Shown one piece after another: positions 1 to 64,000 of a stretch of DNA of 64,000 nucleotides (its first letter is position 1; the number at the start of each line of letters is the position of its first letter). The notes below the pieces were generated by a model. It had not been told where the DNA came from and ran no database searches. It was given only the letters and a program-made list of their open reading frames with translations. Source of the stretch: an uncultured Jannaschia sp. GTDB lineage: Bacteria; Pseudomonadota; Alphaproteobacteria; Rhodobacterales; Rhodobacteraceae. The stretch lies in assembly GCF_947494055.1 (NCBI RefSeq), contig NZ_CANLTR010000006.1:62001-126000 (forward strand). The letters run 5' to 3'. A program made the translations under genes and the position numbers.

Positions 1-13
1 GCGTCGCGGTCTG

Positions 14-586
14 ATGCCGGATCTTGGCTACGGCTGCGCCTGCGGCAAGCTTCGCGGGACGGTGGCCGACGTCACGCCCGCCGCCTGCAGCCACGTCCTG
101 TGCCATTGCCACGATTGCCGGTCGGCCTACACGTATCTCGGCCACGAGGATCCCGGCGTCGTGGATCTCATCCAGACGAGTCAGGATCGCATCCGCGTGA
201 CCGAGGGCCGCGACAAGCTGCGGGCGTTCCGGCATACGCCTCGTGGTGCGCTCCGGTGGTACGCGGCCTGCTGCGACTTGCCGCTCTTCGTGACGCCGCT
301 GCGCCCGCGCCTCGTTCATGTCGGAATGAACGCCGATCGGCTGGACGACCCGGTGGCGATCGGCCCGGTTCGGGGCGAAGGCTTCATCCGGACGCCCGAC
401 GGCAAGGTCCGGCACAAGAACATCCTGTTCGTCGCGACGCGGCTCGTCTCGCGCGTAGTCGGTCGGAATGTCACCGGCGAATGGAGAGAAACGCCGTTCT
501 TCGATGCCGCCGGGGAGCCGGTCCGGGATCCGAAGATCCTCGCCCGGGCCGAGCGCAGCGAGGCGTTGTCCGCGTTGCGGCGCTGA
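14..586 (+). CDS. DUF6151-like (GFA-related) protein
   Basis: A 190-residue protein with an N-terminal cysteine cluster (CACGKLRG near residue 8, then CHCHDC near 31-36) resembling the zinc-binding core of glutathione-dependent formaldehyde-activating (GFA) proteins and the related DUF6151 family. Zinc binding is inferred from these cysteines; no substrate can be named. The C-terminal half has no motif I recognise. The ATG at 14 is the first start in the window and has no clear Shine-Dalgarno, so a start further upstream, outside the window, cannot be excluded. The gene converges on the symporter gene across a shared hairpin. Confidence 0.7.
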   Translation: MPDLGYGCACGKLRGTVADVTPAACSHVLCHCHDCRSAYTYLGHEDPGVVDLIQTSQDRIRVTEGRDKLRAFRHTPRGALRWYAACCDLPLFVTPLRPRLVHVGMNADRLDDPVAIGPVRGEGFIRTPDGKVRHKNILFVATRLVSRVVGRNVTGEWRETPFFDAAGEPVRDPKILARAERSEALSALRR

Positions 587-593
587 ACGCGAA

Positions 594-615
594 AAGGGCG
601 CCGCGCGGCGCCCTT
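594..615. terminator. Bidirectional hairpin terminator
   Basis: A near-perfect palindrome (AAGGGCGCC / GGCGCCCTT) lies between the convergent genes ending at 586 and 638. On the minus strand it is followed by TTTT, on the plus strand by a C/T-rich stretch. It is well placed to end transcription from both sides. Confidence 0.7.
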
Positions 616-637
616 CCCGTCTCTCCCTCGCCGCCCC

Positions 638-2191
638 TCAGGCCTTGAAGCGTCGAATCTGCCCGCCGCGCAGGCGATCCGAATAGGAGTCGAGCTCCCG
701 TTTCACGAGCTTCATCAGGAAGTAGAGCGCGAAGATGTTCACGACCGCCATCGAGAAGATCATCGCGTCCGAGAAGTCGATGACCGGCCCGAGGCTCGCC
801 GCCGCACCGATCACGGTGAAGATGCAGAAGATCACCTTGAAGGTCAGCTCCGACGTCCGACCCTCGCCGAACAGGTAGGTCCACGCTTTCAGCCCGTAAT
901 AGGACCACGAGATCATCGTGGAAAAGGCGAAGAGCACCACCGCCAGCGCGAGGACGTAGGGGAACCACCAGATCGCCGTCGCGAAGGCGGCCGAGGTGAG
1001 GGCCACGCCCGACGTGTCGCCGATGGTGCGGATCGCCGCGCCGGCCTCGTCGAGGACGAAGCGCCCGGTCTCGGGGTCGGTGATGAGCTGGCCCGAGATC
1101 GTGATGACGAGCGCCGTCATCGTGCAGATCACCACCGTGTCGATCAGCGGCTCCAGGAGCGAGACGAACCCTTCGGTGATCGGCTCGTTCGTGCGCACCG
1201 CGCTATGCGCGATCGCCGCCGAACCGACGCCTGCCTCGTTGGAGAAGGCCGCGCGCCGGAACCCTTGGATCAGTGCGCCGACGAGCCCGCCGGCAACCCC
1301 GAGCCCGGTGAAGGCGCCCGCGAAGATCTGTCCGAAGGCCGCGCCGATCATGTCGTAATTCGCGATCAGCACGATCAGCGCAGCGCCGACATAGAGAAGC
1401 CCCATGAATGGCACGATCTTCTCCGTCACGTGGGCGATCGACTTGATGCCGCCGACGATGACCGCGAAGACCACGCCCGCGAAGACGAGGCCGGTGATGA
1501 CGCCCGGGTAATCGCCGACGATGCCGGATATCTGCGCATGCGCCTGGTTGGCCTGGAACATGTTGCCCCCGCCGAGCGCGCCGAGGATGCAGAACACCGC
1601 GAAGAGGATCGCGAGGATGCGCCCGCCGGGCAGGCCGAGCTCGTCGAACCCTTTCTGCATGTAGTACATCGGCCCCCCGGAGACCGTGCCGTCGGGATAT
1701 TCGTTGCGGTACTTCACGCCGAGCGTGCATTCGGTGAACTTCGAGGCCATGCCGAGCAGCCCGGCGACGATCATCCAGAACGTCGCGCCGGGCCCGCCGA
1801 TACCGATCGCGACCGCGACTCCCGCGATGTTGCCCAGGCCCACCGTGCCCGAGAGTGCCGTCGCCAGAGCCTGGAAGTGGCTGACTTCGCCCGCGTCGTT
1901 CGGGTCGGAATAGTCACCCTTCACCAGCGCGATGGCGTGGCCGAAAAAGCGGAACTGCACGAAGCCGAAATAGATCGTGAAGATCGTCGCCGCGACGACG
2001 AGCCACATGACGATCCACGGGAAGTCCGTCCCCGGGAACGGCATGAAGATGAAGCTCACGTAAGGGCCCGTCACGTCGGAGAAGACGGCGTTGACGCGGT
2101 CATCGAGGCTCAGCGCCTCCTCCTGCGCGAAGGCCGCGCTTCCGAGGAGGGCCGCGGCGCTTGCGGCAAGGAATGTCGAAACAAGTCTCAT
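638..2191 (-). CDS. Alanine/glycine:cation symporter (AGCS family)
   Basis: A 517-residue, strongly hydrophobic protein of the AGCS family, which imports alanine or glycine with Na+ (or H+). The family hallmark FQALATALSGTVGLGNIAGV sits near residues 106-125, followed by many membrane helices. A signal-peptide-like leader (MRLVSTFLAAS...AFAQ) precedes a short periplasmic stretch before the first core helix, a feature of only some members. The start is backed by a strong Shine-Dalgarno (AAGGAGG) about 6 nt upstream. The stress-protein gene lies 11 nt upstream on the same strand, so the two are probably co-transcribed. Exact substrate is not shown by the sequence. Confidence 0.92.
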   Translation of the reverse strand: MRLVSTFLAASAAALLGSAAFAQEEALSLDDRVNAVFSDVTGPYVSFIFMPFPGTDFPWIVMWLVVAATIFTIYFGFVQFRFFGHAIALVKGDYSDPNDAGEVSHFQALATALSGTVGLGNIAGVAVAIGIGGPGATFWMIVAGLLGMASKFTECTLGVKYRNEYPDGTVSGGPMYYMQKGFDELGLPGGRILAILFAVFCILGALGGGNMFQANQAHAQISGIVGDYPGVITGLVFAGVVFAVIVGGIKSIAHVTEKIVPFMGLLYVGAALIVLIANYDMIGAAFGQIFAGAFTGLGVAGGLVGALIQGFRRAAFSNEAGVGSAAIAHSAVRTNEPITEGFVSLLEPLIDTVVICTMTALVITISGQLITDPETGRFVLDEAGAAIRTIGDTSGVALTSAAFATAIWWFPYVLALAVVLFAFSTMISWSYYGLKAWTYLFGEGRTSELTFKVIFCIFTVIGAAASLGPVIDFSDAMIFSMAVVNIFALYFLMKLVKRELDSYSDRLRGGQIRRFKA

Positions 2192-2202
2192 GCTGGCCTC
2201 CT

Positions 2203-2640
2203 TCAGGCGACGACGGTCACGGGCACGACGGCGCTCATGACGAGGTTGGAGGTGGAGGAACCGAAGACCCGCTGGACGAAGCCGCCCTCGGACATGCGGG
2301 CGACGATGATCTGTTCGACGCCCTCCTCGCCGGCGATGCGGTTCAACGTGTCGGCGACATCCCCGTGACGGACCAGGCCGCGTGCGGTCAGTCCCGCCGC
2401 CCGGAGCTTCGCGACGGCCGGATCGACCAGACGCTCCGTCGCGGTCGCGATCTCCTCCTCACGCCGGCGGTGACGCTGCGCGTTCTCCTCGGCCGTCTGG
2501 AAGGAATAGGGCGACCATTCGATCACGTAGGTCACGATGAGCTCGCAATCCCCGATCAGTTCGGCGAGATGCTGGGCATGGGCCAACGCCCTCTCGCCCG
2601 ACGCCTGGCCATCGAGGCCCACGACAAGTTTGACTGTCAT
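2203..2640 (-). CDS. Universal stress protein (UspA family)
   Basis: A 145-residue single-domain Usp protein. It starts MTVKLVVGLDG, giving the first beta strand and conserved aspartate, and ends with a glycine-containing loop and the ...VMSAVVPVTVVA strand typical of Usp domains. The ATP-binding G-x2-G-x9-G(S/T) pattern is only partly kept (GGFVQRVFGSS), so nucleotide binding is uncertain. I chose the ATG at 2640 because the 24 residues in frame upstream are Arg/Pro-rich and unlike the family. It immediately precedes the AGCS symporter gene. Such paired Usp domains may respond to energy or ion state, but that is inference. Confidence 0.85.
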   Translation of the reverse strand: MTVKLVVGLDGQASGERALAHAQHLAELIGDCELIVTYVIEWSPYSFQTAEENAQRHRRREEEIATATERLVDPAVAKLRAAGLTARGLVRHGDVADTLNRIAGEEGVEQIIVARMSEGGFVQRVFGSSTSNLVMSAVVPVTVVA

Positions 2641-2867
2641 TTTCCGTCTCCTCGAATGCGGCCGGACACGCGGTCTCCGCGACGGCGCCGGCAATCGTCC
2701 GGGCCAGCCCATCGCGCTGCCCCCGCGGAAGCCTAGGAGAATGGTTAACGGAAAGCGCCTGTCACGGATCGGTCACCACGATTTCCGACGGCAAACGCGG
2801 CAATTTTGCACTTGGGGCGCGCACGATGCCCTCCCCGCGCGCCCAAGTCGAACGAAGACGCGGCCGA

Positions 2868-3653
2868 TCAGTGGCCGAGGATCTGGCTCAGGAACAGCTT
2901 GGTGCGTTCGTTCTGCGGGTTCCTGAAGAACGCCTCGGGCTCGTTCTGCTCCACGATCTGGCCGGCATCCATGAAGATCACCCGGTTCGCGACCTGCCGG
3001 GCGAAGCCCATCTCGTGGGTGACGCAGATCATCGTCATGCCTTCCTCGGCGAGCTGGATCATCGTGTCCAGCACCTCCTTGATCATCTCGGGATCGAGCG
3101 CGGAGGTCGGTTCGTCGAAAAGCATGATCCGCGGCCGCATGCACAGGCTGCGGGCGATGGCCACCCGCTGCTGCTGACCGCCGGAGAGCTGACCGGGATA
3201 CTTGTTGGCCTGATCGGGGATCTTGACCTTCTCGAGGAAGTACATCGCCGTCTTCTCGGCCTCGCGCTTCGGGATCTTTCGGACCCAGATCGGCGCGAGC
3301 GTGCAGTTCTCGAGGATGGTCAGGTGCGGGAACAGGTTGAAGTGCTGGAAGCACATCCCGACCTCGGACCGGATCTTGTCGATGTTCTTGAGGTCCGACG
3401 ACAGCGGCGTGCCGTCCACGACGATCGAGCCCTGCTGGTGCTCCTCCAGCGCGTTGATGCAGCGGATCAGCGTCGACTTGCCCGAGCCCGACGGGCCGCA
3501 GATCACGATCCGTTCGCCGCGCTGCACGGTCAGGTCGATGTCGCGCAGCACGTGGAACGCACCGTACCACTTGTTCATGTTGCGGATCTCGATGGCGACC
3601 TCGTCGGAGATCTCCATCTGCGGCGTTGCCGTATCCGTGTCGGTCATGGCCAT
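2868..3653 (-). CDS. bztD: Polar amino acid ABC transporter ATPase (BztD/AapP-like)
   Basis: A 261-residue ABC ATPase of the polar amino acid family. Visible are Walker A (GPSGSGKST), signature ([15 protein letters not shown]), Walker B ([14 protein letters not shown]) and the H-loop histidine (VTHEMGFAR). It is the last gene of a four-gene set: binding protein, two long permeases and this ATPase. The set matches the bztABCD transporter for glutamate, glutamine, aspartate and asparagine described in Rhodobacter capsulatus and the aapJQMP system of rhizobia. It lies 10 nt after the permease gene. A second ATG two codons in (3647) is an equally possible start. Confidence 0.93.
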
Positions 3654-3663
3654 GTGACTACCC

Positions 3664-4962
3664 TCAACGATGGTCGGTATGCAGCTGGCGTTCGAGCCAC
3701 TGCGAGTATTGCGAGATGCCGTAGCAGACGGTGAAGAACATGATGCAGGCCGCGGCCCAAAGCTCCCAGTAGATGCCGGCCCAGGCGGTCGAGGCGAGGA
3801 TCGGACCGCGGATCATGCCGACGAGGTCGAACATCGAGATCACCGAGACGAGCGTCGTGTCCTTGAAGAGCCCGACCGCGACGTTGACGATGCCCGGGAT
3901 CGAGATCTTCAGCGCCTGCGGCAGGATGATGAGCCGCATCGCCTGCGCGTAATCGAGGCCGAGGCTGTCGGCGGCCTCGTACTGACCCTTCGGCAAGGCG
4001 GCGAGCCCGCCCCGGATCACCTCCGCGATATAGGCCGAGGCGAAGAGCGTGATCATGATGATGACGCGCAGGATGAGGTCGAAATTCGCGTCCGGCGGCA
4101 GGAAGAAGGCCAGAACAACGTTCGCCACGAAAAGCAGCGTGATGAGCGGCACGCCCCGGACGAACTCGATGAAGACGACGCAGAAGCCTTTCACCACCGG
4201 CAGCCGCGACTGCCGCCCGAGCGCGAGCAGGATCCCGAAGGGAAGCGACAGGGACACGCAGACGATCCCGAGGATGAGGTTGAGCATGAAGCCTCCCATC
4301 GCCCGGCTTACCACGGCCTCGAGGCGGGCGAAGCGGGGGAACTCGCCGGCGAGGAGCCCTCCGAACCACCAGACCGCGACCGCGGCCAGCAATCCCGCGG
4401 CGAGGCCCAGGACGAAGCCGCGCCGTTCGACGATCGAGAACGCGAGATAGCCGGCGAGGAAGCCCAGAGCGGCGAAGAGCGGCGTGAGGATCGTGCCGCC
4501 CCAGATGAGCCAGTAGGCCAGGAACGGATAGATCGCGGTCACGATCAGCGTCCAGCGCGGCAGGAACATGATGAAGAGCGCGGGCGGCACCGCCACGAAG
4601 AGCAGGAAGAACGCGAGGACGGGACGCCACCGTAGGTAATCCGGGTACTGGAACCCGAAAAGGAGTTGCGGCCAGCGTTCCCGCAGGACGGAGAAACAAC
4701 CGCCGCCATTGCCCTGCAGGATCTCACGGCATTCCGCGAGGGAACTGCCCTGCCACGTTCCATTGACGACCCAGGGGACGAGGCCCGACAGCAGGACCCA
4801 GAGCACGTAGAGCGCGACTAGCGTGAGGATGGCGTTGAACCAGGTCGCAAACAGGTTCTCACGGAGCCATCGAACGGCGCCGGTCTCGCGGGCGGGCGGC
4901 GGCGCGGGCGGGATCACGCTCTCGCGGACGAAGGCGACGGATTCGGCGTGGGTGTCGCTCAT
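3664..4962 (-). CDS. bztC: Polar amino acid ABC permease (BztC/AapM-like)
   Basis: A 432-residue inner-membrane permease. The N-terminal half holds extra transmembrane helices and a periplasmic loop (residues about 60-110), and the C-terminal 220 residues form the HisM-type permease domain with the EAA loop ([22 protein letters not shown]), where the ATPase docks. The long N-terminal extension distinguishes the Bzt/Aap permeases from ordinary 220-residue HisM/HisQ proteins. The gene is one base from the upstream permease stop, consistent with translational coupling and heterodimer formation. Confidence 0.93.
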
Positions 4963-4963
4963 C

Positions 4964-6250
4964 TCAGCGCTCCTTCAGGGCGACGGACGCGTTGTAGGCG
5001 TTCATGACGGCGGAGATGACGAGGCTGAAGACAAGATAGAAGGCCATCAGCAGCAGGATGCATTCCAGCGCCCGCCCGGTCTGGTTCAGGGTGATCCCCC
5101 CCAGCGTGCCGGTGAGGTCCATGTAGCCCACGGCAATCGCCAGCGAGGTGTTCTTGGTGATGTTCAGGTATTGCGAGATGAGCGGCGGGATGATGATCCG
5201 GAGCGCCTGCGGCAGGACGACGAGGGACATGACGCGTCCCGGTCGAAGGCCGAGCGCGGCGGCCGCCTCCGTCTGGCCCCGGCTGATGGCGAGGATGCCG
5301 GCGCGCACGTTCTCGGCGATGAAGGCGCCGGTATAGACGGAAAGGGCGAACCAGAGCGCGATGAGCGAGTTCCGGGCGAGGATGCCGCCCTGGAAATTGA
5401 AGCCGCGCAGTTCCGGCACTTCCCACCGGAGCCCGAGGATCACGAGCGTGACCACGATCGGCACGAACCAGAGCCCGAGATTGACCCAGAGGGTGGTAGG
5501 CCGGACGCCCGTCGCATTCTGCCGCTTCGTCGCCCAGGCGTTGACGGCCCGCACCGCGAAGAACGACGTAACGAGAACGGCCAGCACGATCAGCCAGTTC
5601 GCGTTGCTCGCGACCTCCTGCGCGACCGGGGCGGCCGCGTCGGCCGGGACCTCGTCGGCGACGGCGCCGATGCCGTTCGTGAAGTAGGGGCGCGGCAGGT
5701 AGAAGCCGCGGTTCGTGATCGCCGCGACCCCGAAGATCGGCGAGGCCTCGGGGTTGTCCCCGCGGAAGGCGCTCGGCTGGGGGAACACGTTCGCGGAGAT
5801 CGTGAAGATGATCAGGATCCAGATCAGCACCGGAATGTTGCGGAACATCTCCACGTAGATCGCCATCAGCTTCCGGACGATCCAGTTGTTCGACAACCGC
5901 AACACGCCGGCGATGACGCCGAGGACGGTCGCGGTCGCGCAGGCGAGGAACGCAACGATCAGCGTGTTGATGGCGCCGATGAAGGCGGCCCGAAGATGCG
6001 ACGACTGGCTGGTGTAGGGGATCGGCTGCTGGTTGATGTCGTAGCCCGCCGGATCGGCGAGGAAGCCGAAATCGATGCCGGCCTGTCGGAGCACGGGATT
6101 GCGGATCGCGTTGCTCGCGAGCCACCCGAAGAACAGGATCAGGGCGATCAGCGCGATGGCCTGAAACGTGTAGGACCTGTAGCGCTTGTCGCGGACGAGG
6201 AGGCTCAGCCTGAAGCCGTCCGCGCGCGGCGGATCACTCAGTGTCGTCAT
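4964..6250 (-). CDS. bztB: Polar amino acid ABC permease (BztB/AapQ-like)
   Basis: A 428-residue permease paired with the one downstream. It has a hydrophobic N-terminal segment (about residues 28-48), a long periplasmic insert containing conserved-looking aromatic stretches, and a C-terminal binding-protein-dependent permease domain with the EAA-type loop AISRGQTEAAAALGLRPGRV. Length and domain layout fit BztB/AapQ. It follows the binding-protein gene after a 148-nt gap that contains a stable hairpin, a usual device for making more binding protein than permease. Confidence 0.92.
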   Translation of the reverse strand: MTTLSDPPRADGFRLSLLVRDKRYRSYTFQAIALIALILFFGWLASNAIRNPVLRQAGIDFGFLADPAGYDINQQPIPYTSQSSHLRAAFIGAINTLIVAFLACATATVLGVIAGVLRLSNNWIVRKLMAIYVEMFRNIPVLIWILIIFTISANVFPQPSAFRGDNPEASPIFGVAAITNRGFYLPRPYFTNGIGAVADEVPADAAAPVAQEVASNANWLIVLAVLVTSFFAVRAVNAWATKRQNATGVRPTTLWVNLGLWFVPIVVTLVILGLRWEVPELRGFNFQGGILARNSLIALWFALSVYTGAFIAENVRAGILAISRGQTEAAAALGLRPGRVMSLVVLPQALRIIIPPLISQYLNITKNTSLAIAVGYMDLTGTLGGITLNQTGRALECILLLMAFYLVFSLVISAVMNAYNASVALKER

Positions 6251-6359
6251 ATGTGTTCCCCGTGTTCCGCCGGCTTATCGGACGGGGCGCGTTTCGGCCT
6301 TCTCGTCCGTCGGGCCGTGGATCGACCCGTTCATGCCCGTGGAGGATTCTTGATGCGAG

Positions 6360-6386
6360 AGGGGCGCGGGTGATGCCCGCGCCCCT
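6360..6386 (-). terminator. Intercistronic stem-loop after the binding-protein gene
   Basis: A perfect 11-bp stem (AGGGGCGCGGG / CCCGCGCCCCT) with loop TGATG lies 12 nt beyond the bztA stop codon. No U-tract follows on the minus strand, so it is more likely a leaky terminator or a 3' stabiliser of bztA mRNA than a full stop. Confidence 0.6.
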
Positions 6387-6398
6387 CCCCGTCTCGTC

Positions 6399-7418
6399 TT
6401 ACCGGAACGGCGGCGCGTATTGCAGGCCGCCTTCGGTGTAGAGCGCGTTCAGACCCCGCTCCAGTCCGACGGGGCTATCCTCGCCGATGTTGCGGGAGAA
6501 GATCTCGCCGTAATTGCCGACGGCCGCGATCGCGTCCTTGGCCCAGCTGTTCTCGAGGCCGATCATCGCGCCGAGCTCACCCTCGGTGCCGAGAAGACGG
6601 TTCACCTCGGGGTTGTCGCCGGCTTCCGCCGCCATCTCCTCGACGTTGTCCTGGGTGACGCCGTATTGCTCCGCCGCGACGAGCGCGAAGTAGGTCCAGC
6701 GGACGATGTCGCCCCATTCGCTGTCGCCGTGGCGCACGAGGGGGCCGAGCGGCTCCTTCGAGATGACCTCGGGCAGGATCACGTAATCGTCGGGCGACGG
6801 GTAGGTCACGCGGACCGAGGCCAAGGCAGAACGGTCGGTCGTGTAGACGTCGCAGGCGCCGGCGAGGAACTGGGTCCGTGCCTCTGCCTCGGTCTCGATC
6901 GGGACCGGCTCGTAGGACATGTCGTTGACGCGGAAATAGTCCGCGAGGTTCAGCTCGGTCGTCGTGCCGGTCTGGATGCAGATGGTGGCGCCGTCGAGCT
7001 CCGTGGCGGAGGACACGCCGAGGGCGGTGGGGACGATGAAGCCCTGTCCGTCGTAGTAGTTCACCCCGACGAAATCGAACTTCAGGTCCGTGTCACGCGA
7101 GAACGTCCAGGTCGTGTTGCGTGCCAGCAGGTCGACCTCGCCCGAGGCGAGCGCGGTGAAGCGGGTCTTGCCGGTGGTCGAGATGAAGTTGACCGCCTCC
7201 GGATCGCCCAGCACGGCGGCGGCGACGGCCCGGCAGACGGAGACGTCGAAGCCTTGCCACTCGCCGTTCGCGTCCGGCGCGGCGAAGCCCGGCACGCCGG
7301 TGTTGACCCCGCAATTCAGCGACCCGCGCGCCTTCACGTCGTCGAGCGTCGCGGCGGACGCTCCGGCGGCGGCGAGGCCGGCGAAGGCCAGCGTGCCGAG
7401 AAGGACGGAATTCTTCAT
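6399..7418 (-). CDS. bztA: Periplasmic amino acid-binding protein (BztA/AapJ-like)
   Basis: A 339-residue solute-binding protein with a clear signal peptide (MKNSVLLGTLAFAGLAAAGASA, cleavage predicted after ASA). The mature protein starts ATLDDVKARGSLNCGVN and has the bacterial extracellular binding family 3 fold, with GFAAPDANGEWQGFDVSVCRAV typical of AapJ/BztA. It would capture glutamate, glutamine, aspartate or asparagine for the downstream permeases. I chose ATG 7418: it has a Shine-Dalgarno AGGAAGAGG upstream, and the in-frame extension to 7733 is low-complexity and not protein-like. A 218-nt upstream gap would hold the operon promoter; it contains an imperfect GTGAGG...CCTCAC repeat at about 7500-7522 but no convincing -35/-10 pair. 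Confidence 0.93.
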   Translation of the reverse strand: MKNSVLLGTLAFAGLAAAGASAATLDDVKARGSLNCGVNTGVPGFAAPDANGEWQGFDVSVCRAVAAAVLGDPEAVNFISTTGKTRFTALASGEVDLLARNTTWTFSRDTDLKFDFVGVNYYDGQGFIVPTALGVSSATELDGATICIQTGTTTELNLADYFRVNDMSYEPVPIETEAEARTQFLAGACDVYTTDRSALASVRVTYPSPDDYVILPEVISKEPLGPLVRHGDSEWGDIVRWTYFALVAAEQYGVTQDNVEEMAAEAGDNPEVNRLLGTEGELGAMIGLENSWAKDAIAAVGNYGEIFSRNIGEDSPVGLERGLNALYTEGGLQYAPPFR

Positions 7419-7636
7419 GGATATACCTCTTCCTGTTGATCCGCCCGCACGCGCGAACGGGGTCGGGACCGAAAAACATACGGGCCGACCGGTTTTGACG
7501 TGAGGATGCTTGATCCCCTCACTGCGCGGAAAGAGGCCAGATGGGGGGCCGAAGGTCAAGGGAGATACCTTCGACCGATCCGGTCGGACGCGGCGGAAGC
7601 GTCCGAATTGTGCGTCGGATCGACCGGATTGCCGCG

Positions 7637-8347
7637 TCAGGCGCCGTTCAGCCGCTCCAGGTATCGCGCCGCCTGGAGGAATGCGGCCCGCCGGATCGCC
7701 ACGCGTTCGGCCTCCTCGGCGTCGAGGCCCCATTGCTCGGCCTGCCAGTCCTCGTCGACCCGGGAGGCCGCCCAGAGCGCCTCCGCGTCCTGCCCGTCCA
7801 TCGCCGCAAGACCGATGACGAGGCTCCCCGACAGCGACACGAACTCCGACAGGGCCGTCAGCTCCCAGACGGAGAACGTCGCGACCCGGCGTCGCAGGGC
7901 ATCGAGCGCGCTATCCGGCTGTTCGACGGGAATGACGCCTTCGGTCAGAACGAGGCGGGCGCCGAGCGCGGAGGCGGCCCAGGCGAGCAGCGGGTCCCAG
8001 GCCGAAGCCTGCCGCGCCTTGAGCGCGTCCGGCCCCGCGGCCCGGTAGCACAGCAGGTCCGAGCCGCCGTATTCCGCCAGACCCGCGGCGACCTCGGCCC
8101 GTTGCGGCACGACCTTGTCGAGCGTCGCGTTGGCCGCCCGCGTCAGCGGCATCGACAGCGGATCGATCCGCTCGCCCTGTGTGCGCCATTCGTCGGCGAT
8201 CCCTTCGGCCAGTGCGCGGGACGGCACGACGAGTTCCGTCTTCAGCGGCGTGCGGACCGACCGGCCGTCGAGGCGAACGGCATGGCCCTGCGGCACGGAC
8301 TCCACGCGCGCGTCCGTCCAGAACCGTTTGGGGGCCCATTCGCTCAC
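7637..8347 (-). CDS. ATP12-family chaperone (F1-ATPase assembly)
   Basis: A 236-residue protein of the ATP12 family. In mitochondria ATP12 binds the F1 alpha subunit during ATP synthase assembly; alphaproteobacteria keep homologues. Recognisable are the N-terminal KRFWTDARV stretch, the beta-rich VRLDGRSVRTPLKTELVVPS segment and the acidic WGLDAEEAERVAIRRAAFLQAARYL C-terminal region. The start is GTG at 8347, which overlaps the HAD gene stop as GTGA, implying coupled translation. The longer in-frame extension to 8602 is antisense to the HAD gene's own coding and is not credible. It is the last gene of a five-gene string. Confidence 0.85.
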   Translation of the reverse strand: MSEWAPKRFWTDARVESVPQGHAVRLDGRSVRTPLKTELVVPSRALAEGIADEWRTQGERIDPLSMPLTRAANATLDKVVPQRAEVAAGLAEYGGSDLLCYRAAGPDALKARQASAWDPLLAWAASALGARLVLTEGVIPVEQPDSALDALRRRVATFSVWELTALSEFVSLSGSLVIGLAAMDGQDAEALWAASRVDEDWQAEQWGLDAEEAERVAIRRAAFLQAARYLERLNGA

Positions 8348-9006
8348 GTCAGGCGCGCCTCGATCAGCGCCGTGAGCGACGCGAAGTCGGACACGATCGG
8401 GCTGGCCCCAGCCGCCGCGAGCGCATCGGCCGTGTGAAATCCCCAGTCCACGCCCACCATCGGGACGCCCGCGGCGGCGGCCATCGCGGCATCGAATGTC
8501 GTATCGCCGATCATCATCGACCGGCCCGGCTCGGTCGCCGTCTCCAGAAGCGCGCGCTCGATCATCGAGGGATGCGGCTTCGACGGATGATCGTCGGCGC
8601 ATTGCAGCGTCGCGAAGAGGTCGTCCCAGCCCTTCGCCGCGATCAGGCGGTCGAGGCCGCGCCGCGACTTGCCCGTGGCGATGCCAAGGATGACGCCGAC
8701 GCTGCGCAAACGCTCGAGTCCCTCGACCACGCCCGGATAAAGCATCGTCTCGCCGTACTCGGCTGCCGTCGGCCCGTAGGCGCTGCGATAGCCCGCGACA
8801 ATCTCCGCCCGCGTCGCTTCGTCGACGCCGGGCGTCAGCCGGGCGACGAGGATCGGCAGCGACAGGCCGACGCCCGACAGGATCTCGCGCCGGTCGGGAA
8901 CGGGCCGGTCGACCGCCGCGAAGGCCTGCGCCATCGTGGCGACGATCACCGCCTGACTGTCGACCAGCGTGCCGTCCACGTCGAAGATCGCCAGCCCTTC
9001 AGACAA
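8344..9006 (-). CDS. HAD-IA hydrolase, phosphoglycolate phosphatase-like
   Basis: A 220-residue haloacid-dehalogenase phosphatase. Motif I is FDVDGTLVDSQ (catalytic aspartates at about residues 9 and 11), motif II lies around GIATGKSRRGL, a lysine follows in HPSKPHPSMI, and motif IV is MIGDTTFDAAMA. The alpha-helical cap between motifs I and II marks class IA, like Gph. The start codon is TTG at 9006; no ATG is available before motif I, and the sequence TTGTCTGA overlaps the upstream rluC stop. Substrate is not shown. The family often hydrolyses phosphoglycolate or other small phosphate esters. Confidence 0.85.
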   Translation of the reverse strand: MSEGLAIFDVDGTLVDSQAVIVATMAQAFAAVDRPVPDRREILSGVGLSLPILVARLTPGVDEATRAEIVAGYRSAYGPTAAEYGETMLYPGVVEGLERLRSVGVILGIATGKSRRGLDRLIAAKGWDDLFATLQCADDHPSKPHPSMIERALLETATEPGRSMMIGDTTFDAAMAAAAGVPMVGVDWGFHTADALAAAGASPIVSDFASLTALIEARLT

Positions 9007-10042
9007 GGTCGTCCTCCGCGAAGGGGTCGACGGGCACGTCCGCGGCCGACCAGCCCAGCATGTCCCACGTGCGCTGCATGTGTTCGGGCAGCGGCGCGGT
9101 GATGTGCAGGCGGGCGCCGGTGATCGGGTGCGTCAAGGTCAGCGACCGCGCGTGAAGGTGCAACTTGCGACTGATCTCGCCGCCGAAGGACGCGCCCCAG
9201 CCATCGCCCAGATTCTCCTGCCCCGAACCGCCGTATTTGCCGTCGCCCGCGATCGGGTGGCCCATCTCGGCCATGTGCACGCGGAGTTGGTGCGTCCGGC
9301 CGGTCACGGGGACGAGCGCGACCCATGCGGCGCGGGCGCCGAGGCTTTCCAGAACGGCGTAGTCGCTGACCGCCCGCTTGGCCCCCGGAACGTCATCCAC
9401 CTCGTCGGGATGCACGACCCGCATCTTCTCGCCCCCCTCCCCGCCGCCGCCGGACTTCACGAGCCCGTAGCGGACCGTTCCCATCCGCAGCTGCGGCACG
9501 CCGGCCACGGCGGCCCAGTAGATCTTCCTCGTGTCGCGGTCGCGGAACGCTTCCGATAGCTGCGCGGCGGTCAGGCGATTGCGGGCCATGATCATGACGC
9601 CCGACGTGTCCTTGTCGAGCCGGTGGACGAGGCGCGGCTGCTCCTCGGCATCGAAGCGCAGCGCGTCGCCCAGCCCGTCGACATGCCGCGTCTGGCCGGA
9701 GCCGCCCTGCGAAGCGAGGCCCGGCAGCTTGTTCAGCGCGATCAGGTGCTCGTCACGGTAGAGAACGCAGGACCGGATCATCTCCGCATCCGCTTCGGCC
9801 ACCTTCTCGCGACGCGGGGCCGCGGGCGCGCGGTCCTCCGGCAAGGGCGGCACACGGACCATCTGGCCCTCGGTCACGCGGGTGTTGGCCTTCACCCGTC
9901 CGCCATCGACCCGCAGATCGCCCTTGCGGCACATCTTTTCGACCTGCCCCTGCGTCACGTTCGGAAACCGGCGACGGAGCCAGCGGTCGAGGCGCTGGTC
10001 CCCCTCGCCCGGTCCGACTGCGATGGTCTGCACACCGCTCAC
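8999..10042 (-). CDS. rluC: RluA-family pseudouridine synthase (RluC-like)
   Basis: A 347-residue RNA pseudouridine synthase. An S4 domain occupies residues about 12-75 (DQRLDRWLRRRFPNVTQGQVEKM), and the catalytic domain carries the aspartate motif RLVHRLDKDTSGVMI, characteristic of the RluA family, plus GRTHQLRVHMA near the C terminus. The architecture fits RluC, which modifies 23S rRNA U955, U2504 and U2580 in E. coli; the exact targets here are inferred. The start is GTG at 10042, overlapping the crcB stop as GTGA; a second GTG at 10033 is possible. The frame extension to 10225 is antisense-like shadow within crcB. Confidence 0.88.
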   Translation of the reverse strand: MSGVQTIAVGPGEGDQRLDRWLRRRFPNVTQGQVEKMCRKGDLRVDGGRVKANTRVTEGQMVRVPPLPEDRAPAAPRREKVAEADAEMIRSCVLYRDEHLIALNKLPGLASQGGSGQTRHVDGLGDALRFDAEEQPRLVHRLDKDTSGVMIMARNRLTAAQLSEAFRDRDTRKIYWAAVAGVPQLRMGTVRYGLVKSGGGGEGGEKMRVVHPDEVDDVPGAKRAVSDYAVLESLGARAAWVALVPVTGRTHQLRVHMAEMGHPIAGDGKYGGSGQENLGDGWGASFGGEISRKLHLHARSLTLTHPITGARLHITAPLPEHMQRTWDMLGWSAADVPVDPFAEDDLV

Positions 10043-10404
10043 GAGAGACCCCGCGCGAGGGCGAGCCCGGCGGTAAGCGCAAGCAGGCTGAGCCCGACCG
10101 ACAGGAGGACGTAGAGGATTGCCGCGCCGCCCTGGCCGCGTTCGATCAGGGTCAGCGTCTCGAGCGAGAAGGCCGAGAAGGTCGTGAACCCGCCGAGCAC
10201 GCCGGTCAGGACGAAGGGCTGCCATTCCGGCAGGCCCGCTCGTCCGAGCATAATTGCCGCGAGCCCCATGACGAAACTGCCGACCACGTTGACCGTCAGG
10301 ACTGCGATCGGGAAGCCTTCGCGCATCAGGGCAGCGCCGACGAGGAACCGCAGCGACGCGCCGAGCGCGCCGCCGAGCGCGACGGAGATCAGGGGGAAGG
10401 TCAT
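10039..10404 (-). CDS. crcB: Fluoride ion channel CrcB/Fluc
   Basis: A 121-residue, four-helix membrane protein. The family motifs are present: GGALGASLRFL near residues 11-21, a polar stretch with the conserved asparagine (VLTVNVVGSFVMG), and GVLGGFTTFSAFSLET with the phenylalanine box that lines the pore. These proteins work as antiparallel dimers exporting fluoride. No fluoride riboswitch is evident in the 31 nt between this gene and rarA. Overlap with rluC suggests it is expressed as part of the housekeeping string rather than by fluoride. Confidence 0.92.
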   Translation of the reverse strand: MTFPLISVALGGALGASLRFLVGAALMREGFPIAVLTVNVVGSFVMGLAAIMLGRAGLPEWQPFVLTGVLGGFTTFSAFSLETLTLIERGQGGAAILYVLLSVGLSLLALTAGLALARGLS

Positions 10405-10435
10405 GGCCGTCCTGTCGAACCTGCGCCGCCCGGTG

Positions 10436-11761
10436 TCAACCGTCGCCGCGAGCGCGCCGCTTCTCGCGCTGCTCCACGAACCAGTCGAGCCGCCGACCGA
10501 GTTCGCGTTCGAAGCCGCGATCGACGGGGACGTAATAGACCGGACGCTTCATGCCGTCCGGGAAGTAGTTCTGTCCCGAGAACGCATCGACCTCGTCGTG
10601 GTCATAGGCGTAACCCGCGCCGTAACCCTGCTCCTTCATCAGCTTCGTCGGGGCGTTGCGAATATGCTTGGGTGGCGGTTCCGATCCGGTCTTGGCCGCG
10701 CCCGCGACGGCGGCCTTGTAGGCAGCGTAGGCCGCGTTCGATTTCGGCGCGAGCGCGAGGTAGATGACGGCATTGGCGATGGCGAGTTCGCCTTCGGGCG
10801 ATCCGAGCCGCTCGTAGGTCTCCCAGGCCTGGAGGCAGATGCCCTGCGCCTGCGGATCGGCGAGGCCGATATCCTCCACCGCCATCCGGGTCACGCGCCG
10901 CGCGAGGTAGCGTGGGTCCTCGCCGCCCGCGAGCATCCGCGCCAGCCAATATACCGCCGCGTCCGGGTCGCTGCCGCGCACCGATTTATGCAGCGCCGAG
11001 ATCAGGTTGTAATGCGCGTCGCCGGACTTGTCGTATTGCGCCGCCCGACGCTGGAGGCGGCGGGACAGCGTGTCGCGATCGACCGGTCCCTTGGCGCCCC
11101 AGGCCGCAACCTGCTCGACGAGGTTCAGGAGCGCCCGCCCGTCGCCGTCCGCCATTTCCTGCATCGCCTCGCGCGCCTCGCCGTCGAGCGGCAGCTTCGC
11201 GCCGATCTCCTTCTCCGCGCGTTGCGTCAGGAGTTCCATGTCGCGGAGGGTCAGGCGTTCGAGGACGAGGACCTGCGCTCGCGACATCAGCGCGGCGTTC
11301 AGTTCGAAGGAAGGGTTCTCCGTCGTCGCGCCGACCAGCGTGATCGTCCCGTCCTCCATATGTGGCAGGAAGCTGTCCTGCTGCGCCTTGTTGAAACGGT
11401 GGATTTCGTCGACGAAGAGGAGCGTCCCCTTGCCGTTCGCCCGTTTGTTGCGCGCCGTCTCGAACACCTTGCGAAGGTCGGCGACACCGGTGAAGATCGC
11501 GCTGATCTGGACGAAGTGTCGGCCCGAGCGTTCCGCGAGCAGACGCGCGATGGTCGTCTTGCCAACACCGGGGGGGCCCCAGAGTATGAGGCTCGGCAGC
11601 GTACCCTCCAGCATCGCCGTCAGGGCACCGTCCTCGGCCAGGAGGTGCCCCTGCCCGATCACGGCTTCGAGGGAGGCGGGGCGCAGCCGGTCCGCAAGGG
11701 GTACTGGCGCACTCGGCACGTCGGATGTGGGCTCCGGGGCGGTATCGAACAGGTCGGCCAT
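10436..11761 (-). CDS. rarA: Replication-associated recombination protein A
   Basis: A 441-residue AAA+ ATPase of the RarA/MgsA (WRNIP1) family, which acts at stalled replication forks. Seen in order are Walker A (WGPPGVGKTT), Walker B (LLFVDEIHRFNKAQQD), sensor 1 (VGATTENPSFELNAAL), and the C-terminal tetramerisation domain (SALHKSVRGSDPDAAVYWLARML...). Length matches the family. The stop of luxI lies 54 nt upstream on the same strand and crcB follows 31 nt downstream, so it may head the crcB-rluC-HAD-ATP12 transcript. Confidence 0.94.
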   Translation of the reverse strand: MADLFDTAPEPTSDVPSAPVPLADRLRPASLEAVIGQGHLLAEDGALTAMLEGTLPSLILWGPPGVGKTTIARLLAERSGRHFVQISAIFTGVADLRKVFETARNKRANGKGTLLFVDEIHRFNKAQQDSFLPHMEDGTITLVGATTENPSFELNAALMSRAQVLVLERLTLRDMELLTQRAEKEIGAKLPLDGEAREAMQEMADGDGRALLNLVEQVAAWGAKGPVDRDTLSRRLQRRAAQYDKSGDAHYNLISALHKSVRGSDPDAAVYWLARMLAGGEDPRYLARRVTRMAVEDIGLADPQAQGICLQAWETYERLGSPEGELAIANAVIYLALAPKSNAAYAAYKAAVAGAAKTGSEPPPKHIRNAPTKLMKEQGYGAGYAYDHDEVDAFSGQNYFPDGMKRPVYYVPVDRGFERELGRRLDWFVEQREKRRARGDG

Positions 11762-11815
11762 CCCCCGTCATGTAGACCTTGCCGCGCCGCTGGGAAAGCC
11801 GGCCGGCAAGGTGGG

Positions 11816-12403
11816 TCAGTGAACCTTCGTCGCCATCGAGATGTTGACCGCCACGCTCATCGAGCCGCCGATGTCGAGCACCGGCCCAGCCGGGATGCAG
11901 TCGAGCCCGACGCGACGGGCCAGACGCGGCGAATTCGCGGGGATCAAGCCGAGGACCGACGTCGCGCCGAGGGCGCGGCCAGCCTGCACCATCTCCGAGA
12001 TGAGCTGCATCTGCACGCGCAGCCGCTTACTCGCCGGGACGTCATGGGACACGAACACCCGGCTCGACTCCCAGATCTTCGGATCGACCGGCGCCTCCTG
12101 AAAGAGAAGGTTCGGCGGGATGGTCGAGAGCAGCCCAAGCTGCGCGTCGCGGATCATATAGGAGTAGATCCCGCAGCGATGCGTCGTCGGCGTCAGCCGG
12201 ACGCCGGCGAGAATGCGGCCGCCCTCGTGGACCGCGACCCAACGGCTCGCCGGCGTGTCGTACTGGTCGAACTCCATGCCGTCGGCCGCGGGGAGGTCCC
12301 ATTTCGCCTGCTCGATGAACGTACGGTGCCGGGCGCGCAGCAGGTCGGCGAAAAGCGGTCCGTGGGCATGAAGGTTGTCGAAGGAAAGCGTGGTGACTTG
12401 CAT
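11816..12403 (-). CDS. Acyl-homoserine lactone synthase (LuxI family)
   Basis: A 195-residue LuxI-type autoinducer synthase, which makes N-acyl homoserine lactone from SAM and an acyl carrier. The invariant residues can be followed: R and F in RARHRTFIEQ, W in AKWDLP, two D in EFDQYDTP, R in AGVRLTPT, and E and R in WESSRVFV. I chose ATG 12403 because it begins MQVTTLSFDN, as in other members, whereas the extension to 12556 is unlike any LuxI. luxR lies 83 nt upstream on the same strand. Acyl chain length cannot be read from sequence. Confidence 0.92.
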   Translation of the reverse strand: MQVTTLSFDNLHAHGPLFADLLRARHRTFIEQAKWDLPAADGMEFDQYDTPASRWVAVHEGGRILAGVRLTPTTHRCGIYSYMIRDAQLGLLSTIPPNLLFQEAPVDPKIWESSRVFVSHDVPASKRLRVQMQLISEMVQAGRALGATSVLGLIPANSPRLARRVGLDCIPAGPVLDIGGSMSVAVNISMATKVH

Positions 12404-12421
12404 GGACAATGACTTTCGTTG

Positions 12422-12442
12422 CCGGCGGAGCGGTGTCGCCGG
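12422..12442 (-). promoter_or_regulatory. Possible lux-box-like inverted repeat upstream of luxI
   Basis: A CCGGCG-N9-CGCCGG inverted repeat of 21 bp lies about 19 nt before the luxI start. Its size and position suit a LuxR-type operator, but it is very GC-rich and so close to the start codon that an RNA hairpin is as likely. Confidence 0.35.
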
Positions 12443-12486
12443 TCCAGTGTTCTCGTGATGTACGGTCGATGGGCGGGCCAAACCCC

Positions 12487-13107
12487 TTAGATCAGCTGAA
12501 ACTCTCGGGCCATCCTCAATGCCTCGGCTGTTGTTCTGACGCCCAGTGTGCTGCACGCGCTCGCGAGCCGCGCCTCGAAGACGTCTTCGGTGATCCCGAG
12601 CCGACCCGCGGCGTCCTCGGCCGTAAATCCCTCCGCGGACAGGGCAAGCGCCTCGACAGCGGCGGGGGTCAGCTTCTGGGGCAGGTCGGCGGCCAGGTGG
12701 AGTTCGTCCGTCAGCAAGGCCGTCTCTGCGATCTCCTCATCGGTGAACTCTCTCTCGCCGTGCGCGATGCCGACGATCGTCCGCGATGTGATCTTTCCGC
12801 AGGAAATGACTGCGCCGTAATGCAGACCGAACTCCCGGGCCTTGTCCATCACGCCGAACGGATCGGGCAGCGTGATCTCGCTCCACCGCACAGTGCCAGT
12901 CCGGCTGATCCCCCAGAAGACCAGCGGATCGCGTAGCGAATAGGCGTTGGTGGCATAATGGTCCTGCCAGGACTGCGGGTAGGTGCTGCGGAGGTAGAGC
13001 GGCTGGGCAAACCGGATATGGATGCCCGTCTGCCAACCCGCCGGAGCGATCTCGGTGAGCCGCTGCATGACCTTGCTGATCTGGCGCAGTTTATCGGACA
13101 TTTCCAT
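12487..13107 (-). CDS. LuxR-family autoinducer-binding regulator
   Basis: A 206-residue regulator. The N-terminal autoinducer domain keeps the signature aromatic and acidic residues in order: W and Y in SWQDHYATNAY, D and P in LRDPLVFW, and W in TVRWSEI. The C-terminal region (about 140-206) aligns with a LuxR HTH (LTPAAVEAL...AAGRLGIT...LGVRTTAEALRMAREF), but the recognition-helix stretch reads VFEARLASACSTL and departs from the usual TVKNHLSNIMRKL-like pattern. Its DNA target may therefore differ. It precedes luxI, which presumably makes its ligand. A second in-frame ATG lies at 13101. Confidence 0.88.
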   Translation of the reverse strand: MEMSDKLRQISKVMQRLTEIAPAGWQTGIHIRFAQPLYLRSTYPQSWQDHYATNAYSLRDPLVFWGISRTGTVRWSEITLPDPFGVMDKAREFGLHYGAVISCGKITSRTIVGIAHGEREFTDEEIAETALLTDELHLAADLPQKLTPAAVEALALSAEGFTAEDAAGRLGITEDVFEARLASACSTLGVRTTAEALRMAREFQLI

Positions 13108-13131
13108 CGTTCCATTCGCTGGCGGAGTTCC

Positions 13132-13157
13132 GTCAACATTACCGGCCGATTGTTGAC
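13132..13157. promoter_or_regulatory. Inverted repeat upstream of luxR
   Basis: A perfect 7-bp inverted repeat, GTCAACA-N12-TGTTGAC, lies 25-50 nt upstream of the luxR start. It is a candidate operator for LuxR autoregulation or another dimeric regulator. No protein can be assigned from sequence. Confidence 0.4.
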
Positions 13158-13274
13158 GCGGTAAGGGTTAATGAACGCCTAAACCTCGGCTTTAAGTATT
13201 TCGATTTCTAGCTTTCTTTCTTTGTTAATTGGCCGATGTTATCCGAACGGTTGCGCAAATCCAGTCCCGTCGCC

Positions 13275-13312
13275 GAAAAAGCAGAAGGGCCCGGCCTTGG
13301 CTGGCCGAGCCC
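13275..13312 (-). terminator. Rho-independent terminator after rplQ
   Basis: On the minus strand a 10-bp stem (GGGCTCGGCC / GGCCGGGCCC, one G-T pair) with a 6-nt loop is followed by TTCTGCTTTTTC. It lies 28 nt past the rplQ stop and ends the ribosomal cluster, separating it from luxR transcription. Confidence 0.8.
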
Positions 13313-13339
13313 TCATGCATCGATTCCTTGTGTCCCGAC

Positions 13340-13759
13340 CTAGCCGAGCTCGACATCTTCGGCTTCGAGTCGCGCGCGATCCGCTGCACCCTTCGCATCG
13401 ACGTCGCGGTCGACGAACTCGACAATCGCCATCGGCGCCATGTCCCCGTAACGGAACCCCGCCTTGAGCACGCGGACGTAACCGCCCGGGCGCTCCTTGT
13501 AGCGCGGTCCGAGCACGTCCATGAGTTTCGCCAAGTGCCGGTCCTCCTTCAGCCGCGACCGCAGGAGGCGGCGCGCGTGAAGGTCACCCCGGCCGGCGAG
13601 TGTGACCATCTTCTCGACGATACGGCGAAGCTCCTTCGCCTTCGGCAAGGTCGTCTTGATCTGCTCGTGCTCAATCAGCGAGCCGGCCATGTTGGCAAAC
13701 ATCGCGCTGCGATGTTCGTGCGTGCGGTTGAGGCGGCGGTATCCGCGGGCATGACGCAT
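13340..13759 (-). CDS. rplQ: 50S ribosomal protein L17
   Basis: A 139-residue protein with the full L17 signature: [13 protein letters not shown] at the N terminus, then [25 protein letters not shown], and the C-terminal alphaproteobacterial form ending in an acidic tail. It binds 23S rRNA in the large subunit. It is the last gene of the alpha operon, after rpoA, with a Shine-Dalgarno GGAG 8 nt upstream of the ATG. Confidence 0.97.
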
Positions 13760-13844
13760 GTTTTTACTCCGATTCCATTTTGCTTTGTCCGGATCGCGAT
13801 GCGTGTCGCGACCTCACCTCTTGGGGCAGGATGCCCGGGTCGCG

Positions 13845-13864
13845 GGACGCCCTGAGGCGTCCCG
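13845..13864 (-). terminator. Hairpin between rpoA and rplQ
   Basis: A perfect 8-bp stem GGGACGCC / GGCGTCCC with a 4-nt loop lies 5 nt after the rpoA stop. No U-tract follows, so it probably acts in mRNA processing or partial attenuation rather than full termination. Confidence 0.45.
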
Positions 13865-13869
13865 TAGTA

Positions 13870-14886
13870 TCAGAATTCATTCTCGAACTTCTTGGCGAGG
13901 TCCTCGATGTTCTCGGGCGGCCAGTCGACGATCTCCATGCCGAGATGCAGGCCCATGCCCGAGAGCACTTCCTTGATCTCGTTGAGCGACTTGCGCCCGA
14001 AGTTCGGAGTCCGCAGCATCTCGGCCTCGGTCTTCTGGATCAGGTCGCCGATATAGACGATGTTGTCATTCTTCAGGCAGTTGGCCGAACGCACCGAAAG
14101 CTCCAGCTCGTCAACCTTCTTCAGAAGCAGCGGATTGAACTCAAGGTCGTCGGCCGCCTCGGCGCCACGCGCGGCCTCCGGTTCGTCGAAGTTGACGAAG
14201 ACCTGCAACTGGTCCTGCAGGATGCGGGCCGCGTAGGCGACCGCATCGTCGGGCGCAAGCGAGCCGTCGGTCTCGAGCTTCAGCGTGAGTTTGTCGTAAT
14301 CGAGGACCTGCCCCTCACGGGTCGGCTGCACCTCGTAGGAGACCTTCTTGACTGGCGAGTAGATCGCATCAATCGGGATCAGCCCGATCGGCGCGTCCTC
14401 GGGCTTGTTCTTGTCGGCTGAGACGTAGCCCTTCCCGACATCGACGGTCAGCTCCATGTACAACTCGGCACCGTCGTCGAGATGGCAGATCACGTGGTCG
14501 CGGTTCAACACCTCGATCCCGTTCGACTCGCTGATGTCGCCCGCGGTAACGACCATCGGACCCTTGGCCGAGATCGAGACGCGCTTCGGCCCCTCGACCT
14601 CCATTTTGAGGCTGACACCCTTGAGGTTCAGGATGATGTCCGTCACGTCCTCGCGGACGCCCGACACGCTTGAGAACTCGTGGAGCACGTTGTCGATCTG
14701 GACGCTTGTGATGGCGGCGCCCTGCAGCGACGACATGAGCACACGGCGCAGCGCGTTGCCGAGCGTCAGACCGAAGCCCCGCTCGAGCGGTTCGGCCACG
14801 ACGGTCGCCTGACGGGCCGGGTTGTTGCCCGGCCGGACCTCAAGCTGCTGCGGCTTGATGAGTTCCTGCCAATTCTTGTGGATCAT
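13870..14886 (-). CDS. rpoA: RNA polymerase alpha subunit
   Basis: A 338-residue RNA polymerase alpha subunit. The N-terminal dimerisation domain ([24 protein letters not shown]) and the C-terminal domain, which contacts UP elements and activators ([30 protein letters not shown] ... [14 protein letters not shown]), are both complete. I chose the ATG giving [10 protein letters not shown], the usual alphaproteobacterial start; the ORF extends 5 codons further to 14901. It lies 115 nt after rpsK, with a strong hairpin in the gap. Confidence 0.97.
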
Positions 14887-14958
14887 GCCCTGTCCCTCCA
14901 TTCCTGTCCGGCGCCGGGGCGGATGGCGCGGGACTCCCGAGGTGTGTCAAACGGCGGC

Positions 14959-14983
14959 ACGGGGGCCGCGGAACGGCCCCCGT
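14959..14983 (-). terminator. Strong hairpin between rpsK and rpoA
   Basis: A perfect 10-bp GC-rich stem ACGGGGGCCG / CGGCCCCCGT with a 5-nt loop follows rpsK by 18 nt. It lacks a U-run directly after the stem. It may set the ratio of ribosomal proteins to RNA polymerase alpha. Confidence 0.5.
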
Positions 14984-15001
14984 CGGATAATCTGGTTCGG
15001 A

Positions 15002-15394
15002 TCAGACGCGGCGGCGCTTCGGCGGACGAACGCCGTTATGCGCGATCGGCGTCACGTCGCGGATCGCCGTAATCTGGAGGCCGGCCGCAGCCAGGGCGCG
15101 AAGCGCAGATTCGCGACCGCCCCCCGGACCTTGCACTTCGACCTCGAGCGTCTTCATGCCGTGCTCCTGCGCCTTGCGGGCCGCATCCTCGGCGGCCATC
15201 TGTGCGGCGTAGGGCGTCGACTTGCGCGAGCCCTTGAAGCCCATCGTGCCGGCCGAGGACCAGCTGATGGCGTTGCCCTGCACGTCGGAGATCAGAATCT
15301 TGGTGTTGTTGAACGATGAGTTCACATGCGCCACACCGGCGGCGATGTTCTTGCGTTCCTTGCGCTTCGGAGCGCGGCGGGTATCACGTGCCAT
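15002..15394 (-). CDS. rpsK: 30S ribosomal protein S11
   Basis: A 130-residue S11 with the conserved core [41 protein letters not shown], and the C terminus [23 protein letters not shown]. It forms part of the platform of the small subunit next to the mRNA exit. It sits 14 nt downstream of rpsM. Confidence 0.98.
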
Positions 15395-15408
15395 GTCTGT
15401 GCGCTCCC

Positions 15409-15777
15409 TTATTTCTTCTTGCCGGCGATGGCTTTCGCGGGGCCCTTCCGGGTCCGCGCGTTGGTGTGGGTCCGCTGACCCCGCACCGGCAGATTACGAC
15501 GATGGCGCAGACCGCGGTAGCAACCGAGGTCCATAAGACGTTTGACGTTCATCTGCGTTTCGCGACGCAGATCGCCCTCGACGGTGACGTTGGCGTCAAT
15601 GAACTCGCGGATCGACAGCACTTCGGCGTCGGAGAGTTCGTTGACGCGGCGGGATCCATCGATCCCCGTCGCCTCGACGATCTCGCGCGCCTTTGAGGGA
15701 CCGATTCCCGTGATATAGGTCAGGGCGACGGGAACACGCTTCCCGGTCGGAATGTTGACACCAGCGATTCGAGCCAA
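15409..15777 (-). CDS. rpsM: 30S ribosomal protein S13 (TTG start)
   Basis: A 122-residue S13, beginning (M)[25 protein letters not shown] and ending [15 protein letters not shown]. It contacts tRNA at the head of the 30S subunit. The only start that gives the family N terminus is TTG at 15777, preceded by GGAAG at a good distance; the 28 residues encoded upstream in frame are unrelated. A TTG start in a ribosomal gene is uncommon and probably lowers initiation. Confidence 0.96.
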
Positions 15778-15897
15778 GGGAGCTTCCTTCTTCGTTGCGG
15801 TTCCGTAGCCCCAGAACCTTTTTTCACAACGCCCGCGTCGTTCCCGACCGAGCAAAAACATATCACCGGGAACCCTGCGATAACCGGCGGAGACTGC

Positions 15898-15926
15898 GAC
15901 CTAAGGGCTATTGACGGGCGCGTCAA
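15898..15926 (-). promoter_or_regulatory. rpsM: Possible alpha-operon promoter
   Basis: On the minus strand TTGACG (15926-15921) is followed after 17 nt by TAGGTC. The -35 is good and the -10 weak, as often in Rhodobacterales. It lies just after the adk stop and 121 nt before rpsM, in a 167-nt gap that would otherwise be unexplained. Confidence 0.35.
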
Positions 15927-15944
15927 GCGCTGCGCGGCGCGCTG

Positions 15945-16595
15945 TCAAGGAGTTTTTGACATCGCTTCGGAAATGCTCGCGGCGACATCCGCAATCTCGC
16001 CGAGGCCGTCCACGACCCGGAGCTTTTCCTTGCAGTGGTAGTATCCGATCAAGGGAGACGTCTGTTTGTAATACGCCAACAGACGCGTCTTGAGGCTTTC
16101 CTCGTTGTCGTCGGCGCGACGGGTGAACTGCATTCCACCGCACTTCGCACACCGCCCGTCATCCGGAACCGGTCGCGTCAGATCGTTGTAGACTTCGCCG
16201 CAGGCGGCGCAGGTCGACCGTGCGATAATGCGAGCGACCAGAGTCTCGTCATCGACGCGCATCTCGATCACGACATCGAGCCCGGTCCCTTTGCGCGACA
16301 GAAGCGCTTCAAGCGCGTCCGCCTGGGCGAGCGTCCGGGGGAACCCGTCGAAGATCAGCCCGCCGCCGGTGTCGCCTTCCAGCTTCTCCTCGATCAGTCC
16401 GATGACGATCTCGTCGGTCACCAATTCTCCTCGGTCCATGATCCCGGCCACGCGGTTCCCCATCTCGGTCCCGGAGTTCCGCGCGTCGCGCAGCATGTCT
16501 CCGGTCGAGAGCTGGATCATGCAGCGTTCGTCGACGAGTCTGCGGGCTTGCGTTCCCTTGCCCGCCCCGGGCGGTCCCAGAAGGATGATGTTCAT
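15945..16595 (-). CDS. adk: Adenylate kinase, zinc-lid type
   Basis: A 216-residue adenylate kinase that converts ATP plus AMP to two ADP. P-loop [11 protein letters not shown] (residues 8-18), the AMP-binding region, and [11 protein letters not shown] are intact. The LID is long and contains four cysteines (C129, C132, C149, C152) that should bind structural zinc, a form found in Gram-positives and many alphaproteobacteria. Its ATG overlaps the secY stop (ATGA), so translation is coupled to the translocon gene. Confidence 0.97.
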
Positions 16596-17950
16596 CGACG
16601 TGCCGTTCCCTTGTTTCGTCCGCGCCGCTTACCACGCAGCTGCGATTTCTCGATCAGACCTTCGTACTGGTGCGCCAGCAGATGCGACTGCACCTGTTGA
16701 ATCGTGTCCATACCGACCGAGACGATGATCAGGATCGACGTTCCCCCGAAATAGGCCGTGATGGCGAGTTCCTGACGCACGATTTCCGGGATCAGGCAGA
16801 CCAGGGCAAGGTAGCCCGCGCCGAGCACGAGAACGCGGTTGACGACGTATTCGAGATATTCCGCCGTGCGCCGTCCCGGCCGGATGCCCGGGATGAAGCC
16901 GTTCTGGTTTTTCAGATTATCGGCCACGTCGTCGGTCTTGAAGGCGACGTTGTGGGTGTAGAAGTACGCGAAGAAGACGATCATGCCCGCAAAGAACAGC
17001 AGGTAGAGCGGCTGGCCCGGCCCGAAATAGGCGAGGATCGTCGACATGACCGGACCGGAATTCGCGCCCGAGAACGTGCTGATCGTCGTCGGCAGGAGCA
17101 GCAGCGACGAGGCGAAGATCGCCGGGATGACACCGGCCGGGTTCACCTTGATCGGCAGATGGCTCGACCCGCCGTCATAGACCTTCATGCCAACCTGTCG
17201 GCGCGGATATTGGATATGAATCTTGCGCAGACTGCGTTCCATGAAGACGACGAAGAGCAGCGTCGCGAGCAGCATCACGAGGACACCAAGGATTACCGCG
17301 GTCGAAATCGCACCGGTCCGGCCCTGCACGAAGAACTGCGCGAAAGCGGAGGGGAGCTCGGCCACGATGCCCACGAAGATGATCAGCGAAATACCGTTGC
17401 CGATCCCGCGCGCGGTGATCTGCTCGCCCAGCCACATCAGGAACATCGTGCCGCCGACCAACGTGATCACGCAGGAGGCGATGAAGAACCAGCCTGGCGT
17501 GTGCACCAGCCCGCCCGATTGCAGCGAGACCGCCAAGCCATAGCCCTGGAGCGTCGCCAGCGCGACCGTCCCGTAACGCGTGTACTGATTGATCTTCTTG
17601 CGGCCCGCCTCGCCTTCCTTCTTCAGGGATTCGAGCTGCGGAACCATCGCCGTCATCAACTGGATGATGATCGAAGCGGAGATGTAGGGCATGATCCCGA
17701 GGGCGAAGACGCCCATGCGGCCGATGGCGCCGCCGGTGAACATGTTGAGCACGCCGCCGAGGCCCGCGCTCGCATCCTCGACGAAACGGCGAAGCTGCTC
17801 CGCGTCGATGCCAGGCACGGGAATATAGGTGCCGACCCGGTATATGATCAGAAGGCCGATCGTGAACAGGATGCGTTGGCGCAGTTCCTTCGCCTTGCCG
17901 AACGCGCCCCAGCTCATGTTCGCGGCCATTTGCTCCGCAGCTGACGCCAT
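16592..17950 (-). CDS. secY: Protein translocase subunit SecY
   Basis: A 452-residue, ten-helix SecY, the channel of the Sec translocon. Landmarks include [10 protein letters not shown] after helix 1, the plug-region [31 protein letters not shown], and the cytoplasmic loops [10 protein letters not shown] and [13 protein letters not shown]. It is in its usual place after rplO and overlaps adk by 4 nt. Confidence 0.97.
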
Positions 17951-18055
17951 GCGAGCCTCTCTTGAAACGGGAACGCCGCCCGACGGATTTCCCCGCAGAC
18001 GGCGTTCGGAAAACGTGGAACCGATGTACGCGGCGCCGTGACCGCCTGCAACCGA

Positions 18056-18523
18056 TCAGGCGTCGGCGGCTGCCGGAAGCGTGACCGATCCGCCCGCCTT
18101 CTCTACCGCCTCGACCGCGCCCCTAGACGCGCCGGTGACGGTAATGGCGGCCTTGGCGGTGAGTTCGCCCTTGCCGAGCAGACGGATGCCGTCGAGCTTG
18201 CGCCGCACGACGCCGGCGGTGACGAGGCTCTCCTCGGTGATTGCGTCCGCGTCGAGGCGGCCGTTGTCGATGAATTCCTGGATTTTCGACAGGTTGACGA
18301 CGGCATAGGACTTCCGGTTCGGCTTGTTGAAGCCGCGCTTCGGGAGCCGCTGGTAGAGCGGCATCTGACCGCCCTCGTAGCCGTTGATCGCCACGCCGGA
18401 ACGGGACTTCTGGCCTTTGATGCCGCGGCCGCCGGTCTTGCCGATGCCGGAGCCGGGGCCACGACCGACGCGCTTACGTTTGGGCGCCGCGCCATCGTTG
18501 TCGCGGAGTTCGTGCAGTTTCAT
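18056..18523 (-). CDS. rplO: 50S ribosomal protein L15
   Basis: A 155-residue L15 with [41 protein letters not shown]-type N terminus and the [11 protein letters not shown] loop. It assembles early on 23S rRNA. The ATG at 18523 gives the family start; the ORF runs 21 codons upstream to 18586 without resemblance. Normally rpmD precedes it directly, but here a hydrolase gene intervenes, so rplO needs either read-through or its own promoter in the 192-nt gap. Downstream, an 8-bp GAACGCCG/CGGCGTTC pairing flanks a 21-nt loop before secY. Confidence 0.97.
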
Positions 18524-18660
18524 GATCGCTTCTCCTCTTGCCGGACGACCTCCCCGAAGCGAATGCGGGAGGGACACGGCGTTCATATTGCGTCCTTCGC
18601 GGACCCGGCGCGAATAGCGAAGCCGGAAGGTGAACGCAAGAGGATGAGATGGCGTGTGAA

Positions 18661-18691
18661 CGGGATATCCCGGGCGCGTTCGGTGCGCCCG
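18661..18691 (-). terminator. Double hairpin between hydrolase gene and rplO
   Basis: A CGGGCGC / GCGCCCG stem with 7-nt loop (18671-18691) overlaps a CGGGATATCCCG palindrome (18661-18672), 25 nt after the hydrolase stop. There is no U-tract. It may weaken or separate hydrolase transcription from rplO. Confidence 0.4.
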
Positions 18692-18715
18692 AGTTCCCCT
18701 CGCTCCGACGAACGG

Positions 18716-19501
18716 TCAGCCGAGCTCGCCCGGCGCATACCATTCGCCGGTCTTCACTTCCGTAGCGTCGCCGGCCAGTTGCGCGAACTCGGCCGGATTC
18801 TGCGTTCCCCCGTCCTGGCCCCGGTAGTGATAGGGATAGACGTAGGTCGGCGTAAATTCCTGCACGGCCGAGGCAGCCTGCTCGGCGTCCATCGTGTAGG
18901 GAAGGTTCATGCAGAGGAAGGCGAGGTCGATATCCTCCAGCGCCCGCATTTCCGGGATATCCTCGGTATCGCCAGAGATATAGACGCGGAAATCGTCGAA
19001 GTTCAGGACGTAACCGTTGTCACGACCCTCCGGGTGGAACTCGAGCCGCCCGTCGGTCGTGTTGTAGGCCGGAACGGCTTCGATGGAGACGTCGCCGAAG
19101 CTCGTCTCCCCGCCATTCCCGATCTCTTCGGCCCTGTCTTGCAGTTCTGCAGGAAGCATCGCGTAGACGGCCGGATTGGCGATGATGCGAGTGGCCTCGC
19201 CGACGAGCCCGGCAAGGGTGTCCGCATCGTAGTGGTCACCGTGTTCATGCGTAATCAGGATCAGATCCGGCGGCGGCAGTTCCGCGTATTCCGCGGCCCC
19301 GCCCACCGGGTCGGCGTAGATCACACCTGCGGGCGTCTCCATCACGAAGGAGGCGTGGCTCACCGGGTGGACCGTCACCTCGCCCGACCCGGTCTGGAAC
19401 GTGTCGGCCTGATGCGCCGCGGCGCGGGCAGCGTAAGGCAACACGGTCACGGCGCCGGTTGCGGCGGCGGTGGCAAGAAAGCTGCGTCTTGTCTGGCTCA
19501 T
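18716..19501 (-). CDS. Tat-exported metal-dependent hydrolase (MBL fold, UlaG-like)
   Basis: A 261-residue protein with a twin-arginine signal (SQTRRSFLATAAATGAV) followed by an Ala-rich cleavage region, so export folded to the periplasm is expected. The metallo-beta-lactamase motif ILITHEHGDHYDADT gives the H-x-H-x-D-H zinc site, with further metal ligands likely in VYISGDTEDIPEM and the YPYHYRGQDGG region. The closest recognisable group is the UlaG-like metal-dependent hydrolases; no substrate can be named. It sits between rpmD and rplO, where no unrelated gene is usual, and a strong terminator upstream separates it from rpmD. It probably has its own promoter in the ~70 nt between. Confidence 0.88.
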   Translation of the reverse strand: MSQTRRSFLATAAATGAVTVLPYAARAAAHQADTFQTGSGEVTVHPVSHASFVMETPAGVIYADPVGGAAEYAELPPPDLILITHEHGDHYDADTLAGLVGEATRIIANPAVYAMLPAELQDRAEEIGNGGETSFGDVSIEAVPAYNTTDGRLEFHPEGRDNGYVLNFDDFRVYISGDTEDIPEMRALEDIDLAFLCMNLPYTMDAEQAASAVQEFTPTYVYPYHYRGQDGGTQNPAEFAQLAGDATEVKTGEWYAPGELG

Positions 19502-19572
19502 GATGTTTCCTCCTGTCGGGTGCGAGAATAGAGCCATCCAGCCACTTGACCACACGCGGCGACCCGCAAAGC

Positions 19573-19598
19573 AAAAAGGGGCGTCCGTCGGACGCCCC
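19573..19598 (-). terminator. Rho-independent terminator after rpmD
   Basis: On the minus strand GGGGCGTCCG / CGGACGCCCC form a nearly continuous stem followed at once by TTTTTGC, 29 nt past the rpmD stop. It is the clearest intrinsic terminator inside the ribosomal cluster and should end the spc-proximal transcript before the hydrolase gene. Confidence 0.82.
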
Positions 19599-19626
19599 TT
19601 GCATTCATACGCAACTGGGTGGCGGA

Positions 19627-19815
19627 TCAGCCGCGCTCTTCCACGATCTCCACGAGATGGGGGATCTTGGAGATCATACCGCGGATAGAGGGCGTATCCT
19701 CCAACTCCCGCGTCCTGTGCATCTTGTTGAGCCCCAGACCGACCAAGGTGGCCCGCTGCTTCTCGGGTCGGCGGATCGGGCTGCCAATCTGCTTGACGAC
19801 GATCGTCTTCGCCAT
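19627..19815 (-). CDS. rpmD: 50S ribosomal protein L30
   Basis: A 62-residue L30 ([40 protein letters not shown]...). The usual IxxVIGxxxxQRxTLxxLGLxKxx core is visible. It follows rpsE by 3 nt and ends at a strong terminator rather than running into rplO. Confidence 0.96.
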
Positions 19816-19818
19816 GGA

Positions 19819-20403
19819 TCAGGCCTCCTCTGCGACTTGGGTCGACTCAGCCGGCGCCTCGTCCCGCTTGGGCAGGATGTCGGCCACCTTCTTGCCGCGA
19901 CGCTGCGCGACGGAACGCGGGCTGGCCTCCTTGGTCAGACCGTCGAGCGTCGCCCGGATCATGTTGTAGGGGTTCTGCGAACCGATCGACTTCGAGACGA
20001 CGTCCTTGATGCCCAGCATCTCGAACACGGCGCGCATCGGACCGCCGGCGATGATGCCTGTGCCTTCAGGTGCGGTGCGCATGACCACGCGACCGGCGCC
20101 GTGGCGGCCGTTCATGTCGTGGTGAAGCGTCCGTCCGTCGCGCAACGGCACGCGGATCATCTGCCGCTTGGCTTGCTCGGTCGCCTTCCGGATGGCCTCG
20201 GGGACCTCCTTGGCCTTGCCCTTGCCGAAGCCGACACGACCCTTCTGATCGCCGACAACAACGAGCGCCGCGAAGCCGAAGCGCTTACCACCCTTTACCG
20301 TCTTCGACACACGATTGATCGCCACGAGGCGATCAGCAAATTCCGGGGTCTCGTCGCGGTCGCGCCCGCGGCCGCGTCCCCTGTTGTTGTCACGTTCCGC
20401 CAT
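19819..20403 (-). CDS. rpsE: 30S ribosomal protein S5
   Basis: A 194-residue S5 with an Arg-rich N terminus and the double-stranded RNA-binding core [31 protein letters not shown], then [21 protein letters not shown]5 affects decoding accuracy. ATG 20403 was chosen over the ORF start 11 codons upstream because the latter adds no family sequence. Confidence 0.97.
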
Positions 20404-20503
20404 GCGGCACTCCTTCGGTTTCGGGCCCGTGCCCAAATTGGTTCGATCCTTGGTGAGTGAACCCGCTCCCGGATCATCGAGGGGGCGCGAACGCCCCCCG
20501 CAC

Positions 20504-20863
20504 TCAGAACTTCAAGCCGCCTTCACGCGCAGCGTCGGCCAGGGCCTTCACCTTGCCATGAAAAAGGAAGCCGCCGCGGTCGAAATAGACGTCTTCGACA
20601 CCTGCTTTCTTCGCACGCTCCGCGATCGCCGCGCCGACCTTGGCTGCCGCCTCGACGTTGTTCTTGCCGATAAGCCCCAGATCCTTCTCGAGCGTCGAAG
20701 CCGAGGCGAGCGTGCGGCCCGCCACGTCGTCGATCACTTGAACCGAAAGGTTCTTGTTGGAGCGATGCACCGAGAGACGGGGACGTCCCGCGGCCATCTT
20801 GCGTAGCTTGTTCCGGACGCGCAGGCGGCGTTTCAGGAACAGATCCCGTTTGCTGTTTGCCAT
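20504..20863 (-). CDS. rplR: 50S ribosomal protein L18
   Basis: A 119-residue L18 ([34 protein letters not shown]) that binds 5S rRNA in the central protuberance. The conserved C-terminal [26 protein letters not shown] is complete. It lies between rplF and rpsE in the usual order. Confidence 0.97.
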
Positions 20864-20874
20864 CTGTCTGGTCC

Positions 20875-21408
20875 TTACTTCTTCTTGCCTTCCTTGCGGA
20901 AGATGAACTCGCCCTTATAGCGGATGCCCTTGCCCTTGTAGGGCTCCGGTGCGCGCCATTCGCGAATGTTGGCCGCGACCTGACCGACGAGCTGCTGGTC
21001 GATGCCCTCGACCACGATGTCGGTCTGCTTCGGCGCCGTCACGGTTACGCCGTCGGGCACATCGAAGTTTACATCGTGGCTGTAGCCGAGTGCCAGCTTC
21101 AGGGTGTTGCCCTGCATCTGTGCGCGGTAGCCGACGCCGGTGATCTCGAGCTCCTTCTTGAAACCCGTGGTCACGCCGGTCACGAGGTTCTCGACCATCG
21201 TCCGGGTCATGCCCCATTGCTGGCGCGCCCGCTTGGACTTGCCGCGCGGCGTTACCGTCACGGCGTTGTCCTCGACGGCCAGCGTGACGTCGTCCGTCGC
21301 GGTGAAGTCACGGGTGCCCTTGGGCCCCTTGACGGAGATCTTCTGACCAGAAAGCGAGGCTTCGACGCCCGAAGGCAGCTCGACGGGTCGTTTGCCGATA
21401 CGAGACAT
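20875..21408 (-). CDS. rplF: 50S ribosomal protein L6
   Basis: A 177-residue L6 built of two repeated domains. It starts [17 protein letters not shown] and ends with the signature [24 protein letters not shown], which contacts the sarcin-ricin loop region. It lies in normal order, 11 nt from rpsH. Confidence 0.97.
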
Positions 21409-21419
21409 TGCAACCCTCC

Positions 21420-21812
21420 TCAGAATACGGTGCAGAGCACTTCGCCGCCAACATTGGCGGAGCGTGCTGCTGCATCGGACATGACGCCACGCGAGGTGGA
21501 GACGATGGAAACGCCGAGGCCCTGGCGGACCGACGGCAGGTCGGCGACGGCCATGTACACACGACGCCCGGGCTTTGACACCCGCTTGACCTCGCGGATG
21601 ACCGGCGTGCCTTCGTAGTACTTCAGCGCGATCTCGAGCGTCGGATGACCCTGACGGTCGCTCGACGTCTCGTAGCCACGGATGTAGCCTTCGTCGGCCA
21701 GCACGTCGAGGACGTGCGCCCGGAGTTTCGAGGCGGGGGTGGAGACGGTCGACTTCCCGCGCATCTGCGCGTTGCGGATGCGGGTCAGCATATCACCGAT
21801 AGGATCGTTCAT
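21420..21812 (-). CDS. rpsH: 30S ribosomal protein S8
   Basis: A 130-residue S8 ([20 protein letters not shown]...; C-terminal [31 protein letters not shown]). It organises the central domain of 16S rRNA and in E. coli represses the spc operon by binding its own mRNA; whether that holds here is unknown. Confidence 0.97.
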
Positions 21813-21826
21813 CTATCTGACCTCCC

Positions 21827-22132
21827 TTACCAGCTCGACTTGACCATGCCGGGGATCTTCCCCTGCGAGGCGAGGTCGCGCAGCATGATGCGGCTGAGCT
21901 TGAGCTTCCGGTAATAGGCACGGGGCCGTCCGGTGAGCTGGCAGCGGTTGTTGAGACGGGTCGGCGAGGAGTTGCGCGGCAACTCGGCCAGCTTCAGCCG
22001 GGCCTTGAAGCGCTCTTCCACCGGCTTCGATTCGTCGTTGGCGATGTCCTTCAGAGACGCGCGCTTGGCAGCATACTGCTTCACCAGCCGCTCGCGCTTC
22101 TTCTGGCGTTCGATCATGGATTCTTTTGCCAT
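21827..22132 (-). CDS. rpsN: 30S ribosomal protein S14, zinc-independent form
   Basis: A 101-residue S14 of the long type without the zinc-binding CxxC pair. It reads [21 protein letters not shown] and ends [22 protein letters not shown]. It lies 10 nt downstream of rplE. Confidence 0.97.
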
Positions 22133-22142
22133 GTCTATTCCC

Positions 22143-22706
22143 TCAGCTGTTGAACGGCATGTTGAAGTGCTTCAACAGCGCCTTGGCTTCCGCATCCGTC
22201 TTCGCGGTGGTGCAGATGATGATATCCATGCCCCAGACTTCATCGACCTTGTCGAAGTTGATCTCGGGAAACACGATGTGCTCCTTCAGGCCCATGGCGT
22301 AGTTGCCGCGCCCGTCGAAGCTCTTGCCGTTCACGCCGCGGAAGTCGCGGACGCGGGGCAGCGCGATCGTGACGAGGCGGTCGAGGAACTCGTACATCCG
22401 GGCGCCACGCAGCGTCACCTTCGCGCCGAGCGGCATGCCCTCGCGGACACGGAAACCGGCGATCGACTTCTTAGCCTTGGTCACGACGGCCTTCTGGCCG
22501 GCGATGGTAGACAGGTCGTCCTGCGCCGACTTCGCCTTCTTGGAATCGCGCACGGCCTCCGCACCGGCCCCTATGTTCAGGACGATCTTGTCCAGACGCG
22601 GAACCTGCATGACGTTCTTATAGCCGAACTCTTCCTTCAAGGCGGGCTTTATGGTTTCCGCGTAAACGGATTTCAGACGCGGCGTGTAGTTTGCTTGATC
22701 GAGCAT
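22143..22706 (-). CDS. rplE: 50S ribosomal protein L5
   Basis: A 187-residue L5 ([38 protein letters not shown]; later [33 protein letters not shown]). It binds 5S rRNA and contacts P-site tRNA. Its ATG overlaps the rplX stop as ATGA. Confidence 0.97.
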
Positions 22707-23011
22707 CAGATCACGTCTCCCGTGGTCTTGGCGAAGCGAACCTTCTTGCCGTCCTCGAAGCGGAAGCCGACCCGAGTGACCTTGCCGTTGCCGTCGATGA
22801 CAGCGAGGTTCGACAGGTCGATCGGCATCGCCTTCGGGATGCGTCCGCCCTGCGAGTTCTGGCTCTGACGCGTATGGCGGATCGCCATGTTCACGCCGTC
22901 GACGACAGCCTTGCCGGCCTTCGGATCGACGCTGACGATCTCGCCTTCGCGACCCTGGTCCTTACCGGCCAGGACGCGGACCTTGTCGCCCTTGCGGAGT
23001 TTCGCGGCCAT
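22706..23011 (-). CDS. rplX: 50S ribosomal protein L24
   Basis: A 101-residue L24 with an N-terminal KOW motif ([38 protein letters not shown]). It starts 23S assembly. ATG 23011 overlaps the rplN stop (ATGA); the longer frame up to 23320 is antisense-like shadow inside rplN. Confidence 0.96.
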
Positions 23012-23379
23012 CACAGCACCTCCGGCGCGAGCGAGATGATCTTCATGAAGTTCTTCGCGCGCAATTCGCGAACCACCGGCCCGAAAATACGGGTGCCGAC
23101 CGGCTCGTTGTTGTTGTTGAGGATCACGGCGGCGTTCCGGTCGAAGCGGATCGCGGTGCCGTCGTCGCGGCGCACTTCCTTGGCGGTGCGAACGACCACG
23201 GCCTTGCGGACGTCGCCCTTCTTGACGCGGCCCCGCGGAATGGCCTCCTTCACCGACACCACGATGATGTCGCCGACGGAGGCGTATTTCCGCTTGGACC
23301 CGCCCAGGACCTTGATGCACTGAACACGGCGCGCGCCGCTATTGTCAGCAACATCCAGGTTGGTTTGCATCTGGATCAT
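23011..23379 (-). CDS. rplN: 50S ribosomal protein L14
   Basis: A 122-residue L14 ([37 protein letters not shown]), essentially collinear with other bacterial L14 proteins. It lies at the 30S interface and contacts L19. It overlaps rplX by one start codon. Confidence 0.98.
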
Positions 23380-23452
23380 TGGTTTCTCCCGACCTTTGGG
23401 GAGGCGATGCGTGCCTTCGTCCCCAGGGTTTCGATTTCTTCAGGTCAACGCC

Positions 23453-23683
23453 CTATTCGGCGATGACCTCCCACCGCTTCGTCTTGGACTTCGGCGGGCA
23501 TTCCTGAATGCGGACTACGTCGCCGACCTTGAACTGGTTGGTCTCGTCGTGGGCGCGGTACTTCTTCGACTTCCGAACCGTCTTGTGCAGGAGCGGATGC
23601 TTGAAGCGGCGCTCGATGGAAACGGTAACAGTCTGGGCGTTCTGGTCGGAGGTCACGACGCCTTGCAGGATACGCTTCGGCAT
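23453..23683 (-). CDS. rpsQ: 30S ribosomal protein S17
   Basis: A 76-residue S17 ([42 protein letters not shown]...), an OB-fold 16S rRNA-binding protein. The ATG at 23683 gives the family start. It lies 4 nt after rpmC; a 73-nt gap follows before rplN. Confidence 0.96.
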
Positions 23684-23687
23684 GGAC

Positions 23688-23897
23688 TCAGGCCTCCGAC
23701 TTCGCGGCCTCGGCCGCCTTCTGATTGAGGATCGTGCTAACGCGCGCGACGTCACGGCGGACATTGCGCATGCGTGCGGTGTTCTCGAGCTGGTTCGTCG
23801 CAGCCTGGAAGCGCAGGTTGAAGGCTTCCTTCTTAAGCTGTTTCAACTGGTCCCGGAGCTCGTCCGGCGTCTTGTTTCTCATTTCGCTGGCGTTCAT
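23688..23897 (-). CDS. rpmC: 50S ribosomal protein L29
   Basis: A 69-residue L29 ([52 protein letters not shown]...), located near the peptide exit tunnel. It is separated from rplP by the oxygenase gene, whereas rplP-rpmC is normally contiguous. A Shine-Dalgarno AAAGGAG precedes it. Confidence 0.96.
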
Positions 23898-23973
23898 CGC
23901 CGGCTCCTTTCTGCAACATCACCGGCAGGCCCCAAGAGGGTCACCTAATTCCCGGTGGAGGGTGAGTGAAGGG

Positions 23974-24002
23974 CCTATAGGGGGACCGACCGGGAATGAC
24001 AA
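23974..24002 (-). promoter_or_regulatory. Candidate promoter for the rpmC-spc segment
   Basis: On the minus strand TTGTCA is followed after exactly 17 nt by TATAGG: five of six and four of six matches to the sigma-70 consensus. It lies in the 158-nt gap between the oxygenase stop and the rpmC start, about 77 nt upstream of rpmC, so it could restart ribosomal transcription after the insertion. Confidence 0.5.
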
Positions 24003-24055
24003 CAGTCAGATCGGCCAAGGATCGAGTTTCCCGCCTCACCGACCGATCGCCGCAC

Positions 24056-24676
24056 TCAACGCCAGGCGTAGTTGAAGCTCACGCTGATCCGCTCTCCCTC
24101 GGAGATGTTGAGCGGCACCTCGTGGCGCAGCCAACTCTCCCACAGAAGCACGTCACCGACTGTCGGCCGGACATAGGAGAAACTGCGGAGGTCCGCGGGG
24201 GCATCCTTCCGCCGCGGCGGCGCAGCCATCATGAATGGCAGACGCGGATCCTCGAACCGGATCGCCGAGGCCCCATCAGGCATCGCTACGTAGGTCGTAC
24301 CCGAGATCACCGAATGCGGGTGAAGGTGACCCGAATGGCTGCCGCCTTCAGGCAGGATATTGATCCAGATATCCTCGAGGATGAGACGCCCGTCCCCCAG
24401 ATCGAAAACCAGCGCTTCGGCGAATGCGCCCACATGCGCGTCGAGAGACTTTACGAGGTCGGCAAAAATAGGGAATCGCCACGCCAGGTCGGTCAGCGAG
24501 GCATAGCTCGTATAGCCCGGAAAGTCGTTCTCTTCGCACCACGCCTGTCCCGCCTCGTCGTCCTCGGCGATCGAGAGACAGGACGCCTCGAGCTCACGCG
24601 CATCAATTGCCGGGCCATGCTCGGACAACGTAGCGCGATACAGGCGTGTGCTGAAGATCGAGGATATGTCGGACAT
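24056..24676 (-). CDS. Putative 2-oxoglutarate/Fe(II) oxygenase (TIGR02466-like)
   Basis: A 206-residue protein (209 if started at 24685) resembling the TIGR02466 group of 2OG-Fe(II) oxygenases. The core reads ILPEGGSHSGHLHPHSVISGTTYV, giving the proximal iron ligands in an H-x-H/HPH cluster; a distal histidine lies in SWLRHEVPLN and a 2OG-binding arginine in GERISVSFNYAWR. Reaction and substrate are unknown. The gene sits between rplP (L16) and rpmC (L29). I prefer ATG 24676 because CAGGA lies about 8 nt upstream. A strong hairpin separates it from rplP and a promoter-like sequence follows it. Modification of a ribosomal protein is a hypothesis from position only. Confidence 0.78.
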   Translation of the reverse strand: MSDISSIFSTRLYRATLSEHGPAIDARELEASCLSIAEDDEAGQAWCEENDFPGYTSYASLTDLAWRFPIFADLVKSLDAHVGAFAEALVFDLGDGRLILEDIWINILPEGGSHSGHLHPHSVISGTTYVAMPDGASAIRFEDPRLPFMMAAPPRRKDAPADLRSFSYVRPTVGDVLLWESWLRHEVPLNISEGERISVSFNYAWR

Positions 24677-24733
24677 GGTAGCCATCCTGGTGTTGCATGC
24701 CCCAGTCGCTTAGGAGGCCGGCGGAGACCAGAA

Positions 24734-24759
24734 GGCCCCTGCCGTTCCCGGCAGGGGCC
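24734..24759 (-). terminator. Strong hairpin after rplP
   Basis: A perfect 11-bp stem GGCCCCTGCCG / CGGCAGGGGCC with 4-nt loop lies 30 nt past the rplP stop on the minus strand. It is followed by TTCTGGTCT, a weak U-tract, so termination may be partial. It separates rplP from the oxygenase gene. Confidence 0.68.
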
Positions 24760-24789
24760 AATTTGTATACAGCGGGCTCGCCGTTTAAG

Positions 24790-25203
24790 TTACCAATCCT
24801 CGCGGACGACGGTACGCGTCTTGATCGGCAGCTTCATCGCTGCGAGCCGCAGCGCCTCGCGGGCGACGGGTTCGCTCACGCCATCGATCTCGAACATTAC
24901 GCGGCCGGGTTTCACCTTGCAGGCCCAGTAATCAACGGAGCCCTTGCCCTTGCCCATCCGCACCTCGGTCGGCTTGGACGTGACCGGCAAGTCCGGGAAG
25001 ATCCGGATCCAGACGCGGCCCTGGCGCTTCATATGGCGCGTCATGGCCCGGCGGGCGGCCTCGATCTGACGCGCGGTGACACGCTCGGGCTGGGTCGCCT
25101 TCAGACCGTAGGTGCCGAAGTTCAGGTCGGACCCGCCCTTCGCCTCGCCATGAATGCGTCCCTTGAACTGCTTGCGGAACTTCGTCCGTTTTGGCTGTAG
25201 CAT
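24790..25203 (-). CDS. rplP: 50S ribosomal protein L16
   Basis: A 137-residue L16 ([19 protein letters not shown]...), which lies near the A site and the peptidyl transferase centre. The loop [14 protein letters not shown] contains R82, equivalent to the E. coli L16 Arg81 that the oxygenase YcfD/RoxA hydroxylates. It ends the S10-type segment here because a strong hairpin follows. Confidence 0.97.
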
Positions 25204-25215
25204 CGTGGTTTCTCC

Positions 25216-25950
25216 TTACCGGCGGCCGCGCGGGCGGTCGTCGCGACGTCCACCGCCGGCGCCACGGGGGGCCGGACCGTCCTGCAATTCCTGCGCCTTG
25301 CGATCACGGGCCGAGGGATCGTGCTCCATGATCTCTCCCTTGAAGATCCAGACCTTGATCCCGATGATCCCGTAAGGCGTCGTGGCTTCCGAATGCGCGT
25401 AGTCGATATCCGCGCGCAGCGTGTGCAGCGGCACCCGCCCCTCGCGATACCATTCCGTCCGCGCGATCTCCGCGCCGCCAAGACGGCCGGCGAGGTTCAC
25501 CCGGATGCCGAGCGCACCCATGCGCATCGCGTTCTGCACCGACCGCTTCATCGCCCGACGGAACGAGACCCGACGCTCGAGCTGCTGGGCGATGCTCTCA
25601 CCGACGAGCTGCGCGTCGAGTTCGGGCTTGCGGACCTCGACGATGTTGAGGTGCAGTTCGCTGTCCGTCATCGCGGCGAGCTTCTTGCGAAGCACCTCGA
25701 TATCGGCGCCCTTCTTGCCGATGATGACGCCCGGACGCGCGGTGTGGATCGTGACGCGGCACTTCTTGTGCGGGCGCTCGATCACGACGCGGCTGACGCC
25801 GGCCTGCTTGCATTCCTTCTCGATGAACTCGCGCATGCGCAGGTCCTCGAGCAGGAGGTTTCCGTAATCCTTCGTGTCGGCGTACCAGCGGCTATCCCAG
25901 GTGCGATTGACCTGAAGCCGCATGCCGATCGGGTTGACCTTGTTGCCCAT
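25216..25950 (-). CDS. rpsC: 30S ribosomal protein S3
   Basis: A 244-residue S3 ([29 protein letters not shown]...). The KH domain motif [16 protein letters not shown] is present, as is the mRNA-entry helicase region with Arg/Lys residues. The C-terminal tail is extended and Arg/Gly-rich. It overlaps rplV as ATGA. Confidence 0.97.
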
Positions 25951-26330
25951 CAGGCTTGCTCCTCGACTTGCCGCACCTTAATCGTGATCTCCGAGAACGG
26001 CTTGATGATCCGCCCGAACCGGCCACGCGCCCGCGGGCGGCCGCGCTTCATGGTAAGGTTCTTGCCGACCCAGGCCTCGGCGACGACCAGTTCGTCGACG
26101 TCCAGGTTGTGGTTGTTCTCGGCGTTCGCGATGGCCGATTGCAGGCACTTGCGCACGTCGATCGCGATCCGCTTCTTGGAGAAGGTCAGGTCGCTCAGCG
26201 CGCGCTCGACCTTCTTGCCGCGGATCATCGCGGCGACGAGGTTCAGCTTCTGCGGGCTGGTGCGCAGCGACCGCAGCTTCGCCATGGCTTCGTTCTCAGC
26301 CACGCGGCGGGGATTCTTTTCCTTGCCCAT
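25950..26330 (-). CDS. rplV: 50S ribosomal protein L22
   Basis: A 126-residue L22 ([33 protein letters not shown]) whose beta-hairpin lines the exit tunnel; the tip region [22 protein letters not shown] is intact. It lies 4 nt after rpsS and overlaps rpsC. Confidence 0.97.
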
Positions 26331-26333
26331 GAC

Positions 26334-26612
26334 TTACTTCCTCTTGGCTTTCTTGTCGGCCGCGTGGCCGTAATAGGTCCGCGTCGGGGAATACTCGCCG
26401 AACTTCTGGCCGATCATGTCCTCGGAGACGTTGACCGGGATATGCTTCTGGCCGTTGTAGACGCCGAAGGTGAGGCCGACGAATTGCGGCAGGATGGTCG
26501 AGCGGCGGGACCAGATCTTGATCACGTCGTTGCGGCTCGATTCCCGAGCGGCTTCGGCCTTCTTCAGGACGAATGCGTCCACGAAGGGCCCTTTCCAGAC
26601 GGAACGGCTCAT
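26334..26612 (-). CDS. rpsS: 30S ribosomal protein S19
   Basis: A 92-residue S19 ([42 protein letters not shown]...). It partners S13 in the head of the small subunit. One nucleotide separates it from rplB, implying coupled translation. Confidence 0.97.
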
Positions 26613-26613
26613 A

Positions 26614-27456
26614 TCAGCGGCCTTTCTTGCGAGCGTGGCGCGACCGAACGATCAGTCGGCTGGACGCCTTGTTCTTGTCACGGGTGCGGGCACCCTTGGT
26701 CGGCTTGCCCCAGGGCGTGACCGGATGCCGGCCACCGGAGGTGCGCCCTTCGCCGCCACCATGCGGGTGGTCGATCGGGTTCATCACGACGCCGCGGACG
26801 CTCGGGCGGATGCCCTTGTGCCGGTTGCGACCAGCCTTGCCGATGTTCTGGTTCGAGTTGTCCGGGTTCGAGACCGCTCCGACCGTCGCCATGCATTCCT
26901 GCCGCACGAGCCGCAGCTCGCCGGAGGACAACCGGATCTGCGCGTAGCCGCCGTCGCGACCGACGAACTGCGCGTATGTACCGGCCGCGCGCGCAATCTG
27001 CCCGCCCTTGCCTGGCTTCAGCTCGATGTTGTGGACGATCGTGCCGATCGGCATGCCCTGGAACGGCATCGCGTTGCCCGGCTTGATGTCCGCGCGGGCC
27101 GAAGCGACGACGCGGTCGCCCACGGCGAGACGCTGCGGCGCGAGGATGTAGGCCTGCTCGCCATCCGTGTAGCGGATGAGCGCGATGAAGGCGGTCCGGT
27201 TCGGATCGTACTCGATCCGCTCCACGTTCGCCTGGACGTCGAGCTTGCTGCGCTTGAAATCGACGATCCGATAGAGGCGTTTCGCCCCGCCGCCCTTGCG
27301 GCGCATCGTGATCCGTCCGGTGTTGTTGCGGCCGCCGTTCTTGGTCAGCCCCTCGACGAGGGACTTGACCGGCCGGCCCTTCCACAGCTCCGAACGGTCG
27401 ATCAGAACCAGCCCACGCTGGCCCGGCGTCGTCGGCTTGTACGACTTGAGTGCCAT
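26614..27456 (-). CDS. rplB: 50S ribosomal protein L2
   Basis: A 280-residue L2 ([27 protein letters not shown]...). The C-terminal signature [34 protein letters not shown] carries the histidine implicated in peptidyl transferase assembly. It lies 109 nt after rplW, with a terminator-like hairpin between. Confidence 0.98.
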
Positions 27457-27524
27457 GTTACCTGTCTTCCGTTTGCAATGTCGGCGGGTCGCCCCGCCTT
27501 GGTCAAAGGGCCCCGGAGGTCCCC

Positions 27525-27553
27525 GTTGAAAACGACCGACCCTTGCAGGTCGG
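27525..27553 (-). terminator. Terminator-like hairpin between rplW and rplB
   Basis: On the minus strand CCGACC-TGCAAG-GGTCGG is followed by TCGTTTTC, 13 nt after the rplW stop. The stem is short (6-7 bp), so an attenuator is more likely than a full terminator. The host gap of 109 nt is unusually long for this cluster. Confidence 0.45.
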
Positions 27554-27565
27554 CCGCAGTAGGGC

Positions 27566-27850
27566 TCAGAGCCCCGTCGTCACATCGATTGTGTTGCCTT
27601 CTTCGAGCGTCACATAGGCTTTCTTCACGTCCTTCCGGCGGCCCATTCGCCCCCGGAAGCGCTTCGACTTGCCCTTGGTGATCGCGGTGTTCACCGCGCG
27701 CACCTTCACACCGAACAATTCTTCCACCGCGGACTTGATTTGCGGCTTGTTCGCATCGATCGCCACTTCGAAGACAACCGCGTTGGCCTCGGAAGCCATG
27801 GTCGCCTTCTCAGTGATGATCGGCTTTCGGATCACGTCGTAGGTGTTCAT
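27566..27850 (-). CDS. rplW: 50S ribosomal protein L23
   Basis: A 94-residue L23 ([50 protein letters not shown]), docking site for trigger factor and SRP at the exit tunnel. Its ATG overlaps the rplD stop. Confidence 0.97.
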
Positions 27851-28464
27851 TTCAGGCGAGCCTCCAGAGCCTCGACACCCGCCTTCGTGAGCACGAGCGT
27901 GTCACGCTTGAGGATGTCCATGACGTTCGCGCCGACCGAAGGCAGGACGTCGACATGGCCGAGATTCCGCGCGGCCTGCGCGAACTCGGTGTTGACCTCG
28001 GTTCCATCGATGATGAGCGCACGCTTCCAGCCGAGATTGGAGAGCTGCTTGGCGAGCGCGCCGGTCTTGCCCTCCGCACGAAGCTCGTCGAGCACGACGA
28101 GTTTGCCGGACTGTGCCTTCGACGACAACGCGTGCATCAGACCCAGTTTGCGGACCTTCTTCGTCAGCTCGTGGGCATGGCTGCGCGGGGTCGGCCCCTT
28201 GTAGACGCCGCCCTTGCGGAAGATCGGCGCCTTGCGGGAGCCGTGGCGCGCGCCGCCGGAGCCCTTCTGACGGACGATCTTCTTGGTCGAGTAGCTGACC
28301 TCGGAGCGCGTCTTGACCTTGTGCGTCCCCTGCTGCGCCTTGTTCCGCTGCCAACGGACGACGCGGTAGAGGATGTCCCGACGCGGCTCGAGCCCGAACA
28401 GGTCGTCGCTCAGCTCGACCGACCCGGCCGTGTCGCCGTCGAGGGTGATGACATCGAGTTTCAT
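27847..28464 (-). CDS. rplD: 50S ribosomal protein L4
   Basis: A 205-residue L4, part of the exit tunnel constriction. Visible is the tunnel loop region [31 protein letters not shown]. In E. coli L4 autoregulates the S10 operon; the required leader is not evident here. It overlaps rplC and rplW by ATGA at both ends. Confidence 0.97.
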
Positions 28465-29333
28465 TCGTCACCTTCCTTCTTCTCGGGATCCGAATGATCC
28501 GTGTCGGCCTTGTCCTCGGCGATCTCCGCCTCGGCTTCCTTCAAAGCGGCTTCCTGCGCGGCGGCTTCCTCGGCCAGTCGCGCCTCCTCGGCGGCCTTCG
28601 CCTCCGCTTCCGCAGCAGCAGCGGCCTCCTCGGCGGCCTTCTGCGCCTCGCGGCGCGCGGACATAAGCGCGGCGGGAATGATGGCGCTTTCGGGGAACGG
28701 CTTCTTCACCGCATCCTTGATCGTCACCCAGCCGCCCTTGGAGCCGGGAACGGCGCCCTTGACCATGATCAGACCACGGTCGGTGTCGGTGCGGACAACC
28801 TGCAGGTTTTGCGTGGTCACACGGGCGGCGCCCATGTGGCCGGCCATCTTCTTGCCCTTGAACACCTTGCCGGGGTCCTGGCACTGGCCGGTGGAGCCAT
28901 GCGAGCGGTGGCTGATCGAGACGCCATGCGAGGCGCGCAAACCACCGAAATTATGCCGCTTCATCGCGCCGGCGAAGCCCTTGCCGATCGAGGTGCCCGA
29001 GACGTCGACGAACTGACCCTCGAAGTAATGATCGGCAATGATCTCCTCACCGACTTCGATCAGGGCGTCGTCGTCGACGCGGAACTCTACGATCTTCCGC
29101 TTGGGCTCGACATTGGCGGCCTTGAAGACACCGCGCATCGGCTGGCTCGTGCGCTTGACCTTCGCGGTCCCCGCGCCGAGCTGGACGGCCGTGTAGCCGT
29201 GCTTGTCGGCGGTACGCTGACCGACGACCTGCACGCCGTCGAGCTGCAGCACGGTGACGGGCACCTGCTTGCCGTCTTCCAGAAACAGGCGGGTCATGCC
29301 CACCTTCTTTGCGATCACTCCGGAACGCAGCAT
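28461..29333 (-). CDS. rplC: 50S ribosomal protein L3 with acidic C-terminal extension
   Basis: A 290-residue L3. Residues 1-221 form the normal protein ([17 protein letters not shown]...), including the HGSTGQ loop with Q150, the residue methylated by PrmB in E. coli. Residues about 222-290 form an extra tail rich in Ala and Glu (for example [20 protein letters not shown]), predicted helical and acidic, ending in Asp/Glu/Lys. Ordinary bacterial L3 is near 210 residues. The tail has no known role and is probably surface exposed. Confidence 0.96.
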
Positions 29334-29346
29334 AGACGTGCCCTCC

Positions 29347-29655
29347 TCAGACCTTAATCTCGACGTCGACGCCGGCCGCGAGGTCGAGCTTCATCAGCGC
29401 GTCCACGGTCTGCGGCGTCGGGTCGACGATATCGAGCATCCGCTTGTGCGTGCGGATCTCCCACTGGTCACGCGACTTCTTGTCGATGTGCGGACCGCGC
29501 AGGACGGTGAACTTCTCGATCTTGTTCGGAAGCGGGATCGGCCCGCGAACCTGGGCACCCGTGCGCTTGGCGGTATTTACGATTTCCTGCGTGCTGGCGT
29601 CGAGCACGCGGTAATCGAACGCCTTGAGCCGGATACGGATATTCTGGCTTTTCAT
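29347..29655 (-). CDS. rpsJ: 30S ribosomal protein S10
   Basis: A 102-residue S10 ([45 protein letters not shown]...), also NusE in antitermination complexes. It is first in the cluster; the usual upstream rpsL-rpsG-fusA-tuf genes are absent from this window, and an accessory gene set lies beyond it. Confidence 0.98.
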
Positions 29656-29794
29656 GTCGTTCGTCCGAATGACGGCCAGGCGCCCGCCCGGGCACCCTGG
29701 CTGTTCAAGTCGAGAGGAGGAGAACGGCTCATCCGGCCCCCTCGTCGGACCTGACGGAAGCGGGGCCGCAATCGCGACCCCGTCCGGATGGGGG

Positions 29795-29823
29795 CCTCTA
29801 GACCGAGTCGCTCAAGGTGGCAA
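29795..29823 (-). promoter_or_regulatory. rpsJ: Candidate S10-operon promoter
   Basis: On the minus strand TTGCCA is followed after 17 nt by TAGAGG, about 140 nt upstream of the rpsJ start. The -35 matches five of six positions, the -10 three. The rest of the 29656-29890 stretch is a GC-rich leader with no open reading frame I trust. Confidence 0.4.
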
Positions 29824-29892
29824 CCCCGGATCATGGCTTTTTCCCGTGACCAGTGAAGTCGGCGGAGCATACCTAACTGGGCGGTCGGAACG

Positions 29893-30323
29893 ACAATGAG
29901 GAGCGCACCAAAGAAACTCTGCGCGGCTACCGCGCCGATGCGGTCCTGATCCGCGAACCCGAGAAGGAGATGCTCGTGCGGGCCAATACCGGTGTGATCT
30001 GGTTTCAGGTCCACTTGTCGGGCACGCCGGTCCATGTCCGGGAGATGGGCGCCGGGGCGAATGCCATCGACGCGGCTTATCGGGTCGTGGGCGCGCTCAG
30101 GCAGATGGAGGCGGTCTGGAACGCGGTCCGGGCCGACCACCCCCATTTCGTCGGAGAGGATCAATTAATCAAGCTGAACCTTAGCCGGATCGAGGGCGGA
30201 GACTGAGCATCATCGGTGCCCTTCTGGTGTCGCCTCGATTGCCGCGTGTCGATCTATCCCAGAGGCCAGGCCGCCCGAGCAGCGCGCGAGATCAAGGATC
30301 GCGTCGCTGCCTTCGCGGACATT
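29893..30323 (+). pseudogene. M20 deacylase/peptidase fragment (ArgE/DapE-like)
   Basis: A remnant of an M20-family deacylase. The readable stretch starts near LRGYRADAVLIREPE and continues ANTGVIWFQVHLSGTPVHVREMGAGANAIDAAYRVVGAL, the dimerisation domain of that family, up to LSRIEGGD. There TGA (30204-30206) replaces the tryptophan codon expected in RIEGGDW, after which the frame goes on for about 38 codons (ASSVPFWCRLDCRVSIYP...). Both the N-terminal catalytic part and the C-terminal part are missing. It ends at an abrupt junction with livG. Confidence 0.8.
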
Positions 30324-30801
30324 CCAGATCACCCAGCCCTTCAGCGGCCTGAGCGTGATCGAGAATGTCGCGGTCGCGATCGTTTCGCGCGGTGCTTCCA
30401 TGGGAGCTGCTCGTCGCGATGCCGCCGAATACGTGGACTTTGTGGGCCTCGGGGCAAAAGCCACATCTCCTGCGCGGACGCTTAGCACGGGACAGCGCAA
30501 GCGGCTGGAACTCGCGCGTGCGCTGGCGACACGACCCCGACTTCTATTGCTCGACGAGGTGACAGGCGGCGTCGATCAACCCAGCGTACCGGAACTCCTC
30601 GACCTGATCCGCCGGCTTCGTGTCGAGCGGGGCATCACGGTGCTCGTCATCGAGCACAAGATGGACGTGCTGCACGGGCTGGCCGACGACGCGGTCTTCC
30701 TCGACCGAGGACGTGTCGTCACGTCCGGCAGCATGGCCGACATCGCGGCGCATGGCGAGGTGCGTCGTATCTATCTCGGGGATGCCGATGCTGCGGCTTG
30801 A
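30324..30801 (+). pseudogene. livG: livG remnant without Walker A
   Basis: The 3' two thirds of a branched-chain amino acid ABC ATPase (LivG). It begins abruptly at RTFQITQPFSGLSVIENV, the usual Q-loop region, directly after the M20 remnant, so the Walker A part has been deleted. Still present are the signature LSTGQRKRLELARALA, Walker B RLLLLDEV and H-loop IEHKMD. A GTG or ATG-like start near 30355 could make a headless protein but it could not bind ATP normally. It overlaps livF by 20 nt. Confidence 0.85.
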
Positions 30802-31507
30802 GGGGATCGACGTCCATTACGGCGCCACGCAGGTGCTCTGGTCGGTCGACATGCGTGTGGCCGAAGGCGAAATCGTTGCGATCATGGGGCCGAACGGATC
30901 GGGCAAGAGTACCGTGCTGAAGGCGGCGATGGGCCTGAAGGCCCCGTCGGGCGGCCGTGTGTTGCTCGACGGACGCGAAATGCAGGACGCCTCCGCGACG
31001 GAGCGCCCGCGTCACGGAATGGCGATCGTGCTGGAGCGACGGCGACTCTTCCCTCGCATGAGTGTGCACGAGAACATCGTGCTGGGCGCCTATGCCCGTC
31101 CTGCGCGCGAGACGAAGGGGTCTCTCGAATGGGTGCTTGGCCTGCTGCCCGACCTACGGGAGCATCTGGACGCGACCGCCGGCAAGCTGTCGGGCGGGCA
31201 GCAGCAGATGGTCGCGATCGCGCGCGGTCTGATGGCGCGGCCACGGGTCCTCCTGATGGACGAGCCGTTCCTCGGCTTGTCGCCTGCAATGGTCAAAACC
31301 GTCAGCGCGATCATGCGCACGATCAATGGCGAGGGCGTCGCCATCCTTTTCAACGAGCAGGACGCGAAGCTGTCCTTTGCACTATCCCATCGCGGCTACC
31401 TGCTGGAGAGCGGTCGCGTGATCCTCAGCGGGTCCGGCCAGGAGATGCTCGACCATCCCGAAGTGAAGCGTGTCTATCTCGGCGTGCGTGAGGAGGCCGC
31501 CCGATGA
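30782..31507 (+). CDS. livF: Branched-chain amino acid-type ABC ATPase LivF
   Basis: A 241-residue LivF ATPase. Walker A is GPNGSGKST, signature LSGGQQQMVAIARGL, Walker B VLLMDEPFLGLSP, and the switch histidine position reads LFNEQDA, where Q is common in LivF. The first ATG is 30782 and another lies at 30788. It needs a LivG partner; the neighbour copy is broken, so it must use a LivG from elsewhere, work as a homodimer, or be non-functional. Its stop overlaps the livH ATG. Confidence 0.9.
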   Translation: MPMLRLEGIDVHYGATQVLWSVDMRVAEGEIVAIMGPNGSGKSTVLKAAMGLKAPSGGRVLLDGREMQDASATERPRHGMAIVLERRRLFPRMSVHENIVLGAYARPARETKGSLEWVLGLLPDLREHLDATAGKLSGGQQQMVAIARGLMARPRVLLMDEPFLGLSPAMVKTVSAIMRTINGEGVAILFNEQDAKLSFALSHRGYLLESGRVILSGSGQEMLDHPEVKRVYLGVREEAAR

Positions 31508-32379
31508 CCGCGCCCCTGTTTCTCGAAATGGCTATCAATGGGCTCATCTCCGGCTCGATCTATGCCCTTGTGGGCTCCGGCATCGCCCTGGTCTACGGCA
31601 CGACGCGGGTGCTGAACTTTGCGCATGGCGAACTTCTGATGATCGCCGGCTATTTGGTCCTGTTTTTCGCAGTGACGCTGGGATGGAACGTGCTGCTCGC
31701 CTCCGTGGTCACGCTCGCGCTCGTCGGCAGCATTGGCGCCGCGATCCAGCGCATCACCATCGCCCCGCTTCTTGCCCGCGAGGACTGGGCGTTCCGCGTC
31801 ATCGCCGCGACGATCGGCCTGTCGATCTTCCTGCAAAGCGGTGCGCAGATCGTCTGGGGCGAGCAGTTCCGCACCCTGCCCTACTTCTTCGACGGCGTGG
31901 TCAGCCTCGGCGGGCTTCGGATGCCGGTCCAGCGGCTGTCGATTCTCGTGATCGCACTGCTGCTGATGGGCCTCTGCGCGCTTGTCCTGTACCGCACGAG
32001 CCTTGGCCGGATCGTCCGCGCCACGGCACAGGACGCCGAGGCCGCGCTTGCCGTCGGAATCCCCGCTGGGCTGGTGCATACGAGCGTCTTCGCCATTTCC
32101 GCCGTGCTGGCCGGGGCCGGGGCGATCCTGCTTTCGCCAATCCTGACGGTGAACCCCTGGATGGGGGTGTCATTCCTCTTGAAGGGCTTTGCGGTGGTGA
32201 TCCTGGGCGGGCTGGGCTCCTTCGGAGGAGCCGTCGCCGCTGGCTTCCTCCTTGGCCTGATCGAAGCGGCGAGCGTGATGGTCTTGCCAACGGAATGGCG
32301 CGATGTCGTGGCTTTCACCTTCCTGATTGCAGTGATCTGGGTACGGCCCAACGGGCTCTTTGCCGGACGGGAGGCCTGA
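31504..32379 (+). CDS. livH: Branched-chain amino acid-type ABC permease LivH
   Basis: A 291-residue permease with eight or so hydrophobic helices. The start ...LEMAINGLISGSIYALVGSGIALVYGTTRVLNFAHGE is diagnostic for LivH, and the ATPase contact region shows TAQDAEAALAVGIP and VSFLLKGFAVVILGGLGSFGGA. It lies within a compact livF-livH-livM block with overlaps of a few nt. Confidence 0.93.
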   Translation: MTAPLFLEMAINGLISGSIYALVGSGIALVYGTTRVLNFAHGELLMIAGYLVLFFAVTLGWNVLLASVVTLALVGSIGAAIQRITIAPLLAREDWAFRVIAATIGLSIFLQSGAQIVWGEQFRTLPYFFDGVVSLGGLRMPVQRLSILVIALLLMGLCALVLYRTSLGRIVRATAQDAEAALAVGIPAGLVHTSVFAISAVLAGAGAILLSPILTVNPWMGVSFLLKGFAVVILGGLGSFGGAVAAGFLLGLIEAASVMVLPTEWRDVVAFTFLIAVIWVRPNGLFAGREA

Positions 32380-32382
32380 GGC

Positions 32383-33390
32383 ATGACGGAGATCCTCGGC
32401 CGCCGCCCTGCCCTGTCGTTTCTGATCTGCGTCGGACTCTTTCTCCTGACGCTTGTCCTGCCACTCAATGACTACGTCCTGCACATCCTGACGCTGAGCC
32501 TGATCTTCGCCATCTTCGCCTCGGGCTGGAACCTGACCCTCGGAATCCTCGGTCTGAAGACGCTGGGGCACCATGCCTTTTTCGCCATCGGCGCCTACCT
32601 CTCTGCGATTGCGGCCTTCTACGGCGGCGTTAGCCCCTGGCTGACGATCTGGGTGGGCGCGGTGCTCGCAGCGCTTGCGGGCCTCCTCATCGGTTTGCCC
32701 ATCCTGCGAATCCGCTCGATGCCGCATGTGGCGATCGTCACGCTGGCCTTCGCCGAGATCGTTCGCCTTATCTTTTCCAACCTCAAGGACATCACCCGCG
32801 GAGAACTGGGGTTCTGGGGCATCCCGCCCTTCGATCCCGTCTCCTTCGGCGAAACCACGATCCGCTTCGGTCTGGGCAACGCTTGGGGGTCCTTCATCCT
32901 CGTGGGCCTCTTCTTCTTCGCCGTGCAGGGGGGCCTGCTTCTGCTGCTACGGTCCCGGCCCGGCCTCACCTTCGCTGCGATCCGGGATTCCGAGGCCGCG
33001 GCCGAAAGCCTTGGCATCAATTTCGGCGCCTGGAAGCTTGCGGCCTTCGCGCTGAGCGCGGGAATCGTGGGGCTGAGCGGGGCGATCTACGCCCATTACG
33101 TCATGATCCTCACGCCGACCTCCGTGGCGGGGCCGGAAATGCTGATTACGCTACTGGCCATCATCATCGTCGGCGGCGCGGGGCGGTTCTTCGGACCGCT
33201 CTACGGCGCGCTGCTGCTGACCGGGTCGCTCGAGCTTTTGCGCGAGTTCGGCGACTACCGGATGCTCCTCTACGGCGCGTTGGTGATCGGGTTCGTATTC
33301 GTGGCGCCGCAGGGCATCGCGGGTCTGAAGTTCGACCGGCTGCGCCGCCGCCGAGGGCACGGGACGAACGAAAGCTCGAGTTCCGCATGA
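32383..33390 (+). CDS. livM: Branched-chain amino acid-type ABC permease LivM
   Basis: A 335-residue permease. ILGLKTLGHHAFFAIGAYLSA and the coupling loop AIRDSEAAAESLGINFGAWKLAAFALSAGIVGLSGAIYAHY are typical LivM. It starts 3 nt after livH. The permease pair forms the membrane channel for the binding protein encoded next. Confidence 0.93.
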   Translation: MTEILGRRPALSFLICVGLFLLTLVLPLNDYVLHILTLSLIFAIFASGWNLTLGILGLKTLGHHAFFAIGAYLSAIAAFYGGVSPWLTIWVGAVLAALAGLLIGLPILRIRSMPHVAIVTLAFAEIVRLIFSNLKDITRGELGFWGIPPFDPVSFGETTIRFGLGNAWGSFILVGLFFFAVQGGLLLLLRSRPGLTFAAIRDSEAAAESLGINFGAWKLAAFALSAGIVGLSGAIYAHYVMILTPTSVAGPEMLITLLAIIIVGGAGRFFGPLYGALLLTGSLELLREFGDYRMLLYGALVIGFVFVAPQGIAGLKFDRLRRRRGHGTNESSSSA

Positions 33391-33439
33391 TGGCGAAGGA
33401 AACCGAGACGACAATCTTGCAACGAAGGAGGTGAAGGAC

Positions 33440-34669
33440 ATGGCGACTTATACAAAGGGCCCTGTAGCGGCGCGGCGCATACTCGCTCTGATGCTGCTTG
33501 CCGGAACGGCAGGCACGGCTCAGGCCCAAGACGTCAGCATCGGGGTGATCGGACCGATGACGGGCCCAGCGGCGAATACCGGCACCGCCCATCGCGAGGG
33601 GATGGAGCTTGCGGTCAAGGAGTGGAACGAGGGGGCCGGCGACTATGTCTCCGACGAACCGCCGCAGGTCGAGCTCGTGGTCGAGGATTCCAACTCCAAA
33701 CCCGAAGTGGCCATCGGGGCGGCGCAAAGGCTGATGACCCGCAGCGATGTCGACATGATCATCGGCGACACGCTGCACAGTCATGTGACGCTCGCCCTGA
33801 TGGAGATGGCGCCGCAATACGGCGTGCCGATCCTGAGCGCCGAGCCCGTTTCCTCGGCTATCGCCGACAAGGTCCTCTCCGACCCCGAGCGCTACGCGCT
33901 CTATTACAAGGGCAACTACAACAGCGATGGGTACGGTAAGGCTGTGCATGGCTTCTACAGCTGGGCCTTCGAGAACGACGTCGTGCCGGAAGGTGACAAG
34001 ACGATCGCCTTCGTGGTCGAGGATACCGATTACGGCATCGCCAATGCCGAGAAGATCGGCGAACTGTTCGAGGCGGATGGATGGACGGTCGCGGCGACGG
34101 AGACGACGCCGACCGGCACGACCGACTTCTACCCGCAGCTCTCCAAGCTGCGCGGGCTCGATCCGGACATCCTGGTCTCCGTGTTCACATTGGCCAATTC
34201 CGGCATCTCCTTCGTGCGTCAGCTTGACGAGCAGGCGCTTGAGGCGTCGCATATGGCGATTTTCTATCCCACCCGTCCTGAATTCATGGAGCAGGCCCCG
34301 GATATCGCGGACGGCATGTTCTGGGCAGCGTTGCAATTCAGCCCGGAGATCACGCCCGAGCACCAGGCGTTCAACGACAGGATCGAGGCGGAGTTCGGCG
34401 TGTCGGCCAATTACAGTCACGCACATGCCTATTGCACGATGGTGGTCGCACTGCGGGCCATCGACGCGGCCGGCGGCACCGATGCGGATGCCATCGCAAG
34501 CGAGATTGGCGGCACGGATTACGACTGCCTCGTGGGCAAGTACGCCTTCGGCGAGGATAACACGGTCCAGTCCGGCCCCGACTTCATTCCGGTGCCCGTG
34601 GCCCAGGTCCAGGGCGACGCGAGTCAGATCATCTGGCCCGAGAACGTCGCCACGGCAGAGCCGCAATAG
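33440..34669 (+). CDS. Periplasmic binding protein of the liv transporter
   Basis: A 409-residue binding protein of the type-1 periplasmic fold (Leu/Ile/Val and amide-binding family). Signal peptide residues 1-29 end in AQA; the mature N terminus QDVSIGVIGPMTGPAANTGTAHREGMELAVKEWNEGAG is typical. I chose ATG 33440 since AAGGAGGTG lies 8 nt upstream; GTG 33431 lies inside that Shine-Dalgarno. Substrate cannot be told from sequence and need not be an amino acid. A GC-rich palindrome (CCGGCGGGCG / CGCCCGCCGG) lies just after the stop. Confidence 0.9.
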   Translation: MATYTKGPVAARRILALMLLAGTAGTAQAQDVSIGVIGPMTGPAANTGTAHREGMELAVKEWNEGAGDYVSDEPPQVELVVEDSNSKPEVAIGAAQRLMTRSDVDMIIGDTLHSHVTLALMEMAPQYGVPILSAEPVSSAIADKVLSDPERYALYYKGNYNSDGYGKAVHGFYSWAFENDVVPEGDKTIAFVVEDTDYGIANAEKIGELFEADGWTVAATETTPTGTTDFYPQLSKLRGLDPDILVSVFTLANSGISFVRQLDEQALEASHMAIFYPTRPEFMEQAPDIADGMFWAALQFSPEITPEHQAFNDRIEAEFGVSANYSHAHAYCTMVVALRAIDAAGGTDADAIASEIGGTDYDCLVGKYAFGEDNTVQSGPDFIPVPVAQVQGDASQIIWPENVATAEPQ

Positions 34670-34730
34670 CCAATTGGCGCATTCTCCGGCGGGCGCCCGC
34701 CCGCCGGGGGCATCGCTCGGGAGATCTTCG

Positions 34731-35537
34731 ATGACGGGGCGTTCAGGCAGACACGGGCAGACGACGCAGGCCCCGCCGCGCCCGGCCCGGCCGCCCAAAC
34801 GATCCGCCGTCGTGGCCGGACAGATACGCGCCTCGATCATCATGCAGCGCCTTCGGCCCGGGGATGCGCTTCCGATCGAGCGGGACATGATCGCGGCCTA
34901 TGGCGTCAGCCGGGCGACGATCCGCGAGGCGCTCCGCGAACTCGAAGTGCAGGGCCTGATCCAGCTCCGCACAGGCCCGAAGGGCGGCCCGGTCGTCGCG
35001 GCCAGCGGCGCGCGGGAAGCGATCCAATCAATCCGCAACTTCTGCTACTTCGAGGTTGCGACCATTCAGAATATCTACGAGCTGCGCAGCATGATCGAGG
35101 TGCAGGCTGTCCGGTCCGTGATCGGGCATGTCGACGCCGCGACCTTCAGCCAGCTCGAGGCCCTCATCGAAATTTCGTCCCGTCCCGCCAGCGACGGGGA
35201 CGGACGGCGCCAGCAGCGTGAAGCCGAGTTCGCGTTCCATACGGTACTCGCCTCCGCCTCACCCAATCCCCTCCTGTCGCTGATGGTCGAGGTCCTGACG
35301 GGATTGCTCGTTTCGGCGACCGCTCGCGAAAGTGCGGATCACGAACTGCATGGCGCCTGGTCCGAGGAGAATTGCGGCTTTCACGGCCGGATCGTCGAAG
35401 CCCTCCGAAACGGAGACGGGGATCAGGCCGCGGCCCTGATGCGCAAGCACATGGACAGCGCCCATGAGCACCTTCGACTTATCTACGGCAATCTCACGCT
35501 GGAGGACATCGCGCTCAACCCGCGCGATCGCCCCTGA
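34731..35537 (+). CDS. GntR-family regulator (FadR/FCD type)
   Basis: A 268-residue regulator. The N-terminal winged HTH reads LRPGDALPIERDMIAAYGVSRATIREALRELEVQGLIQLRTGPKGGPVV, and the C-terminal all-helical FCD domain (about 100-250) binds a small effector, often through metal-bound histidines (EFAFHTVLA, HGRIVEAL, MRKHMDSAHEHL). A Lys/Arg/Pro-rich stretch of 25 residues precedes the HTH. It stands between the liv transporter and the molybdoenzyme gene and probably controls both; the effector is unknown. Confidence 0.88.
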   Translation: MTGRSGRHGQTTQAPPRPARPPKRSAVVAGQIRASIIMQRLRPGDALPIERDMIAAYGVSRATIREALRELEVQGLIQLRTGPKGGPVVAASGAREAIQSIRNFCYFEVATIQNIYELRSMIEVQAVRSVIGHVDAATFSQLEALIEISSRPASDGDGRRQQREAEFAFHTVLASASPNPLLSLMVEVLTGLLVSATARESADHELHGAWSEENCGFHGRIVEALRNGDGDQAAALMRKHMDSAHEHLRLIYGNLTLEDIALNPRDRP

Positions 35538-35553
35538 CACCGAAAGGACGGAC

Positions 35554-37848
35554 ATGGCAGAGGACGGATCGAACTGGGGCTTGCCCCATAGCTCCCATTG
35601 GGGCCGCTTCCGTGGCCGACTTGAGGGGGATCGTCTCGAGGTCCGGCCTCATCCCGACGATCCTGATCCCTCCCCGCTCCTTGACAACTTCACGGATGCG
35701 CTTCGTCACCGCGCGCGGATCGCGCGGCCTGCGATCCGACGCGGATGGTTGGAGCGTGGCCCCGGACCAGATGAAAGTCGAGGGACGGACGCTTATGTCG
35801 AGGTGCCTTGGGACGAAGCGCTCGACAGGCTCGCCGCCGAGCTTGCGCGCGTGCGCGACGATCACGGCCCCGAGGCGGTGTTCGGCGGCTCCTACGGCTG
35901 GGCCAGCGCAGGACGCTTCCATCACGTTCAGAGCCAGCTGCACCGCTTCCTGAACACAGCCCTCGGCGGCTATGTCGGCTCGGTCGGCAGCTACAGCGCC
36001 GGCGCCTCGACGTTCCTGCTCCCTCACGTCGTCGGATCGTTCGAGGCGATCTCGCGCCACAACATCACCTGGGGGCAGATCGTCGAGCATACCGATCTGG
36101 TCATCGCCTTCGGCGGAATGGCGGTGAAGAACTCGAACGTCGCCGCCGGCGGGATCTCCCGGCATATCGAACGGGGATCGATGGCCGAGGCCGCTGCACG
36201 CGGTGCGCGCTTCGTCAACGTGAGCCCCCTCCGTGGAGACTTCCCGCCTGAAGCTCGCGCAGAGTGGATTGCGCCGCAGCCCGGGACCGACACAGCGATG
36301 ATGCTGGCGATGATGCACGTCTTGGACGCGGCCGGGCTGGCCGATCGCCGCTATCTCGAGACGTATTGCGTCGGCGCGGACCGGCTGATCGCCTACGTTC
36401 GCGGCGAAGCGGACGGCATACCGAAGACGCCCGATTGGGCCTCCGGCATCACGGGTCTCGATGCTGAGGTCATTACTGCCTTGTCCCTCGACGCAGCGAA
36501 GGGGCGAACGCTGATCACCGTGTCGCACTCCCTGCAACGGGCGGAGCACGGTGAGCAGCCGGTCTGGGCCGGTATCGCGCTGGCCGCGATGCTGGGGCAG
36601 ATCGGACTGCCGGGCGCTGGATACAATTATGCGCTCGGCTCCCTCGGCCATACCGGCCGGGTTCCGATCGACCTGCCTCTGCCAACGCTTCCACAGGGCC
36701 AGAACGGGGTCGAGGCATTCATCCCCTGCGCACGCATCGCCGACATGCTTCTGAATCCCGGCGCCTCGTTCGACTTCAACGGTCAGCGCCTGACCTACCC
36801 GCAAATCAAGCTGGTTTACTGGGCCGGCGGAAATCCATTCCACCATCATCAGGATCTGACGCGGCTCGCCCTAGCCTTCGCCGGAATCGACACGTTCGTC
36901 GTGCAGGATTTCGCCTGGACGGCGAGCGCGCGTCACGCGGATATCGTCCTGCCTGCCACCATGAGCCTCGAGCGGGAGGATATCGGCGCCGCCAAGACCG
37001 ATTTGCAGATGGTGGCGATGCGCGCCTTGGCCGAGCCGTTCGCCGAGGCGCGGGACGACTTCGCGATCTTCCAGGGTCTTACGTCGCGCATGAGTTGCGG
37101 GGACGCCTTCACGGAAGGGCGCGACACCGAAGCTTGGCTGCGTCACCTCTACGAACCCACCCGCGCGGCACTTGAGGCCCGCGGCCTTCCAGCACCAGAC
37201 TTCGATGCCTTCCGCGATACGGGCGAGGTCGATTTGCCGGCGCCCGTCGACGACGGCGGCATGCTCCGCAAGTTCCGAGCCGACCCGGTTGCGCACCCCC
37301 TTCCAACTCCTAGCGGCCGGATCGAACTCTACTCGGAGACGATCGCCGGGTTCGGCTATCCCGATTGTCCCGGACACCCGGTCTGGCTCGACCGGATCGA
37401 AGTGCCCACGCCGGCCTGTCCGCTTTGGCTGGTTTCAAACCAGCCTGCGACGCGGCTGCACAGCCAGCTCGATTTCGGCGCGGCCTCACAGGCGTCCAAG
37501 CGAAAGGGTCGCGAAGTTGCATATCTCAATCCCGGCGACGCGCAGGATCGACGCATAGCGGATGGAGACCTGATCAAGATTTCAAGCGATCGAGGCGCAT
37601 GTCTGGCAGCCGCAGCAATAACCGAGTCTGTCGCAAGAGGCGTCGTCAATCTCCCGACGGGCGCTTGGTACGATCCGATCGACTTTGACGGCCAACGGAT
37701 ATGCCAACACGGCAACCCTAACGCAGTGACGCGGGACGCGGGGACATCACGGCTCGCGCAGGGCTCAACGGGACAACTCTGTTGCGTAGAGGTCGAAAAG
37801 TGGCACGGCGACGTGCCCGACATCAGAGCCTTCGACGGCCCGATATAG
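35554..37848 (+). CDS. Molybdopterin oxidoreductase, BisC/TorA-type
   Basis: A 764-residue molybdoenzyme of the DMSO reductase family, in the branch of biotin sulfoxide reductase and TMAO reductase. There is no N-terminal [4Fe-4S] cysteine motif and no Tat signal, so a cytoplasmic enzyme with bis-MGD as sole cofactor is expected. The molybdenum ligand serine is likely S148 in GSVGSYSAGAS. Length is close to BisC. It follows the GntR gene by 16 nt. It may reduce an imported S- or N-oxide, but the link with the transporter is inference. Confidence 0.88.
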   Translation: MAEDGSNWGLPHSSHWGRFRGRLEGDRLEVRPHPDDPDPSPLLDNFTDALRHRARIARPAIRRGWLERGPGPDESRGTDAYVEVPWDEALDRLAAELARVRDDHGPEAVFGGSYGWASAGRFHHVQSQLHRFLNTALGGYVGSVGSYSAGASTFLLPHVVGSFEAISRHNITWGQIVEHTDLVIAFGGMAVKNSNVAAGGISRHIERGSMAEAAARGARFVNVSPLRGDFPPEARAEWIAPQPGTDTAMMLAMMHVLDAAGLADRRYLETYCVGADRLIAYVRGEADGIPKTPDWASGITGLDAEVITALSLDAAKGRTLITVSHSLQRAEHGEQPVWAGIALAAMLGQIGLPGAGYNYALGSLGHTGRVPIDLPLPTLPQGQNGVEAFIPCARIADMLLNPGASFDFNGQRLTYPQIKLVYWAGGNPFHHHQDLTRLALAFAGIDTFVVQDFAWTASARHADIVLPATMSLEREDIGAAKTDLQMVAMRALAEPFAEARDDFAIFQGLTSRMSCGDAFTEGRDTEAWLRHLYEPTRAALEARGLPAPDFDAFRDTGEVDLPAPVDDGGMLRKFRADPVAHPLPTPSGRIELYSETIAGFGYPDCPGHPVWLDRIEVPTPACPLWLVSNQPATRLHSQLDFGAASQASKRKGREVAYLNPGDAQDRRIADGDLIKISSDRGACLAAAAITESVARGVVNLPTGAWYDPIDFDGQRICQHGNPNAVTRDAGTSRLAQGSTGQLCCVEVEKWHGDVPDIRAFDGPI

Positions 37849-37910
37849 ATGACCCATTACCCAGACCAGGTTGGTCTGACCCTTTGGGAAGTAGTTTAAC
37901 GGCTTCGACT

Positions 37911-37929
37911 GCATGATCCCGAGAGGGGG
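37911..37929 (-). repeat. Partial copy of the ~42-bp hairpin element
   Basis: On the minus strand CCCCTCTCGGGATCATGC matches the left half of the copies at 45872 and others, at the same point (after SVTA/SMSA) in the transposase. The right arm is missing and replaced by unrelated sequence. Confidence 0.6.
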
Positions 37930-38053
37930 CCGACATGGACGCGATCGGCTCACCCTCGAGGATCTGCGACAGCAGGCTAGGCAGCATGCGCGCGTCGCCC
38001 ACCCCGCTTCCAACAAATTCGACCAGCCGCACCTCGAGGTTCGTTGGGGAAGC

Positions 38054-38095
38054 GCCCTACCGGGGCCTTTCCTGATCCTCCTCACGCTCGTCCAA
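38054..38095 (-). repeat. Second small insert in IS5 remnant
   Basis: About 42 nt interrupt the transposase frame between ...VHLALDE and TNLEVR.... The insert contains an imperfect palindrome (GGAAAGGCCCC / GGGCGCTTCCCC around a short loop) and differs from the other element. Confidence 0.4.
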
Positions 38096-38112
38096 GGCCA
38101 GATGCACCTTGC

Positions 38113-38574
38113 GGCAGACGCAACGCTTGCCCGCCCTGCCTGCTCGAAGACGCTGCGTGCCACGGTTTCGACGACGGGTCGAACCAGACCGCCGGCGGCC
38201 CGCGTCCGCACAGAGACGCGTGGTAGACAGGCCAGTTCAGGGTGCCGTAGAGGGTCGGTGCGGGCTTGGACCTGTCACCCAGCTATACCGCAGGACTCGC
38301 GATGCGAATTCCGAGCAGCCTCCGTGTAATAAAGCCTTCAAGAATACGTCTCGCGGCAACTTAACAGAAACATTGTCGCCCTAGCGGACGAACCGTGATG
38401 CCAATCCCCAGCCTTGGTCACCATTCCTTCCTCGAACCGCTCCGCCTTTTCAATATTATCTAGACAAAGCAGGGTTCCCGGGAAGCCTAGCCTGCAGGCT
38501 TTCCATCCGCCTCGGCGTAGTCGTCTCCGGTTCGGAGTAACCAGCCAATCTTTTGGTTCCCCCTGAAGGAAGCC
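38113..38574. other. Degraded intergenic stretch, nothing recognised
   Basis: About 460 nt with no credible open reading frame, RNA gene or terminator. The base composition drops compared with flanking genes around 38330-38500, as is common for decayed mobile DNA. Confidence 0.5.
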
Positions 38575-38820
38575 TACGTCGTGATACCGAACTGAAGTCC
38601 GTCCGCGACATCTGGAAGACGATGCCGACCGAGCGTCACGCGCGGCTCGTTCTCGAGAACGCCATCTGGGGCAATGACCAGTTCTGTCCGCACTGCGGCA
38701 GCCTTAGCTCGCACCCGCTGCGCGGTGGCTCCGTCCGCCCCGGTCTGTATGGGTCCGCCGAGAAGGAATGCCGCGGCCAGTTCACCGTGACGACCGAGGC
38801 ACCACCCCATGCGACGAAGC
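38575..38820 (+). pseudogene. IS1595-type transposase N-terminal remnant
   Basis: An N-terminal fragment of an IS1595-family transposase: VLENAIWGNDQFCPHCGSLSSHPLRGGSVRPGLYGSAEKECRGQFTVTTEAPPHATKLD. The zinc ribbon begins with CPHC, but the second pair is reduced to one cysteine because of a SAEKECR spacing change. The DDE catalytic domain is entirely absent. It begins near 38575 with TELKSVRDIW. Confidence 0.75.
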
Positions 38821-39026
38821 TCGATCGGATCGGTATTGCACGATATTCCTCGTGCCGACATCCTCGAAGGGAATCTCGTCGGTCGTGATGTCGCGCTCAC
38901 TGTGATGCGACGCACACCCTCGTGGGTTCTATCGGTGGCCACGATCCTTTCAAGCCGCAGGTCTGCCGTGAACCCTTCCTCGACCTTGGACCTGTTCCGT
39001 CGTGGAAGAGCGACTTCCGGCATCCG
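38821..39026. other. Unidentified decayed coding sequence
   Basis: On the minus strand two frames give protein-like text (RLERIVATDRTHEGVRR and SHHSERDITTDEIPFEDVGT), suggesting an old gene fragment cut by the IS1595 remnant. I cannot assign a family. Confidence 0.35.
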
Positions 39027-40098
39027 TCACCCGGAAATCTCTATCCCGATCTTCCCCATATGAGACTTTTCGAGGAAGGCCTCCTGAGCGACGCGCAACT
39101 CGTGCAGAGGGCGACGCTCAGCCAAGACCGGGCGTATGTCGCCCATCTCGATGTAGCCCACCAGGTCAGTGAAGACACTCGGGGCCTGTCGGGTGCTTCC
39201 GAAAAGTGTCAGATCCTTGAGATATAGCGTTCGCAGGTCCAGCTCGACGATCGGCCCTGCGATTGCGCCCGAGGTTACGTAGCGGCCCCTCGGCACGAGC
39301 GCATTCAGCAACGCGGGCCAGCGCGGCCCGCCGACCAGATCGAGCACGACGTCGAAGCTGTTCTCGGGGAAGGCCTCGTCCCGATCAACCGTGGCATCGG
39401 CCCCAAGCTCCTTCAGCGCCTCCATCTTCGCGGCACTGGTGACCGCGGTGACATGGGCACCGCGGCGTTTGGCGAGTTGCACGGCGGCCGAGCCGACACC
39501 GCCCGAGGCACCCCGTGATCAGCACCCGTTCCCCGCCCAGGGCCGCACGCTGGATCATTCCTTCGGCGGTCGAGAAAGCGCAGGGAAAGGAAGCGAGTTC
39601 GATATCAGAAAGCGTACTGTCGATCTTCAAGGCGTGTTCGGACTCGACGGTCGTATATTCGGCAAAGGCACCGTCGCGCTCGGAGCCGAAGGTCACAAGG
39701 ACATCAGGCTCCGTGCTCTTTGGGCGATGCATCGGCCGCACGAGAACCCGTTCGCCGACACGGGCACCGTCCACGCCCTCGCCAACCGCGACGATCTTGC
39801 CGCAGCAATCGGCGCCCTGGATGCGCGGGAAACTCAGCGCTCCGGACCACGAACCGTCGGCGTCTGAGATGCCGCCATATCCTTCCGTCGCCGCTGAGTT
39901 CGTGTCGCCCCGCACGGACTTGGAATACCAGCCAGTCCGAGTGTTCACGTCGGTATTGTTCACCGAGGAAGCACCGACATGGATCAGGACCTCTCCCGCG
40001 TCAGGCTGGGGAACCGGCACGGCCTCCCGCCATTCAAGCTTGTCTAGACCGCCATGTCCGGTGAGGACGACGGCTTTCATCGTAGCAGGCAACGTCAT
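39027..40098 (-). pseudogene. Zinc-type alcohol dehydrogenase/quinone oxidoreductase, frameshifted
   Basis: An MDR-family NAD(P)H oxidoreductase of about 356 residues if repaired. The N-terminal catalytic domain (MKAVVLTGHGGLDKLEWREAVPVP...) and the C-terminal Rossmann part (QLAKRRGAHVTAVTSAAKMEALKELGADATVD...) are in different frames. The break lies in the nucleotide-binding loop, where VLITG should continue ASGGVGSAAVQLA but a four-C run at 39511-39514 (plus strand) contains one extra base. Everything else is well preserved, so this is either a recent mutation or a sequencing error. Divergent from tetR; probably detoxifies a quinone or enal. Confidence 0.85.
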
Positions 40099-40113
40099 CG
40101 AAGCAGCTCCCGT

Positions 40114-40157
40114 GTAGAATGATCCCTCTACTTGCCTAGGTAGAGGGATCATTCTAC
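40114..40157. promoter_or_regulatory. Double-palindrome TetR operator
   Basis: An 18-bp sequence GTAGAATGATCCCTCTAC and its exact reverse complement flank an 8-bp spacer. Each 18-mer is itself a GTAGA-N8-TCTAC palindrome, so the block offers two tandem dimer sites. It sits exactly in the 69-nt gap between the divergent qor-like gene and tetR. Confidence 0.8.
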
Positions 40158-40167
40158 GTAGTCACTT

Positions 40168-40692
40168 ATGGCTGACATGATGAGCAAGATATCCGCCGGC
40201 ATCGAGCGAGCCTTCGCCAGCCGCGGCTTCGCGGAGCCCTCCGTCGAGGACTTGCGCGATGCCGCTGGCGTGAGCCTGCGCACGCTTTACAAATATACCC
40301 CTTCCCGGGCCGACATGGTTCTGGCGGCATTGGAGAACCGGCATCAACGCTACCTTTTGCATGTCTTCGATGGCCTGCCGGACGACACCGAAGAAGCGAC
40401 CGACGCTATCCTCGTGAGGGTCGGCACCTGGATGGCGACCGAGACGTCGCATGGCTGTCTGTTTCATGCCGCCGTGGCAGCCGACCCGAACAGCGGTCCA
40501 CTCCGCGAGCTTCTCGAACGCCACAAGGCGGAGGTCGCGTCCAGAGCGGCCGCGGCAACCGGCGTCGTCGAGGCCGAGGCCGAATTGCTCGTAATCATCG
40601 AGGGCCTGACTCAAGCATGGCCGCTGCGCGGCGATCCGGCCGTAGATGCTGCAAAGCGGTTGGGTCACGCCCTTCGAGTGTCGTTCGTATAA
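40168..40692 (+). CDS. TetR-family regulator
   Basis: A 174-residue TetR repressor. The HTH at residues about 10-55 reads AFASRGFAEPSVEDLRDAAGVSLRTLYKYTPSRADMVLAAL, with the usual TetR pattern; the remainder is a helical ligand-binding domain of small size. It is divergent from the oxidoreductase pseudogene across the double palindrome and probably represses both. The effector may be an electrophile or quinone, by analogy with other TetR/MDR pairs; that is inference. Confidence 0.88.
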   Translation: MADMMSKISAGIERAFASRGFAEPSVEDLRDAAGVSLRTLYKYTPSRADMVLAALENRHQRYLLHVFDGLPDDTEEATDAILVRVGTWMATETSHGCLFHAAVAADPNSGPLRELLERHKAEVASRAAAATGVVEAEAELLVIIEGLTQAWPLRGDPAVDAAKRLGHALRVSFV

Positions 40693-40925
40693 GCGATCTC
40701 CGAGGCCCATCGTGCAGAATGCTACGCGCTAGCCAAGCGAAACGTCATGGCTGGCAATTCGGTCGACTACGAGAAGCGAAATTCAACGGCCGCGTGGCCT
40801 GTCAAACGGCTGCACCCGGGTCCGACGCGCATATGCTTCTTCGCGTGAATAATAGGGGTTAAATTCTTGGCGCACACGCGTAATTCGCTCGTGTTCAGGC
40901 CAGATAGTCGAACGGAAGACACCCG

Positions 40926-41705
40926 TCAGGGCATCAGCTGGCCGCCGTTGACCTCGATGACCTGCCCGATGATATAGCCTGCCAAAGCCTCGGAGGCCAG
41001 GAAGAGGAATGCGCCGACACAATCCTCAGCACTGCCCAGGCGTCCCTGGGGGACAGTCGCGAGCATCGTATCCATCTGCTCCTTCGTCGAATACCTCTCA
41101 TGGAAGAGCGTTTCGATCACGCCAGGCGAAACCGCGTTCACCCGGATGCCGTAGCTGATCCATTCCTTTGCCATACCGCGCGTCACATTCGAGACGAAGG
41201 ATTTCGACGACCCGTAGAGTCCCGCGCCGCCGCCTGCGCCATTGCGCGCCGCGATTGACGTGGTGTTGATCACGAAGCCGCCCTGCTTCTTCAGATAGGG
41301 CAGCGCAGCACGCGAAGCGGTCAGAACTGACCGCGCATTAAGGTCCATTACCCGGTCGTAATCCGCATCGGTGGCCTCCTCGTAGGGCACGCGCTTGACC
41401 ATTCCGCCGGCGTTGTTGATCAGGCCGTTCAGCCCGCCAAGCTTCTCGGCCGCTTCGTCCACGGCGGAGGCAAACGCAGCCGAGTCGCAGGCATCCGCAC
41501 GCACCAGAACGGTCGTGCCACCCGCCTCTTCAATCTCGGCAGCAAGATTCTCCGCGGCGTCTTGGCTGGAATTGTAGTGCACGCCAACCTTCGCCCCCTG
41601 TGCGGCGAAGGCCTTAGCGAGGGCCGCGCCGATTCCGGTCGAGGCCCCGGTGATCAAGACCGACTTCCCGTCGAGTTCGGGGAAAGTGAAGGGTTTCGAG
41701 CTCAT
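40926..41705 (-). CDS. SDR-family dehydrogenase
   Basis: A 259-residue short-chain dehydrogenase/reductase. The nucleotide-binding TGASTGIG motif (about residues 20-27), NNAGG, catalytic Ser in NTTSIAA, and YGSSK are all present; the C terminus GYIIGQVIEVNGGQLMP is typical of the 3-oxoacyl-ACP reductase-like SDRs. I chose ATG 41705 (MSSKPFTFPELDGKSVLITG). It is divergent from a TRAP transporter across a 186-nt gap, so oxidation of the imported compound, perhaps a sugar acid or hydroxy acid, is a reasonable guess. Confidence 0.88.
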   Translation of the reverse strand: MSSKPFTFPELDGKSVLITGASTGIGAALAKAFAAQGAKVGVHYNSSQDAAENLAAEIEEAGGTTVLVRADACDSAAFASAVDEAAEKLGGLNGLINNAGGMVKRVPYEEATDADYDRVMDLNARSVLTASRAALPYLKKQGGFVINTTSIAARNGAGGGAGLYGSSKSFVSNVTRGMAKEWISYGIRVNAVSPGVIETLFHERYSTKEQMDTMLATVPQGRLGSAEDCVGAFLFLASEALAGYIIGQVIEVNGGQLMP

Positions 41706-41891
41706 GGCAGAATCCGTCCGGTTTTTGGCGAGGTTGTCGATGGTGCGCGGTGCCAAGCACAGCGCACTCCCCAGGACATCCTCAAAACGGGAATGTAGAC
41801 ACACGCCATTCAAAGCTGCAACGTGCTCCCCGAGGAACGTTCACAAGACGACTGTCTGGGCGAACGGGCCTGACCGTTGGGAGGAATTTAC

Positions 41892-42872
41892 ATGCATACG
41901 ATAGGGAAGCTGACGTGCGGCTTTGGGCTTCTTGTGCTCACGGCTCTGCCCGTTCAGGCGGTCGAACTGGTCGGCGCGGTCCAATTCGACGAAGACCATG
42001 CCTTCACCAAGGCTTTGCGAGAATTCGAGCGCGTGGCAAGCGAATGCTCGGACGGTTCGCTGACCTTCGATCTGCACCTGAACTCGGAGCTCGGGCTCGA
42101 GAAGGATTACTTCGAGAACATGAGCCAAGGCATTGCCGTCGATTACGGCATCGTCAGCCCCTCGCACATGTCGACCTTCTCGCAGAAGGCCCCGCTGATG
42201 GACATGCCGTTCCTGTTCCGCGACCTCGAGCACTGGAACGCCGTGATGGAGCAGGATGCGCTCGCGCCGCTGGCTCAGGACGTCCTCGAACAGGCCGACG
42301 TGCGCCTTATCGGCTACGCCGGAGGCGGCACGCGCAACCTGATCGTCAACAAGCCGGTGACGAACATGGAAGAATTGTCGGGCCTTCCGATGCGGGTGAT
42401 GGGCGCGCCGATCCAGACCCGTATCTTCGAGGCCATTCAGGCCGCGCCCTCGGTCATCGCCTATGACGAGGTCTACAACGCCATACAGACCGGCGTGATC
42501 GATGCCGCCGAGAACGAGGCCGCCGGCATCGAGCAAATGAAATTCTACGAAGTCGGCCCGGATATCGCGTTGACGAAGCACGCGATCACCGTACGCCCCA
42601 TCGCTTTCTCGAACGCTACCTTCGAGCGGCTGAGCCCCGAGGAGCAGGAATGCGTCATCGAGGCGGGCAAGGCGGGTGGCAAGCTCGGCCGCGACGTCGA
42701 GAGCGGCCAAGACGGCGAGAAACTCGCGGCGATGGAAGAGGCGGGTCTGCTGACCACGCACGAATTCGTCGAGCGCGACAAGCTGCTCGAGCTTGCCGCT
42801 CCGGTCAAGCGCGCCTATGCCGAGGAGCTTGGCGCAGAGGACGTTCTCGAGGCGATCGAAGCCGTCGAGTGA
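41892..42872 (+). CDS. TRAP transporter solute-binding protein (DctP family)
   Basis: A 326-residue periplasmic binding protein with signal peptide (MHTIGKLTCGFGLLVLTALPVQA). The DctP fold is shown by FDEDHAFTKALREFERVASECSDGSLTFDLHLNSELG, GYAGGGTRNL, and the arginine in LPMRVMGAP that binds a substrate carboxylate in most members. ATG 41892 follows GGAGGAATTTAC. The ligand is likely a carboxylic acid; its identity is not evident. Confidence 0.9.
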   Translation: MHTIGKLTCGFGLLVLTALPVQAVELVGAVQFDEDHAFTKALREFERVASECSDGSLTFDLHLNSELGLEKDYFENMSQGIAVDYGIVSPSHMSTFSQKAPLMDMPFLFRDLEHWNAVMEQDALAPLAQDVLEQADVRLIGYAGGGTRNLIVNKPVTNMEELSGLPMRVMGAPIQTRIFEAIQAAPSVIAYDEVYNAIQTGVIDAAENEAAGIEQMKFYEVGPDIALTKHAITVRPIAFSNATFERLSPEEQECVIEAGKAGGKLGRDVESGQDGEKLAAMEEAGLLTTHEFVERDKLLELAAPVKRAYAEELGAEDVLEAIEAVE

Positions 42873-42951
42873 CCCTGGGCGGGTCCGCTTCGCCGGCGGG
42901 TCCGCTCCAATCCACCGCCCATCCTGATCCACGAAACATCTGCGAGGGGCC

Positions 42952-43446
42952 ATGCACGTCCTGCTGGAAGGCTATTACCGTCTCCTCAAGCTGCTCCTGA
43001 CCCTGCTGATGGCCGTGCTGATCGTGCCCGTCGCGATGCAGATCCTCAGCCGTTACACCGGCGTCATCCCGCGCTACATCTGGACAGAGGAAATTGCGCG
43101 ATTCTGCTTCGTCTGGGTGATCATGATCGGCGCCATGATCGCCGTGCGCGACGGCACCCATTTCGATGTCGACGTCATGCCTCACAGCCGCCGCAAGTGG
43201 GTCGAATTGGCGCTCCGGCTCCTGGTCAATCTCGCCATGCTCGCGATGGCGGTATCCTTCCTCTGGTGGGGCTGGGATTTCGGTATCCTCGGCTCTCGTC
43301 AGCGATCCGAGATCTCCGGTCTGCCGATGCTGGCCATCTACATCGCTTGGCCGCTCGCCGGCGCGACCTGGACCCTGTTCCTTCTCGAACGGATCTGGGC
43401 CGACATCATCGAATTCAGGAGGGGTGGTCCGGATGGGTCCCGCTGA
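42952..43446 (+). CDS. TRAP transporter small permease (DctQ family)
   Basis: A 164-residue protein with four predicted membrane helices, including the DctQ pattern YIWTEEIARFCFVWVIMIGAMIAVRDGTHFDVDV. It pairs with DctP and DctM. It lies 79 nt after the binding-protein gene and overlaps dctM by 14 nt. Confidence 0.9.
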   Translation: MHVLLEGYYRLLKLLLTLLMAVLIVPVAMQILSRYTGVIPRYIWTEEIARFCFVWVIMIGAMIAVRDGTHFDVDVMPHSRRKWVELALRLLVNLAMLAMAVSFLWWGWDFGILGSRQRSEISGLPMLAIYIAWPLAGATWTLFLLERIWADIIEFRRGGPDGSR

Positions 43447-44737
43447 AGTCGCCGCGATCCTGTTCGGAACTTTCGGTATCCTTGTCTTCCTGCGAGTTCC
43501 CGTAGCCTTCGCACTGGGTCTCGCCGTGGTCCCCGTCTTCTTCATCGAGGAGCGGCTGACCCCCATCCTCCTGATGCGGGAAATGTTCAAGAGCTACAAC
43601 TCCTTCGTGCTGCTCGCCGTGCCTTTCTTCCTGCTGGCGGCGAACCTGATGAACTCCGCGGGGATCACCGACCGCCTCATCCGATTGGCGCGCGCCATGG
43701 TGGGGCATTTGCCGGGTGGACTCGGCCATGTGAACGTCGTCGTCTCGATGCTGTTTGCCGGCATTTCCGGCTCCTCCACCGCAGACGCGGCCGGGATCGG
43801 TTCGCTCCTCATTCCCCAGATGCGCAAGGAGGGCTACGATGCCCCTTTCGCTGTGGCCATCACCGCCTGTTCGAGCGTCATGGGCGTCATCATCCCGCCC
43901 TCGATCCTGATGGTTGTCTGGGGGGGGCTGATGTCGGTCTCCATCGGCGGGCTATTCCTCGCCGGTGTCGTGCCGGGCATTCTGATCGCCGGCTCGCAGA
44001 TGCTTACCGTTTACATTTATGCCAAACGGCGCGGCTACGCCGTTCACACGCGGTCCACCTTCGTCGAACTCATGCGGGCCCTGGCTTCGGCCACCCTCGC
44101 CCTCATGACTCCGCTCATCATTGTCGGTGGCATCGTCGGCGGCTTTTTCACACCGACCGAAGCCTCCGTCGTTGCGGTAATCTACTCCCTGATCCTCGGC
44201 GTTTTCGTCTATCGCTCGATCACCCCGCGTGCCCTGCCCGGCGTGATCTACGACAGTGCCCGCTTCGCCGCGATCACCCTCTTCTGCATCGGCACCGCTT
44301 CAGCCTTCGGCTGGTGTCTTGCCTACTTCAAGATTCCCGCAGCGCTTGTCGAACAGATCGACCAAATGGGTCTCGGCATCATCGGCATCGGCATCATGAG
44401 CGCGTTGGCCTTTCTGCTGATCGGCATGTTCATCGATGCGATCCCGGCGATCATCATCTTGGGCACCGTGCTCTACCCGGTGACGCAACATGTCGGAATG
44501 CACCCGATCCACTTCGCTATCATCGGCGTTATGAGCCTCGCGTTCGGCTTGGTCACGCCGCCCTACGGTCTTTGCCTGCTGATCGCGGCCTCGATCGGAC
44601 GGATCCGCCTGATCGACGCCCTGCGTGACGTGGCCGTAATTCTCCTTCCAATGATTGCGGTACTTCTAATCATCATTCTATTTCCGGACATTATCCTTGC
44701 CCTGCCCCGTTGGATCATGCCGACCTACGTCAACTGA
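43433..44737 (+). CDS. TRAP transporter large permease (DctM family)
   Basis: A 434-residue, roughly twelve-helix permease that uses a sodium or proton gradient. Typical stretches include NLMNSAGITDRLIRLARAMVGHLPGGLGHVNVVVSMLFAGISGSSTADAAGIG and VIIPPSILMVVWGG. ATG 43433 with GGAGGGG just upstream was chosen over the longer frame that extends into dctQ. It is the last gene of the TRAP operon; a short CCTCCG/CGGAGG hairpin with GTTTCC follows at 44840-44854. Confidence 0.9.
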   Translation: MGPAEVAAILFGTFGILVFLRVPVAFALGLAVVPVFFIEERLTPILLMREMFKSYNSFVLLAVPFFLLAANLMNSAGITDRLIRLARAMVGHLPGGLGHVNVVVSMLFAGISGSSTADAAGIGSLLIPQMRKEGYDAPFAVAITACSSVMGVIIPPSILMVVWGGLMSVSIGGLFLAGVVPGILIAGSQMLTVYIYAKRRGYAVHTRSTFVELMRALASATLALMTPLIIVGGIVGGFFTPTEASVVAVIYSLILGVFVYRSITPRALPGVIYDSARFAAITLFCIGTASAFGWCLAYFKIPAALVEQIDQMGLGIIGIGIMSALAFLLIGMFIDAIPAIIILGTVLYPVTQHVGMHPIHFAIIGVMSLAFGLVTPPYGLCLLIAASIGRIRLIDALRDVAVILLPMIAVLLIIILFPDIILALPRWIMPTYVN

Positions 44738-45111
44738 CTCCCGCCCCGGTAGGGCGCCGCATCGTTGACGAACTGGCCGGTCCATTCGGCATGGAAACTG
44801 CAAGGACGTCCGGCGGTCAGACATTACAGGAAGTGCAGACCTCCGCATCGGAGGGTTTCCTTACGGTTGGTGTTGGACGCCGAGCACGGAGCCTTCGGCT
44901 GAGCGCGGCACGTGGTGGCGACGCTGGCGGCGACCGGCGATCTTCTAAAACATTCGATTGCAGCACCTCGAACCAAGACGGAGATGACCGACGACAGAAT
45001 GGCGCACATCAAGTTGGTCGATAAGTAAACTAACGGGGACTCCTCCGCGGCCTTGTTGCACGAAGTCTGCCCGGAATTCACATTGCGCCTCCAGCAGCAT
45101 AGCTGGACGGC
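44738..45111. other. Intergenic stretch after the TRAP operon
   Basis: No gene seen. It holds a weak terminator-like hairpin (CCTCCG-CAT-CGGAGG, 44840-44854, followed by GTTTCC). The remaining sequence is AT-richer than neighbours and leads into the IS5 remnant. Confidence 0.5.
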
Positions 45112-45290
45112 ATGTCCAAGCCTGTTCCGAACCGCTACCGCACTCTGAACTAGTCTACTTACAACGCCTCGCTACGTGAGCGCGGATCTTTGACGGTCTG
45201 GTTTGACCCGTCGACGCCTTGACACGCTGCACCATCGGGCAAGCGCGGCGGGCAGACGGTCTACAGTGACGCCGCGATCCAAGCCTGTCT

Positions 45291-45335
45291 GACCCTTGCC
45301 CAGCAGGGCATCACGCGGTGATGTCCCGAGAGGGA
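45291..45335 (-). repeat. ~42-bp hairpin element, copy A (inverted)
   Basis: Read on the minus strand it carries CCTCTCGGGA, then the stem CATCAC-CGC-GTGATG, then CCCTGCTGGGCA. The stem occupies 45309-45323. It splits the transposase after QACLT. It is in the opposite orientation to copies B-D. Confidence 0.75.
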
Positions 45336-45552
45336 TCAAGGTCTTGTTCAGCCCGCCGCTGCGCCAAACGACAGGCTTCGTAGCAAGCCTTCTCAAGCTG
45401 GCAGGGTTCGACTGGCCGGTGCCCTTCGTCGGGCGATCCTTCCACTGGAAGGCTCGCTGATCCTCCTCAGTCTCGACGCTGTCTTGGCGGCAAAAGATGC
45501 TGGCCGTGCAACTGCCCTACCGCGGCAGCGGCGGCCCGCTGCACCTGCTGAT

Positions 45553-45595
45553 CCCCTCTCGGGACATTGCTGCGCAATGCCCTGCCGGGCAGTGG
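45553..45595 (+). repeat. ~42-bp hairpin element, copy B
   Basis: Flanks CCTCTCGGGA and CCTGCCGGGCAGTG surround the stem CATTGC-TGC-GCAATG (45565-45579). It splits the transposase between LLI and DRTGIK. Confidence 0.8.
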
Positions 45596-45746
45596 ACAGG
45601 ACCGGTATCAAAGCGCGCGGTGAGGGCGAATGGCACGCTCGCAAACATGGTGGGGCGCGGAGGCGGGTTTGGCGCAAGGTCCACCTTGTCGTCGACGAGA
45701 GCACGCTCGAGGTTCGTGCAGTCGAGATCACCGGCAGCGGCGTGGG

Positions 45747-45788
45747 CCCCTTTCGGCAGATTGCTTCGCAATCGCCTGTCGGGCAATG
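45747..45788 (+). repeat. ~42-bp hairpin element, copy C
   Basis: A diverged copy with flanks CCCTTTCGGCA and GCCTGTCGGGCAATG around the stem GATTGC-TTC-GCAATC (45759-45773). It splits the transposase at GSGVG / DA...VLPDLL. Confidence 0.75.
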
Positions 45789-45793
45789 GATGC

Positions 45794-45817
45794 TTCCGTG
45801 CTTCCGTGCTTCCGTGC
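45794..45817 (+). repeat. Triplicated 8-bp tandem repeat
   Basis: Three perfect copies of TTCCGTGC follow copy C and add about 16 nt within the dead transposase, probably by slippage. Confidence 0.85.
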
Positions 45818-45871
45818 TGCCGGACCTGCTTGGCCAAGTCCCTGAGAGCGAGCCGATCGCCTCGGTCACCG

Positions 45872-45913
45872 CCCCTCTCGGGATCATGCTTCGCATGACC
45901 CTGCCGGGCAGTG
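45872..45913 (+). repeat. ~42-bp hairpin element, copy D
   Basis: Flanks CCCTCTCGGGA and CCCTGCCGGGCAGTG surround the stem TCATGC-TTC-GCATGA (45884-45898). It lies after SVTA in the transposase, exactly the position of the partial copy in the 37.9-kb remnant. Confidence 0.8.
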
Positions 45914-46070
45914 GACGGCGCCGAGAAGTCATTGCCCCGCGCGCGCCGGCGCAGCGCTGTGCGCCGGCTGTCGATCTGCTCGATACGGTGGTCGATCTCG
46001 TCGTCGTACAGGACAGGACCCTCATCCTGCTCGCGGAGGATGCGGTCGAGTTCGTTCCGCGCCGTTTCCG

Positions 46071-46361
46071 TCAGGACGGCGAGAATGGTTTTGGATGCGA
46101 GGTTGCGCTTTCAAGGCCGGTCATCACTCTGGTCTCTGTACGTTGATATGCGGCGAAGACCCGGGCGGACCGGCTCATCGCTTCGCTCAGTAAGGGGGTC
46201 CGCAGTGACAGACACAGAAACGTACGGCAGCAATTTCCTGAGATGACCTTGGGTAAGCGCTTCCTGAAGTAGTAAATGCGCCCTCTTCGCAGGAGATACG
46301 GATCGGCGGCGCGGCGATGGACGGGATGGCTCGGAGGCGTGTATCCTACCGCGTATCCCAT
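46071..46361 (-). pseudogene. Truncated tyrosine integrase N terminus
   Basis: A 96-codon frame whose first 75 residues look like the N-terminal DUF6538-type region of phage/island tyrosine integrases: DPYLLRRGRIYYFRKRLPKV and FLCLSLRTPLLSEAMSRSARVFAAYQR. Full integrases run to 400 residues or more with a C-terminal R-H-R-Y domain; all of that is missing and the frame ends in unrelated sequence next to the IS5 remnant. It starts about 86 nt from the 3' end of tRNA-Gln, the standard place for an island integrase. Confidence 0.65.
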
Positions 46362-46384
46362 TGACGCGGCGGTGGGATACGCGG
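46349..46384. repeat. Perfect 12-bp inverted repeat at integrase start
   Basis: CCGCGTATCCCA and its exact reverse complement TGGGATACGCGG flank a 12-bp spacer. It spans the first codons of the integrase remnant and lies between it and tRNA-Gln, so it may be a recombination protein-binding site or an operator. Confidence 0.6.
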
Positions 46385-46446
46385 GTTTCCGACAGGAGAT
46401 CGGAACCCCTATCTTCTTGCGCTTTTCGTGTCTGATCGGAGTTCAT

Positions 46447-46521
46447 TGGCTGGGGTGGTAGGATTCGAACCTACGGTACACGGTACCAAAAACCGCTGCC
46501 TTACCACTTGGCTACACCCCA
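46447..46521 (-). tRNA. tRNA-Gln (anticodon TTG)
   Basis: A complete cloverleaf on the minus strand: acceptor TGGGGTG / CACCCCA with discriminator G and an encoded CCA, D arm with AGCCAAGTGGTAAGGCA, anticodon stem CGGT/ACCG with loop TTTTGGT giving anticodon TTG, and T arm GGTTCGAATCC. It reads CAA codons (and CAG by wobble). Its 3' end faces the accessory region. Confidence 0.95.
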
Positions 46522-46641
46522 ACCGTGCGGCGTGGGATAGGCGAGGCCGGAAAGGGTCGCAAGTCAAAAAGTGCCTCTTCGCCCCCCTCCACATCCTGGC
46601 TTCCCAAGCGGGCAACCCCCGTCCGCAAGTACGCGACGCCT

Positions 46642-48774
46642 TCAGCGGGCGGCCCGGACAAGGCCGAGGATCTCTTTCGCTGCTTGCGGAATGTTCGTGC
46701 CAGGACCGAAGATCGCGGCAACACCGGCTTCCTTCAGAAACGCATGGTCCCGCTGCGGAATGACACCGCCGCAGATCACGAGGATCTCGCCGGCCGTCTG
46801 CGCGCGGAGCGCCTGGATCAGCTTCGGCGCAAGGGTCCGGTGCCCGGCGGCCTGCGAGGATATGCCGATGACGTGAACGTCATTGTCGATCGCGTCCTGT
46901 GCGGCCTCTTCCGGCGTCTGGAACAACGGACCCACGTCGACGTCGAAGCCGATATCGGCGAAGGCGGTCGCGATGACCTTGGCGCCACGGTCGTGTCCGT
47001 CCTGACCCATCTTGACGACCAGCATGCGCGGCCGGCGTCCCTCCTCCTCCGCGAAGGCCTCGACGTCGCGCTGGATCGCGGCGAAGGCCTCGTCCCCCTC
47101 GTAGGCCGCTCCGTAGATGCCCGCCAGCGTCTTCACCTCGGCCCGGTGGCGGCCGAACACTTCCTCCATCGCCAGGCTGATCTCGCCCACCGTCGCGCGC
47201 TGGCGAGCGGCCTCGACCGCCGCTTCGAGCAGGTTGCCACCGTCGGCCGCGCGTCGGGTGAGTTCCGCCAGCGCCGCGTCGCAGGCGGATTGGTCGCGGC
47301 TCGCCCGGATGCGCTCGAGCCGGTCCACCTGCCCCGCCCTGACTAGATCGTTGTCAATCGCGAGGATGTCGATCTCGTCCTCCGTCTCCCGGCGATACTT
47401 GTTGACGCCGACGATGACATCCTCGCCCCGGTCGATCTTGGCCTGCCGCGTGGCCGCGCTCTCTTCGATGCGCAGCTTCGGCATGCCGGAGGCCACGGCC
47501 TTCGTCATGCCGCCCATCGCCTCGACCTCCTCGATGAGTGTCCAGGCGGCTTCCGCCAGATCATGGGTCAGGCGCTCGACGTAGAAAGAGCCGGCAAGCG
47601 GGTCGACGACGTTGGTCACGCCCGTCTCCTCCTGCAGGATGAGCTGCGTGTTCCGCGCGATCCGGCTCGACGTTTCCGACGGCAGCGCCATCGCCTCGTC
47701 GAAGGAGTTCGTGTGCAACGATTGCGTCCCACCGAGCACGGCGGAGAGTGCCTCGTAGGCGGTGCGGACGACGTTGTTGTAGGGGTCCTGCTCCTGTAAG
47801 CTCACGCCCGAGGTCTGGCAATGGGTGCGCAGTATCGAGGATTTCGGGTTCTTCGGCTCGAACTCCTGCATGATGCGATGCCAGAGCACGCGCGCGGCGC
47901 GCAGCTTGGCGGCCTCCATGAAAAAATTCATGCCGATCGCGAAAAAGAAGCTGAGCCGCCCGGCGAAACGATCGACGTCCATGCCGCGCGCGATGGCCGT
48001 CCGGACGTATTCGCGCCCGTCGGCCAGCGTGAAGGCCAGTTCCTGCACGAGGTCCGCGCCCGCCTCCTGCATGTGATAGCCGGAGATCGAGATCGAGTTG
48101 AAGCGCGGCATCTCCTCGACGGTGTACTCGATGATGTCCGCCACGATCCGCATCGAGGGCTCGGGCGGATAGACGTAGGTGTTGCGGACCATGAACTCCT
48201 TGAGGATGTCGTTCTGGATCGTGCCCGACAGCTTCGCACGGTCCACCCCCTGCTCCTCGCCGGTGACGATGAAGTTTGCGAGGATCGGGATCACCGCGCC
48301 GTTCATCGTCATCGAGACCGAGATCTCGTCCAACGGAATGCCGTCGAAGAGGATCTTCATGTCCTCGACTGAGTCGATGGCGACGCCGGCCTTGCCCACG
48401 TCCCCCACGACGCGCGGGTGGTCGCTGTCGTAGCCGCGATGCGTGGCGAGGTCGAAGGCGACCGAGACGCCCTGCTGCCCGGCGGCCAGGGCCCGGCGGT
48501 AGAAGGCGTTCGACTCCTCCGCCGTCGAAAAGCCGGCGTATTGGCGGATCGTCCAGGGCCGACCCGCATACATCGTCGCCTTCACGCCGCGCAGATACGG
48601 CGCCTCACCGGGCAGGGTATCGAGATGGGCGATCCCCGCGAGATCGTCCGGCGTGTAGACCGGCGCGACGTCGATCCCCTCCAGCGTGCGCCACGTCAGA
48701 TCCTCCGGCGCACGCGACTTCAATTCGGCGGCGGCCAGTCGTGCCCATTCGGTCTTCGCGTCGGATCGTGCCAT
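46642..48774 (-). CDS. mcm: Methylmalonyl-CoA mutase
   Basis: A 710-residue adenosylcobalamin enzyme that converts (R)-methylmalonyl-CoA to succinyl-CoA. The N-terminal substrate barrel includes [31 protein letters not shown] and the C-terminal B12 domain carries [14 protein letters not shown], where the histidine (about residue 594) ligates cobalt. Length matches the single-chain form of the large subunit (MutB/ScpA/BhbA). With PccA and PccB downstream in the map it completes propionyl-CoA assimilation, relevant to propionate, odd-chain acids and DMSP breakdown in roseobacters. Confidence 0.97.
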
Positions 48775-48913
48775 CTGCGGGTCCCCCGTCTCTGCCCGGG
48801 CTGTCGGGCCGGCCTGCGCGCGAATGCGGTCAAATACCTGGCATCGGCCGGATCGGTCCTTCGCACACCCTCATTTCGTCCTATATTCACAGAGTAACGG
48901 ACGAAAGGTCGAG

Positions 48914-49366
48914 ATGCGCAAGCTGATCACACTCCTCGCAACCCTCTCGCTTGCGCCCGGCGCCTGGGCGGCGGACGCGGAATCTTTCGAAGCGGCCTGG
49001 CTGGCGGAGCCCGGACGCATCTTCGAGGCGAGCGAGGTCGATCTGGCTGAGTTGCAGTGGATCGCCCGTCCCGTCGTCGTCTTCGCGAATTCCGCCCGGG
49101 ACCCGAATTTCATCGAGCAGATCGAGGAGATCGAGGCGCGCATGGACGAGCTTGTCGAACGCGACGTGATCGTGGTCGTGGACACCGACCCCGAGGCGCG
49201 GACCGCGCTGCGCGACAAGCTGCGCCCGCGGGGCTTCATGATGGTGCTGATCGGCAAGGACGGGCAGGTCAAGCTGCGCAAGCCCCTGCCCTGGTCCGTG
49301 CGCGAAATCTCCCGGTCCATCGACAAGATGCCGATGCGCCGCCGCGAACGTCACGGCAGCGGATAG
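48914..49366 (+). CDS. DUF4174 domain protein, exported
   Basis: A 150-residue protein with a signal peptide (MRKLITLLATLSLAPGAWA) followed by a DUF4174-like domain of thioredoxin-like topology (RPVVVFANSARDPNFIEQIEEIEARMDELVERDVIVVVDTDP ... LRPRGFMMVLIGKDGQVKLRKP). It has no CxxC motif, so redox activity is unlikely. It is divergent from mcm in a place where roseobacter propionyl-CoA clusters often have a similar gene. Function unknown. Confidence 0.82.
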   Translation: MRKLITLLATLSLAPGAWAADAESFEAAWLAEPGRIFEASEVDLAELQWIARPVVVFANSARDPNFIEQIEEIEARMDELVERDVIVVVDTDPEARTALRDKLRPRGFMMVLIGKDGQVKLRKPLPWSVREISRSIDKMPMRRRERHGSG

Positions 49367-49448
49367 TTGCGAAAATTAACGAAGCACCCCATATTGTGGT
49401 CAAGGGCAACCAAGGGGCCTTCGATGGAACGCGACGAAGACATTCCAC

Positions 49449-50102
49449 TCATGCCGATCCCGGGCCTTCCGGGTCGATCCGGTCCGAGACCGGGTTACTG
49501 ATCGGCATACGGCGCTTGCCTGCGCCGGATTTCGCCGCGAAGCGCTCGGCCGCTTCCGGTCCTGAATCCGCGTAGATGCGGATCAACTTAAGAACATACT
49601 GGCCCATTGCGAAGGCGCGCAGGCGCATCGCCATGAAGTCCTCGTAAAGCGCGATCCGGCGGTCCGCCGGTAGCCGGGCATAGCCCCTTCCCCTCATATC
49701 CTGCGCAAGCGCCATGACGGCGGATATGTAGCTGTAGAACGCCACGATCGCGTCGATCGTCTGGCGCGGCAGAACCTCGATATCGCTGATGAGGGCGACG
49801 AAGACGCGGTCGTGCACTTCGTGCGGAACGAAGGGGACGAAATCCGGATCCGCGCGCATCCGGGCGATGAGCTCCGCCGCATCCTGTTCGGCGCGGCCCT
49901 CGCCATAAAACACCGACAGCGTGTTCTGTATCTCCGCGAAGAGCGCCTTGTGGACGTCGCGCGTGCGCGAGCGACGTTGCCGCCTTGCTTCCGCCCGTTC
50001 CCGCGCGCCGTTGACGATCCAGCCGAGCGCGACGACCCCGCCCGCGATCACCGCCTGCCAGATGCGCGGGTCGATCGCGTCTATCAGACCCGAGGCGTTC
50101 AC
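49449..50102 (-). CDS. Hypothetical membrane-anchored protein
   Basis: A 217-residue protein with a single N-terminal hydrophobic helix (IWQAVIAGGVVALGWIVNGA, residues about 14-33), then a Arg-rich basic patch, and a mostly helical remainder (ALFAEIQNTLSVFYGEGR...). I do not recognise a family. It is one base from the pccA stop region (50104) and probably co-transcribed with pccA, whose gene it follows. Confidence 0.7.
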   Translation of the reverse strand: MNASGLIDAIDPRIWQAVIAGGVVALGWIVNGARERAEARRQRRSRTRDVHKALFAEIQNTLSVFYGEGRAEQDAAELIARMRADPDFVPFVPHEVHDRVFVALISDIEVLPRQTIDAIVAFYSYISAVMALAQDMRGRGYARLPADRRIALYEDFMAMRLRAFAMGQYVLKLIRIYADSGPEAAERFAAKSGAGKRRMPISNPVSDRIDPEGPGSA

Positions 50103-50103
50103 C

Positions 50104-52113
50104 TCATTCGAACTCCAGGATCACGTCGTCGACGGCGAGGCTGTCGCCGGCGGCCGCGATGACCTTCGAGACGACGCCCTTGCGCTCGGCCCGCAGGACG
50201 TTCTCCATCTTCATCGCCTCGACGACGGCCAGCGCCTGGCCCTGCTGCACCTCGTCGCCCTCGGCCACGTCGATCCGCACGATCAGTCCCGGCATCGGAC
50301 AGAGAAGCATCTTCGAGGTGTCGGCCTCCGCCTTCTTGAGCATCAGCGCGGCCAGCTCGGCCTGTCGCGGGGTGCGGACATGGACGATCAGGTCGGCGCC
50401 GCGCGTTCGGATGCGGAAGCCGTGGGTGATCTTGCCGACCTTCAGCACCAGCGACTCGCCCCCGACGGACAGGCGTGCGAGCGGCTGACCCGGCGTCCAG
50501 TCGCTCTCGACGCGAAGCACGTCGTCGCCGATGGTGACGTCCGCGCCGTGCCGATCCGCCAGGATGGCCGCTTCGAGACGCGTCGTGCCCTCGTGCCCGG
50601 TCAGCGTGACGACCCACTCGGCCCCGACCTTGCGCTCGTGATTGTCCATCCGCCCCGAGACGCGCGTACGCCGGATCTCGGCCACCCGGTGCATCGCGGC
50701 GCAGGCGGCGGCGACGCGTGCCAGGTGTTCCGGGGGCAGCCCGACGCCTTGGAAGCCGTCGGGATATTCCTCCGCGATGAAGGCCGTCGTGATCTGGCCC
50801 GAGACGAAGCGGGGATGGTCCATGACCGCCGAGAGAAAAGGCAGGTTGTGCCCGATCCCCTCGACCTCGAACCCGTCGAGCGCGTCCCGCATCGCCTCGA
50901 TCGCGCCCGCGCGTTCCGGCGCCCACGTGCAGAGCTTGGCGATCATCGGATCGTAGAACATGGTGATCTCGCCGCCCTCGAAGACGCCGGTGTCGTTCCG
51001 GACCTTCAACGTCTCCCCGTCGACCTCTTCGGGCGGGCGGTAGCGCGTCAGCCGACCGATCGACGGCAGGAAGTTCCGATAGGGATCCTCCGCGTAAAGC
51101 CGGCTCTCGATGGCCCAGCCATCGAGCGTGATGTCATCCTGGCGAAGCGAAAGCCGCTCGCCGTTCGCGACGCGGATCATCTGCTCCACGAGGTCTACGC
51201 CGGTCACGAGCTCCGTGACCGGATGCTCGACCTGCAGACGCGTGTTCATTTCGAGGAAGTAGAAGTTGAGGTCGCCGTCGACGATGAACTCGACCGTGCC
51301 CGCCGACGTGTAGCCCACGGCCTGCGCGAGCGAGAGCGCCTGCGCCCCCATCGCCGCGCGGGTCTCGGCGTCGAGGAAGGGCGACGGTGCTTCCTCCACG
51401 ACCTTCTGGTTTCGACGCTGGATCGAGCATTCCCGCTCGCCCAGATAGACGCCGTGTCCGTGGCTGTCGCAGAGCACCTGGATCTCGATATGGCGCGGCT
51501 GCGTGACGAACTTCTCGATGAACATGCGATCGTCGCCAAAGCTCGATGCGGCCTCGTTCTTCGACGCCTGGAACCCCTCGCGCACCTCATCTTCGGACCA
51601 AGCAATCCGCATCCCCTTGCCCCCGCCCCCGGCGCTGGCCTTCAGCATGACCGGATAGCCGATCTCGCCCGAGATCCGAACGGCCTCGTCCCCGTCAGCA
51701 ATGAGATCCATATGCCCCGGTACGGTCGAGACGCCGGCCTCGGCCGCGATCCGCTTCGAGGTGATCTTGTCGCCCATCGCCTCGATGGCGCCGACCGGCG
51801 GGCCGATGAAGATCACGCTCTCGGCCTTGAGCGCCTGGGCGAAGCGCGGGTTCTCCGACAGGAAGCCGTAACCCGGATGCACGGCTTGCGCGCCCGTCGA
51901 GCGGATCGCCTTCATGATCCGGTCGATCGCGATGTAGGACTGGTTGGCTGGCGCCGGTCCGATATGCACGGCCTCGTCGGCCATCCGCACGTGCAGCGCG
52001 TTCCGATCGGCGTCGGAATAGACGGCGACCGTCTCGATCCCCATGCGTCGTGCAGTCTTGATAACCCGGCAGGCAATCTCGCCCCTGTTGGCGATCAGGA
52101 TCTTCTCGAACAT
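50104..52113 (-). CDS. pccA: Propionyl-CoA carboxylase, biotin-containing alpha subunit
   Basis: A 669-residue acyl-CoA carboxylase alpha chain. Order of domains: biotin carboxylase with the ATP-grasp loop KASAGGGGKGMRIA, catalytic region GECSIQRRNQK-type stretch, the linker BT domain, and the C-terminal biotinyl domain with EAMKMEN (Lys about 634). It carboxylates biotin for the PccB subunit encoded at 54304. The pairing with methylmalonyl-CoA mutase in the cluster makes propionyl-CoA the likely substrate. Confidence 0.93.
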   Translation of the reverse strand: MFEKILIANRGEIACRVIKTARRMGIETVAVYSDADRNALHVRMADEAVHIGPAPANQSYIAIDRIMKAIRSTGAQAVHPGYGFLSENPRFAQALKAESVIFIGPPVGAIEAMGDKITSKRIAAEAGVSTVPGHMDLIADGDEAVRISGEIGYPVMLKASAGGGGKGMRIAWSEDEVREGFQASKNEAASSFGDDRMFIEKFVTQPRHIEIQVLCDSHGHGVYLGERECSIQRRNQKVVEEAPSPFLDAETRAAMGAQALSLAQAVGYTSAGTVEFIVDGDLNFYFLEMNTRLQVEHPVTELVTGVDLVEQMIRVANGERLSLRQDDITLDGWAIESRLYAEDPYRNFLPSIGRLTRYRPPEEVDGETLKVRNDTGVFEGGEITMFYDPMIAKLCTWAPERAGAIEAMRDALDGFEVEGIGHNLPFLSAVMDHPRFVSGQITTAFIAEEYPDGFQGVGLPPEHLARVAAACAAMHRVAEIRRTRVSGRMDNHERKVGAEWVVTLTGHEGTTRLEAAILADRHGADVTIGDDVLRVESDWTPGQPLARLSVGGESLVLKVGKITHGFRIRTRGADLIVHVRTPRQAELAALMLKKAEADTSKMLLCPMPGLIVRIDVAEGDEVQQGQALAVVEAMKMENVLRAERKGVVSKVIAAAGDSLAVDDVILEFE

Positions 52114-52200
52114 CGTCCCCCCTCCCGGTCTTGCGCCGGTTTCTCAAACAGAAAGGGCCGCCCGGTCGCAAGACAGGACAGCCCGGAAATCGGTCCGAGA

Positions 52201-52218
52201 CAACCCCGCCCGGCGGGG
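52201..52218 (-). terminator. Terminator after small lipoprotein gene
   Basis: CCCCGCCGGGCGGGG on the minus strand, followed by TTGTCT, lies 8 nt after the lipoprotein stop. The stem is 6-7 bp and GC-rich; termination may be partial before pccA. Confidence 0.5.
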
Positions 52219-52225
52219 TCGCGGC

Positions 52226-52420
52226 TCAGAAGTCGTTGGACAGGGCGCCGCCCGCCGCACCGATCGCACCACCGGCGACGCAGTTGCCGTCGCTGATGAT
52301 CTCGCCGGCCGCGCATCCAATGGCGCCGCCGATCGCGGCACGTTCGAAGTCGCTCCCCTGCTGGCAGGCCGACAGGCCGGCAACGAGGGCGAGCGCGGGA
52401 ATCAGAAACTTGCGGTGCAT
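52226..52420 (-). CDS. Small glycine-zipper lipoprotein
   Basis: A 64-residue predicted lipoprotein: signal peptide with lipobox ...AGLSAC, then a Gly/Ala repeat pattern (AAIGGAIGCAAGEIISDGNCVAGGAIGAAGG) that suits a glycine zipper membrane helix pair. Two further cysteines could form a disulfide. It resembles the lipoprotein encoded just upstream (52595) in design, suggesting duplication. Role unknown; envelope association is inferred. Confidence 0.75.
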   Translation of the reverse strand: MHRKFLIPALALVAGLSACQQGSDFERAAIGGAIGCAAGEIISDGNCVAGGAIGAAGGALSNDF

Positions 52421-52594
52421 GGTGGTTCTCCAATTGATTGCAACGTTCGAACGCAAAGGGGTCAACGACGGTTCCGGCTCGCGCCGAAGGGGGATGGCGT
52501 GTCCGGAAACCGCCTGGATCTCCAATCATTGTTCAGCGCATGTGGTTGCGTCGTTGCGTTGACCCGGATTGCCTCGAAGTCAGCGCCCGCCGCC

Positions 52595-52807
52595 TTAGTA
52601 GCCGCGTCCGCGCGTCGCGAAATCGTCGGCCAGCGCGCCGACGAGAGCGCCGGTGACCGCCCCGCCCGCGACGCTGCCGCTGATGGCAGAGGCGCCAAGC
52701 GCGCCGACCAAGGCTCCGCCAAGCGCGCGTTCGTTGTCGGTCCCGTAGCAGCCGGAAAGGGCCAACGCGGCAACGATACCGGTGACCCGAGCGATGTAGA
52801 TCGGCAA
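52595..52807 (-). CDS. Second glycine-zipper lipoprotein (TTG start)
   Basis: A 70-residue protein: N terminus PIYIARVTGIVAALALSGC with a lipobox, then YGTDNERALGGALVGALGASAISGSVAGGAVTGALVGALADDFATRGRGY, a classic glycine zipper. The most plausible start is TTG at 52807, with AGGAG 8 nt upstream. No ATG or GTG gives a good signal peptide. It parallels the shorter lipoprotein 174 nt downstream. Confidence 0.68.
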   Translation of the reverse strand: MPIYIARVTGIVAALALSGCYGTDNERALGGALVGALGASAISGSVAGGAVTGALVGALADDFATRGRGY

Positions 52808-53108
52808 TGTCCTGCTCCTGCGAACCGTATTCTTGTTGTCGCGGAGCCGCTCCGGTCCCCGCTCTTGCCCCGTCGTTGCCTGCCTGCGGGTACAAGAAAG
52901 GTCCGGGCGACGGCGCGATCTCTCGACCTGACCATCGCCCGGGAGGGGAAGGGGTACGGTTCCACTCATGTCGCGCCCCGACCCTGCCTTGGGGCAGGAC
53001 GGACCTTCGACACGCGAACAGGGTGCGGCCATTCCATGATTGTCCAAAGAAAAATCGGCGTAGATCGCGCGATCGGCCAGAATCAGCCCATCGCCGACCC
53101 GACGGTAA

Positions 53109-53495
53109 TCAATCGGGATCGTCCGTGAAGGAACTGTCAGGTTCGCCTCCGCTTTCGAACAGTTCGGGGAAGGCCGCGGCGGCGCGATCCATATCCACAC
53201 GGAGACAAGCGTCGTAATCCGCCGGATGGAACGTATCGTCCACCGCAACCACCTCCCGGCCAAAGAGCCACGACAGGCGGCCGGCATCGAGATTGCCGCG
53301 TTGGAACGGTCCGCTATCGAAATGCTCGATCAACGCAGCGAGAAATGCCCGATCCGCGGCCCGATCGATGTCTTTGCGATCCCGGTACCGCTCACGACGC
53401 GTAAGCGGCGTTGCCCCTTTCGGGTTCGCACGGCGAACGACGAACTGGAAGTCCGTTCCCGGCAATCGACCCGGAAACCCGCGATGCTTCAGCAT
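53109..53495 (-). CDS. Hypothetical protein, cluster-associated
   Basis: A 128-residue acidic, soluble protein (MLKHRGFPGRLPGTDFQFVVRRANPKGATPLTRRERYRDRKDIDRAADRAFLAALIEHFD...). No signal peptide, membrane helix or motif is recognised. It lies in the pccB-pccA interval on the same strand; roseobacters often have small unknown genes here. Confidence 0.6.
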   Translation of the reverse strand: MLKHRGFPGRLPGTDFQFVVRRANPKGATPLTRRERYRDRKDIDRAADRAFLAALIEHFDSGPFQRGNLDAGRLSWLFGREVVAVDDTFHPADYDACLRVDMDRAAAAFPELFESGGEPDSSFTDDPD

Positions 53496-53630
53496 GGATC
53501 GCCTTCACGATGTGCAACGGTCGCACCGTTAGAACCCTGACGCAACGAAGCCGGCGCCGCGGCTTCGCGCGGGACCGGCTTCGATACGGTGCGAACGCAC
53601 GGAACGAGACCGCTCCGATTGCGCGCCGCC

Positions 53631-53765
53631 TCAGTACTTGGTCGTGACGGGCTCCGGCTCGACGGGAACGTACACCACGTCCTGCTGCTCTTCCGTGCGG
53701 CCCGAACAGGCCGCGATCGCGGCAGTGAGGCCCAGAATGGCGACGAGGTTGACGGCTTTGCGCAT
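53631..53765 (-). CDS. Very small lipoprotein
   Basis: A 44-residue protein: MRKAVNLVAILGLTAAIAAC gives a signal peptide with lipobox, followed by a polar tail SGRTEEQQDVVYVPVEPEPVTTKY. Its ATG at 53765 has GGAGA upstream. Too short for family assignment; similar tiny lipoproteins are common in roseobacter intergenic spaces. Confidence 0.65.
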   Translation of the reverse strand: MRKAVNLVAILGLTAAIAACSGRTEEQQDVVYVPVEPEPVTTKY

Positions 53766-53954
53766 GAATATCTCCTGTCTCTCTATCGGGGCGGGTGAAT
53801 TTGATGGTCGCCCCTCAATCGCCAACACGTTTCACGTCCGCCCGGTTCCCGCAATCGTGATCTTTCGGGATCGCGCGCGAGGGGCGATCCAACGGCAGAC
53901 ATTTGCCACCTTGGGGCGGTCACGAGAACCGCGGCAGAACGCTGCGCGCGGGAT

Positions 53955-54218
53955 TCAACTGTTGCGCAGGGCATCGATCAGTTCGTCCTTGGTCATCTCG
54001 GAGCGACCCTCGATCCCGACCTCCTGAGCCCGATCGTAGAGATCGTCCTTCGTCCATTCCTCGTAGGAGGGCGACTTGCCCCCTTCTTTCGAAGGATGCA
54101 TGTCCTTGTTGGCCTTCGCATTCGCGATCCGCGCGGCCTTCTGCTCCGACGCGCCCTGATCGCGCAGCGCCTCGTAGGTTTCGTCGTCCTTGATGCTCGG
54201 TCCGTGATCCTTCGTCAT
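53955..54218 (-). CDS. DUF7218/Rho-N-like small protein
   Basis: An 87-residue charged protein: an N-terminal plant-like repeat region GPSIKDDETYEALRDQGASEQKAARIANAKANKD, followed by a C-terminal SAP/Rho N-terminal-type helix pair (YEEWTKDDLYDRAQEVGIEGRSEMTKDELIDALRNS) that may bind nucleic acid. Such proteins are annotated DUF7218 or Rho termination factor N-terminal domain proteins. It follows pccB by 85 nt on the same strand. Confidence 0.75.
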   Translation of the reverse strand: MTKDHGPSIKDDETYEALRDQGASEQKAARIANAKANKDMHPSKEGGKSPSYEEWTKDDLYDRAQEVGIEGRSEMTKDELIDALRNS

Positions 54219-54303
54219 GGCTCAGCCCTCCGGTTCGATGCGCGGTGTGCCGGGCAAACCCACGACACGCGTCCGGCGTTCCGGCCGACCTGTAACGGGC
54301 GAT

Positions 54304-55836
54304 CTATAACGGGATGGTGTCGTGCTTGCGCCAGGGACGGTCCTGCCGCTTCGTGCGGAGGCTGGCGAAGGCCCGGGCGATACGCTTGCGCGACATCGCC
54401 GGGACGATCACCTCGTCGATGAACCCCTTTTCCGCGGCCACGAAAGGGTTTGCGAAGCGATCTTCATAATCCTCGGTCCGCGCCGCGATCTTTTCCGGAT
54501 CGGCCCGCTCCGAACGATAAAGGATCTCCACAGCGCCCTTCGCGCCCATGACCGCGATTTCCGCCGTAGGCCAGGCATAGTTGAAGTCCCCGCGCAGGTG
54601 CTTGGATGCCATGACGTCGTAGGCCCCGCCATAGGCCTTGCGGGTGATGAGCGTCACCTTCGGCACCGTCGCTTCCCCGTAGGCAAAGAGCAGCTTCGCC
54701 CCGTGCTTGATGACGCCGCCATATTCCTGCGCCGTACCGGGCAGGAAGCCCGGCACATCGACGAGCGTCAGGAGCGGGATGGAGAACGCATCGCAGAACC
54801 GCACGAACTTCGCCGCCTTACGGCTTGAATCGATGTCCAGACACCCGGCGAGCACCATCGGCTGGTTCGCCACGACGCCGATCGTCCGCCCCTCGATCCG
54901 GATGAAACCCGTCAGGATGTTGCGCGCGAAGTCCGGTTGCAACTCGAAGAAGTCGCCCTCGTCCGCGATCTTCAGGATCAGTTCGGCCATGTCGTAGGGC
55001 GCGTTCGGATTGTCCGGAATCAGCGTATCGAGGCTCTCCTCCACCCGGTTCGGATCGTCGAAGAACGGCCGAACCGGCGGAATCTCCCGGTTCGAGAGCG
55101 GCAGGAAATCCACCAGCCGCCGCGTTTCCGCCAATGCCTCCACGTCGTTCTCGAAGGCCAGGTCGGCCACGCCGGAGCGCTTGGTATGCGTCGCGGCGCC
55201 GCCGAGCTCCTCCGCCGTGACGACCTCGTTCGTCACGGTCTTCACAACGTCCGGGCCGGTCACGAACATGTAGCTCGAGTCGCGCACCATGAAGATGAAG
55301 TCCGTCATCGCGGGCGAATAGACGGCACCGCCAGCACACGGGCCCATGATGACACTGATCTGCGGGATCACGCCGGACGCGTCCACGTTGCGCTGGAACA
55401 CCTCGGCGTAGCCCGCGAGGGAGGCCACCCCCTCCTGGATGCGCGCGCCGCCGGAATCGTTGAGTCCGATCACCGGCGCCCCGTTCTGCAGCGCCATGTC
55501 CTGGATCTTGCAAATCTTCTGGGCGTGCGTTTCCGACAGCGAGCCGCCGAAGACCGTGAAATCCTGAGAAAAGACGTAGACGAGCCGGCCGTTGACCGTG
55601 CCCCAGCCGGTCACCACGCCGTCGCCCGAGGGCCGGTCCTCGGCCATGCCGAAATCGGTCGCGCGGTGCGCGACGAACATGTCGAACTCCTCGAAGCTGT
55701 CGGTGTCGAGCAGAAGCTCGATCCGCTCCCGCGCCGTCAGCTTGCCCTTCGCGTGCTGCGCGGCCACCCGCCGTTCGCCGCCGCCCGCCTGCGCCCGGGC
55801 GCGACGGGATTCCAGTTCGCCGAGGATGTCCTTCAT
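54304..55836 (-). CDS. pccB: Propionyl-CoA carboxylase, carboxyltransferase beta subunit
   Basis: A 510-residue carboxyltransferase. Domain N has [27 protein letters not shown], the acyl-CoA oxyanion region [20 protein letters not shown], and the C half has [60 protein letters not shown], typical for biotin-binding PccB. It transfers CO2 from the PccA biotin to propionyl-CoA. It opens the propionate cluster that continues with pccA and mcm. Confidence 0.95.
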
Positions 55837-55992
55837 GCGCGTTCCTTTCCCTTGCGGTCCTGCTTAGCTTGCGTGACGGATGCGGGAAAGCCCGGGGCTG
55901 GCAGAGGCGCGACGCCCCGACTCGCCGAATGCACATACGCCTGTGCGCTGACGACACTACCCTGCCTCGCTTGCGGGCTATAACGCCTTGGC

Positions 55993-57219
55993 ATGGCCAT
56001 CGTGACTGAGCAGTCGACGGTCCCGTCGGTGCGGGGCACGCGGACTCCCCCGCATATCCTGACCCTCGTCGCGCTCGTGAGCGTCTCCACGCTAGCGATG
56101 AACGTGTTCCTGCCGTCGCTCCCGGCCATGGCGGACTATTTTCAGGCAGATTACAACGTCGTGGCACGCGCGGTCGTCCTGTTCCTCGGGGTGAACGCCG
56201 CGCTTCAGCTCTTCGTCGGCCCGATCTCGGACCGCTACGGCCGTCGGCCCGTCATCCTGACCGGAATCGTCCTGTTCCTGCTCGCGACCCTGGGCTGCAT
56301 CCTCGCGTCGAGTGTCGAGACGTTCCTCGTCTTCCGCATGGCGCAGGCCTGCATCGTGGTCGCGATGGTCCTCGCCCGGGCCGTGGTCCGCGACCTCTAT
56401 GCGCAGGACCGGGCCGCGTCGATGCTGGGCTATGTCACGATGGGGATGGCCGTCGTGCCGATGGTCTCGCCTGCGATCGGCGGCTGGCTCGACGCGCATT
56501 TCGGGTGGCACTCGAACTTCTGGCTCATGTTCGTCGCGGGCGCCGCGCTGTGGGTGCTGACCTGGTTCGATCTCGGCGAGACGGCACCGATGTCGGGCGG
56601 CTCCCTTCGCAGCCAAGTGCGGCAATATCCCGAATTGCTTACCTCGACGCGGTTCTGGGGCTATTGCCTGGCCTCGGCCTTCGCGTCCGGTGCCTTCTTC
56701 GCGTATCTCGGCGGCGCACCCTACGTGGGCAGTGTCGTCTACAATATGCCGCCCGAGACGCTCGGCCTGTTCTTCGGCGCCCCGGCCATCGGCTACATGA
56801 TCGGCAACGGTATTTCAGGCCGATTCTCGCAAGTTGCGGGCGTAGACCGGATGATCCTGATCGGAGCCATCGGACAGGCCACAGGCCTGGGCCTCCTCCT
56901 GACGCTGACGCTTCTTGGATTCACGTCGCACTGGGTCTTCTTCGGGTTCATCACCTTCGTCGGACTGGGCAACGGCCTCGTCATACCGAACGCCACGGCG
57001 GGGATGCTTTCCGTCCGCCCGCATCTCGCCGGCACCGCCTCTGGCCTCGGCGGCGCGATCATGATCGGCGGCGGCGCCGCGTTGGCGGAGATCGCCGGAC
57101 ACATCCTGCCGCTCGGCGGCGGCGCCCTGCCCCTGATCGCGCTGATGGCCGTGTCCGGTTGGGCCGCGATCGTGTCGATCATCGTCACCATCCGCCGCAA
57201 CCGCCAAGTCGCATCCTGA
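55993..57219 (+). CDS. MFS drug efflux transporter (Bcr/CflA family)
   Basis: A 408-residue, twelve-helix major facilitator. Typical Bcr/CflA text includes MNVFLPSLPAMADYFQADYNVV in TM1 and the motif A loop GPISDRYGRRPVILTGI between TM2 and TM3, followed by ...YAQDRAASMLGYVTMGMAVVPMVSPAIGGWLD. Proton-coupled export of drugs or metabolites is likely. It is divergent from pccB with a 156-nt gap. Confidence 0.92.
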   Translation: MAIVTEQSTVPSVRGTRTPPHILTLVALVSVSTLAMNVFLPSLPAMADYFQADYNVVARAVVLFLGVNAALQLFVGPISDRYGRRPVILTGIVLFLLATLGCILASSVETFLVFRMAQACIVVAMVLARAVVRDLYAQDRAASMLGYVTMGMAVVPMVSPAIGGWLDAHFGWHSNFWLMFVAGAALWVLTWFDLGETAPMSGGSLRSQVRQYPELLTSTRFWGYCLASAFASGAFFAYLGGAPYVGSVVYNMPPETLGLFFGAPAIGYMIGNGISGRFSQVAGVDRMILIGAIGQATGLGLLLTLTLLGFTSHWVFFGFITFVGLGNGLVIPNATAGMLSVRPHLAGTASGLGGAIMIGGGAALAEIAGHILPLGGGALPLIALMAVSGWAAIVSIIVTIRRNRQVAS

Positions 57220-57318
57220 GGGCGTTCCGCCGCGCCATCGATCGGACTAGACTACGGTACGACTTGTCGCAGGCTTCCCGCTTCGCGATGATCGCGGGCG
57301 AAGCACGGAGGAGACCCC

Positions 57319-57789
57319 ATGGAACTGACCGGAAGCCGAACAATCCGCGCCCCGCGCGAAACCGTCTGGGCGCGGCTGAACGATGCCGAGACGCTCAAGG
57401 CCTGCATTCCCGGTTGCGAGGAACTCACGGGTTCCGCCGAGGACGGGTTCGAGGCCGTGGTGAAGCAGAAGGTCGGCCCCGTGAAGGCGACGTTCAAGGG
57501 TGCCGTCACGGTGTCGAATGCACACCCGCCCGAGAGCTATCGTATCACCGGCGAAGGAAAGGGCGGCGTGGCCGGCTTCGCCAAGGGTGGGGCGGACGTT
57601 AAACTCACGGAAGTGCCCGAGGGGACGGAGCTCAATTACGTGGTGGACGCCAAGGTGGGCGGCAAGATCGCGCAGCTCGGCTCGCGCCTCATCGACAGCT
57701 TCGCCTCGAAGATGGCCGATACGTTCTTCGAGAACTTCAAGGACCAGGTCGAGGGCGAAAGCGTCACGCCGCAGGATCCGGTCACCTGA
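57319..57789 (+). CDS. CoxG/SRPBCC family protein
   Basis: A 156-residue SRPBCC protein of the CoxG type (MELTGSRTIRAPRETVWARLNDAETLKACIPGCEELTGS). CoxG anchors CO dehydrogenase to the membrane in some bacteria and delivers menaquinone in mycobacteria, but no coxMSL genes lie nearby, so its partner here is unknown. It is monocistronic and convergent with the nuclease gene. Confidence 0.88.
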   Translation: MELTGSRTIRAPRETVWARLNDAETLKACIPGCEELTGSAEDGFEAVVKQKVGPVKATFKGAVTVSNAHPPESYRITGEGKGGVAGFAKGGADVKLTEVPEGTELNYVVDAKVGGKIAQLGSRLIDSFASKMADTFFENFKDQVEGESVTPQDPVT

Positions 57790-57817
57790 GCCACACGAAC
57801 TTCGTTCTGCATGTGGC
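57790..57817. terminator. Hairpin between convergent genes
   Basis: GCCACA / TGTGGC with an inner GAAC-TTC-GTTC hairpin immediately follows the CoxG-like stop. It could terminate either convergent gene; no clear U-run. Confidence 0.45.
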
Positions 57818-57832
57818 TGGTCGCATTCGAAT

Positions 57833-58492
57833 CTATCGGGCGACCGGCCGCCACCCCGCGGCGCGCGCCTCCGTCTCCGAGCAGAACCACCGCTCGCCCT
57901 TGGCCGCGGAGATCCGTGTCGCGGCGTAGGATCGGCTACCGGGAAGGTGATAGATCCGCCCGTTGTTGCTGATGTTGCCCTTGATGGCGCAGCCATCCGG
58001 CGCGGGATCCGATGTGGCTGAACGCCGGTCGCGCATTGCCGCCCGCCATACGCTCGGATCGTCCATCTCGTAGGCCCAGAGGCCGCGACCGGCCAGCACG
58101 GCCTCTTTCTCCTCCGCCGCATAGGTCACGTTGTCACGATAGGTGCGGGCGAGGCCGGACCGAACGAGTTCCGCGCCCAGATCGACGCCGTCCACCCGAC
58201 AGGTGGCAAGCACGCGATCGTAGCGGTCCCGTCCTTCGACCTCGCAGGTCGCGCGGCGGCCGGCGAAGCGCTTCACCGCACCTTCGGTCGCCACCACGCC
58301 GCAATCGATCACCTCACCGGAGGCGCGCTTGCAGGTCTGGCCCATCTCGGCGGCGTCGATGCCCAGCAGCCGGATGCTGGCGGCGGCACCGATGTCGATC
58401 GTGTCGGCGTCGATCACGCGGACCGGACCTTCCAGGGTTTCGGCGGCGAGCGGATTGGCGAGTGCGAGGAAGATAAGAAGCAGGCGGATCAT
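57833..58492 (-). CDS. Exported thermonuclease-family protein
   Basis: A 219-residue protein with a signal peptide (MIRLLLIFLALANPLAAE). Residues 20-150 form an SNase-like OB domain (VRVIDADTIDIGAAASIRLLGIDAAEMGQTC ... GRRATCEVEGRDRYDRVLATCRVDG, with the conserved catalytic-type Arg/Glu region), and the C-terminal 60 residues form a small domain with CAIKGNISNNGRIYHLPGSRSYAATRI and WFCSETEARAAGWRP, a motif seen in many secreted nucleases. ATG 58492 chosen over 58513 because it starts the signal peptide. Confidence 0.87.
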   Translation of the reverse strand: MIRLLLIFLALANPLAAETLEGPVRVIDADTIDIGAAASIRLLGIDAAEMGQTCKRASGEVIDCGVVATEGAVKRFAGRRATCEVEGRDRYDRVLATCRVDGVDLGAELVRSGLARTYRDNVTYAAEEKEAVLAGRGLWAYEMDDPSVWRAAMRDRRSATSDPAPDGCAIKGNISNNGRIYHLPGSRSYAATRISAAKGERWFCSETEARAAGWRPVAR

Positions 58493-58559
58493 GCCGAACC
58501 AATGCACGATCATTGGCGCCGGTTGCGAACCGAATGCAGCCAAATCGACGCGATTGTCT

Positions 58560-59456
58560 CTAGAATTTGGCTGCGCTGGACGGCGGGGTGATCGCCCGGC
58601 TTCGTCGCGATTCCCGCCATGCGATGAAGGTGACGGACAGGATGATGATGGTCGCACCGACGACGACCCATAGATCGGGCGATTCCTCGAAGAAAGCCCA
58701 ACCCAGAAGGACCGCCCAGATCAGTTGCAGGAAGGTGGCCGGCTGGGTGACCGAGACCGGTGCGGCCGCGAAGGCCCGCGTCATCGTGTAATGCCCGGCC
58801 GTGGCGAAAAGCGCGACGACGCCCATCCAGAACACCTCGGAGACGGTCGGCGTCACCCAGACGGCGATGGCGAAGGGCGCGAGGCCCAGCGTCACGAAGA
58901 CCGACAGCATCGCCACGACGAGCCCCGCCGGGTACCGATCCGAGAGCGGCTTCGCCAGAAGGTAGGACGCCCCGAACAGCGCGGCCGTGACCAACATGGT
59001 AAGGTGCCCCGTCTCGACCGCGCGAAGGCCGGGCCGCAGGATGACGACGGTCCCGGCCAGGGCGGCCAGCACGGCGCAGATCCGCGGCCAGGCGAGCCGC
59101 TCGCCAAGGAACACCGCCGCGCCGAGCGTCACGTAGACCGGGTTGAGGTAGTTCATCGCCGTCACCTCGGCGATCGGGATCTGGGTCATCGAGTAGAACC
59201 AGCACATGACGCCAATCGCGTGGACGAGACCCCGCCCGGCGAAGAGCGCCACCTGCCGCGCCGGCATGCGAACGGTCAGGGCCGACCGCGCAAAGGGAAT
59301 GAGGAAGACGAAGCCGATCAGGTAACGCAGGAAGGCCGATTCCGCCGCGGGGAGGTTCTCGCCCGCGAACTTCACGACGGCGGTGACCATGACGAACAGG
59401 ACACCGGTCAGCAGCATCCACAGGATGCCTTGCAAGGGTCTGGACGGCCGGATCAT
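58560..59456 (-). CDS. DMT-family exporter (EamA)
   Basis: A 298-residue membrane protein with ten predicted helices in two EamA repeats; the second repeat begins near VTAALFGASYLLAKPL. Drug/metabolite transporters of this kind export amino acids or related compounds; no substrate evident. ATG 59456 (MIRPSRPLQGILWMLL) chosen; the in-frame extension to 59498 adds a basic, non-membrane stretch. Confidence 0.86.
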   Translation of the reverse strand: MIRPSRPLQGILWMLLTGVLFVMVTAVVKFAGENLPAAESAFLRYLIGFVFLIPFARSALTVRMPARQVALFAGRGLVHAIGVMCWFYSMTQIPIAEVTAMNYLNPVYVTLGAAVFLGERLAWPRICAVLAALAGTVVILRPGLRAVETGHLTMLVTAALFGASYLLAKPLSDRYPAGLVVAMLSVFVTLGLAPFAIAVWVTPTVSEVFWMGVVALFATAGHYTMTRAFAAAPVSVTQPATFLQLIWAVLLGWAFFEESPDLWVVVGATIIILSVTFIAWRESRRSRAITPPSSAAKF

Positions 59457-59519
59457 GCGCCTGCCTTGAACCGGACGCCTGGCCGCCGCAAGGCACACGG
59501 CCGCGATCCCCGCGCGCGT

Positions 59520-60113
59520 TCAGGCGGAAAGCAGGCTTGCGGCAATCGCCCACATCACGAGGGCGATCCCAGCATCGAGCACGCGCCACGCGGCGGGACG
59601 TGCGAAGACCGGCCGCAGCAATGCCGCGCCGTAGCCCAGCGAGAAGAAGAAGACGAAGGACGCCGTCATGGCGCCCAGACCGAATGCGACGGGTGAGTCG
59701 GCCTGCGTCGAAACTCCGCCGAGCAGGACCAGCGTGTCGAGATAGACATGCGGGTTCAACCAGGTGAGCGCGAGGCAGATGGCCACCGCGCGGCGAAGCC
59801 CGCCCGCGGCCGTCGCCGGATCGAGATGCCCGCCGCCGCGCCAGGCCGCCCAGGCGGCGCGCGCGCCGTAGAGAACGAGGAAGGCCGCGCCGCCCCAGCG
59901 GAAGACCGGCACGATCCAGGGCACCGCGGTGACGAGCGCGCCGAAGCCTGCCACCCCCGCCGCGATCAGCAACGCGTCCGAAAGGGCGCAGGTCAAAACG
60001 ACCGGCAACACATGCTCCCCGCGCAGGCCCTGCCGCAGGACGAAGGCGTTCTGCGCCCCAATGGCGAGGATGAGCGAAAGCCCGAGGCCGAAGCCTGAAG
60101 GAAACGAGGTCAC
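59520..60113 (-). CDS. LysE/ArgO-family amino acid exporter
   Basis: A 197-residue membrane protein. GLGLSLILAIGAQNAFVLRQGLRGEHV is the LysE/ArgO signature in helix 1, followed by CALSDALLIAAGVAGFG; the C-terminal half keeps LTWLNPHVYLDTLVLLGG. It probably exports basic amino acids such as lysine or arginine. The start codon is GTG at 60113, immediately before TSFPSGFGLG. It lies 19 nt from the yebC stop. Confidence 0.88.
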   Translation of the reverse strand: MTSFPSGFGLGLSLILAIGAQNAFVLRQGLRGEHVLPVVLTCALSDALLIAAGVAGFGALVTAVPWIVPVFRWGGAAFLVLYGARAAWAAWRGGGHLDPATAAGGLRRAVAICLALTWLNPHVYLDTLVLLGGVSTQADSPVAFGLGAMTASFVFFFSLGYGAALLRPVFARPAAWRVLDAGIALVMWAIAASLLSA

Positions 60114-60132
60114 GGTCGCGTCGCCGTCCGCT

Positions 60133-60876
60133 TCACTGGAGCTGCGCCATCACCTCGTCACTGGCCTCGAAGTTGGCGGTGACGCTCTGGACGTCATCGT
60201 CGTCCTCTAGCGCGTCGAGGAGCTTCATCAGCGACTGCATGCTCTCGAGGTCGAGTTCAGTCGTCGTCGTCGGGCGCCAGACGAGCTTGGTCGACTGGCT
60301 TTCGCCCAGTTGTTCCTCCAGCCCGCTAGAGACCGCCGCGAGGTCGGTGTCGCCGCACCAGATCACGTGGCCTTCCTCGTCGGATTCGACATCCTCCGCG
60401 CCGGCCTCGATGGCGGCCATGAGCACGTCGTCCGCATCGCCGGCGGAGGCCGGATAGACCACCTGCCCCTTGCGGTCGAACATGAAGCCGACGGAGCCGG
60501 TCTCACCCAGATTGCCGCCGTTCTTGGAGAAGGTCGAGCGCACCGAGGATGCGGTGCGGTTGCGGTTGTCGGTCATCGCCTCGACGATGACAGCGACTCC
60601 GCCGGGGCCGTACCCCTCGTAGCGGATCTCGTCGTAGTTCTCGCCCTCGCCGCCGGAAGCCTTGGCGATCGCGCGCTGGATCACGTCCTTCGGGACGGAC
60701 TGGCCTTTGGCTTCCTTGACGGCGAGGCGAAGGCGCGGGTTCTTGTCGGGATCGGGGTCGCCCATCTTGGCGGCGACGGTGATCTCTTTCGAGAGCTTGG
60801 AGAAGAGCTTGGCACGCAGCTTGTCCTGACGGCCCTTGCGGTGCTGGATGTTCGCCCATTTGGAATGGCCCGCCAT
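60133..60876 (-). CDS. yebC: YebC/PmpR-family protein
   Basis: A 247-residue YebC-family protein ([53 protein letters not shown]...). The family was long annotated as a transcription regulator; recent work links YebC to translation of difficult proline-rich stretches. The three-domain layout is complete. Confidence 0.95.
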
Positions 60877-61021
60877 CGGTGGGTGCCTCCGGTCTGATCT
60901 GAAGTGGTGTCGGTCGCGACGCTATAGCGGCTCGCCCACGGCCCGCGCAATCCCGGCCCATCCGCGTTGCGCCGCGGCGTGCGATACCTTTAGAGGGGCC
61001 GGACATTTCACGGGGGCCGCG

Positions 61022-62800
61022 GTGACGACCGACCAGATCATCCTCTTCGCGCTCTTCGGGGGCGTGTTCGCGTTCCTCCTCTGGGGGCGGTTCCGTTACG
61101 ACATCGTGGCCTTCGCGGCGCTGCTCCTTGGCGTGATCCTCGGCGTGATCCCGAAGGAGGAGGCGTTCGCGGGGTTCGGCCACCCGGCGACGATCGTCGT
61201 CGCGCTGGTTCTCGTCGTCTCCGCCGGGCTCGTGCGATCCGGCGCGGTGATGCTCATCACCCGGACGATGATCGACGCGGGTCGCGGGATCGGCAGCCAC
61301 ATCTCCATCATGGGCGGCATCGGGGCGGTGCTCTCGGCGTTCATGAACAACGTGGCGGCGCTGGCGCTGCTGATGCCGGTGGACATCGCCACCGCGCGCA
61401 AGGCCGGGCGCCTGCCCAGCGCGACGCTCATGCCGCTCAGCTTCGCGACCATCCTCGGCGGAATGATCACCCTGATCGGCACGCCCCCCAACATCGTTAT
61501 TGCCGGGATACGGCAGGACCATCTGGGCCAGAGCTTCGCGATGTTCGACTTCGCGCCCGTCGGCCTCGTGACCGCCGCCGCGGGCCTTCTCTTCGTGGCG
61601 TTGATCGGCTGGCGGCTCATCCCCGGTACGGGCGAGGCACAGGGCGGCGGCGAGAAGGACCTGACCAGCTACGTGGCCGAACTCACCGTACCCAAGGATC
61701 ATCCCCGCATCGGCAAGCCCGTCTCCGACTTCTCCGACGTTGCCGAGGAAACGGGCGTCCACATCATCGGCCTGATCCGCGACGGCCGCCGCATGTTCGG
61801 CAGTGCCCGCCATGTCGGGCTCAAGGACGGGGATTCGCTTCTTCTCGAGGCGGAACCCGCCGCGCTCGACGAGTTCCGGGCCTCCGAGGGCCTCGACTTC
61901 TCCGATGACCGACGCATGACGCTCCTGGATGCGGCGGATCAGGGCCTGAGCCTGGTCGAGGTCGTCGTCACCGACGGCAGCCGGATCAACGGGCGCACGT
62001 CGCAGGCCATCGGCATGACCTGGCGGCAGCGGACGGTGCTCATGGGAATCGCGCGCAAGGGCCGCCGCATCACCGAACGGGTGCGCAGCACGAACGTGCG
62101 GAGCGGCGACATCCTGCTGCTGCTCACGCCGACCGAACAGGTCGAGGAGGTGGTGGCCTGGCTTGGCGCGCTGCCGCTTGCCGACCGGGGTCTCGCGGTG
62201 ACGGAGAACCGCAAGATCTGGCCGGCCGCCGCCCTTTTCCTCGCGGCCGTGATCGGCGCGAGCTTCGGCCTCGTCGATCTGACGGTGGCGCTCGGCGTGG
62301 TCGTGCTGGGCTATGCACTCACGCGGATCGTGCCTCTGCACGAGCTCTACACCCATGTCGAGTGGCCGGTCGTCGTCCTCCTGGGCTCGATGATCCCGCT
62401 CGGCGCGGCGCTCGAGGATGCGGGTGGGACCGAACTGATCGCTGGGTGGCTCAACGGCATCGCCACCGGGCAACCGGCCTGGGTCGCGCTTCTGCTGCTG
62501 ATGATCGTCACAATGGTCCTGTCGGCGATCCTCAACAATACGGCCACCGCCATCGTCGCGGCACCCGTTGGCATCGAGATGGCCTACGCGCTCGACGTCG
62601 ATCCCGACAGCTTCCTCATCGCCGTCGCGGTCGCGGCCTCCTGCGCGTTCCTCACGCCGATCGGGCACAAGAACAACACGCTGATCCTCGGGCCCGGCGG
62701 CTATCGATTTGGCGATTACTGGCGGATGGGCCTGCCGCTGACGGTGCTGATCCTGGCCGTGGCGCTGCCGGCGACGCTGTTCTTCTGGCCATTGCGATAG
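61022..62800 (+). CDS. SLC13-family permease with TrkA-C domains
   Basis: A 592-residue permease. Both ends are membrane (HPATIVVALVLVVSAGLVRSG..., and LNNTATAIVAAPVGIEMAYALD), with the SLC13-type motif GTPPNIVIAG about residue 155 that contributes to the substrate and sodium site. Residues about 220-380 form two TrkA_C (RCK_C) regulatory domains (TVPKDHPRIGKPVSDFSDV..., and VVVTDGSRINGRTSQAIG...). The start is GTG at 61022; the track ATG upstream is within noncoding sequence. Substrate could be a dicarboxylate or sulfate. Confidence 0.9.
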   Translation: MTTDQIILFALFGGVFAFLLWGRFRYDIVAFAALLLGVILGVIPKEEAFAGFGHPATIVVALVLVVSAGLVRSGAVMLITRTMIDAGRGIGSHISIMGGIGAVLSAFMNNVAALALLMPVDIATARKAGRLPSATLMPLSFATILGGMITLIGTPPNIVIAGIRQDHLGQSFAMFDFAPVGLVTAAAGLLFVALIGWRLIPGTGEAQGGGEKDLTSYVAELTVPKDHPRIGKPVSDFSDVAEETGVHIIGLIRDGRRMFGSARHVGLKDGDSLLLEAEPAALDEFRASEGLDFSDDRRMTLLDAADQGLSLVEVVVTDGSRINGRTSQAIGMTWRQRTVLMGIARKGRRITERVRSTNVRSGDILLLLTPTEQVEEVVAWLGALPLADRGLAVTENRKIWPAAALFLAAVIGASFGLVDLTVALGVVVLGYALTRIVPLHELYTHVEWPVVVLLGSMIPLGAALEDAGGTELIAGWLNGIATGQPAWVALLLLMIVTMVLSAILNNTATAIVAAPVGIEMAYALDVDPDSFLIAVAVAASCAFLTPIGHKNNTLILGPGGYRFGDYWRMGLPLTVLILAVALPATLFFWPLR

Positions 62801-62902
62801 GCCCAGGGGCGGCGCCTCCGGCGGGGATATTTGGAAAGCAAAGACGGAGGCGGGCGGACGGACCGGCTTGCCCCTTCCCCGGCCTCGGCGCATGTACGCG
62901 AC

Positions 62903-63700
62903 ATGGCCTTCCTTCGCTTCACCATCCTCGGCTGCGGATCCTCCGGCGGCGTGCCCCGGCTCGGCAATCACTGGGGCGATTGCGACCCGGACGATCCCCG
63001 CAACCGTCGGCGGCGCTGTTCCCTGCTGGTGGAGCGGATCGCGGATGCGGGGACGACGCGCGTGCTGATCGACACGTCGCCCGACATGCGCCAGCAACTT
63101 CTGGATGCGGGCGTGGGGACGCTCGACGGGGTCGTCTGGACGCACAGCCATGCCGACCACGTGCACGGGCTCGACGACCTGCGGATGATCGTCTTCAACC
63201 GGCGTCGCCTGCTCGACGTCTGGGCCGACGCCTATACCTTCGCGGCGTTGCGCATGCGTTTCGGCTACGCGTTCGAGACGCCGGACGGGTCGAGCTATCC
63301 GCCGATCCTCGCGCGGCACGAACTGGCCGGGCCGATCACGATCGACGGCGCGGGCGGGCCGGTCGCGATCACGCCGATTCCGGTCCAGCACGGGGATATC
63401 GAGGCGCTCGGGCTCAGGATCGGCGGCCTGTGCTACATGCCCGACGTCTCCGACATCCCCGGGACCGCGCTACCGGACCTGGCGGATCTCGACATCTGGA
63501 TGCTCGACGCGCTCCGGCGCAGCCCGCACCCGACGCATTTCAGCCTGGACGAGGCGCTCGACTGGTTCGCGCGCCTGCGGCCCGCCCGAGGAATCCTCAC
63601 GAACATGCATGTGGATCTCGACTGGGCCACGGTCGACGCGGAGACGCCCGACCATGTCACACCGGCGCATGACGGGATGGTGCTGGAACTGCCGTGCTAG
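62903..63700 (+). CDS. PhnP-like metallo-hydrolase (MBL fold)
   Basis: A 265-residue MBL-fold phosphodiesterase-like protein. It begins FTILGCGSSGGVPRLGNHWGDCDPDDPRNRRRRCSLLV, and its metal site THSHADHVHGLDDLR (H-x-H-x-D-H) is followed by ligands in HVDLDW. These features match the PhnP/RNase Z-like group that cleaves cyclic phosphodiesters. No phn genes lie nearby, so the natural substrate is open. ATG 62903 was chosen; its stop overlaps the next gene start. Confidence 0.88.
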   Translation: MAFLRFTILGCGSSGGVPRLGNHWGDCDPDDPRNRRRRCSLLVERIADAGTTRVLIDTSPDMRQQLLDAGVGTLDGVVWTHSHADHVHGLDDLRMIVFNRRRLLDVWADAYTFAALRMRFGYAFETPDGSSYPPILARHELAGPITIDGAGGPVAITPIPVQHGDIEALGLRIGGLCYMPDVSDIPGTALPDLADLDIWMLDALRRSPHPTHFSLDEALDWFARLRPARGILTNMHVDLDWATVDAETPDHVTPAHDGMVLELPC

Positions 63701-64000
63701 ATGTCCTGACCGTCACGGTCCCCGTCTTCCTCATCATCGGTGCCGGATACCTTGCCGTCTGGCGCAAGACCTTCACGCAAGGCCAGGTCGACGGGCTGAT
63801 GGTCTTCACCCAGCATTTCGCCATCCCCTGCCTGCTGTTCCTGGCGATGGTCGATCTCGATCTCGCGGTCGTGTTCGACTGGCGGCTGCTCGCGGCCTAT
63901 TACACGGGCTCGCTGGTCAGCTTCGCCGCCGGGATCCTCGGCGCGATCCTGTGGCTGCGGCGCGGACGGGAAGACGCGGTGGCGATCGGGTTCGCGGCGA
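63694..64000 (+). CDS. AEC-family transporter, 5' part only
   Basis: A 102-codon N-terminal part of an auxin-efflux-carrier (AEC) family transporter: VLDVLTVTVPVFLIIGAGYLAVWRKTFTQGQVDGLMVFTQHFAIPCLLFLAMVDLDL. The GTG start at 63694 overlaps the stop of the metallohydrolase. The gene is cut by the window end; full members have about 310 residues. Likely an exporter or carrier of carboxylates. Confidence 0.82.
   Translation, partial: MLDVLTVTVPVFLIIGAGYLAVWRKTFTQGQVDGLMVFTQHFAIPCLLFLAMVDLDLAVVFDWRLLAAYYTGSLVSFAAGILGAILWLRRGREDAVAIGFAA

Follow-up and report, generated by a model that had tools for sequence, protein, structure and literature searches.

What are the short palindromes that interrupt a decayed transposase gene at this locus, and how did they come to lie there? 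The window (the whole 64,000-nt stretch of DNA that was analysed) holds four copies of one element in a single remnant:

Window 45100-46000 (ends approximate), plus strand: IS5-type transposase remnant, host of the four copies, its frame broken at several places.
Window 45293-45333, minus strand: element copy 1, stem CATCAC/GTGATG, in the orientation opposite to the transposase.
Window 45555-45595, plus strand: element copy 2, stem CATTGC/GCAATG, immediately 5′ of the Asp codon in LLI-DSTGIK.
Window 45749-45789, plus strand: element copy 3, stem GATTGC/GCAATC with outer pairs GGC/GCC, 5′ of the Asp codon in GVG-DA.
Window 45874-45914, plus strand: element copy 4, stem TCATGC/GCATGA, 5′ of the Asp codon in VTA-DGAYD.

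The initial annotation had described four inserts with paired stems, one of them inverted, in a dead IS5-type transposase, and this description holds: all four are in place, each arm pair is complete around a 3-nt loop, copy 1 lies on the minus and copies 2-4 on the plus strand, and the broken host frame still gives a Pfam DDE_Tnp_1 match at window 45595-45744 (E 4.5e-7). The flanks of the copies, said to agree, do so imperfectly, copy 3 reading CCTTTCGGCA...GCCTGTCGGGCAATGG and copy 1 ending in CTGCTGGGCAAGGG. A second hairpin, proposed for the GGGCAG segment, has its outermost pair kept in only 66% of 90 distinct 41-mers, which counts against it. Empty relatives read TTGATCGTCAGG for copy 1 (net insert 40 nt), GTGGGCGATGC for copy 3 (as though 41 nt had been inserted) and CACCGCCGACGG for copy 4 (net insert ~40 nt, at a site also occupied by other family copies); for copy 2, the net insert is 41 nt. 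The folding energy of single copies is unremarkable (z -0.72 to -1.73 for the four window copies), and the structural case therefore rests on covariation. A permissive Rfam search of window 44700-46500 returned no element match near the gathering score, only chance-like hits. The same IS5 remnant also contains a different palindrome, GGGCGATCCTTCCACTGGAAGGCTCGC, at window 45424-45469 between VP and FSTLC-like sequence, with 23 matches in the examined loci, the distinct flanks listed pointing to this one IS5 site, and a tandem 8-bp repeat, TGCTTCCG, at window 45791-45822, which has a larger number of units in the related copy on contig C29.

Across the family, the core CCTCTC...TGG measures exactly 41 nt in 122 of 140 distinct contexts, with CCTCTCGGGACATTGCTGCGCAATGCCCTGCCGGGCARTGG as the consensus element. 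The pattern used to collect copies from named genome records (hereafter named copies) fixed the outer letters and left the stem free, so that the conservation of outer letters in these copies is partly imposed. Among 49 aligned copies (33 distinct), 97.6% of stem cells are paired, as compared to 81.9% in shuffles; six of the nine stem pairs have changed on both sides, such changes amounting to 39 cells against a shuffle mean of 10.1, and shifting the partner by 1 to 3 columns lets pairing fall to 32-44%. Likewise, the six-pair stem of the 90 distinct 41-mers is paired in 94.8% of cells (shuffled mean 72.8%, maximum 76.1%). Only 17 different left arms occur, the commonest being CATTGC. Pairing is complete in 13 of 31 distinct arm pairs and the others mostly carry one mismatch, which makes the stem constraint real but not absolute.

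How far does this family extend? A two-part pattern gave 12 exact matches in the genome that contains the window (hereafter the host genome) and 0 for the reversed control, and a covariance model, built from 8 sequences that match by construction, gave 68 matches there at E<=10, 62 of them with E<0.01. Within the genus, 8 of the 20 genomes, the host genome among them, have exact-pattern copies. In the order Rhodobacterales, the covariance model has matches in 121 of 292 genomes, from 60 of 112 genera; as scoring stopped at 21 candidates for any one genome, copy numbers are lower bounds. By comparison, a sample of the class yielded matches in 9 of 385 genomes, five from the host's family and only four from other families. 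A scan of named genome records found at least 112 stretches with the element, and the names in the 80 record titles listed nearly all belong to Rhodobacterales, Enemella evansiae and Roseibium aggregatum being among the exceptions. The family is confined essentially to Rhodobacterales. A typical element lies inside an IS5-type gene in one record (L140) titled Enemella evansiae, an actinobacterium; this record is likely to be contaminated or mislabelled. The number of genome matches, their spread over the order and the covariation together bear out the earlier proposal of a dispersed family of small palindromes in which pairing rather than stem sequence is kept. A lack of further copies, or unpaired stem changes, had been named as outcomes against this proposal, and neither of them held. 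Residence in IS genes across the family, the nearly constant length of 41 nt, the short target motif and the translated in-frame case go beyond the initial annotation. Our search of the open-access literature for an earlier description of the 41-nt family found none.

Comparison with empty sites indicates where the element inserts. Over 78 such comparisons, the net insert was 41 nt in 49, 40 nt in 17, 42 nt in 5 and another length in 7; 49 inserts are in sense and 29 in antisense orientation. Net length is divisible by three in 8 of the 78, two of which (nets 57 and 48) probably involve other indels. The 55 usable comparisons comprise 44 distinct empty-site sequences, and these define a C|GAY-like target: the junction is followed by G in 36, then A in 32, then a pyrimidine in 34, and preceded by C in 27. 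Since GAY encodes Asp, inserts often abut an Asp codon, as in LLI-DSTGIK and VTA-DGAYD of IS5 genes and, by our reading, alike in other families. No target-site duplication was seen at the empty sites compared. It is improbable that these patterns go back to a few ancient insertions, with palindromes lacking mobility of their own and copied by IS since long ago. Sites common to many copies do occur (LLI-DSTGIK in IS5; an IS481-like GCTTGC-GATCGC site shared by L124, L134, L137, L149 and C72), and IS that bear inserts do multiply, as set out below. However, such a history fits poorly with 44 distinct empty sites in 55 comparisons, spread over many IS families and both orientations, or with an identical 41-mer that is found at different IS5 sites in the host genome.

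Where do the copies reside? In 118 of 176 copies, the two flanks match a single ORF at another locus (74 of 112 named copies and 44 of 64 in the host genome, the 64 including two weak matches with E 0.13 and 0.14), while 47 copies have one matching flank and 11 have neither. At control points within the named loci, 1.5-3.5 kb from the element, both flanks match in 45 of 372 cases; on 20 stretches of the host genome chosen on larger contigs, a choice that understates IS content, none of 400 points lay in host-type ORFs and 20 matched other ORFs. The host genes span many unrelated IS families. Leading Pfam families among 52 host ORFs sampled from named loci were rve, DDE_Tnp_1, IS66, Mutator, IstB and Y2_Tnp, and of ten further representatives nine match transposase families and one is without a match. 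Copies without a formal two-flank match were placed by eye from translations. On this partly by-eye reading, all 62 host-genome copies lie in IS sequence and none outside, and 8 of the 112 named copies lie outside IS genes, two more (L170, L211) being unclear. Three of the eight are intergenic between ordinary genes (L110, L169 and L183; neighbours typed) and five sit in repeated intergenic sequence (L113, L121, L138, L155 and L178, with L155 and L178 placed by similarity only). Some copies, for example L119 and L128, occupy IS110 DNA but fall outside the transposase frame. In an IS256-type gene (L058 on contig C88; L070 on contig C78), a longer GC-rich multi-hairpin insert starting GGGGGCTCCGCCCG follows just after a 41-nt-type element.

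Could this residence arise without targeting? The target motif as its cause was rejected: CGAY occurs 39.6 times per kb in sampled genome DNA versus 27.3 in host ORFs, and CGAYRR 10.8 versus 8.2 times. Being not enriched but slightly rarer in host ORFs, the motif does not explain the bias towards IS. Alternatively, elements might land anywhere, with selection purging copies outside IS genes and transposase genes tolerating them. Most of a bacterial genome is under selection, the host genes are dispensable, and a few intergenic copies exist (L110, L169, L183; L113, L121 and L138, likewise between ordinary genes), all of which would suit such a filter. It predicts, however, that intergenic DNA should be richer in copies than IS DNA, in conflict with the eight named copies and the absence of any host-genome copy, by reading, outside IS. 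Moreover, many host ORFs are otherwise open, with at least 150 open codons around the site for 20 of the 28 named sense cases and 12 of the 19 antisense ones, and the hosts are thus not merely old pseudogenes. We regard selection without targeting as unlikely.

Several insert-bearing IS have multiplied. Genome G206 contains seven copies of a 1.3-kb IS3-type element, 100% identical over 1291 nt in differing surroundings and all with the insert. This insert is 42 nt long and in frame with respect to an uninterrupted 81% relative, and the insert-bearing ORF of 331 residues is open and gives integrase-core matches. The relative, with Val in place of the Asp of NTDQG and a gap of one base in the first of its ORFs, is a poor enzyme source; the simplest inference from these sequences is that the G206 transposase works despite its insert. 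This is the one clear translated in-frame case. In G295, five practically identical IS5-type copies of 881 nt all carry the insert, and an uninterrupted near-identical copy was looked for in that genome and not found. Also in G295, the CATCAC stem of an element at position 1521 of locus L234 brings TGATG, an overlapping stop and start, into an IS5-type gene, where a restart in the host frame would be possible.

Might the insert be a passenger of translation? Mitochondrial byps are short mobile hairpins within coding genes that the ribosome skips, and the present family resembles them in being short mobile hairpins inside coding genes. By analogy, the ribosome might skip the 41-nt hairpin by jumping between its flanking CGGG copies. 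Because the jump would span CGGG to CGGG, such bypass would leave 15 added nt and the host frame at any stem length; in the consensus insert of 41 nt, the CGGG starts are indeed 26 nt apart (41-26=15), and it is between them that length variants change. Bypass would also account for out-of-frame inserts in multiplied IS with no uninterrupted near-identical copy (the IS5-type of G295, the IS110 of G176). We nevertheless give scarcely any credence to a translational passenger. In 29 of the 78 comparisons the insert is antisense; host intactness is similar in both orientations, with at least 60 open codons on both sides in 15 of 28 sense versus 7 of 19 antisense cases, no clear difference; copies such as TCTCATGACATTG have no matched codons; the predicted deletion scar between CGGG copies was not found in the 1.85 Mb examined; and IS can move in trans.

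Multiplied IS also reveal how the stems vary. Five IS110 copies in G176, each with two elements, have bodies with 1-8 differences in 982 positions, yet the element shows 5-7 differences in 42 positions between the two copy groups: the first element reads CATTGC-TGC-GCAATG in three copies and CATCGC-ATG-GCGATG in two, whereas the second is identical in all five. At a site shared by L134 and L137, the core differs at 9 of 15 positions and the outer parts at 0 of 26. The core is not always the faster part; in 7 pairs with 12-17 flank differences, it differs by 4.8% as compared to 7.1% for the outer parts. As near-identical IS copies of one genome hold different paired cores, cores change as blocks. 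This qualifies the initial annotation's view of covarying stems: pairing is kept, but compensation site by site is not required when the whole core, arms and loop, differs between near-identical IS in G176. More generally, such exchange of paired cores between near-identical hosts warns that covariation can come from block replacement, besides stepwise compensation. Near-identical IS of which one carries the insert and the other lacks it were not found, the best joined-flank match being 89.6%.

Which enzyme might move such a hairpin? A Y1 transposase (RAYT or IS200/IS605) acting on REP-like elements would go with a hairpin on a conserved foot, the lack of target duplication and the strand-asymmetric ends. 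However, PF01797 matches are present in 31 of 292 genomes, namely 17 of the 121 that bear elements and 14 of the 171 that do not, and the consensus has no GTAG or CGTC tag at the palindrome end. Neither the comparison with REPs nor a RAYT partner, both suggested at first, thus found support, the copies being overwhelmingly intragenic, and to Y1-driven movement we attach very little weight. The one Y1_Tnp match of the host genome spans positions 77-121 of the 121-position model. At three places in one genome, among them G091:C1:436639-437007, the end of a Y1_Tnp match lies within 1-2 nt of an element, implying that the element cut an IS200-like gene three times in G091; there, Y1 genes are targets, not partners.

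Our best reading is that the elements are mobile palindromes of very small size, a new family that dwells in IS. In full, we think it probable, with some reserve, that they are non-autonomous, essentially restricted to Rhodobacterales, and passengers inside IS; recurring within IS genes and seldom elsewhere, they have the appearance of tiny parasites of larger parasites. A putative enzyme acting in trans would recognise the folded hairpin, as single-stranded DNA or RNA, and deliver it to short target sites, having access to IS DNA or a preference for it. Once inside an IS, an element could be propagated by it, whether in frame or through mobilisation in trans, and conversion running between the conserved outer parts might exchange its core with those of other copies. 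A bolder version is conceivable, although we hold it to be doubtful: a dedicated insertion system might recognise the DNA or transcripts of IS of any family and write into them a structure-coded 41-nt hairpin with interchangeable cores, as an IS-riding hyperparasite or a host-side means of IS silencing. A search of the host genome for a longer, autonomous element sharing the right end gave none: each of the 22 exact motifs of that end lies in a full copy. If the passenger explanation is true, IS elements are themselves parasitised by something far smaller, and there is an insertion activity able to find transposase genes across unrelated families. Since many laboratory Rhodobacterales make it easy to read which sites are filled or empty, how many copies there are and in which hosts, the long-standing problem of the movement of tiny palindromes without genes or terminal repeats becomes testable in bacteria.

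How does the family compare to known systems? REP/BIME sequences are likewise imperfect palindromes of 20-40 bp in many copies, but they are mainly extragenic and marked by a GTAG or CGTC tag (PMC3733652), and they have a partner Y1 enzyme. The 41-nt family shows no extragenic bias and no such tag, and a partner of this kind found no support. With MITEs it shares being small, non-autonomous and repeated, yet it is far shorter, and the terminal inverted repeats and target-site duplication that define MITEs were not seen at the empty sites compared. Closer parallels are the RPE and their Wolbachia relatives, alphaproteobacterial palindromes which likewise insert within protein-coding genes and are sometimes translated in frame. 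RPE measure ~100-150 bp and lie in ordinary genes, mostly in frame (PMC2229807, PMC10969869); here, in contrast, 41 nt are inserted into IS genes, with net lengths divisible by three in 8 of 78 cases, and neither a palindrome of ~100-150 bp with a conserved encoded peptide nor mostly in-frame insertion was found. Yeast mitochondrial GC clusters (GC42) and fungal double-hairpin elements are described as mobile, ~40 nt long or built of two hairpins, their sequence varying with structure kept, and the Allomyces elements as lacking flanking duplications (PMC4478555, PMC2800124). The present family similarly is a ~40-nt mobile hairpin of varying sequence and conserved structure, combining compensating stem changes with a short target. 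GC clusters, however, are mitochondrial, most are not in transposase genes and the GC42 target is AG; our copies come from a search of bacterial genomes only, with no mitochondrial location or descent. The 41-nt family belongs to a broad kind of element that includes RPE and mitochondrial GC hairpins, within which its residence in IS genes and the exchange of its paired cores are unusual.
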